Source: a virus
Length of the DNA: 28,406 nt
Strand: one strand, 5' to 3'
Virus record (IMG/VR): IMGVR_UViG_3300035681_000101
Location: 1 to 28,406 of that record
Under the pieces are notes generated by a model. The model made no database searches and was not told the origin of the DNA. It was given only the letters and a program-made list of their open reading frames with translations. The translations under genes were made by a program, and so were the position numbers. Position 1 is the first letter of the stretch. Every line of letters begins with the position of its first letter. Positions 1 to 28,406 of the stretch are shown piece by piece.

Positions 1-55
1 GCTTTAGGTGGTTTGCCTGCAAGCTGTAGGTTGTTTACGAAGTCGTGGCCTTTCA

Positions 56-56
<1 letters not shown>
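1..56 (-). CDS. Partial 5' end of an unidentified early gene
   Basis: An ATG at 54-56 opens a reading frame that runs off the left edge; the visible product begins MKGHDFVNNLQLAGKPPKA. The ATG overlaps the TAA stop of the upstream replication gene (TAATG), and a GGAGG sits 8 bases before it, so translation start and coupling are well supported. Only 19 residues are visible and I cannot name the product. Its place directly after an O-like replication protein would suit a helicase loader or another replication factor, but that is position only. Confidence 0.6.
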
Positions 57-656
<600 letters not shown>

Positions 657-667
<11 letters not shown>

Positions 668-1106
668 TTTTATCAGCCTCCTTACTCTGTTCGTAATAGA
701 ACTTTCGGCTGATTGCGTTTTGCTGCTCGGCTAATTGGCCTTGCCGATAAATCAATTTGCTATTTGCATCATAAAGTTTGTCCTCTATATCAAGATCGCA
801 AAAACCGGCTATTAGAAATGCCAGATCATTTCGAGAAACTTTGCATGTAGGGACTAAACCAATAATTTCATTAAGCAAATCTTCTTCGTCATGGGTGCTT
901 TTATGGCAATCATTGCAAAGCACCTCAAGTTGCAAGTTGCTGTAATCCCAAACGTCTTTGTTAGGAACGTATTGCTTATGGTGAACATGAAGAGTTTTTT
1001 CTTTTTCTCCGCACAAAATGCAAGAGAATCCATAAAACTCAAGTGCTTGCAAACGCTTTTTTTGCCATCTCGGGTCGAGATATTGGCTACGATAAGACTT
1101 CGCCAC
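657..1106 (-). CDS. HNH endonuclease family protein
   Basis: A 149-residue protein with a complete HNH fold signature: Cys29/Cys32 and Cys64/Cys67 as a zinc-binding set, the HVHH core at residues 40-43, Asn57 and the terminal His68/His72 in CNDCHKSTH. I chose the GTG at 1104-1106 because GGAGG lies 5 bases upstream; a longer frame starting at 1133 has no such site. HNH proteins nick or cut DNA. In phages they are either homing endonucleases or replication/packaging nucleases, and here the position beside the replication gene favours a role in, or parasitism of, that module. The C-terminal half (75-149) is helical, charged and unidentified. Confidence 0.8.
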
Positions 1107-1219
1107 GCGAACCTCCATCAAGGTAGTCATCACTGAAGGAGCAAAGGGCAGGCGGGTGATGAGTCCGCTTTTCCCCCCGTCGGGGTATCCCTTGCGATTA
1201 CAACAGCCTTGAGTCTAAA

Positions 1220-1534
1220 TCAGAATTCAAACACCTTGCAAGTCCACCCGGCTTTCAACTTGCCCCATCCGTGAACCTCGATCTTCCATCCTGCTTTAAG
1301 GATTGCTGGCAGATGCTCCGACTCCTCGATCTTCCTAATCCTTGCTGCAACATTCCCTCGGCTTGTTGTCTGCACCAGCAGCGTCTCAGTGTCCCTGATA
1401 GCTAGGATGTCGCCGATCCCGAATAGGTCCTGCCTGATGCGAGCATGTGGGTTCCACTTCTCGACAATCTGACAGAGATAGCCGTCTTGCCTGAGTTTCT
1501 CTAGGCTTCGTTGCGTTGGTGATTTGCCGCTCAT
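1220..1534 (-). CDS. Small nuclease-like protein (PD-(D/E)XK-like, tentative)
   Basis: A 104-residue protein of a type seen in many phages, with a conserved-looking core EKWNPHARIRQDLFGIGDILAI at residues 25-46 and LLVQTTS at 52-58. The order of Asp42, a beta-strand and Gln55 resembles the Hjc/VRR-type PD-(D/E)XK fold, but the usual E-x-K is replaced by Q-x-T, so catalysis is uncertain. The C-terminus (AGWKIEVHGWGK) is typical of the same group. It is the first gene of the leftward block, followed by a 113-base gap before the HNH gene. The ATG at 1532-1534 has only a weak upstream AGG. Confidence 0.6.
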   Translation of the reverse strand: MSGKSPTQRSLEKLRQDGYLCQIVEKWNPHARIRQDLFGIGDILAIRDTETLLVQTTSRGNVAARIRKIEESEHLPAILKAGWKIEVHGWGKLKAGWTCKVFEF

Positions 1535-1575
1535 CGTGTAGAACCTGCCTTTCGTCTGCTGGTATTAAATTTGTC

Positions 1576-1603
1576 TTGCAAGCCTTTGTGGTTTCGCTAA
1601 GAT
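1576..1603 (+). promoter_or_regulatory. Candidate sigma-70 promoter for the early rightward block
   Basis: In the 95-base gap between divergent genes, TTGCAA (1576-1581) and TAAGAT (1598-1603) are spaced by 16 bases, each matching the consensus at 4 of 6 positions. Initiation would fall near 1610, just before the GGAGAG ribosome binding site of the next gene. No operator repeats were found, and no good matching minus-strand promoter was seen. Confidence 0.35.
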
Positions 1604-1629
1604 TACTTTACCAACTAACGGAGAGCGAA

Positions 1630-1878
1630 ATGAACGACCTGCCAGCAAACATTCAGCAATTCATCAAAACCCTTCCCGCTGACAAGCAAGAAAAAGCAAT
1701 CGAAATTGCTTTGAATGAATTTCAAGACGCTTCAATCAGTCATCTTGAGTGGACTTTCTACAACTCCAACGGCAAAACGTACGACCTCGAAGAAGCTAAC
1801 CGTGTTGGCTGGGACGTAGCTTTTGAGCATGTAAAAGAGTGGGTTGCTTGTTATCAGACTTTGGAACGCATGAACTAA
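1630..1878 (+). CDS. Hypothetical small protein, first gene of early block
   Basis: An 82-residue acidic protein starting MNDLPANIQQFIKTLPADK. The ATG at 1630 has GGAG about 7 bases upstream, which rules out the longer frame beginning at 1516. It is predicted mostly helical with Trp/Tyr-rich stretches (HLEWTFYNS, GWDVAFEHVKEWVACYQ). I do not recognise the family. Its place at the head of the early operon, ahead of recombination genes, suits a small host-takeover or accessory protein, but no function can be assigned. Confidence 0.6.
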   Translation: MNDLPANIQQFIKTLPADKQEKAIEIALNEFQDASISHLEWTFYNSNGKTYDLEEANRVGWDVAFEHVKEWVACYQTLERMN

Positions 1879-1883
1879 CACAC

Positions 1884-1903
1884 GGGGCCTCGCGCCCCTT
1901 TTT
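1884..1903 (+). terminator. Candidate intrinsic terminator or attenuator
   Basis: GGGGC (1884-1888) pairs with GCCCC (1894-1898) across a 5-base loop and is followed by five T residues. It lies 5 bases after the stop of the first early gene and just before the next reading frame. The stem is short (5 GC pairs), so it may reduce rather than stop transcription into the recombination genes. Confidence 0.5.
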
Positions 1904-1906
1904 GCT

Positions 1907-2149
1907 ATGAACGAAGATTATTATTTCGACAGGATGCTATATGAACACGATAGAGAAAGAGAAGAAGATGAGATCGTTGCTAGACTGGCTGACAGCGATA
2001 GTGTTTGGGATTTTGTATGGGACGATGATGTTCCTTTTCATAAGATAGAACGTTTTTACAGGATAAAACAATATGCAGAAAGTTTACGAAAGCATCAGCA
2101 AGGTGATGAGTGCGATCTCGAAAGCAGGGATTGCCAAACAGAGAACTAA
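1907..2149 (+). CDS. Hypothetical acidic protein, doubtful
   Basis: An 80-residue highly charged frame (MNEDYYFDRMLYEHDREREEDE...). It has a natural-looking composition but no ribosome binding site: the T-tract of a hairpin ends 3 bases before its ATG. It overlaps the ERF gene start by 77 bases. A second frame at 1941-2048 with a better ribosome binding site encodes a membrane peptide in the same DNA. Either frame, or both, may be expressed. Confidence 0.4.
   Translation: MNEDYYFDRMLYEHDREREEDEIVARLADSDSVWDFVWDDDVPFHKIERFYRIKQYAESLRKHQQGDECDLESRDCQTEN
1941..2048 (+). CDS. Small single-pass membrane protein
   Basis: A 35-residue frame starting MNTIEKEKKMRS, followed by a continuous hydrophobic segment of about 22 residues (LLDWLTAIVFGILYGTMMFL and on) and ending in Arg. 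A basic N-terminal stretch followed by one membrane span is typical of small phage inner-membrane proteins. AGGA lies 6 bases before the ATG. It ends 24 bases before the ERF start and in the same phase, and fits the spacing of the operon better than the overlapping 80-residue frame. Function unknown; the call rests on the ribosome site and hydrophobicity. Confidence 0.5.
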   Translation: MNTIEKEKKMRSLLDWLTAIVFGILYGTMMFLFIR

Positions 2150-2669
2150 CGAAGCGCAGAGATACCAGTTTCGCGGTATTGACGATGTTTATAATGCAAT
2201 GGCTCCCATCCTTGCGGAGCATAAACTGTGCATCCTCCCTCGCGTTACAGACCGTCAAGTTGTCGAGCGTGTCAACAAGTCCGGCACTGCTTTGTTCTAT
2301 GTCACCGTCTCAATGGAGTTCGCTCTTGTATCTGGCGAAGATGGCTCTAGTCACGTTATATCAACCATTGGCGAGGCTATGGACTCAGGTGATAAAGCAA
2401 CCAATAAAGCAATGTCAGCGGCCTACAAGTACGCTCTGATGCAAGCCTTTTGCATTCCAACAGAGGGCGATAACGACAGTGAGAATCAGACTCACGAAGT
2501 AATGTCTGAATCCAACTTTGACAAGGATCTCGAGAAGATTGGCAGCGCTAACAAAGACAATCTTAGGAAAGTTTATGAGGAAGTTTTTGTTAAGCACAAG
2601 AAATCGCCTGACCTTGTAAAGCAAATCGAAGCAGCTAAAGATAAACGTAAGAAGGAGCTAGGCCTGTGA
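2073..2669 (+). CDS. erf: ERF family single-strand annealing protein
   Basis: A 198-residue protein with the ERF superfamily signature: YQFRGIDDVYNAMAPILAEHKL at about residues 31-52, a central beta region, and the glycine/alanine-rich GDKATNKAMSAAYKYALMQAFCIPTEGDND segment at about 106-135. ERF proteins form rings on single-stranded DNA and anneal complementary strands, working with a 5'-3' exonuclease for phage recombination and genome circularisation. The exonuclease (YqaJ type) and SSB lie downstream in the same operon, which supports the role. The C-terminal 60 residues are charged and helical. The start ATG has AGGA about 8 bases upstream. Confidence 0.9.
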   Translation: MQKVYESISKVMSAISKAGIAKQRTNEAQRYQFRGIDDVYNAMAPILAEHKLCILPRVTDRQVVERVNKSGTALFYVTVSMEFALVSGEDGSSHVISTIGEAMDSGDKATNKAMSAAYKYALMQAFCIPTEGDNDSENQTHEVMSESNFDKDLEKIGSANKDNLRKVYEEVFVKHKKSPDLVKQIEAAKDKRKKELGL

Positions 2670-3079
2670 GACCTGTTTACGAAACTGAACTTGATAGGAA
2701 GCGAGAGTTAGCCGTCGCGCAAACGTTTGCTGATCGGTTTAACTACGACATTTACCGACTTCCCAAATTCTACGAAATGGACTTTGCCGCCTATCAGAAC
2801 GGGCAACTGGTCAGATGGGTAGAAGTAAAAATAAGAAACTGTAAATCGACCGACTACAACACTTACATGCTTGACTTTGGAAAGTTACGATCTGCCATCA
2901 GCATCCAAAACGCGTCGCAAAGATCGGTTGTTCTTGTTGTCCAATGGACCGACACGATGAAATATTGGACGTTTCGTGTTGGCTATCCAATTTTGCCCGG
3001 AGGCCGTACAGATAGAGGAGATCCTGATGATGTTGTTCCTTGTGTTCATATTCCTATCCATCAATTTGTAGACGTATGA
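2666..3079 (+). CDS. PD-(D/E)XK nuclease-like protein
   Basis: A 137-residue protein with a readable PD-(D/E)XK-type motif: Asp39 in YEMDF, then Glu53-x-Lys55 in WVEVKIRN after a beta-hairpin. A following strand reads RSVVLVVQW. This is the metal-binding core of many restriction-like and Holliday-junction nucleases; substrate cannot be told. It starts with GTG overlapping the ERF stop (GTGA), with AAGGAG about 9 bases upstream, so it is translationally coupled to the annealing protein. A role in recombination or replication-fork processing is inferred from context. Confidence 0.65.
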   Translation: MRPVYETELDRKRELAVAQTFADRFNYDIYRLPKFYEMDFAAYQNGQLVRWVEVKIRNCKSTDYNTYMLDFGKLRSAISIQNASQRSVVLVVQWTDTMKYWTFRVGYPILPGGRTDRGDPDDVVPCVHIPIHQFVDV

Positions 3080-3399
3080 AAGACCCTCATAAAGCCGTTG
3101 ATTACATCCTTAAGCACGCTCGGCAGTTCGCCGATGCTAAAGCCCAACGGGTCTATTTAGAAGAGTTCAGGAAGTCTAAGAAAGCTATCCTGATGAAGGC
3201 TAGTCTTGAGAACGCTTTAGGTGCTCAGGAAAGGGATGCTTACGCTCACCCGGAGTATTTAGAACTCTTACACGGGCTTAAGCAGGCCGTCGAGATCGAA
3301 GAGAAGTTACGGTGGGACCTGATCGCAGCGCAGGCAAGGATTGAGATCTGGAGATCGGAGCAGGCTAATCTGAGAGCCGACATTAGGAACACGGCGTGA
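3076..3399 (+). CDS. Conserved phage protein of unknown function
   Basis: A 107-residue, almost entirely helical and charged protein starting MKDPHKAVDYILKHARQF. The ATG overlaps the previous stop (ATGA), which places the start here and not at the longer frame from 3040. It has the conserved-looking segments AKAQRVYLEEFRKSKKAILM and QERDAYAHPEY, followed by a probable coiled coil. This type recurs next to SSB and recombination genes in proteobacterial phages. Its job is unknown; a DNA-binding or accessory recombination role is only suggested by its neighbours. Confidence 0.75.
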   Translation: MKDPHKAVDYILKHARQFADAKAQRVYLEEFRKSKKAILMKASLENALGAQERDAYAHPEYLELLHGLKQAVEIEEKLRWDLIAAQARIEIWRSEQANLRADIRNTA

Positions 3400-3689
3400 A
3401 CTGGCGGTCTAAGAAACTCTTAGAGGCTTGCAGGGAACTACCCTGCGGGCTCTGTGGTGTCGAGGATGGAACGGTTGTCGCGGCTCACTCTAATCAACAG
3501 AAAGACGGAAAAGGAACGGGTATCAAGGCACACGATTTTCGGGTCGCTGCGCTTTGTTACAGATGCCACATGCAGATAGATCAGGGAGGCGCAGGGAAAG
3601 AAGAGAAAAGGCAAGCGTGGGAAGAAGCTCACAGGAAAACGATTGGTTGGTTATTTGAAAAAGGAATAGTGAATGTCATCAGTAAATAA
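3396..3689 (+). CDS. YbcO/DUF1364-like Cys/His nuclease
   Basis: A 97-residue protein with a treble-clef/HNH-like arrangement: Cys17-x2-Cys20, AAHSNQ with His31, a [11 protein letters not shown] loop around 38-48, and [11 protein letters not shown] with Cys54, Cys57, His58 and Asp62. This matches the YbcO/DUF1364 group of small phage nucleases, close to lambda nin-region genes, which are thought to act on recombination or replication intermediates. It starts with GTG overlapping the previous stop (GTGA), and its last codons overlap the SSB start. Exact activity is not determined. Confidence 0.75.
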
Positions 3690-4038
3690 AGTGATCTTGA
3701 TTGGCAACGTAGGCAAAGACCCTGAGTGCAGATATACGGAAGCAGGAACGGCTTTAGCGAATCTCACGCTGGCGACAACTAATCGCTGGAAAAACAAACA
3801 GGGCGAGCCGCAAGAAGAAACCGAGTGGCATCGTGTTGTTGCCTATGGAAAGCTCGCCGAGATCATCGAGAAGTACGTTCAAAAAGGAAAGCCGTTGTAC
3901 ATAGAAGGACGTTTACAGACTCGAAAGTGGACAGACAAACAAGGTGTCGACAGATACACCACCGAGATCATTGCTGAGACTCTCCAGATGCTCGGTCAAA
4001 AAGGTCGAAAAGACGACGATGACGAGATCGCATTCTGA
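3673..4038 (+). CDS. ssb: Single-stranded DNA-binding protein
   Basis: A 121-residue SSB of the bacterial OB-fold type. It begins [18 protein letters not shown], has the [16 protein letters not shown] and [19 protein letters not shown] core motifs, and ends with an acidic tail DDDDEIAF, the usual protein-interaction tip (canonical form DDIPF). The linker is very short compared with the E. coli protein of about 178 residues. AAGGA lies upstream of the ATG. It protects single strands in replication and works with the ERF and exonuclease products on either side. Confidence 0.95.
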
Positions 4039-4622
4039 TGGAACAAGGAACCGAGGAGTGGAGGCTTGCACGGTTGGGGAAGGTGACAGCTTCCCGCGTC
4101 TCAGATGCGCGAGCTAAAAAGGGAACAGCTACACGAGCGAACTACATCGCAGACATCCTTGCAGAAAGACTGACAGGAACGGTAGCCGAGACATTTACGA
4201 ACAGTTATATGGAGTGGGGAACACTGAACGAACCGCTTGCACGAGCCGCGTATCAAATAAAGACGGGTCGATGGGTGGAACAGATCGCTATCGTCGATCA
4301 CCCGGCAATCCCTTACTTTGCTGCAAGCCCTGATGGTCTAGTCGAAGATGGGCTTATAGAAATAAAGTGCCCTAAGACCTCAACGCATATCTCTTATCTG
4401 ACCGCGGGAGAAGTGCCTACAACTTACAAGAATCAGATGATGGCTCAGATGGCTTGTACGGGTCGCAGGTGGGTCGATTTCGTTTCCTTTGATCCTAGAC
4501 TCCCGGAGAGACTACAGCTCTTTGTGGTGCGTTTTGAGCCGTCTGAGGAGGATATTAAGAGCCTAGAAACGGACGTTGTTAATTTTTTGACTGAAGTAGA
4601 TAATCTAATGGAGAAGCTATGA
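4038..4622 (+). CDS. YqaJ-type (lambda-exonuclease-like) viral recombinase
   Basis: A 194-residue protein with the YqaJ/lambda Exo PD-(D/E)XK core: QGTEEWRLARLGKVTASR at the N-terminus, an EWGTLNEPLARAAY helix, Asp99 in ASPDGLV, Glu108-x-Lys110 in IEIKCPK, and the YKNQMMAQMACTG helix. These enzymes degrade the 5' strand of duplex ends and hand the 3' strand to an annealing partner, here ERF. The ATG overlaps the SSB stop (TGATG), showing coupled translation. Confidence 0.92.
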   Translation: MEQGTEEWRLARLGKVTASRVSDARAKKGTATRANYIADILAERLTGTVAETFTNSYMEWGTLNEPLARAAYQIKTGRWVEQIAIVDHPAIPYFAASPDGLVEDGLIEIKCPKTSTHISYLTAGEVPTTYKNQMMAQMACTGRRWVDFVSFDPRLPERLQLFVVRFEPSEEDIKSLETDVVNFLTEVDNLMEKL

Positions 4623-4801
4623 ACTGGAAGGAACTCATTGAAAGCCAAAGGACCCCTAGAACCTTTAGACCCGTCGAGGAGATCTGGCGCGAACACGGCT
4701 GGAGACCTCCCTCCACAGAATGCCCAGACACCATCGAAAAGCATCGGGCCTTTAGATCGTGGGCAATGGCTGGAGATCATCAAAGCGGTGAAGTCCAGTG
4801 A
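4619..4801 (+). CDS. Small conserved-looking phage protein
   Basis: A 60-residue frame whose ATG overlaps the exonuclease stop (ATGA). The sequence RTFRPVEEIWREHGWRPPSTE at 14-34 looks like a genuine protein motif, rich in Trp and charged residues, of a kind seen in other early phage operons. The tail after residue 45 looks less constrained. From base 4638 a second frame is also open through this gene, so part of the DNA may encode two proteins. Function unknown. Confidence 0.6.
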   Translation: MNWKELIESQRTPRTFRPVEEIWREHGWRPPSTECPDTIEKHRAFRSWAMAGDHQSGEVQ

Positions 4802-5033
4802 TAGATCGGAAATTGCGCAGGCTTATGAGGCTGCTATGCCGTATGTCGTACAAGACTGGGCTAACTGGCTTTTATCGAAGCCTCGTGCGGCTCGGTTACC
4901 GCTAATCGAAAAGATTGCAAAACACCACGGGGAGGCAGTAGGAGAGATGGTGAAGCGGAAACTTACCGAGCTACACCTTTCACGCGCTCAAAACTCCTCA
5001 TGCCAGCAATCCCCAACATCCCGCTCAAAATAA
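4638..5033 (+). CDS. Hypothetical last gene of the early block, TTG start
   Basis: A 131-residue frame whose C-terminal part (about residues 40-120: QWLEIIKAV, IAQAYEAAMPYVVQDWANWLLSKP, EKIAKHHGEAVGEMVKRKL) is clearly protein-like. Residues 1-38 are Pro/Ser/Gln-rich and overlap the previous gene in another frame. No ATG exists before the conserved part. TTG at 4638 has AAGGA 5-6 bases upstream; GTG at 4788 is the alternative and would give a 81-residue product. The 3' end overlaps the oppositely oriented holin gene by 71 bases. Function unknown. Confidence 0.6.
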   Translation: MKAKGPLEPLDPSRRSGANTAGDLPPQNAQTPSKSIGPLDRGQWLEIIKAVKSSDRSEIAQAYEAAMPYVVQDWANWLLSKPRAARLPLIEKIAKHHGEAVGEMVKRKLTELHLSRAQNSSCQQSPTSRSK

Positions 5034-5376
5034 CCCACAGAGCCTCTGTATCCAGCATAGGAGGAGGCTTTACTTCTTTGGGTACATAACCCTCAGCCTG
5101 TAGCCAGACCCACGCCCAGACAAGAATGGGATAAAGGAGAAACTGATAGGCCATCGCGCCTGCGCCAACCCAACCGATAGCAGGTCGCCATCCAGCCACA
5201 AAGAGATTCTGATTTGCCGCCTCAACCTTGTTGACTTCCATCTGACCGAGGTCGACAGCCTGATCTATTCTTTTAGCTTCAAGCTCAAGCTCCATCCGCT
5301 CTTTATCGGATGTGTGAAGGTCGCCGATAACCTTACCGACAGACTCAACGACAGAGGATATGCCGAGGATGTTCAC
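4963..5376 (-). CDS. Holin, 3-TM family (GTA-holin-like)
   Basis: A 137-residue protein with an N-terminal charged helix (residues 20-55, DKERMELELEAKRIDQ), then NLFVAGWRPAIGWVGAGAMAYQFLL (about 57-81), a second hydrophobic stretch (LVWAWVWL) and a third near 111-126 (EALWVILSGMLGIAGM). The motif VAGWRPxIGW followed by hydrophobic segments matches the 3-TM holin family associated with gene-transfer agents and proteobacterial phages. It would form inner-membrane lesions that release the muramidase. It starts with GTG overlapping the muramidase stop (GTGA). Confidence 0.82.
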   Translation of the reverse strand: MNILGISSVVESVGKVIGDLHTSDKERMELELEAKRIDQAVDLGQMEVNKVEAANQNLFVAGWRPAIGWVGAGAMAYQFLLYPILVWAWVWLQAEGYVPKEVKPPPMLDTEALWVILSGMLGIAGMRSFERVKGVAR

Positions 5377-5867
5377 AGCTTGAGTGCTCGATTGAGCCAG
5401 CCTAAAAGAAACTTAATCTGGCTTCGATCACGCATCACAATGTCACGATAACGAGCGATCTTCGCAAGGGCATAGGAAGCCACAAAAAGCTCTTCGTTCA
5501 TTTGGTTGAGGGCTTGTATGGACTTAGGACCGATAACGCCGTCTGGAGCCGTTTTAACGCATATCTGGGCTAGTTTGGAAGCCACAGAAACGCCCGCATT
5601 CACAGCGAAGTTAAAGATAGAAGATGCAACAACAGGATTCAGTTGGTCGCCTTGTATGCGATCCCAGAATTCAGACTTGTAAAAGTCCCTGACCATTTGA
5701 GTTGGTGGGGTTTCGTCTCTGTCGATAAAGCCCCATCCCGGCCAGTGCGGGTTCTTGTTTCTCGCAATCCCTGCGTAGGTTAAACCGCCAGTGTCGCCTT
5801 TTACTTTATGCAGGACATATCCACCTTCGTCCTGAATCATCTTGTCAAAGGCTGACTCAAAACTCAT
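5373..5867 (-). CDS. GH108 endolysin (N-acetylmuramidase)
   Basis: A 164-residue enzyme of glycoside hydrolase family 108. Glu14 in the DEGGYV motif is the expected catalytic acid, followed by KGDTGGLTYAGIAR (residues 23-36). The C-terminal peptidoglycan-binding half has the DGVIGPKSIQALNQ motif (about 109-122). It cleaves the glycan backbone of peptidoglycan during lysis. No signal peptide is seen, so export depends on the adjacent holin. The ATG overlaps the stop of the preceding small gene (ATGA), so the three lysis genes are coupled. Confidence 0.92.
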   Translation of the reverse strand: MSFESAFDKMIQDEGGYVLHKVKGDTGGLTYAGIARNKNPHWPGWGFIDRDETPPTQMVRDFYKSEFWDRIQGDQLNPVVASSIFNFAVNAGVSVASKLAQICVKTAPDGVIGPKSIQALNQMNEELFVASYALAKIARYRDIVMRDRSQIKFLLGWLNRALKL

Positions 5868-6097
5868 TTGTCGGCTTTGCCATCTAACTTATCAAAGATC
5901 TTGCCGAGCATGATTTTTATGTCCGAGATGTCTTTTTGATAATCGACTTTTAGTGCGTAGGTGTGCGGAAGATTCTTTTCCAAATCACCTAAGTCTTTTT
6001 GTAGTTCTTGTTGAGCCTCCCACATGACTCGGAAGAACCAACCAAAAGCCGCACACAAAACACCAAAAAGACCGTTGATGAGAGTCTGAGAGTCCAT
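5864..6097 (-). CDS. Small membrane protein of the lysis cassette
   Basis: A 77-residue protein with one N-terminal membrane segment (about residues 5-22, TLINGLFGVLCAAFGWFF) and a C-terminal charged coiled-coil-like domain (DYQKDISDIKIMLGKIFDKLD). This layout resembles XhlA/DUF2730-like lysis accessory proteins or a second holin-type protein. It is not a recognisable spanin, since no lipobox is present. It sits directly upstream of the muramidase with an ATGA overlap. Confidence 0.6.
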   Translation of the reverse strand: MDSQTLINGLFGVLCAAFGWFFRVMWEAQQELQKDLGDLEKNLPHTYALKVDYQKDISDIKIMLGKIFDKLDGKADK

Positions 6098-6104
6098 TTT
6101 CGAC

Positions 6105-8015
6105 CTAAACGAAGAATAGTAAGAAACTTTGTGAAGGCGTTACGCCATCGCTCATTGCAGACGAAACAATTGTGCAGGATTCTATGGTTGCCGTATCAAA
6201 TGCACAAATTGTAATGATCTGATCGCTGACTGAGCAAGCCTCAGAAATGCTTGCAAGAATCACTTTGTCTGAACTCGACAATTCCTGAGCGGTGGCACTT
6301 TCCAATACCGCAGCAAAGTAAGCAATCGACCCTTGATTTGCATCACTCGCGCTTGCAGATTCATTGACATCAGCTTGCACCACACTGCCTGAAGAGACTG
6401 CATCCGACGCGACAGCAGAATCAGTAACTAAAGAACTAAACCCTTGATTGGAACTGATGCTGTCACTAGCAATAGCAAACTCATCAACCTTGTCATCTAA
6501 GCCCGTAGAGTCAAAAATAATCGCGGAATCACTGATGCTAGCTTCAAGATCAGCGATAACATTTACCGAGTCTTGAGCGGTAGACGATTCAGACAACACC
6601 GCAGATAACGTCTGCTCGGAACTCTCGCTATCGCTGGCAGTCGATGTTTCTGAAATAGATGCCGCTTTGACTTGCTCGCTGTCAGCAACATCTGAGCCTG
6701 AAGCACTTTCGACAATATCAAGTAAGTGATTTGCACCGCCAGAAACTTGATCGGCAATTGCAGATGATTCATTTATTGCAGATATTGCATTTAAGAGAGA
6801 AACGACAGCATCCGAACCCGTCGCGCTCTCATTGACAGAAACAAATAGATTTTGAGTGGGAGCGACAACATCCGAGCCAGATGCGGTTTCATCACTAAAG
6901 CCAGCCTTGATTTGATCGCTACTTGTACTGTCTGAGCCGCTTGCGCTCTCGCTTACAGATGATTGGAAGCCGCTTTCTGCAAAAGTGACTGTGCCGCTGC
7001 CACTTGTTATGGTGTAAGTATTAAAGCCACCCGAAGAAACAACGGATGAAGAAACGCCAGAGAAAGTAGCTGTGTAAGCATCCTTAATCTTAATGACAAT
7101 AACGCCAGACCCACCTTGATTCCCGTTAGAAGTCGTTGATGTCCCACCGCCACCAGCGCCACCACCAGTATTAGGCGTTCCACCCGTACCAGCAGGAGTA
7201 GTAGATCCGCGCCCACTTCCGCCTCCACCTAAACCACCGGCTCCTGTGGGAAATCCCCCGCCTCCACCGCCGTAGTAAGAACCTGTAATAATAGACTGGA
7301 CACCGATACCACCGGCACCGCCTATTGAAGTAGGTGTGCTTACTGAATTACCACCAACACCGCCCGCGCCACCACCGCCGCCGCCTTGACCTAAGCCAAC
7401 GCCCGATCCATTCCCGCCTGCATAACCTTGTGTAGCCGAACCACCTGTTCCAGAAAAACTTACGCCACCACCACCGCTAGCACCAGAACCGCCATTTGTA
7501 ACGCCGGAATTGTCATCTGAATAGCCAGCGCCACGGCCACCGCCATAAGCTATGACTGAAGCAAGTTGAGAATTATCCCCTGCCTGAGCTAAGGTGCGAG
7601 GAGAAGTATATAACTGGCCTGCGCCACCTTGACCAATAATGACCGTGTAGGAAGTATTTAGATCAAAAGCGGCAGAGGAAAGAACCTCTACAACACCACC
7701 GCCACCGCCGCCTGATGCGTTTCTAGAACCACCGCCACCGCCACCGCCAACAACTAAATAACTAACAACAAAGTCAGTGCCAACATTAGCGTCGGAAACC
7801 GATGCAGATTCAGAAACAGAGGCTTGCAATACATTGGTACTAACTAACGCGTCAGATGCGTTAGCAGATTCATTAGCTACAGCTTGTAAATTAGCTAGGC
7901 TTGATAAAGCATCAGAGCCGCTAGCAGATTCAGAAATGACATTGTTAACACTCGGAACAACCGGAGTGCCGGTATCGCTGAATGGCGCTGCTGAGAATGA
8001 ATTGATACCGTACAC
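6105..8015 (-). CDS. Repeat-rich tail fibre/adhesin with glycine-rich domain
   Basis: A 636-residue structural protein. Residues 1-25 (MYGINSFSAAPFSD) resemble the leader of small phage fibre proteins. Then come three 20-residue repeats (x-E-S-A-x-x-S-D, Glu at 29, 49, 69), a glycine-rich beta domain (about 86-306, starting YLVVGGGGGGG and ending GGSGVIVIKI, typical of phage glycine-rich adhesins), a short beta link, fourteen more 20-residue repeats (356-616) and a hydrophobic tip FLLFFV. The start is GTG, with AAGG 7 bases upstream formed by the preceding gene's stop region; an ATG 2 bases earlier is out of frame. It is the last gene before lysis, as expected for a receptor-binding fibre. 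Direct receptor binding is inferred. Confidence 0.7.
   Translation of the reverse strand: MYGINSFSAAPFSDTGTPVVPSVNNVISESASGSDALSSLANLQAVANESANASDALVSTNVLQASVSESASVSDANVGTDFVVSYLVVGGGGGGGSRNASGGGGGGVVEVLSSAAFDLNTSYTVIIGQGGAGQLYTSPRTLAQAGDNSQLASVIAYGGGRGAGYSDDNSGVTNGGSGASGGGGVSFSGTGGSATQGYAGGNGSGVGLGQGGGGGGAGGVGGNSVSTPTSIGGAGGIGVQSIITGSYYGGGGGGFPTGAGGLGGGGSGRGSTTPAGTGGTPNTGGGAGGGGTSTTSNGNQGGSGVIVIKIKDAYTATFSGVSSSVVSSGGFNTYTITSGSGTVTFAESGFQSSVSESASGSDSTSSDQIKAGFSDETASGSDVVAPTQNLFVSVNESATGSDAVVSLLNAISAINESSAIADQVSGGANHLLDIVESASGSDVADSEQVKAASISETSTASDSESSEQTLSAVLSESSTAQDSVNVIADLEASISDSAIIFDSTGLDDKVDEFAIASDSISSNQGFSSLVTDSAVASDAVSSGSVVQADVNESASASDANQGSIAYFAAVLESATAQELSSSDKVILASISEACSVSDQIITICAFDTATIESCTIVSSAMSDGVTPSQSFLLFFV
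6168..6971 (-). repeat. Fourteen degenerate 60-bp units encoding 20-residue repeats
   Basis: Acidic anchor residues fall at 356, 376, 396, 416, 436, 456, 476, 496, then 512, 532, 552, 572, 592 and 612 of the fibre: exact 20-residue spacing with a single 16-residue step. The consensus is E/D-S-A-x-x-S-D followed by about 13 variable residues. At DNA level the units are diverged, so these are protein-structural repeats and not a recent tandem array. Confidence 0.85.
7764..7943 (-). repeat. Three N-terminal copies of the same 60-bp unit
   Basis: Residues 25-84 of the fibre hold three units with Glu at 29, 49 and 69, the same motif and period as the C-terminal array. The glycine-rich domain therefore sits as an insert between two parts of one repeat system. 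Confidence 0.8.
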
Positions 8016-8024
8016 ATTCTGGCC

Positions 8025-8348
8025 TTATACGATTTGCGACGTTGTTAGATTGTTAATTTGCGAGGAACTAAACAAAGTTACATCAATAACTGTAAGAGGC
8101 TCTACAACCTCCACAGTCCCCCACGATCCTTCTACCCAGCTTCTTGTATCGTGCTGCCAATTCCACTGGTAACCTGCTCTGTCTTGTGGCTTAGGGTCTC
8201 TTATGATCCATTCCCAGTTTAGCCACACCAGTTCCTTGCCTTCAGGAATCTCTGTCGGAGGCGATGGAGCCTGTTGCCAGCCCTCTGTTCCATCGGTTTC
8301 TTGTGATGGGATAGACCCGTTTTTAGTCCAGTACATATCTATCCTCAT
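8025..8348 (-). CDS. Small tail-fibre-region protein
   Basis: A 107-residue protein, Trp-rich (WLNWEWIIRD, GYQWNWQHDTRSW, GSWGTVEVVEP), with no recognised domain. Length and location between two fibre genes suit a fibre accessory or assembly protein. It starts with ATG overlapping the LamG-protein stop (ATGA). Its TAA forms part of the ribosome binding site for the following repeat fibre, so the two are probably translated together. Confidence 0.6.
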   Translation of the reverse strand: MRIDMYWTKNGSIPSQETDGTEGWQQAPSPPTEIPEGKELVWLNWEWIIRDPKPQDRAGYQWNWQHDTRSWVEGSWGTVEVVEPLTVIDVTLFSSSQINNLTTSQIV

Positions 8349-10450
8349 AAGGTTGGGAAGGCTGCTGTTGGTGCAGTGAAGTTGGTTGTATAACGAGCGT
8401 AGCCTTTGGTGACTCGGAAGTCTTGTAGGTAGCCGTTTAATTGGTCAAAACTAAGTCCATAAGTCACCCCGATTAAAGGGCCGCCTGTTCTACATGAGTA
8501 ATTTGTTGAATCGGTGTAGGTAGAGCCTGATTGAGTTCCGTTTACAAACAATTTTGTTGACGTGCCGGATCGTGCTAAAGCAATGTGATACCACTGTCCG
8601 GTTGATAACGTAGATGAATTTATTTGCGCTGCACTATTAGCAAAATAAGTTAACACACCGCTTGATGAAAAATAAAGCAACGGGTAAGCCCCATTTGTGT
8701 TTGGTCTAAACTCAAATAAAGTCCCAGAAGCAACAGAAGTAAAATACGCCCACGTTTCAATCGTAAAATCGCCTGTACCAAACACATAATTTTGCGTTTG
8801 AGCAGAGGATTGCATATTCAAATAATCCCCACTCCCATCAAAGTACATACTCCCACTGCCCCACTTAGCAGAGATCGCCGTACTGATCTTCGCACCGTCC
8901 ACCGTCTCCAGATCATTCTTGCTAGTAGCATCGTAAATACCAGCGTTGGTGAAGTTGAGGAGGAGGGAGGTGTTGGTGATGGCGGTAAGAGGTGCTGTGG
9001 GGACGGTTACTGATGTAACGCCAGAGCCTTTTACAAGCCTAAAATCAGCAAGATAGCCCGTGTATCTTTGCGCTGTGTTCCCTGTATCTATACCAACCAA
9101 CAAGTCGTTAGTAGAAGTGTAATTAGAAGAATCGCCTGTGCTACCACCCTCGACACCGTTTACAAATACTTTTGTAACGTTGCTTACACGACTGACAACA
9201 ACATACGCCCACGCATTTAATGTTGTGCTATTTGTTGTTGTAATTGCATAACCACCAGCGCCGTATTGAGCAATACCAACTTGTCCGGTACTTAATAAAT
9301 TTACAACAAGATTCCCGCTAGCTTTGTAGAAAATAGTGTTTGTTGTATTAAAAGCTGTTGGATAGACCCAAAACGATAATTGAAAATCGCTTGTCCCTAT
9401 ATTTATTGCTGTGTTATTGGGTACGGTTAGATAGTCCACATTCCCATCGAAATACCCTGACCCACCATAAGTCGCAGCAGACCAGCTAGCACTGGGGTTG
9501 AATGGAGAGAAGGCTTGTACGGAGGGAGAGCCGTTGGCTGTGATGGTGAGTGGGCTAGATGCCGGTATATTGACACCGTTACTGTCTAGGAAGCGGTTGC
9601 TTTGGCAGGTAAGCAGCGAACATTCTGTACCCTGTGGTGGGTTTGTGCCGCCTGTGGTGCGGGTAAGCGGAGAGGTTGGCGGTGTAAACGCTGATGTGTA
9701 GACAGCACGCCCTTTGACAACCCGAAGGTTGCTTATATATCCAGTGAGATAGGTAGAACTATAATCTCTAGCTATTCTATAACCGCCAGCAAAACCATTG
9801 GTCATTGTTCCTGTATAAGTAGCTGTACCCCTACTAACACCGTCAATATATAAGACAACATTATTAGACCCAGACCCAGATCTAACTAACGCAAAATGAA
9901 ACCAAAAGTTTGCAGAAACCGTAGAGCTAGACGTTATAACAAAATTTGTACTTGCTCCATAAGAAGCGGCAACTAAATTATTTCCGCTGTTTATAAAAAT
10001 TCCCAGCTCATAACCACCGTAATTATGAAAATAAATGGGTCTGCTTACACTTGTTGTTGTAGCGTATACCCATCCCTCAACAGTAAAGTCGCCAGTGCCT
10101 AAATGAAGAGCGGCAGCATCGGGTGTTTCTAAATTACTACTCCCATTAAAATAATTCCCCCACCCCGTCTGCGAGAACGGTGAGAACGTACCTTGTGTCG
10201 TATTGCCGTTACGGGTGATGGTGAAGTTATTGGTAGAGCTATCTAAGAACGTGTTGTTTTGTGCGCCGTTGGTTCCGTTGCCGGGAAGCAATAGCGTGGT
10301 GTAGTCGAAATAAGGGTCGGGCAAAATAGAGGAAGGCCAGATGCCCTGACTTTTGGCAATCATCTGCTCTACAAGTGACCAGACACCCTTTGCAGATGCG
10401 GTTGTCGGAATATTTGCTGGGCCTATAACCCCGCCGTTACCACGCGGCAT
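8345..10450 (-). CDS. Triple LamG/concanavalin-like fibre protein
   Basis: A 701-residue protein with three successive LamG-3-type jelly-roll lectin domains, at about residues 47-265, 280-490 and 495-701. Each starts with a Y-F-D/N-G-x-x-x-L/Y motif (about 100, 340, 540), has a G-T-x-D-F-x-x-x-x-W-V/A-Y strand, and ends with G-Y-I/L-x-x-F/L-R-V/L-V/T-K-G followed by Y/T-x-x-F-T/V-x-P-T. The N-terminus (GVWSLVEQ, residues 22-29) is an attachment-like motif of phage tail proteins. These folds usually bind sugars, so host-surface glycan recognition is likely. GGAGG precedes the ATG. Confidence 0.82.
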   Translation of the reverse strand: MPRGNGGVIGPANIPTTASAKGVWSLVEQMIAKSQGIWPSSILPDPYFDYTTLLLPGNGTNGAQNNTFLDSSTNNFTITRNGNTTQGTFSPFSQTGWGNYFNGSSNLETPDAAALHLGTGDFTVEGWVYATTTSVSRPIYFHNYGGYELGIFINSGNNLVAASYGASTNFVITSSSTVSANFWFHFALVRSGSGSNNVVLYIDGVSRGTATYTGTMTNGFAGGYRIARDYSSTYLTGYISNLRVVKGRAVYTSAFTPPTSPLTRTTGGTNPPQGTECSLLTCQSNRFLDSNGVNIPASSPLTITANGSPSVQAFSPFNPSASWSAATYGGSGYFDGNVDYLTVPNNTAINIGTSDFQLSFWVYPTAFNTTNTIFYKASGNLVVNLLSTGQVGIAQYGAGGYAITTTNSTTLNAWAYVVVSRVSNVTKVFVNGVEGGSTGDSSNYTSTNDLLVGIDTGNTAQRYTGYLADFRLVKGSGVTSVTVPTAPLTAITNTSLLLNFTNAGIYDATSKNDLETVDGAKISTAISAKWGSGSMYFDGSGDYLNMQSSAQTQNYVFGTGDFTIETWAYFTSVASGTLFEFRPNTNGAYPLLYFSSSGVLTYFANSAAQINSSTLSTGQWYHIALARSGTSTKLFVNGTQSGSTYTDSTNYSCRTGGPLIGVTYGLSFDQLNGYLQDFRVTKGYARYTTNFTAPTAAFPTL

Positions 10451-10458
10451 AAACCCTC

Positions 10459-10830
10459 CTAGCTAATATCTTCGTAAGAACAAACAATCTGCAAGGCAGA
10501 TCCTGTACCTGCGGTCGCCCCTAGTGATGTGTTCTCTTCTAGGTAAACGTAAGCGTCTTTGTCAATGACCACTAACGTAGCATTGCCGGGGACCGCCACC
10601 GTAGAAGCAATCGGATAAGCCGTACCACCTAACGCAGCCGCCGAGTATTGGTTGATCGTGATGTTTACGGCTGAAGCCGTTGTATTAGCAACGTACAGCG
10701 AGTTAATCTTTAAAGCCTTACCTGAACTTGCAGCATTACTCAATACTGACGTTGCAGATGTCGTTGTTAGGCTTACAGCGGTTGTTTTGCCTGTAATGTT
10801 CGTCGGCGAAAGCAAATTGGGCGCAGCCAT
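10459..10830 (-). CDS. Small structural (fibre/tail) protein
   Basis: A 123-residue beta-rich protein starting MAAPNLLSPTNITGKTTAV. It has the pattern of small virion proteins found in the fibre region of proteobacterial phages (ALKINSLYVANTTASAVNITINQY, VPGNATLVVIDKD). No enzymatic motif. It is probably a trimeric or accessory fibre component. GGGGA lies upstream of the ATG. Confidence 0.6.
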   Translation of the reverse strand: MAAPNLLSPTNITGKTTAVSLTTTSATSVLSNAASSGKALKINSLYVANTTASAVNITINQYSAAALGGTAYPIASTVAVPGNATLVVIDKDAYVYLEENTSLGATAGTGSALQIVCSYEDIS

Positions 10831-10833
10831 AAA

Positions 10834-11181
10834 TTATCCCCAAATCATTGCGGCAGTAACGCCATTGACACCGTAGACAGCTTTGCTAGCCGGGTAAGTT
10901 ACAAAAACCGCTTTTGTGCCTGCTCCAAAATTCACAAGACTTCCTGAATTACTCGAAGAAAGCACTGTTGTCCGGCTCAACGTTGTTCCTGATGCCGTGT
11001 ACGTTCCTATGCCGACTTCCCAGTTGGACCCGGACTGATCGGCTATCGTGTAAAAGGTCGTGTTTCCATTACCTATTACCGAGAACGATTGGAAGCCCGT
11101 CGCAGCACCGGCTAGCGTTATCGTGCCAGTGCCGGTGGTTGCGGTTGTCTCTTGAACACGATCAGCAAGAACGAACGCCAT
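10834..11181 (-). CDS. Conserved phage structural protein
   Basis: A 115-residue protein (MAFVLADRVQETTATTGTGT...) of a widespread phage type marked by the TTTGTGTITLAGAATG-like N-terminus and NWEVGIGTYTASGTTLSRTTVL in the middle. Members are found next to tail fibre genes and are thought to be fibre or baseplate-distal components. It is entirely beta-rich with no catalytic residues. The exact virion position is not known. Confidence 0.7.
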   Translation of the reverse strand: MAFVLADRVQETTATTGTGTITLAGAATGFQSFSVIGNGNTTFYTIADQSGSNWEVGIGTYTASGTTLSRTTVLSSSNSGSLVNFGAGTKAVFVTYPASKAVYGVNGVTAAMIWG

Positions 11182-11182
11182 C

Positions 11183-11752
11183 TTATGCCGCCGCTAGACT
11201 GAACGTATAAGTTACTTGCAGTGTGTCGCCGTTGGCAACGGAACGATCACCGCCCGTAAAGTCAGCAGCAGAAAACAACGTGCCAGACGTTCCAGATGCA
11301 ACGCTACACAGAAACGCTCCTGCAATCGTTGCAGTTGCATTGATGCTGAACGATGCCTTACTTGCCGAGTTCGTAACCACCGAAGGATTGGCAGTCGTTG
11401 CTGCCGCAAACGTCGCTGCGGGTCGGCTTCCTGAGTAAGCAGTGCTTTCAGTCCATCCAGCGTGCGAAGCTAACGTATCGCCAGCCGCAAACGTTGTACC
11501 GCTGCCGGGTCCCGTAATCAAGCCTACATACCACGCAGTAATACGAGCTGTAGCGCCGTCTAGGGAGGTTCCAGCCATATACTGAAGCCCGGTATTAACA
11601 ACAAGGTTGGGAGCCTCGTCTGACCACTTTAAGCGACCGTCTTTGTCAAAACAACTGACAAAATACTTACCTAAAGCAATGAGATTTTCTCCAGACTGCG
11701 AGCGACAAATTAAGTCGCTAGAGACAATATCAACAGATTTTGCGATTTCCAT
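11183..11752 (-). CDS. Conserved tail-region structural protein
   Basis: A 189-residue protein with the segment NLVVNTGLQYMAGTSLDG near residues 49-66 and a beta-rich C-terminal part (AWYVGLITGPGSGTTFAAGDTLASHAGW). This arrangement occurs in many phage fibre clusters. AAGGA lies about 6 bases before the ATG. It is likely a virion decoration or fibre protein; no enzyme signature. Confidence 0.65.
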   Translation of the reverse strand: MEIAKSVDIVSSDLICRSQSGENLIALGKYFVSCFDKDGRLKWSDEAPNLVVNTGLQYMAGTSLDGATARITAWYVGLITGPGSGTTFAAGDTLASHAGWTESTAYSGSRPAATFAAATTANPSVVTNSASKASFSINATATIAGAFLCSVASGTSGTLFSAADFTGGDRSVANGDTLQVTYTFSLAAA

Positions 11753-11761
11753 AGCACTTCC

Positions 11762-12436
11762 TTAAGTTTGAATGGCAACTGCGACTACATCCCAATAAGA
11801 AACGTCTGTATTGTAGATGCACCCTACATAAATCACTTTGCCAGCTATCGTTGCCGCAGGGAGCAAAGTGCTTATTTCTCTATAAATTGGGTCCCACGTT
11901 AAAACTCTAGGAGTCCCATTGTCAAGAATTCTAAAAATCAATTTGTCGCCATTTTGAGGCGATCCTGTCGGAGCCAGAATGGAAAGACTTGATGCTAGCG
12001 CCGTGACTACATATTGATCGTAATTTGCAATCGAAGGCGTGATGGTAGTTGCCGTTGCAGTGCTACTAACCCTCGGATCAATTCGCTTGCTCGTTAAAGT
12101 CGCCGCTCCGTCACTTGTAACCATTCCGCCGCTTGCGTTTAGGTTAACTTGTAACGCCGTGAGAACGTTAGTACCTAACGCACCGGAAGATGCCCACTCT
12201 GTGCCAGAGACAAAGTAAGGAATGCCTCCTGTCGTACCAGCAACAGAAAAAACAGGACTTGTTGTTGGGTTAGCTATAGATACAATGCCGCCCGTCCAAC
12301 TAACACTGCCTATGCCACCAACGGGCCCCGTTGGGCCTGTCGGTCCACCCGGAGGTCCCGCTGGTCCAGTAGGGCCAATAACGCCCTGATCTAAGACAAG
12401 CGTAATCTGGTTCGCGCTTGTAACTGTCGTGCTCAA
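11762..12436 (-). CDS. Collagen-repeat fibre protein
   Basis: A 224-residue protein with a short Gly-x-y collagen-like segment at about residues 18-40 (GVIGPTGPAGPPGG, then GPTGPTGP), which normally drives trimerisation. The C-terminal domain (about 130-224: KLIFRILDNGTPRVLTWDP, ISTLLPAATIAGKVIYVGCIYN, WDVVAVA) recurs at the ends of phage fibres. The start is TTG with GGGG 7 bases upstream, overlapping the TGA of the preceding gene. Probably a trimeric fibre. Confidence 0.75.
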   Translation of the reverse strand: MSTTVTSANQITLVLDQGVIGPTGPAGPPGGPTGPTGPVGGIGSVSWTGGIVSIANPTTSPVFSVAGTTGGIPYFVSGTEWASSGALGTNVLTALQVNLNASGGMVTSDGAATLTSKRIDPRVSSTATATTITPSIANYDQYVVTALASSLSILAPTGSPQNGDKLIFRILDNGTPRVLTWDPIYREISTLLPAATIAGKVIYVGCIYNTDVSYWDVVAVAIQT

Positions 12437-12915
12437 TTCGTAACCCCATCAGATCTGATTAAAAATAGCAAGAAAATAATCAAGTCTTGCGCGGGTGTAG
12501 ATCCGCTTGCGGGTATTGCAATCGTGATGTTTCCAGAAAAACCAACTGGATTAGATGCGTTAATGTCAAGCTGAGAGTCTGTAGAGAGAACCGACCACGC
12601 AGATTCATCTATCACCAGAGTAAACGATCCAGCCGCAAGATTCTGATTGGTGATTGTCAGGCTTACAGGACTAGGTGCTGGCGTGTAGTCGGCTATGTCG
12701 AATGTGAGACCGTAGCGCGAGTCTCTAACATTAGAGAGCTGCCTTCGAATAATTTGGCTTGTGACGGTTGCGCCCGTCAAGTTACGAGGCGTTCCATCTG
12801 AATTATTGAGCGTCAAATTCCAGTAAGTTTTCTGGTTGTATACCAGCTCACCGGCGATAATTTGATTATCAAAACCGCTAACTTGCGTCAGCGTATTTTT
12901 ATTAAAGACGGCCAT
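12433..12915 (-). CDS. Fibre-associated/baseplate-upper-like protein
   Basis: A 160-residue beta-rich protein starting MAVFNKNTLTQVSGFDN, with an Ig-like pattern (YWNLTLNNSDGTPRNLTGATV, GSFTLVIDESAWSVL) similar to BppU-like proteins that attach fibres to the tail tip. GAGGG lies just upstream of the ATG. The 66-base gap before it (12916-12981) is the largest in the late block and shows no clear promoter or terminator. The family assignment is tentative. Confidence 0.5.
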   Translation of the reverse strand: MAVFNKNTLTQVSGFDNQIIAGELVYNQKTYWNLTLNNSDGTPRNLTGATVTSQIIRRQLSNVRDSRYGLTFDIADYTPAPSPVSLTITNQNLAAGSFTLVIDESAWSVLSTDSQLDINASNPVGFSGNITIAIPASGSTPAQDLIIFLLFLIRSDGVTN

Positions 12916-12981
12916 TTTCCCTCACTCGGTAGATGACGTTCGTTAAGCACTCTCAACAGAACGGTGGCTATCTTGTCTTTT

Positions 12982-14046
12982 TTAATATTCTACCACCCCA
13001 TCTTTGTAAAAGGCTAGGTTGTTTTTTAGTCTTTGATCGTCGGGAGAAAGATCAACAGCGGCTTGACCATATCGCGCCGCCTCGTCTTTAAGACCTAGAT
13101 GATAGGCCGAGATCGCTGCAAGATCGTGCGGCTTAGATCCCCACACTTCAGGATCGCAGGTATAGACAAGCTCTCTGTCCACGATGCTAAGTGCCATTGT
13201 AGCCGCGTGATGGCATTCTTTCCACAGGTGTTTCTTATAACAAGACATCGCAAAATCAACCCACGGTTCTCGTGTTCCCGGAGCCTCAGCAATCGACATC
13301 CTGAACCACTTTAGAGCCGTCCAGTAATCAAGTTTCTCATCATAAGCCTGACCTAAGAGCCGCATCGCGTAACACCGCTCATTCGGCCACGTTGCTTCAG
13401 GCATATTCAAGTAAGCATTTAGAGCCTCTATAGCCTCATCCCAGAGACGGTAGAAGGTTAACTCTCTAGCAAAGTAGAAAGCGTTTCTAGGGCATCTAGG
13501 ATCCTCTTTAACAGCCATTCTGAGGAGGTAGAGATATTGCCCCCGTGACTTTGTGGGATCGGGGTGATGAGAGACTAAGAGTTTGTCTGTTTGGGCATAG
13601 ACTTCTTTGATGCGGAGGTCGGGGCGAGGGTACTCATGCACCGGATGCCTCCAACGGTAGCCGTTTCGATGGTGGATCTTTTCATAGTAGAAAAGAATGT
13701 TATGCCCCCAATCAAACTTGTATCTCAATCGAGTCGTTTCGGGCTTCCAGACGCTTTCTATCTCTTCGCGCCAGCCGGGTTCTAAAACCTCGTCGAGGTC
13801 TAAAGAGACACAGACATCGTAGTCGCCGGGGATCAGACATAAAGCCGTATCCCTTGCCATATCGAAACGCCACGGCTTCACAGATATATCGTAGACGGTA
13901 GCGCCACATTCTCTGGCTAGGCTTGCAGTGTTGTCCGTAGAGCCTGTGTCGGCTATCAGGATAAGGTCAGCATCTTTTGCTGAGTCGCAGAATCGTTTTA
14001 CAAACTGCTCTTCGTTTTTTGAGATTGCGTATACGCAGATTTTCAT
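12982..14046 (-). CDS. GT2 glycosyltransferase with TPR-like C-terminus
   Basis: A 354-residue protein. The N-terminal GT-A domain begins MKICVYAISKNEEQFVKRF, has IADTGSTDNT (residues 31-40), the DxD motif Asp83-Leu-Asp85 in SLDLDEVLE, and an R/D-rich acceptor loop (WRHPVHEYPRP). From about 190 onward, helical repeats (RNAFYFARELTFYRLWDEAI, ERCYAMRLLGQAYDEK, HDLAAISAYHLGLKDEAARY) match TPR units. It would transfer a sugar from a nucleotide donor; the acceptor is unknown. It lies between the J-like tip operon and the fibre genes. The ATG overlaps the preceding stop (ATGA), so I set the start at 14046 and not the upstream GTG. Confidence 0.88.
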   Translation of the reverse strand: MKICVYAISKNEEQFVKRFCDSAKDADLILIADTGSTDNTASLARECGATVYDISVKPWRFDMARDTALCLIPGDYDVCVSLDLDEVLEPGWREEIESVWKPETTRLRYKFDWGHNILFYYEKIHHRNGYRWRHPVHEYPRPDLRIKEVYAQTDKLLVSHHPDPTKSRGQYLYLLRMAVKEDPRCPRNAFYFARELTFYRLWDEAIEALNAYLNMPEATWPNERCYAMRLLGQAYDEKLDYWTALKWFRMSIAEAPGTREPWVDFAMSCYKKHLWKECHHAATMALSIVDRELVYTCDPEVWGSKPHDLAAISAYHLGLKDEAARYGQAAVDLSPDDQRLKNNLAFYKDGVVEY

Positions 14047-14336
14047 GTTTCCCACGGCAGAGGCGGATCAATGGTTGATGGTGACTGCTTTTCCTGAAGC
14101 CTTGTACTAACGATCTCTTCGGTTCCTTCCTTACTGACTTTCTGCCAAACCCATCCTAAAACCTGATCTTGTGTAAGACTGTCGTAAGGTGTGAAATCAC
14201 CGCTAGGAGGGCTTAACAATGTAACCCCTGAGAATGACTCATCCGCCTCGCTTACAGTCCACGAAGCCGCTATAACAACGTCTGAGAGGCCATCTACGAT
14301 GGGTTTCACTTCTAGTTTGGTGATCTGCCAGTTCAT
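14043..14336 (-). CDS. DUF7936-like small tail-region protein
   Basis: A 97-residue protein starting MNWQITKLEVKPIVDGLSD, with TVSEADESFSG and YDSLTQDQVLGWVWQKVSKEGTEE. This is the pattern of a short conserved protein encoded next to tail-tip genes in many phages. GGAG is upstream and its ATG overlaps the J-like gene stop. Function is unknown; it may be a tip-complex or host-recognition accessory. Confidence 0.7.
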   Translation of the reverse strand: MNWQITKLEVKPIVDGLSDVVIAASWTVSEADESFSGVTLLSPPSGDFTPYDSLTQDQVLGWVWQKVSKEGTEEIVSTRLQEKQSPSTIDPPLPWET

Positions 14337-17300
14337 TCTAGCTCCGCAAGTCTAGCCTCTAATGCCTCGACCTTATGAATTAACTCTAGTAAAGCAAGAT
14401 CTTTTAGCATTTGGAATTTAGTGTTGTCGAACGTTAAAACTCGATCATTCGTTCCCGGTACTTTTTGATAATCGCCGCTAGGAAGCATTGGTGATTCAAC
14501 TAAAGCCTCTGCAATACCTGCGCCGACTTGCTGCGCCGTATAACCCCAGACTGGATTAGATGCTTCATGCTTCCATTTCCAAACAACCGGCTTGCCGATT
14601 GCTTTTATAGCCTCCAGTGCATTAGGAACCGGAATGTCGCCTAAGACATCTTTCATCCTCGCATCAGAGGTTAGCGTCGACCACGTTGCGGTTGACCCTC
14701 GCTGGTTAATATAGACGCCCGCATAGGTTCCGCCTGAGAGCGTGTAATACACCATATTCCCGGTCGTGAGATTGGTGTTCTCTGATCCTAAAAATGTTTG
14801 CAGGGTCGCTGTAGATCCGGTTCCCGCTGCACCAACTACTGAAGTTGATCCGTTCTTAAATCCACCGACATAGGTTTCCGAAACAAGCCCACTCGTGATC
14901 TTGCTGCCGGGAAGATTAGGAATGTCTGATGCGCTAAGACTAGCAAACGTTCCATCGCCTCTCAGGAATTGAGTCGTAGATCCGTTGAAGGCAGAGAACG
15001 TATAAGAACCGTATCTGATAGTTCCGCTGCGGATGTTTAGCGCATAACCTGAAGAGTCAGCAATAGAGACTTCAGTTCCGCCGCTCGTGTTGTATCCCCT
15101 GACGGCAGCCGAATAAGATCCATCCTGATAGCCTAAGAAACCACTGACTACACCTGATCCGTAATCTCTGGTTCCACTTGCACCCGACCGAATGTTTGTC
15201 GAGCCCGTTCCTACCCACGCTCCTAATGTGCCTTCAATCGAAGCATCAACTGTTTTTGCGTAATAACCATAGGAACTATTACTAAGCCCCGTGACGTTGG
15301 GAATCTCTGCGCTCGCTCCTACTGCCGTTGATCCTGTGATGACAGGGTTAAGCCTTAGTAGTGCGTCTGTACTTGTGCCAGTGCCTCCAAATGTCGCTAG
15401 TAATGTATTACTAGAGTTGTAAACCGCGACCTTATTGGAGACTCCCTTGTTGATCTCGACCCGCTGCGCCCCGCTTACACCCGTAACTAATTCACCTCTA
15501 AGATATGCAGCATTCGCGTAAAGGTTCCCTGAAGGTTGATCGAGATACCAACCGAGGGTTCCAAAGTTTGTAGTTGTTGGTGGATTTGGCCCGTTGTAGT
15601 TATCGGACCTAATGCTTTGGAAGATAGATGCAGCAATCGGACCCGTCCACGCTGTCGAGTTAGCCGGAACACCGTCGACCGTGACTGCATTGGCGTTATA
15701 CCTTCCTTGTATGTACCAAAGGACTTGCCCGATAGACACCGCAGGAGTTGATGAGGACCAGCCACTAGGGACCGCAGATCCAGAGGTCGGAGTCGTAAAG
15801 GTTGGTGCGGCAGCGCTTTGTGACTGAACAAGATAAGCCGTCAGTGCGGCAATCCCTACTAAGCCCGAACTGCCTGTCGGCCCCGTTAATGATGCCCCGG
15901 TAGGGCCAGTGGCCCCGCCTGCTCCGGTCGGTCCTGTCGGTCCGGTGGGCGTAACTGGAGTCCAATTTAATACCGAGCTTGTTGCAGAAAGAGCGCTTTT
16001 TGCAGAATCATTTTCGACAGAGAAAGCGAAGTAATAATTTCCTGCGGACAATGTGATGTTGTCGAACTTAAAACTTGATGAGTTGGCAAACGTAGAGCCA
16101 TTGGAAAGAATGGCTGAACTCCATACCTTCCAATCGGTAGCAGATGGGCTTGCAGAGGTCGTGTAAAACAAGGTGATCGTCGTTACTCTTCCAACTGCTG
16201 GCATCGTGCAGGTAGCCGAGAAAGTCGGAGGAGCTGTCGAAGGCGATAGATCGCCAATAACCGGAGCGTTTAGCGAAGAAAAGTAATTAGGACTCGGCAG
16301 GCTTGAATTGGGAGCGGCAGTAAATGCGGTGATGCTCGCATCGTCGTAGACCACCGCGTTGTACTCAGAAAGCTCTAGGCTTGCACCGAGGTTGCCGTCA
16401 TCGACAGTCGCCTCGGATACCTTCATCACTCTAAATAGTTTATTCGTCCATCCGTAGTCGGCATTTGTAATATCAACCACATCACCCGCGTCAACCTGAA
16501 TGCCGGGGTAAGTGGAAGTGATCGTGACAATCAAATCCTCTCTAGCCTGCTCAAGCCTGCGGTTGCCGAGATACTGAGCCTGAACGGAATCGTTCGTAAA
16601 CTCTAAAGTGGTTGTTTGTCTGTTGGGTGGCTCGTTGGGATATAAGAGATTCTCGGGAGTCTCCATATAAACAAGATCGGGCTGATCTCGATTTAGTTTG
16701 GATGGAAACTCAATCTGAATCTGGTTAATCTGCTGATTGATGTCGGTGGCCGAAACTCTGATCTCGCCGATAAGATTTGTATCGTTGAATGAAAAGGTCG
16801 AGCTTTCTGCTTTGTTGATGACAATCGACCAAAGACCCGAAGCCGCGTTATATGCCATCCAGCTATCTGAGCATTCCAGCATCTTTTCGACGTTCTCAAG
16901 CACCGGCCTTCCTGTGTCGACAACACCGTTGATCCTGTATCGGGCTTGCGTAGCTGATCCACCTCCTGCGGGCGTGTAGGTGATTGTCTGGTCTGAGTAA
17001 GTATTAAGAGCCGTCTTGCTTGTAGAGTCTACTAGGCCCATCATGCCTGCACCGTACCTTGTATCTGTCATGTAGTCGTACCAGACATCTCCGGGCTTCG
17101 CTACAGATCCGCCTTTAGGGTAATGCTTGCAATAAAACGTGATTGGCAAAAGCCCGGTTGTCCCTGCGTCAGTGTTGTAATTCAGTTTGACAATCGCAAA
17201 GGCGAGTCCGTTCATCTGCCGTCCAGATGACGGCCAGCGAAGAGAAGCTGCAATATCAGAGCCTCCCATAAAAACATGCGGCGCAGTGCCGTTTATTGGT

Positions 17301-17788
17301 GTAATAACGCCAGCGTTTGTAGACGTGTAAAGGCTTATATATAACTTTCCGCTTATCTTATCGTCGACATTTGGAGGCGTGGCCCCATCAGTAAGAGATA
17401 TAACTTTTGTCTGATCTGTTCCGTCAAACGTTACCAGTTGATCTCCGTAGTAAAACTTTGACCGGTCAAAGGAAAATGTAGCGCTTGCGTCTGATGAGAT
17501 AGAACTGATCGCAAGAACGTAGTACATCGTCTTTTGATCGGTCGACAAAACAGCATCAACAAACACTCCACCTAGCCACGCATCGCCATAAACGACAGGA
17601 ATCGAGTTGTTGTTAGCTGGAGGGACCTGTTGCCTTGCGCCCGTGTCTTGAGAATTCGGAGGCTTAGACCCAAAAGCTCTTGTGACAACAAAAGAAACCG
17701 CAAAATTGATTGCCGCCGCAGTAGCATAGAACGCAAAAGTCCCTGCCGTAAGTGAAAAAAGCGTGGTTGCTACTAAAGTACCAATCAT
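14333..17788 (-). CDS. Tail-tip (J-like) protein with collagen repeat and S74 chaperone
   Basis: A 1151-residue multidomain protein. Residues 1-40 are hydrophobic and membrane-like. Then comes a tail-tip region (IPVVYGDAWLGGVFVDAVL near 63-81; a tip domain to about 470), a fibronectin-like beta domain (about 510-610), a collagen-like segment (about 613-643, GPTGPTGAGGATGPTG), variable beta domains, and a C-terminal Peptidase_S74 intramolecular chaperone. The latter has the SDARMKD signature with candidate catalytic Ser at about 1041 and ends in a coiled coil (ELIHKVEALEARLAELE). S74 domains help trimeric fibres fold and then cut themselves off. This protein is likely the central host-contact fibre. 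GAGAG lies upstream of the ATG. Confidence 0.85.
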   Translation of the reverse strand: MIGTLVATTLFSLTAGTFAFYATAAAINFAVSFVVTRAFGSKPPNSQDTGARQQVPPANNNSIPVVYGDAWLGGVFVDAVLSTDQKTMYYVLAISSISSDASATFSFDRSKFYYGDQLVTFDGTDQTKVISLTDGATPPNVDDKISGKLYISLYTSTNAGVITPINGTAPHVFMGGSDIAASLRWPSSGRQMNGLAFAIVKLNYNTDAGTTGLLPITFYCKHYPKGGSVAKPGDVWYDYMTDTRYGAGMMGLVDSTSKTALNTYSDQTITYTPAGGGSATQARYRINGVVDTGRPVLENVEKMLECSDSWMAYNAASGLWSIVINKAESSTFSFNDTNLIGEIRVSATDINQQINQIQIEFPSKLNRDQPDLVYMETPENLLYPNEPPNRQTTTLEFTNDSVQAQYLGNRRLEQAREDLIVTITSTYPGIQVDAGDVVDITNADYGWTNKLFRVMKVSEATVDDGNLGASLELSEYNAVVYDDASITAFTAAPNSSLPSPNYFSSLNAPVIGDLSPSTAPPTFSATCTMPAVGRVTTITLFYTTSASPSATDWKVWSSAILSNGSTFANSSSFKFDNITLSAGNYYFAFSVENDSAKSALSATSSVLNWTPVTPTGPTGPTGAGGATGPTGASLTGPTGSSGLVGIAALTAYLVQSQSAAAPTFTTPTSGSAVPSGWSSSTPAVSIGQVLWYIQGRYNANAVTVDGVPANSTAWTGPIAASIFQSIRSDNYNGPNPPTTTNFGTLGWYLDQPSGNLYANAAYLRGELVTGVSGAQRVEINKGVSNKVAVYNSSNTLLATFGGTGTSTDALLRLNPVITGSTAVGASAEIPNVTGLSNSSYGYYAKTVDASIEGTLGAWVGTGSTNIRSGASGTRDYGSGVVSGFLGYQDGSYSAAVRGYNTSGGTEVSIADSSGYALNIRSGTIRYGSYTFSAFNGSTTQFLRGDGTFASLSASDIPNLPGSKITSGLVSETYVGGFKNGSTSVVGAAGTGSTATLQTFLGSENTNLTTGNMVYYTLSGGTYAGVYINQRGSTATWSTLTSDARMKDVLGDIPVPNALEAIKAIGKPVVWKWKHEASNPVWGYTAQQVGAGIAEALVESPMLPSGDYQKVPGTNDRVLTFDNTKFQMLKDLALLELIHKVEALEARLAELE

Positions 17789-17791
17789 TTT

Positions 17792-18229
17792 TTACTCTCG
17801 GAAAAAGGTTGCTTGCATAGGTTTGAATTTATATCGTGTGTAATCTATCTCTGGACTGCTGTGCATAAGACTAGTCAAAACAACCTGTACACGTCCTTGA
17901 TCTAACATGTATTGAGCCAGTTGGTTAAACCTTAGCCAAAGCCTGCCGCCAATACTTGTATTTCGATATTCAGGCATTACCCACCAGCCAACCTCATGCA
18001 ATTCTTTAACATCTGTATTCCAGAAATTGCCTGTTACATAAGCGGCAAGAAAACCTCTTAAGTTGTCATCGACCAAAACAAAGCCTCGGCCATTAATCAT
18101 TTGCTGAAACAAATTTTTGACTTGCGGTTCGTTTTGTTGCGCCTTCAATGCTTCTATGCCCGCTTCCTCTGCGTATAACCGCATCATTTCTAACAAATGC
18201 GGTATGTCGTATTTTGTCGCTTCTCTCAT
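17792..18229 (-). CDS. GNAT-family acetyltransferase-like protein
   Basis: A 145-residue protein with a GNAT fold pattern: MREATKYDIPHLLEMMRLYAEE at the N-terminus, a central strand GFVLVDDNLRGFLAAYVTGNFW, then ELHEVGWWVMPEYRNTSIGGRLWLRF, where YRNTSIGGRL matches the R/Q-x-x-G-x-G/A acetyl-CoA-binding loop. Members sit in lambda-like tail gene clusters of many phages, between distal tail and J-like genes. The substrate is unknown. GGAGG lies 3 bases before the ATG. Confidence 0.8.
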   Translation of the reverse strand: MREATKYDIPHLLEMMRLYAEEAGIEALKAQQNEPQVKNLFQQMINGRGFVLVDDNLRGFLAAYVTGNFWNTDVKELHEVGWWVMPEYRNTSIGGRLWLRFNQLAQYMLDQGRVQVVLTSLMHSSPEIDYTRYKFKPMQATFFRE

Positions 18230-18882
18230 AAGCCTCCGCCACTCGTATCAATTTCTGATGATGCTTCAACAGTCGATCCGGGATCTGACTGTGAGCCAGA
18301 TTTAGGTGGAGCTCCAAAATCAAAGTATTGGCCAGCAATAGCCGCGACTCGGCTCATGCTCGTGTCGGATGCGTAGCGCTGTTGCCACGTCTTAAGATTG
18401 GTTTTTATCCCTGCAATCCGATTCTCAAGAATCGACCGGAAAGAAGAGCATGAAATGGAACACGTTGCAGTCCTACTTCGTGCGTTTTCATCCCAATCCT
18501 CCGTAATAGACATGTTTGAGACGATGCCCTGATAGCGCTTAAAAAACTGCGTTGTCGGGCTTGTAATAATTTGATAATTAGAGTCAAAGAATCCTCGCCA
18601 GATCTCGACAGTAGAGCCTTTGATGTTTGAGCCTAAGACCAAAGAAATATTTGTCGGGTCGATGCCTATAAGGCTAATCACCATATCTATTGAAGTCGCC
18701 TTGATCTCACGATTCACCGCCCCAACAGACAAGAGACTTCCGAGGCTTGTAAATGAAATGCCGCCCGCAACAACTGGAGCCGCGGCATTGCAAAATGTAT
18801 AAGTCGCCGTTGATGTTGTAAGACGTACAAATTCGCCGTGTGTGATGGTCGCGCTATTTAGCGCTGTCATTGGTGTTGTCAT
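18226..18882 (-). CDS. DUF2163-like distal tail/hub protein
   Basis: A 218-residue protein with the pattern of DUF2163/lambda L-type baseplate hub proteins: THGEFVRLTTSTATYTFCNA, then GGISFTSLGSLLSVGAV, EIWRGFFDSNYQ, and a C-terminal Cys-rich stretch (TATCSISCSSFRSILENRIAG). Several Cys residues may bind a metal cluster as in lambda L, which is inference. The ATG at 18880-18882 overlaps the preceding stop (ATGA), so the longer frame from 18918 is not used. Confidence 0.75.
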   Translation of the reverse strand: MTTPMTALNSATITHGEFVRLTTSTATYTFCNAAAPVVAGGISFTSLGSLLSVGAVNREIKATSIDMVISLIGIDPTNISLVLGSNIKGSTVEIWRGFFDSNYQIITSPTTQFFKRYQGIVSNMSITEDWDENARSRTATCSISCSSFRSILENRIAGIKTNLKTWQQRYASDTSMSRVAAIAGQYFDFGAPPKSGSQSDPGSTVEASSEIDTSGGGL

Positions 18883-19526
18883 TGGACGTTCTCTCTGAAA
18901 ACAAAGTCGGCATCCCAATCAACAAAAGCACCATTTGTCATCGGTCTTAGTGTGTAGGTAGGGCAAACCTCAGCAACGACAGAGAACGTGCAGGAAGCCC
19001 CTACAGCCGTTAACGTGCCAACAGTGGGAGTTCCTATGATCGGCCTGTGCAATGTCGCGTTAACGGTCGATCCTGAGCCTCTTAAGACCTGTGTGGTTAT
19101 CTTGTAAGGATAATTTCCTAACTGAATAAAATCGCCAGCCTCAAAAACCACTGTGCCGCTACTTACGGAAGGTAAATTGCCTATAGCAATCACCGTGGCG
19201 TTCCCTGCTGGTAGCGAAGCAAGCGTAAGAGCCGCGGCCTGAACCGAACTGAGACCGCCCTTATATTCTGTGAACCACTGAAGGTTTGTAGTGTTGAATG
19301 TGATGGTCGCTGCATTCTGTCTATCTAGATTGTCAATCGTCTGAATGACATCTCGGACTTGCGGGTAGTAAAGATAAGCATGAGGCTTGACTGTGAACAC
19401 CCACGGAACCGAGGTCACATACTGAGCTGTCCTTACTTGCCCTGATCGTGAGTATTGCTGCCCAACCATTCTTCGGTTATTAACCGTGATGGATTGTGAA
19501 ATGTTTAGGATGGTCTGGAAGCTCAT
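18879..19526 (-). CDS. Minor/distal tail protein
   Basis: A 215-residue protein following the tape measure gene, starting MSFQTILNISQSITVNNRRMVGQQ. A beta-rich N-terminal domain (VPWVFTVKPHAYLYYPQVRDVIQTID) and a C-terminal part (GDFIQLGNYPYKITTQVL, TYTLRPMTNGAFVDWDADFVFRE) match phage minor tail proteins encoded directly after the tape measure, which form the distal tail ring. AGAGG lies upstream of the ATG. Confidence 0.75.
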   Translation of the reverse strand: MSFQTILNISQSITVNNRRMVGQQYSRSGQVRTAQYVTSVPWVFTVKPHAYLYYPQVRDVIQTIDNLDRQNAATITFNTTNLQWFTEYKGGLSSVQAAALTLASLPAGNATVIAIGNLPSVSSGTVVFEAGDFIQLGNYPYKITTQVLRGSGSTVNATLHRPIIGTPTVGTLTAVGASCTFSVVAEVCPTYTLRPMTNGAFVDWDADFVFRENVQ

Positions 19527-21253
19527 GCTCGACCTCTAGGTGATAGTGATTTTTGAGCGTAGGAGTTTGCCGCCCATACCGCTCGATTGCTGCCCATGAT
19601 CCGATCTTCAAAAGACTTAACGTCGATAGCTTGTATGTTGTAGTTGTTCACAGTGGTCGCTCCGCCCATCGCGTAATTCGGGACAACCTGCCCAGACATG
19701 CTAGGCACAAACAACTCAGGACCTCTTTCACCCACGATGTAAGGGCTCCCGGAATTAACCGGGCCTCCTCCGGCTCGCTTGCCAAAGATCCCGCCGATAA
19801 CGGGAATGGTCGACATGAAGTTTTCAAACAATGAGGGAGCGCCCGTCATGTTTGGCTTAAAGATGGCATCCAAAAACTTATCAAGCGATCTTGAGGCGAG
19901 TTTCTGTAAGAGCGAACTGAGCGCAGACTTGAAAGCCTGTGAGGCTGATTTACCCTGCATGAAGGCTTCGACAATCGTAGTGCCGAGAGACTTATAACCG
20001 TCCCGAAGATCCTCAAGAAGCTCTAATTGCTCGTCCTTTTCTTTCTTTGTGAGATCCATCGCCTCTAGTTCTTTGTTAGCAGTGACCTCGGCCTGCCACA
20101 TTGCGTCTAGAGCGACCTGTTGAGCTTCCTTTTCTATTTCAATTTGTTTCTCGTAATCCTTGATGATCTGGTCCTGCCGCATCTTTCGCAGATCTTCGGC
20201 TGCCGCTATTTCTTGCGCGGCTTCCTTTGCGTTTCTTTGTAGTTGCTCCTGCATCTCGGCTTCTTCTCTGCGGAGCTTTATGATTTGCTCCATCTTTTCT
20301 AAGCCAGCAGGACCACCTTGTTTTGCAGCCTCAAACCTAAGTGCGGCTTCCTCGCCTTCTCTGAGTTTGAGAATCTGAGCGTCTAAGCCTTCTAAATAAG
20401 ACTTAAGCGCTTTCGCCGCTGAGTCTGCGCTTGTATCCTTTACAGGCTTAACTCTCGTTCCTGACTGTATGCCGCCCTTTGCAACATTGACAACCGGAGC
20501 GGGAGCTTCTTCTTCGCCAAATCCTAAGAACTTCTTAATGCCCGTCCACGCGTCTCTAGCTTTGCCCATCATCGTGAGAAAGCCGATCTTCGCCTTCTCG
20601 GTTAACTGGTCGATTGCATCACCGATTTCACCAATAGCTAAAACACCCTTCTTAGCTTCGCCGGTGAACTTGTCGGTGTTTCTTGAGAGCTGGTCGATCT
20701 TAGATATATCTATGTTGGCAAACTGTTTACCAAACAACTGAACCTGAAGTCTTGCCCGCTCTGCGCCCGGACCCATCTGCGAAAGCACCGAGGTTAGGTC
20801 TCTAAAGATCTCAATCTCAGGACGCAGCATCCCGCCAGCATCGGCAATACTTACACCGAGTTCTTTAAATAGATCGGCTTGTTCCTTTTGCCCGTCAGCA
20901 GCCCCACCTAAAGTCGTAGAGAACCGATCCCACATCTGCGCGGCATTGTCGGCCTCTTTTCCTGATTGGACCATCGCGCTTTGCAGGGCTAAGACTTCCT
21001 CAATCGCTAGACCGGAGCCCTCAGCAAAGTCATTAACCGCATCTGCTGCTTTGAAAAAGGATGTAGCAAAAGCTGTGGCAGCGCCCGCGGCTAATAACAT
21101 AGGGCTGCGTAGTGCGCCTATAGCCGTACCTAAAACGTCTACAGATACTTTCAGCTCGCGGGTTTTTTGTCTCGCCCTGTCGACTTCTTGAACGAACTTT
21201 GCACTCTCCAGACCGAGAGCAACTTGTAGGGCTGCAATGAGTTTACCCGCCAC
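19523..21253 (-). CDS. Tape measure protein
   Basis: A 576-residue protein with tape measure features: an N-terminal coiled coil (FVQEVDRARQKTRELKV), a hydrophobic stretch (about 52-67), ADAVNDFAEGSGLAIEEVLALQSAM typical of lambda-like tape measures, long Glu/Gln/Lys helices (about 280-400), and a C-terminal GPVNSGSPYIVGERGPELFVPS motif shared with the lambda gpH group. It sets tail length and is threaded through the tube. At roughly 1.5 angstrom per residue it would predict a tail of about 85 nm. The start is GTG with a GGGGG upstream, overlapping the chaperone gene by 11 bases. Confidence 0.92.
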   Translation of the reverse strand: MAGKLIAALQVALGLESAKFVQEVDRARQKTRELKVSVDVLGTAIGALRSPMLLAAGAATAFATSFFKAADAVNDFAEGSGLAIEEVLALQSAMVQSGKEADNAAQMWDRFSTTLGGAADGQKEQADLFKELGVSIADAGGMLRPEIEIFRDLTSVLSQMGPGAERARLQVQLFGKQFANIDISKIDQLSRNTDKFTGEAKKGVLAIGEIGDAIDQLTEKAKIGFLTMMGKARDAWTGIKKFLGFGEEEAPAPVVNVAKGGIQSGTRVKPVKDTSADSAAKALKSYLEGLDAQILKLREGEEAALRFEAAKQGGPAGLEKMEQIIKLRREEAEMQEQLQRNAKEAAQEIAAAEDLRKMRQDQIIKDYEKQIEIEKEAQQVALDAMWQAEVTANKELEAMDLTKKEKDEQLELLEDLRDGYKSLGTTIVEAFMQGKSASQAFKSALSSLLQKLASRSLDKFLDAIFKPNMTGAPSLFENFMSTIPVIGGIFGKRAGGGPVNSGSPYIVGERGPELFVPSMSGQVVPNYAMGGATTVNNYNIQAIDVKSFEDRIMGSNRAVWAANSYAQKSLSPRGRA

Positions 21254-21572
21254 GATTTCCCCCTAGTATTTCAAGAAACTCCGCTTTAAATCCGGGTAGC
21301 GAAGTGAACGCCAGAAAATCACGCTCTTGTTTTGTCATATAGTTTGGAGGAACAAAATACTCCTCCAAATGCGGGAAGAACTCGCGGCTTTTCATCGGGT
21401 TCTTAGACAATGCGTTGTAAACAATTGCCATCAAGTGCGAGATCAACATTAAGTTATGTCTCGCTCCGATCATGCCGTCGCGGTACATCAATTCTAACTC
21501 TCGGACGGTCGCTACATCAAGGCTATCGAACACTTCAGGACTTTGGCCGTTAAAGATCGCCGTGGCCCTCAC
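21243..21572 (-). CDS. Tail assembly chaperone, frameshift extension (T part)
   Basis: A 109-residue frame beginning at a GTG with no good ribosome binding site; it is probably expressed mainly as the C-terminal part of a -1 frameshift fusion from the upstream chaperone. After the shift at 21596 the frame reads CTA AAG GGG and continues in phase into this region, giving a product of about 272 residues. The sequence is helical (TVRELELMYRDGMIGARHNLMLISHLMAI) and sits directly before the tape measure gene, as lambda GT does. The chaperone would coat the tape measure during tail assembly. Confidence 0.8.
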   Translation of the reverse strand: MRATAIFNGQSPEVFDSLDVATVRELELMYRDGMIGARHNLMLISHLMAIVYNALSKNPMKSREFFPHLEEYFVPPNYMTKQERDFLAFTSLPGFKAEFLEILGGNRGG

Positions 21573-21592
21573 CTGACGATATAGCGACCCCT

Positions 21593-22060
21593 TTAGTTTT
21601 TTTGGATGGCCTCGTAATCAGGATTGACTGCTTTCTCAATCAAACTGACTAAGTGCTTAATCTGCGCCTCTGAAAACGTCTCGGAGATTTGCTCGTAAGA
21701 TAGCGCAAGCATTTCGTCGCCCTCTTCAAATCCAACCAGATTCACATACGCGATTTCGCGCATCAAATCCTGAGCCTTAAACTTTGCCGCCTCTCGTAGG
21801 CTTCGACCCTCTACGACAATGTCATCGTCCTTAAACTCAGCATTGACGTTTTGATTAATTTTGTAGAGCTTTTGAAATGTGGCGTGTAGCTTCTCGTATT
21901 CCTCGGCTATTAAAGCATCCGGCGGGTTCTTGATCTTGTCCTCAAGTCCCAACATTTCTTTCCGAGTCGGAAGATAGACTTTCAAGGTATGCCCGGCGAA
22001 ATCAATATCCGCGTGAGTCTGTCGTTGAAATGACTTTCCAAATCTGTCCTGTATTTTCAT
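21593..22060 (-). CDS. Tail assembly chaperone (G part)
   Basis: A 155-residue protein, acidic and helical (KEMLGLEDKIKNPPDALIAEEYEKL, EGDEMLALSYEQISETFSEAQIKHLVSLIEKA), lying between gp10-like and tape measure genes where lambda G is found. It starts with an ATG overlapping the gp10-like stop (ATGA) with AGG upstream. Its 3' end carries the slippery heptamer, so both a short and a frameshifted long form are expected, in a ratio set by the slip. Confidence 0.82.
   Translation of the reverse strand: MKIQDRFGKSFQRQTHADIDFAGHTLKVYLPTRKEMLGLEDKIKNPPDALIAEEYEKLHATFQKLYKINQNVNAEFKDDDIVVEGRSLREAAKFKAQDLMREIAYVNLVGFEEGDEMLALSYEQISETFSEAQIKHLVSLIEKAVNPDYEAIQKN
21596..21602 (-). promoter_or_regulatory. 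Programmed -1 ribosomal frameshift site A AAA AAC
   Basis: On the coding strand the zero frame reads CAA AAA AAC TAA: a canonical X XXY YYZ slippery heptamer immediately before the UAA stop. A -1 slip leads in frame into the next open frame with no stop. No strong downstream hairpin was seen; only a 4-bp GGCC pairing lies about 30-50 bases on. Confidence 0.82.
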
Positions 22061-22533
22061 TTTCTAACCTTTGCTCGTTGTTTTGCTGCCCAGAGATCCA
22101 TATGAGCGCCCAGTAAAGACGCTAGACGATCAAGGGCAGATGATGCCATTGATTGAAAAGAGTTACGGATAAACGGTCTTGCGGGTTGCTCGGCAGTGCC
22201 GAATTCTATGGCTTCGGCAGCGGGTCGATATTCGCCCTTCGCATCTCGATAACCAACACCGACATCGACAAAACCAAAAGCCACCGTATCGCGGCTCAGA
22301 TACTTTTTGCCTTTGTCTTTTCGGGTTGCAACCTTTGCGCCGTTCCTGACTTTTAACTGGAGCTTGCCAGTATCGACGGGAACCCTTCCTTTGATCGCTG
22401 CCTTAACGGGCTCCATCGCGGATTTAAGACCGGGAAGTAAAGAGCGTCGAGCTTTGGTCGTGCCAAATTCCTCGGCTAACTCTAGAAGGGAATCTTCAAA
22501 CTCTTTGAATCCCTTAGCTTCAAGTTTGCCCAT
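22057..22533 (-). CDS. HK97 gp10-like head-tail/tail completion protein
   Basis: A 158-residue protein with a gp10-like pattern: FKEFEDSLLELAEEFGTTKARRSLLPGLKSAMEPVKAAIKGRVPVDTGKLQLKV, then PAAEAIEFGTAEQPARPFIRNSFQS. PVDTGKL and EFGTxxxPARPFxR are hallmark motifs. It usually acts at the head-tail joint. Here it is encoded after the tail tube gene, not before it. It has a 14-base overlap with the upstream gene and a weak ribosome site. Confidence 0.88.
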   Translation of the reverse strand: MGKLEAKGFKEFEDSLLELAEEFGTTKARRSLLPGLKSAMEPVKAAIKGRVPVDTGKLQLKVRNGAKVATRKDKGKKYLSRDTVAFGFVDVGVGYRDAKGEYRPAAEAIEFGTAEQPARPFIRNSFQSMASSALDRLASLLGAHMDLWAAKQRAKVRK

Positions 22534-22744
22534 TGGTAACGATGCGCTTGAAGATCTGATCGTTTAGTTTCAGGACGTAATCAACAATTTCATCCGGTGA
22601 CATGCAGTCCGCGTGATTAGCTGCAATCTGATGGCACAGTGAAATATTGATGAGCCGTTGTTGTGGATACCCAAACCAGTTCTTAGCACCGGTTTGGGCC
22701 TGCGCGATGAGATAGCTCAGTAAATCGTCACTCGCTCGCTGCAT
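22520..22744 (-). CDS. Small hypothetical tail-region protein
   Basis: A 74-residue protein, MQRASDDLLSYLIAQAQTG..., predicted helical, with no recognised motif. GAGG lies 5 bases upstream of the ATG. It overlaps the previous small gene by 17 bases and the next gene by 14, so it is part of a tightly coupled set. Possibly a tail chaperone or completion factor, by position only. Confidence 0.6.
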   Translation of the reverse strand: MQRASDDLLSYLIAQAQTGAKNWFGYPQQRLINISLCHQIAANHADCMSPDEIVDYVLKLNDQIFKRIVTNGQT

Positions 22745-22907
22745 ATTGCCTCATTACATTAAGACAGACAGCTTCAGCGGCTTCGGCTTCCTGTAAGGCG
22801 GCATCCACCTCTTGAAGGGTAAAGGGATGGCCTTTAGCGTACTGGTGGAGATCGCCATAGTATCCCTTCATGCCCTCAAGAAAATCAGACATTGTTTGAC
22901 CAGCCAT
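22728..22907 (-). CDS. Very small hypothetical protein between tail tube and gp10-like genes
   Basis: A 59-residue frame (MAGQTMSDFLEGMKGYYGDLHQYAKGH..., ending AVCLNVMRQYAASE). GAGG lies 8 bases before the ATG at 22907; an alternative ATG at 22892 would give 54 residues and an 8-base overlap with the tube gene stop. Helical with an Ala/Glu-rich C-terminus. It overlaps both neighbours in other frames. Function unknown. Confidence 0.55.
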   Translation of the reverse strand: MAGQTMSDFLEGMKGYYGDLHQYAKGHPFTLQEVDAALQEAEAAEAVCLNVMRQYAASE

Positions 22908-23379
22908 ATTGGTTACCTCTGGGGTGAATGGTGAATGTCACCTGAGCTTCAGCGCCGGGTGCAGGATCAATCGTCCACTGGCTTACACGTCCATTGAAGG
23001 CGTAGTAAACGATGTTTGTGCCGTCCGTTGCTGCGACAACAAACGTGCGATCAATCGTGCCGTTATAAGCATCGCCGCGAAGCAGAAGAAGAACCGTATC
23101 TGACGGATTCCATGCCGCTACGCATGTCAAAGATGTTGGAGCGGATTGAACCGGGATCTTGTCAGATTGACGCGAACCAGCAACCGAGAAGTTAGCCACC
23201 GCATCATCTTGCCCAAAAGCAGGTATCGCTTCGACAGGAACAAGATTAGAGGAGACTGCGATAGCCGAAACGCTTGCAACCACAGAAAGGTTCGCAGTTG
23301 TCAACGGGGTTGGAGTTGCAGTTGGTTGGCAATACAGCGAGGCTGAAAAGCCGGGTAAAACTTTAGTTGGAAGAGCCAT
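22885..23379 (-). CDS. Major tail tube protein
   Basis: A 164-residue beta-rich protein beginning MALPTKVLPGFSASLYCQPTA, with IPAFGQDDAVANFSVAGSRQSDKIPVQ and a C-terminal VSQWTIDPAPGAEAQVTFTIHPRG. The length and pattern fit the siphovirus tail tube subunit (lambda V-like); GxxxxxFTI strands at the end are typical of tube/Hcp folds. GAGG lies upstream of the ATG. Its place ahead of the chaperone and tape measure genes fits. Confidence 0.78.
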   Translation of the reverse strand: MALPTKVLPGFSASLYCQPTATPTPLTTANLSVVASVSAIAVSSNLVPVEAIPAFGQDDAVANFSVAGSRQSDKIPVQSAPTSLTCVAAWNPSDTVLLLLRGDAYNGTIDRTFVVAATDGTNIVYYAFNGRVSQWTIDPAPGAEAQVTFTIHPRGNQYGWSNNV

Positions 23380-23390
23380 TTTTCACCTCA

Positions 23391-23795
23391 CTAAGCAGGA
23401 ATGTCTAAAGTGCAATCAAGAACGATTTGATTTAATTTGCTGTCATTGTCGTAGGTGTGAAAGAGCCAATCAACATCGACCTTTGACACAAAAAAGAGAC
23501 CACCAAAAGTACCTTGATAACCGTGTAAGGCATCCACAATCTGCTGCGCCTTACTAAAACAATTCGCCATCAACTGTGCAAACACTGTAGCCTGAAACAC
23601 CGGTCTGTCTATACCCTTCACCGATTGCGGCCCCGTATACACCGGCTGATGTACATCTCTGAGCTGCCACGTTACAAAAGTCGGTTCGCTTGCAAAGTTA
23701 CGGTTAAACACTGCATAAACTGGAGTCGGTGTGCAAACTGTGACTAGTTGCGCTTGTATCGCTTGAGCATAAACAACCGCGCTATTTTGCCCCAT
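23391..23795 (-). CDS. Tail completion/terminator-like protein
   Basis: A 134-residue protein starting MGQNSAVVYAQAIQAQLVTVC, with YAVFNRNFASEPTFVTWQLRDV, RPVFQATVFAQLMANCFSKAQQIVDALHG and a C-terminal QIVLDCTLDIP. The alternation of a beta sheet and a helix around QATVFAQ-AQQIVDAL matches DUF3168/lambda U-type proteins that cap the tail tube at the head. It lies one gene upstream of the tube gene. Confidence 0.75.
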   Translation of the reverse strand: MGQNSAVVYAQAIQAQLVTVCTPTPVYAVFNRNFASEPTFVTWQLRDVHQPVYTGPQSVKGIDRPVFQATVFAQLMANCFSKAQQIVDALHGYQGTFGGLFFVSKVDVDWLFHTYDNDSKLNQIVLDCTLDIPA

Positions 23796-23796
23796 A

Positions 23797-24138
23797 TCAG
23801 ACCGCCACGCTAGGCTCGTTTCTGTAGCACATCAGAGAGACCCACTGTCTGTCATCGTGCTCAAAAACCTCTGCGATTCGCCAACTGTTTCCTCTAAATG
23901 TAATCGAGTAATCCTCTTGATTATCCGAGATCGTTCTCATGTTGGGCGTGTAGTTCACAATGAAGTCCATCATGTTGTCGTATTGCCTGAATTTTTCTAA
24001 CGTGCGAATCCGATTGTGAACCGACTTAGTCTTTGCTCGCGTCTTAAACCAAAGCGTTTCCACCGTCGTTTGCTCACCCAAATTCGTGATGGTGAACGAC
24101 AGATTATTGATGCTTATCTCGTCGACGCGTAAGACCAT
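23797..24138 (-). CDS. Head-tail adaptor/stopper protein
   Basis: A 113-residue beta-rich protein (ISINNLSFTITNLGEQTTVETLWFKTRAKTKSV..., then SITFRGNSWRIAEVFEHDDRQWVSLMC) of the size and order of head-tail joining proteins of the SPP1 gp16/HK97 gp7 class. It follows the gp6-like connector and precedes the tail terminator. Only weak ribosome binding signals were seen. Assignment mainly by position and beta pattern. Confidence 0.65.
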   Translation of the reverse strand: MVLRVDEISINNLSFTITNLGEQTTVETLWFKTRAKTKSVHNRIRTLEKFRQYDNMMDFIVNYTPNMRTISDNQEDYSITFRGNSWRIAEVFEHDDRQWVSLMCYRNEPSVAV

Positions 24139-24145
24139 TCTTAGC

Positions 24146-24790
24146 TCACATTACGAGTGGCTTGTACACGCGCAAAAGCTGATCCACTGCAAAAGGAATC
24201 TGCTTTAGATTCTCAGCGGATGTAGCCGAGCGATTGTTGTACAAGTGAGTGAGAAGCATGAGACCGGCCTGCTTGACTACAGGATACTGACCGATTACAG
24301 AGCCTTGTAAGGTGTACTGACAAAGCATCGGAGCGGTCATGTAAGTGTTGATATTGTTGGGAACCTCAAATAAAACAATTTTGTTCCCTGTTGGGTCGTA
24401 GTAATAGTTTGAGCTTGTGATCGTCGTTAAGACCGGAGGGTTCAAGTCGTTGTAATACTTCACCCAGTTTATGGTCACACCATTCTGCGAGACTTCGGGT
24501 AGATCAAGACTTACAGGTGCAGCCATAAGCCCCGAAATCATGTAGGAAGCCTGATAGGTGACGTTAAAGACCGGGACACCTAAGTAGTCCTCAATCGCCA
24601 TCCGTGTGGCGAGCTCCAACTGAGCAAGGTAATCGTCCTGTGACTCATCTTGAAACAAATTCAACTGGTTGGTGATTTCCTCAAACGTCAGCCATTGAGT
24701 GACCGAATCTCGACCGCTCTCAATGACCTTTGAGTAGTTGAACGGGTTTCTTGAACCCGCTCCGAAGTTACCTTGCAGTTGTGATGGCAT
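24146..24790 (-). CDS. gp6-like head-tail connector
   Basis: A 214-residue protein with the gp6-like helical core WLTFEEITNQLNLFQDESQDDYLAQLELATRMAIEDYLGVPVF (about residues 38-80). This is the usual HK97 gp6/lambda W-type connector motif of four to five helices. A beta insertion follows (VSQNGVTINWVKYYNDLNPPVL). It forms the ring under the portal that takes the adaptor and tail. It lies directly after the second capsid gene. Confidence 0.88.
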   Translation of the reverse strand: MPSQLQGNFGAGSRNPFNYSKVIESGRDSVTQWLTFEEITNQLNLFQDESQDDYLAQLELATRMAIEDYLGVPVFNVTYQASYMISGLMAAPVSLDLPEVSQNGVTINWVKYYNDLNPPVLTTITSSNYYYDPTGNKIVLFEVPNNINTYMTAPMLCQYTLQGSVIGQYPVVKQAGLMLLTHLYNNRSATSAENLKQIPFAVDQLLRVYKPLVM

Positions 24791-24791
24791 C

Positions 24792-25817
24792 TTAGGTTCC
24801 GATCAAACGTACACCGGCAGTTACATCACGAACGGTCGAGACCATCCGCTTCTCAGCATAGATCGTAATCGTTCCGGGTTGGGTCTGCTCCATTCTCTGA
24901 AGCGTCATCTCTGAATGATCGACGATCCACATAAACCGCGGCCAGTTTGCAAGATAAATCGGAGAAGCACCAGCAGCGGGAGCATCCAAATAAGGATTAG
25001 CAATAACCGGCCAGCCCATAATGTTTACCGCAGGGCCTTCGTCTTTCTCGCCTACTTCTACAAGCGCGTAAGAATTACCAGAGTGGGCATACTCTCTGAG
25101 AATCTGAATAGCTGTCGGGTGCATCATCCACGCGGTTCCCGGCATTCTCCAAAACTGACCGGGAAGAGCATTAGCAACGTCTACAAGCGTTTCCCACTCA
25201 AGGTTCGTATGTGTAAAGCCCACTGTGTTAAGTGTGTGTATGCCCGCTGTTATAGCCGTTCCTGACGTTCCGTAAGCAGCGGATGATCCAGCAGTGCCAG
25301 CGTACATCTTCAAGCCTCTAAGGCCGTTTGTAGCGCCTGTGGAGGTTGTTGTAGAGCCTGCCTGATCGTTATTGATTGCCATAGACGCAGCTTCGATCTG
25401 GCTAAATTCCATTGCGAGATCTTCAACAAGTGCAGCGTCTAATCCGTTAATGTCATCCATCGCCGCTGCCCTGATTGGCATCTGAGCGGAAATAACACGC
25501 ATCGGAAGCTGCCAAATGGATGTGGCGATATTGGGTGAGCCTGAGTTCGCGTTGACCGTGTAGCCCCACGGGTTTGTGGAGTTAGCAGCGTTACCCGTTT
25601 TGACAACAAACTGAATATCCGAGTCTGCCGTCATTGTCTGATTTGCATAAACCCGAAATGGGTTCCAGTAACGAAGGGATGCAAACACATCCTCGTTGTA
25701 AACGCGACCGCCAACCCCGCTGCCTGAGCCGGTTAGGGCTGAGGCTTCCGCGAGGTTGACAGTGCTTTTGCCCTGTTGAAGAGCCTCTTTCAAGCCTTCC
25801 AAAATTACCTGTTTCAT
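24792..25817 (-). CDS. Second HK97-fold major capsid paralogue, no delta domain
   Basis: A 341-residue protein clearly related end to end to the upstream capsid gene: both have ASALTGSG, VGGR, a VKTGNA motif, WGYTV, ATSIWQ, PIRxAAxDDIxGL, NNDQxG, GLRGLxxYAG and a terminal TVRD/SVRD-x-x-A-G-V-R. The N-terminal delta domain (about 83 residues of the paralogue) is absent, so this form starts near the equivalent of the mature capsid. I chose ATG at 25815-25817, with GGAGAG about 4-5 bases upstream; a longer frame would start at a TTG inside the previous stop. It may be a minor or vertex subunit; no decisive residue separates that from a duplicate. Confidence 0.85.
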   Translation of the reverse strand: MKQVILEGLKEALQQGKSTVNLAEASALTGSGSGVGGRVYNEDVFASLRYWNPFRVYANQTMTADSDIQFVVKTGNAANSTNPWGYTVNANSGSPNIATSIWQLPMRVISAQMPIRAAAMDDINGLDAALVEDLAMEFSQIEAASMAINNDQAGSTTTSTGATNGLRGLKMYAGTAGSSAAYGTSGTAITAGIHTLNTVGFTHTNLEWETLVDVANALPGQFWRMPGTAWMMHPTAIQILREYAHSGNSYALVEVGEKDEGPAVNIMGWPVIANPYLDAPAAGASPIYLANWPRFMWIVDHSEMTLQRMEQTQPGTITIYAEKRMVSTVRDVTAGVRLIGT

Positions 25818-25833
25818 AGTCTCTCCAAAAGGG

Positions 25834-25851
25834 AGAGGGCTTGCGCCCTCT
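25834..25851 (-). promoter_or_regulatory. GCAA-tetraloop hairpin between the two capsid genes
   Basis: Coding-strand AGAGGGC pairs perfectly with GCCCTCT across a GCAA (GNRA) loop. It lies right after the first capsid stop codon and before the GGAGAG of the second capsid gene. The tract that follows is TCCCTTTT, not a clean T-run, so it is more likely an mRNA stability or processing element than a strong terminator. Confidence 0.7.
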
Positions 25852-25855
25852 TTTA

Positions 25856-27205
25856 TCAAGCAGCCGTACCGGTCGAACGATAACGAACACCAGCGTTAGG
25901 ATCGCGCACCGAAGTGGCTGCACGAGTCTCGCCATAGAATGTTATAGATCCCGGAACTGTCTGGTCGTATCTCCTGAGAACCATTGAGAGACGCATGACG
26001 ATGGTGTGGAACTGTTGCCAGTCCGCGAAATACATTGGATAGTAGGACGTAGTCCCTGCTGCGCCGGTGGTGGGCTGGCTAGGATTGTCGACATACTTGT
26101 TAACTGCAACCTTGAAGCCGAGCAATTCACCAACAATGCCATCGGTGCGCGAAACACCGTCAACATAGATCGGACGGCCTTGCAGATCGACTAACCCACG
26201 GATGCCCTGAAGCAGGATCGGGTTAATCATGAACGCTGCTGTCGGTGTCCAATACTGCTGTGGCAGGCTGTAAATAAAGTTCACTACGTCTTTGTAGTTC
26301 ACATTATTTGCGGCAACCGTGTTGGCGTTGGTGGTCAACTGATCGTAGGTAGCAAGGTTATGCAAACCGTTGGTGGTTGCAGTTCCCGAAGTACCAAACG
26401 AAGCCGTCGAGCAAGAACCGCCCGTGTAGGTTGCATTAGCACCAGCGTACTGATCTAAACCGCGCAAGCCATCAGCGCCGCCCGTCGTTACAGAAGTTCC
26501 GGTTCCCGACTGATCGTTGTTCTGGATCATCGAGGTCGCCATTGCCTGCTGGAACTCCATCAGCATATCGTCAACAACGTTAGCCTCTAAGCCGTCGATG
26601 TCATCAAGTGCTGCCGTACGGATGGGGAACTGAGCATTTAAGTCCTTAAGGATCACTTGCCAAATGCTTGTGGCTTCAGTCGTGGGTGTGCCGTTGTTTT
26701 GAACGGTGTAGCCCCACTGAGCACCTGCATTGCCGGTTTTGACGCGGAACTGATAAGCCGAACCGTCAGTTGCAACGATACGCGACAGATCCATCAAAGG
26801 ATTTCCGAGACGCTTTGCAGCGAACACGGGATCGTAAGCTGTACGGCCACCAACGTCGTAGCCAGAACCCGTAAGAGCCGAGGCTTCCTTGATGTACGCT
26901 TCGCACTGGTCGACAGATTCAAAGATCTTGACTTCGCGCTCGATGTTGTTACCGGCCTTCATGTACTCCTTAAGAACGTCTTTGAAGCGACGATTTGCTT
27001 CGCCACGGACGGTCTTGTGGATAGGACGGATGATCGAAGGAGCGGCAACTTTTGCCTCTAAAGCGGCAATCTTTGCTTCGGTTTCGGTCTTAAGCGACTC
27101 GACAGCCTCAGCAACTTTTGCCTCGACAGCCTGTGCGGTTTCTGCCAATTTGGCAGCGCTAGATGCTTCGATTGCATCCAGTTTTTCAATGACTTTTTCC
27201 AACAT
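25856..27205 (-). CDS. Major capsid protein (HK97 fold) with delta domain
   Basis: A 449-residue HK97-type capsid protein. Residues 1-55 are a strong coiled coil (LEKVIEKLDAIEASSAAKLAETA...) serving as the delta/scaffold domain, joined by a basic linker (about 56-107) likely cleaved by the protease encoded just upstream. The capsid fold starts near ASALTGSGYDVGGR (108-121), with the E-loop (RVKTGNAGAQWGYTV), P-domain segments (FPIRTAALDDIDGLEANVVDDMLMEF) and the A-domain end (GSITFYGETRAATSVRDPNAGVR). AGGAG precedes the ATG. The adjacent second capsid gene is a shorter paralogue. Confidence 0.93.
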   Translation of the reverse strand: MLEKVIEKLDAIEASSAAKLAETAQAVEAKVAEAVESLKTETEAKIAALEAKVAAPSIIRPIHKTVRGEANRRFKDVLKEYMKAGNNIEREVKIFESVDQCEAYIKEASALTGSGYDVGGRTAYDPVFAAKRLGNPLMDLSRIVATDGSAYQFRVKTGNAGAQWGYTVQNNGTPTTEATSIWQVILKDLNAQFPIRTAALDDIDGLEANVVDDMLMEFQQAMATSMIQNNDQSGTGTSVTTGGADGLRGLDQYAGANATYTGGSCSTASFGTSGTATTNGLHNLATYDQLTTNANTVAANNVNYKDVVNFIYSLPQQYWTPTAAFMINPILLQGIRGLVDLQGRPIYVDGVSRTDGIVGELLGFKVAVNKYVDNPSQPTTGAAGTTSYYPMYFADWQQFHTIVMRLSMVLRRYDQTVPGSITFYGETRAATSVRDPNAGVRYRSTGTAA

Positions 27206-27215
27206 TTTGATTCTC

Positions 27216-27974
27216 CTAACGGGTTGAAATAGCTTTCAGCAGCTCGCGGTATTCGAGCGCTTTCAGCAACTCCGCCGCATCAGACTCACTCTGAGTGGCA
27301 GTTTGTTGATCGCCCACAGCATCACGCTGTTCCAAAATGGCTTTCAACACACCGGACGCGGCGGTCGCATCCCGGCGAGATAGCCCTGCATCACGCAAAG
27401 CCTTCTCAATCGTTCTCGGATTGGGTTTTGTACCCATCCAATACTCAAGTCTACTGATCTCAGCCTTCGGATTATTAGGCTGCATCACGATAGAAACCTC
27501 GGCCAGACCACCTTTGACGATCTGAAAGAACATGTCGGGATCGTCTGTAGGCTCGCCGTTTTCATCCACCATTTGATACTCATCTGCGTAAGCACCGACA
27601 GAAACGCCACCAACCATCCGGGGCGATTCCTTCATGATCGTATAAAGATCAGACCCGGAAGTGGTGTTCAGGAAGATCTTTCCTGTGCCGGTCATACCTT
27701 CGTCCGTAATATCGAATTTCGACCACTCACCGACAGGCATCATGTCTGAGGAGTGTTGAAAATACATCGGAAGCGGCCTTCCTGCTTCCATCCACATCTC
27801 GTGCCACGCCTCAAAAGCCTCTGGCGTATAAAAGAACCGTCGACCGTCTGCGCCTTCTCTCGCGCCCCACGTCGTAAGGGTGGCTTCGATTTCACCCGTG
27901 GGCTCGCCCGTTGCCTCGTCAGCTTTGCGGCCTAATTCGACCTTAGCTTCGTAAAAAAACGTCACGTTTTTCAT
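27216..27974 (-). CDS. HK97-like prohead protease
   Basis: A 252-residue protein with the S78-type prohead protease triad: His74 in YFQHSSD, Ser125 in GGVSVGA and Glu159 in LAEVSIV. It removes the capsid delta domain during maturation. It starts at the ATG at 27974 with GAGG 5 bases upstream; a longer frame to 28049 would overlap the previous gene. The C-terminal 70 residues (AEISRLEYWMGT..., then helical) are a typical extension. It precedes the capsid gene as usual. Confidence 0.9.
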   Translation of the reverse strand: MKNVTFFYEAKVELGRKADEATGEPTGEIEATLTTWGAREGADGRRFFYTPEAFEAWHEMWMEAGRPLPMYFQHSSDMMPVGEWSKFDITDEGMTGTGKIFLNTTSGSDLYTIMKESPRMVGGVSVGAYADEYQMVDENGEPTDDPDMFFQIVKGGLAEVSIVMQPNNPKAEISRLEYWMGTKPNPRTIEKALRDAGLSRRDATAASGVLKAILEQRDAVGDQQTATQSESDAAELLKALEYRELLKAISTR

Positions 27975-27981
27975 GCGAACC

Positions 27982-28406
27982 TCACATAAATCTAAATGAA
28001 CTGGAACTACTCTGTAAAATCCTTTGCGCGGAATGCAAAAGCGCATCATCTGAATTTATTGGGGCTAAACCCATTTCTTGTATGACATAAGGAGGCGATT
28101 GATACCACTTAACAATTGATTCTTTAGTTCCCTTTGGTCTTTCTTTTGCTCTTTCTAAACACACTTCAATTCCGGGATCAATTAAAATAAATTCCACATT
28201 TTGGTCACGATACAAATGAATATGTTCTTGTTTTGGATTTGTGTGGATAATATATGCGTCAAATTTTACGCCTTGCATCACTTTTCGTATAGCGGCATCA
28301 CGCACAGCAAAAGCCACTTCTCTTATGTCGCCTGTTGATTTATGGCTTACAGATGACCCTAAAGCCTTTGCAAGAGCATCAAAATCAACAACTACATCGT
28401 CCGGCG
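27982..28406 (-). CDS. P-loop kinase-like protein, truncated by window edge
   Basis: The frame is open to the right edge, so the start lies outside. The visible 140 residues show a kinase-like second half: AIRKVMQGVKFDAYIIHTNP, a strand EFILIDPGIEVCLERAKERPKG resembling the LID/arginine region of small P-loop nucleotide or polynucleotide kinases, and a C-terminal helix. The Walker A motif would be upstream and cannot be checked. Such AAA/kinase-like genes occur between portal and protease genes in some phages. Its role in the head operon is unclear. Confidence 0.6.
   Translation of the reverse strand, partial: PDDVVVDFDALAKALGSSVSHKSTGDIREVAFAVRDAAIRKVMQGVKFDAYIIHTNPKQEHIHLYRDQNVEFILIDPGIEVCLERAKERPKGTKESIVKWYQSPPYVIQEMGLAPINSDDALLHSAQRILQSSSSSFRFM

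Follow-up and report, generated by a model that had tools for sequence, protein, structure and literature searches.

What kind of protein is built from regularly spaced 20-residue units interrupted by a glycine-rich domain, and can that domain move between phages independently of the units around it? These questions are raised by a gene in the window, a stretch of 28,406 nucleotides that constitutes a 28.4-kb IMG/VR virus record. Its structural module is siphovirus-like and encodes prohead protease, capsid, distal tail, tape measure and tail-tip/fibre proteins. We consider it about 70% probable that the gene product is a tail-fibre or tail-appendage adhesin, in which an acidic beta-rich stalk of units carries an exchangeable receptor-binding glycine-rich domain.

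The gene and its setting

The putative fibre gene and the genes used to place it are as follows.

6105..8015, minus strand: putative repeat-stalk fibre gene with inserted glycine-rich domain (open frame, GTG start, 636 aa)
8025..8348, minus strand: small gene of 107 aa, immediately upstream of the fibre gene (in L002 another small gene, of 120 aa, is found instead)
8345..10450, minus strand: Laminin_G_3 (LamG) neighbour with three concanavalin A-like domains (PF13385, E 2.3e-50)
5373..5867, minus strand: endolysin, GH108 and peptidoglycan-binding, the first lysis gene past the fibre gene (PF05838, PF09374)
14333..17788, minus strand: large tail-tip/tail-fibre protein belonging to this module (tail fiber protein according to phrog_5616 and phrog_1980)

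The preliminary description had placed the gene correctly but gave no strand. In L066-L068 an ATG (MYGFSAYAQ...) stands at the position of the window's GTG start. The gene comes after a row of fibre-type genes, and because it closes the tail/fibre cluster, lies beside the LamG protein and precedes the lysis genes, its product is read as a fibre; we infer from this order that it is located on the virion. The LamG neighbour resembles the concanavalin A-like fibre proteins of aquatic phages, being 45.6% identical over 98% of its length to a protein of phage DSL-LC04, and in stretch L001 of DSL-LC04 no open reading frame containing the 20-residue array was detected. In the relative L026, PHROGs classify the neighbour of the array gene as a tail fibre protein.

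The PHROGs matches of the LamG protein include both virion structural protein (head) and baseplate families, which would also suit a head decoration or a secreted factor in place of a fibre. This alternative is considered improbable, as the gene lies between the tail/fibre and the lysis genes both in the window and in its relatives, and glycine-rich domains of this kind are common to tail adhesins.

Units of the protein

The fibre protein can be divided into six parts, all encoded on the minus strand.

7950..8015, minus strand: N-terminal cap, residues 1-22, VYGINSFSAAPFSDTG... (alignment and architecture tables)
7770..7949, minus strand: first three 20-residue units, residues 23-82 (profile scan)
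7080..7766, minus strand: glycine-rich domain, residues 84-312, putative receptor-binding cassette (PF21722, AF2, fold matches, mosaicism)
6969..7079, minus strand: beta-strand segment closing the glycine-rich domain, residues 313-349, YTATFSGVSSSVVSSGGFNTYTITSGSGTVTF (AF2, two long strands)
6141..6968, minus strand: C-terminal array, residues 350-625, with 14 units of which the final one is decayed (self-identity, profile scan, AF2 strand period of 20)
6105..6140, minus strand: C-terminal tail TPSQSFLLFFV, residues 626-636, and stop (kept in the window's clade)

The motif of the cap, [VM]FGxxxF[AS]xxPF[AS], is also present in array proteins without the glycine-rich domain, and in other clades the proteins end in 11-residue Trp repeats or in AEQLVIKLRSFTERRRF. 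Acidic anchors (E or D) occur at residues 29, 49 and 69, then every 20 residues from 356 to 496, at 512 after a step of 16, and again every 20 from 532 to 612. The anchors number 17 and the units above the profile threshold 16, the decayed unit being the last (606-625). In all 16 scored units an acidic partner lies six residues past the anchor (E/D-x5-D/E). The short step separates the units that begin at 490 and 506, and L003, L004, L007 and L057 have it at the corresponding position. The C-terminal array has a lag-20 self-identity of 0.266, against 0.212 for the best value over lags 5-60 in 5000 shuffles. Both the anchor positions and this signal agree with the earlier proposal of anchors every 20 residues with a single 16-residue slip.

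The protein had also been described as 17 near-perfect repeats. The count and the spacing hold but the sequences are not near-perfect, since the units share on average only 31% of their amino acids and 40% of their nucleotides in pairwise comparison. Where two units have the same residue they use the same codon in 34% of cases, and 37% would be expected from the codon usage of the gene. Judged by these codons, the units of the window are saturated at synonymous sites and it is the pattern alone that is preserved. As codon agreement between units is at chance level, recent tandem duplication in the window was rejected, and the spacing is probably kept by selection, which supports the original suggestion that the DNA copies had diverged under such a constraint.

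The unit family in viruses

The consensus of the unit is [FY]-x-[AS]-x-[IV]-[SA]-E-[ST]-A-T-[AG]-[ST]-D-x-[VTI]-[SA]-[AS]-x-x-x, and the unit occurs in no fewer than 96 different proteins (non-redundant set) encoded on virus contigs, each of which has 4-44 units. Position 7 is E or D in 100% of units and position 13 is D or E in 99%; position 5 is one of VILMFYW in 90%, position 1 in 77%, and position 11 is A in 47% and G in 37%. Acidic residues make up 15% of the unit versus 1% for basic residues, and Pro 0.9% overall. An iteratively trained profile detected 548 units in 37 related ORFs versus 1 in shuffled sequence, counts that lean towards the profile since it was trained on the same proteins; the invariant anchors in alignment A2 are independent of it. 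Over the wider protein set 1100 of the 1219 spacings are exactly 20 and 62 are 21, and thus the period is kept in relatives. The number of repeats varies among these relatives, as does the presence of the glycine-rich domain, two features whose comparison the preliminary description had proposed.

The species genomes and IMG/VR were scanned with a tighter consensus profile, the 22-fragment one being too divergent. Among the genomes of 84,980 bacterial and archaeal species, 42 stretches fitted the pattern and none passed tblastn, a confirmation step that may suffer from low-complexity masking, and in IMG/VR 301 places were confirmed. These scans are suggestive of a unit confined to viruses. Pfam, PHROGs and NCBIfam gave no match to the repeat array above the curated cut-off, so that the earlier remark that this exact repeat is not known to belong to a named family holds for these libraries after a profile search. 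Weak matches included phrog_12240 (unknown function), with a best E value of 4.8e-6 for L091. Matches of relatives to Pfam SVA (L086), TFCD_C, NEL and CTD were below the cut-off and are meaningless. When annotated phages were searched by tblastn, using the protein together with five relatives or fragments as queries, nothing was returned, the low-complexity filter being on and probably masking the arrays and the glycine strings. No solved structure was found for the array, and no 20-residue phage repeat was found described in the literature covered, subscription papers lying mostly outside that coverage.

To judge from the proteins that contain it, the array is a general module. Its cargo may be absent or may consist of glycine-rich domains, of WGxGxWG inserts (L068, L072) or of beta-propellers, such as the SBBP propellers in the second array proteins of L086 and L129. 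The array is also placed at the C-terminus of proteins of 1.4-2.1 kaa (L100, L101, L131 and L149). L086 and L065 have in common the N-cap and a C-terminal LWELIDDSQ..W sequence, with the insert in L065 only, and within one cap family the array spans 281, 300, 340, 380 or 462 residues while the cap is near-constant (18 or 21 residues). Array proteins that lack an adhesin domain altogether are frequent, so that the array may serve a purpose in its own right.

The longest array seen has 44 units (L115:5569-8382); all its spacings are 20 and several of its units are near-identical (SALRTLPAAVSE), therefore recent duplication does happen in some lineages. The contigs L060, L063, L065, L066, L086 and L129 also encode a second protein, characterised by the motif MPxIQR...ARGFGFG, and these proteins mostly have 4-10 of the 20-residue units followed by a propeller or another C-terminal domain. 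A second periodic module is found at the C-termini of many relatives (L091:5944-7326, L026:3703-4620), with Trp every 11 residues (W..I.x.Q....) and exactly this spacing in 256 of 269 cases. It is absent from the window protein.

The glycine-rich domain

Residues 84-310 match PF21722 (Gly_rich_2) with an E value of 1.4e-16 and 61.7 bits, against a cut-off of 24.3, and glycine accounts for 86 of the 228 residues between 85 and 312 (38%), with visible glycine strings. The family phrog_2295 (unknown function) matches residues 15-360 (E 9.1e-34), covering the first units and the glycine-rich domain but not the C-terminal array. When the protein was modelled by AF2 (13 sequences) the 10-residue mean pLDDT over the domain was mostly 50-88, with some stretches below 50; it was about 75-89 over residues 301-350 and poor elsewhere outside the domain. 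Compared by Foldseek with solved structures, the domain gave modest matches to the Bxb1 tail tip 9d93 (E 5.5e-3/6.7e-3, probability 0.77/0.98) and to the Pam3 fibre 7ypx (E 0.063, probability 0.87), none reaching 1e-3. In BFVD 93 matches were obtained at E<=1e-3, and among those listed most are phage glycine-rich-domain proteins, with a few algal-virus and unnamed entries. The Pfam match together with the Bxb1 and Pam3 fold matches supports the view, already expressed in the preliminary description, that the domain is an insert of the receptor-binding type.

The glycine-rich domain of Pam3 gp24 has 39% Gly, a conserved stem and a hypervariable distal tip that is proposed to bind the receptor (PMC9608196), and polyglycine 'brush' domains are discussed as antireceptor candidates of siphovirus hubs (PMC13243795). 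The domain of the window is like S16 gp38, Pam3 gp24 and the Bxb1 brush domains in its glycine strings and in its fast variation, being highly variable between close relatives as such receptor-binding tips are. It is inserted after the third unit, whereas the known ones cap a helical or TNF-like stalk.

Exchange of the domain between phages

Between the window and L002, its nearest relative, 60 synonymous and 21 non-synonymous differences were counted among the 180 codons of residues 121-300. In the flanks (residues 1-84 and 313-636) synonymous differences affect 9 of 408 codons (Fisher p 2.7e-25 versus the insert), and over the whole aligned genome the two are about 91-92% alike. In comparison with L008, the insert has 81% protein identity and the arrays 32-37%; with L003 the values are 64% for the insert, 89% for the linker and 76% for the first units. 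Trees also disagree in both directions, since in AU tests the insert data reject the grouping of the flanks (5e-7) and the flank data reject the grouping of the insert (1.3e-7), for groups that had been named after the identities had been seen.

Other pairs present comparable mosaics. At the nucleotide level the identity of L060 and L063 is about 100% through the insert, then 77%, and then about 40% in the array; an assembly chimera is possible in this pair, and the cases of the window with L002 and with L012 are independent of it. L063 and L065 share 80-92% on both sides of the insert and are almost unalignable inside it.

Strong diversifying selection or targeted hypermutation could be thought to generate the differences of the insert in place of a cassette exchange, as receptor-binding tips are known as fast-varying. 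Nevertheless, synonymous differences predominate in the insert, its similarity shifts abruptly to a distant lineage (L012, L008) and the tree conflict is reciprocal, which leaves this explanation highly improbable; targeted hypermutation in particular was rejected on the predominance of synonymous differences. The contrast in divergence between insert and flanks and the conflict of the trees in both directions show, at the level of these comparisons, that the glycine-rich domain has been exchanged as a unit between related phages. The earlier suggestion that it can be swapped is thus borne out by the synonymous contrast with L002, by the AU conflict and by the L060/L063 pair. An exchange of this kind may alter host specificity.

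The homology of L002 to the window stops at window position 8027, and L002:272-634 is the 120-aa gene mentioned above, the start of which resembles the phrog_7759 member of L064. This replacement of the small upstream gene may belong to the exchange described above, or it may concern a fibre chaperone.

Predicted fold of the array

In the AF2 model of the full-length monomer each unit of the array has two short strands, with a pLDDT of about 35. With a fragment of eight units and a 22-row in-register alignment the pLDDT was 54 and the period was kept exactly, each strand having about 15 residues and the 5-residue turn having the E and D anchors at its two ends. The monomer prediction that had been suggested therefore returned a regular strand pattern but at low confidence. 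From these models the unit is likely to be a beta-rich strand-turn-strand.

These low pLDDT values in both models would also be in agreement with an intrinsically disordered, negatively charged spacer (an entropic bristle), in which the 20-residue pattern would represent short binding motifs, and so would the A/S/T/E/D/G composition with almost no K or R. However, strands were obtained in every unit in both AF2 runs, and hydrophobic residues at positions 1, 5 and 15 with an exact 20-residue step over as many as 44 units are hard to reconcile with a random coil. We regard the disordered spacer as unlikely.

An ordered array could be a parallel beta-solenoid with one unit per coil, its E and D ladders being neutralised by metal ions. 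The eight-unit model is closest to left- and right-handed beta-helices, beta-solenoids (LpxD, GlmU, pectin-lyase-like) filling its Foldseek list, and a ladder of carboxylates lacking basic partners is reminiscent of ion-binding beta-rolls. Still, every match was insignificant (best E 0.52, probability <0.1), and AF2 remained unconfident here although it is prone to inventing confident, unrealistic solenoids for repeats (PMC11795689). The array also differs from the RTX beta-roll of GGxGxDxux nonapeptides, as its period is 20 and not 9 or 18, its consensus has no glycine pair and the GGxGxD motif is absent. The solenoid is consequently doubtful.

Triple beta-spiral fibres, such as the adenovirus shaft and reovirus sigma1, consist of short strand-turn-strand repeats whose fixed period sets the length. 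A homotrimeric fibre of this type with one unit per rung is a tentative possibility for the array, which resembles these fibres, in its predicted models, by its strand-turn-strand pattern of fixed period and has hydrophobic residues at fixed positions. It would fit the low confidence of the monomer models, and phage fibres such as Pam3 gp24 are trimeric (PMC9608196). On the other hand the array unit is longer, with 20 residues, it has the acidic pair E-x5-D, and its turn is without a conserved Gly/Pro, position 11 being divided between A and G and proline being rare.

Proposed role

In the adhesin reading preferred here, the units would form the acidic beta-rich stalk and their number would set its length. 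A stalk is favoured because the spacing is near-constant, because the array span varies behind a constant cap and because other cargo is carried on the same arrays; with the low AF2 confidence in the array, an ordered one is tentative. The cap would be the virion end. The glycine-rich domain would recognise the receptor through a polyglycine lattice with variable loops, its fold family being assigned by profile and its binding presumed. Its position after unit 3 of 17, close to the N terminus, would be odd for an adhesin at the tip should the N terminus face the virion. As the sequence comparisons show, the domain is swapped as a cassette, with the stalk unchanged, by recombination in the segments on either side of it, and such a swap may allow the phage to change host or receptor without rebuilding the fibre. 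As the weakest step, the stalk might be folded or bundled by divalent cations or by trimerisation, because the carboxylates at positions 7 and 13 are conserved and basic residues are almost missing.

More speculatively, the array may define a class of cation-dependent beta fibres with stacked E7 and D13, a common extensible stalk that grows by whole units (4-44) and onto which unrelated adhesins, such as glycine-rich domains and propellers, are plugged and swapped, confined to viruses and found in uncultured tailed phages; we hold this to be possible but not probable.

Glycine-rich phage adhesins are a known kind of protein; the repeat family has no name in Pfam, PHROGs, NCBIfam or the literature covered. 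Most receptor-binding proteins of uncultured phages have no annotation, and with a profile of the unit (E at 7, D at 13, period 20) probable fibre proteins could be recognised in virus contigs where current libraries give them no name. The mosaic glycine-rich domain, for its part, documents directly in sequence how adhesins are swapped in nature. Should the array prove to be a fibre fold of a new kind, the fixed 20-residue step and the changes of length by whole units would make it a ruler.

Other genes of the structural module

Two adjacent genes on the minus strand (24792-25859 and 25856-27205) encode paralogous major capsid proteins, both matching phrog_10 and 39% identical over 386 columns; PF05065 is matched by the longer copy only. 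A tandem pair of major capsid genes is unusual. Within the tail/fibre module, 12982-14055 (minus strand) encodes a glycosyltransferase (phrog_13126, E 1.6e-100) that possibly modifies the fibres or the host surface, and a GNAT acetyltransferase (PF00583) is encoded amid the tail genes at 17792-18229 (minus strand).
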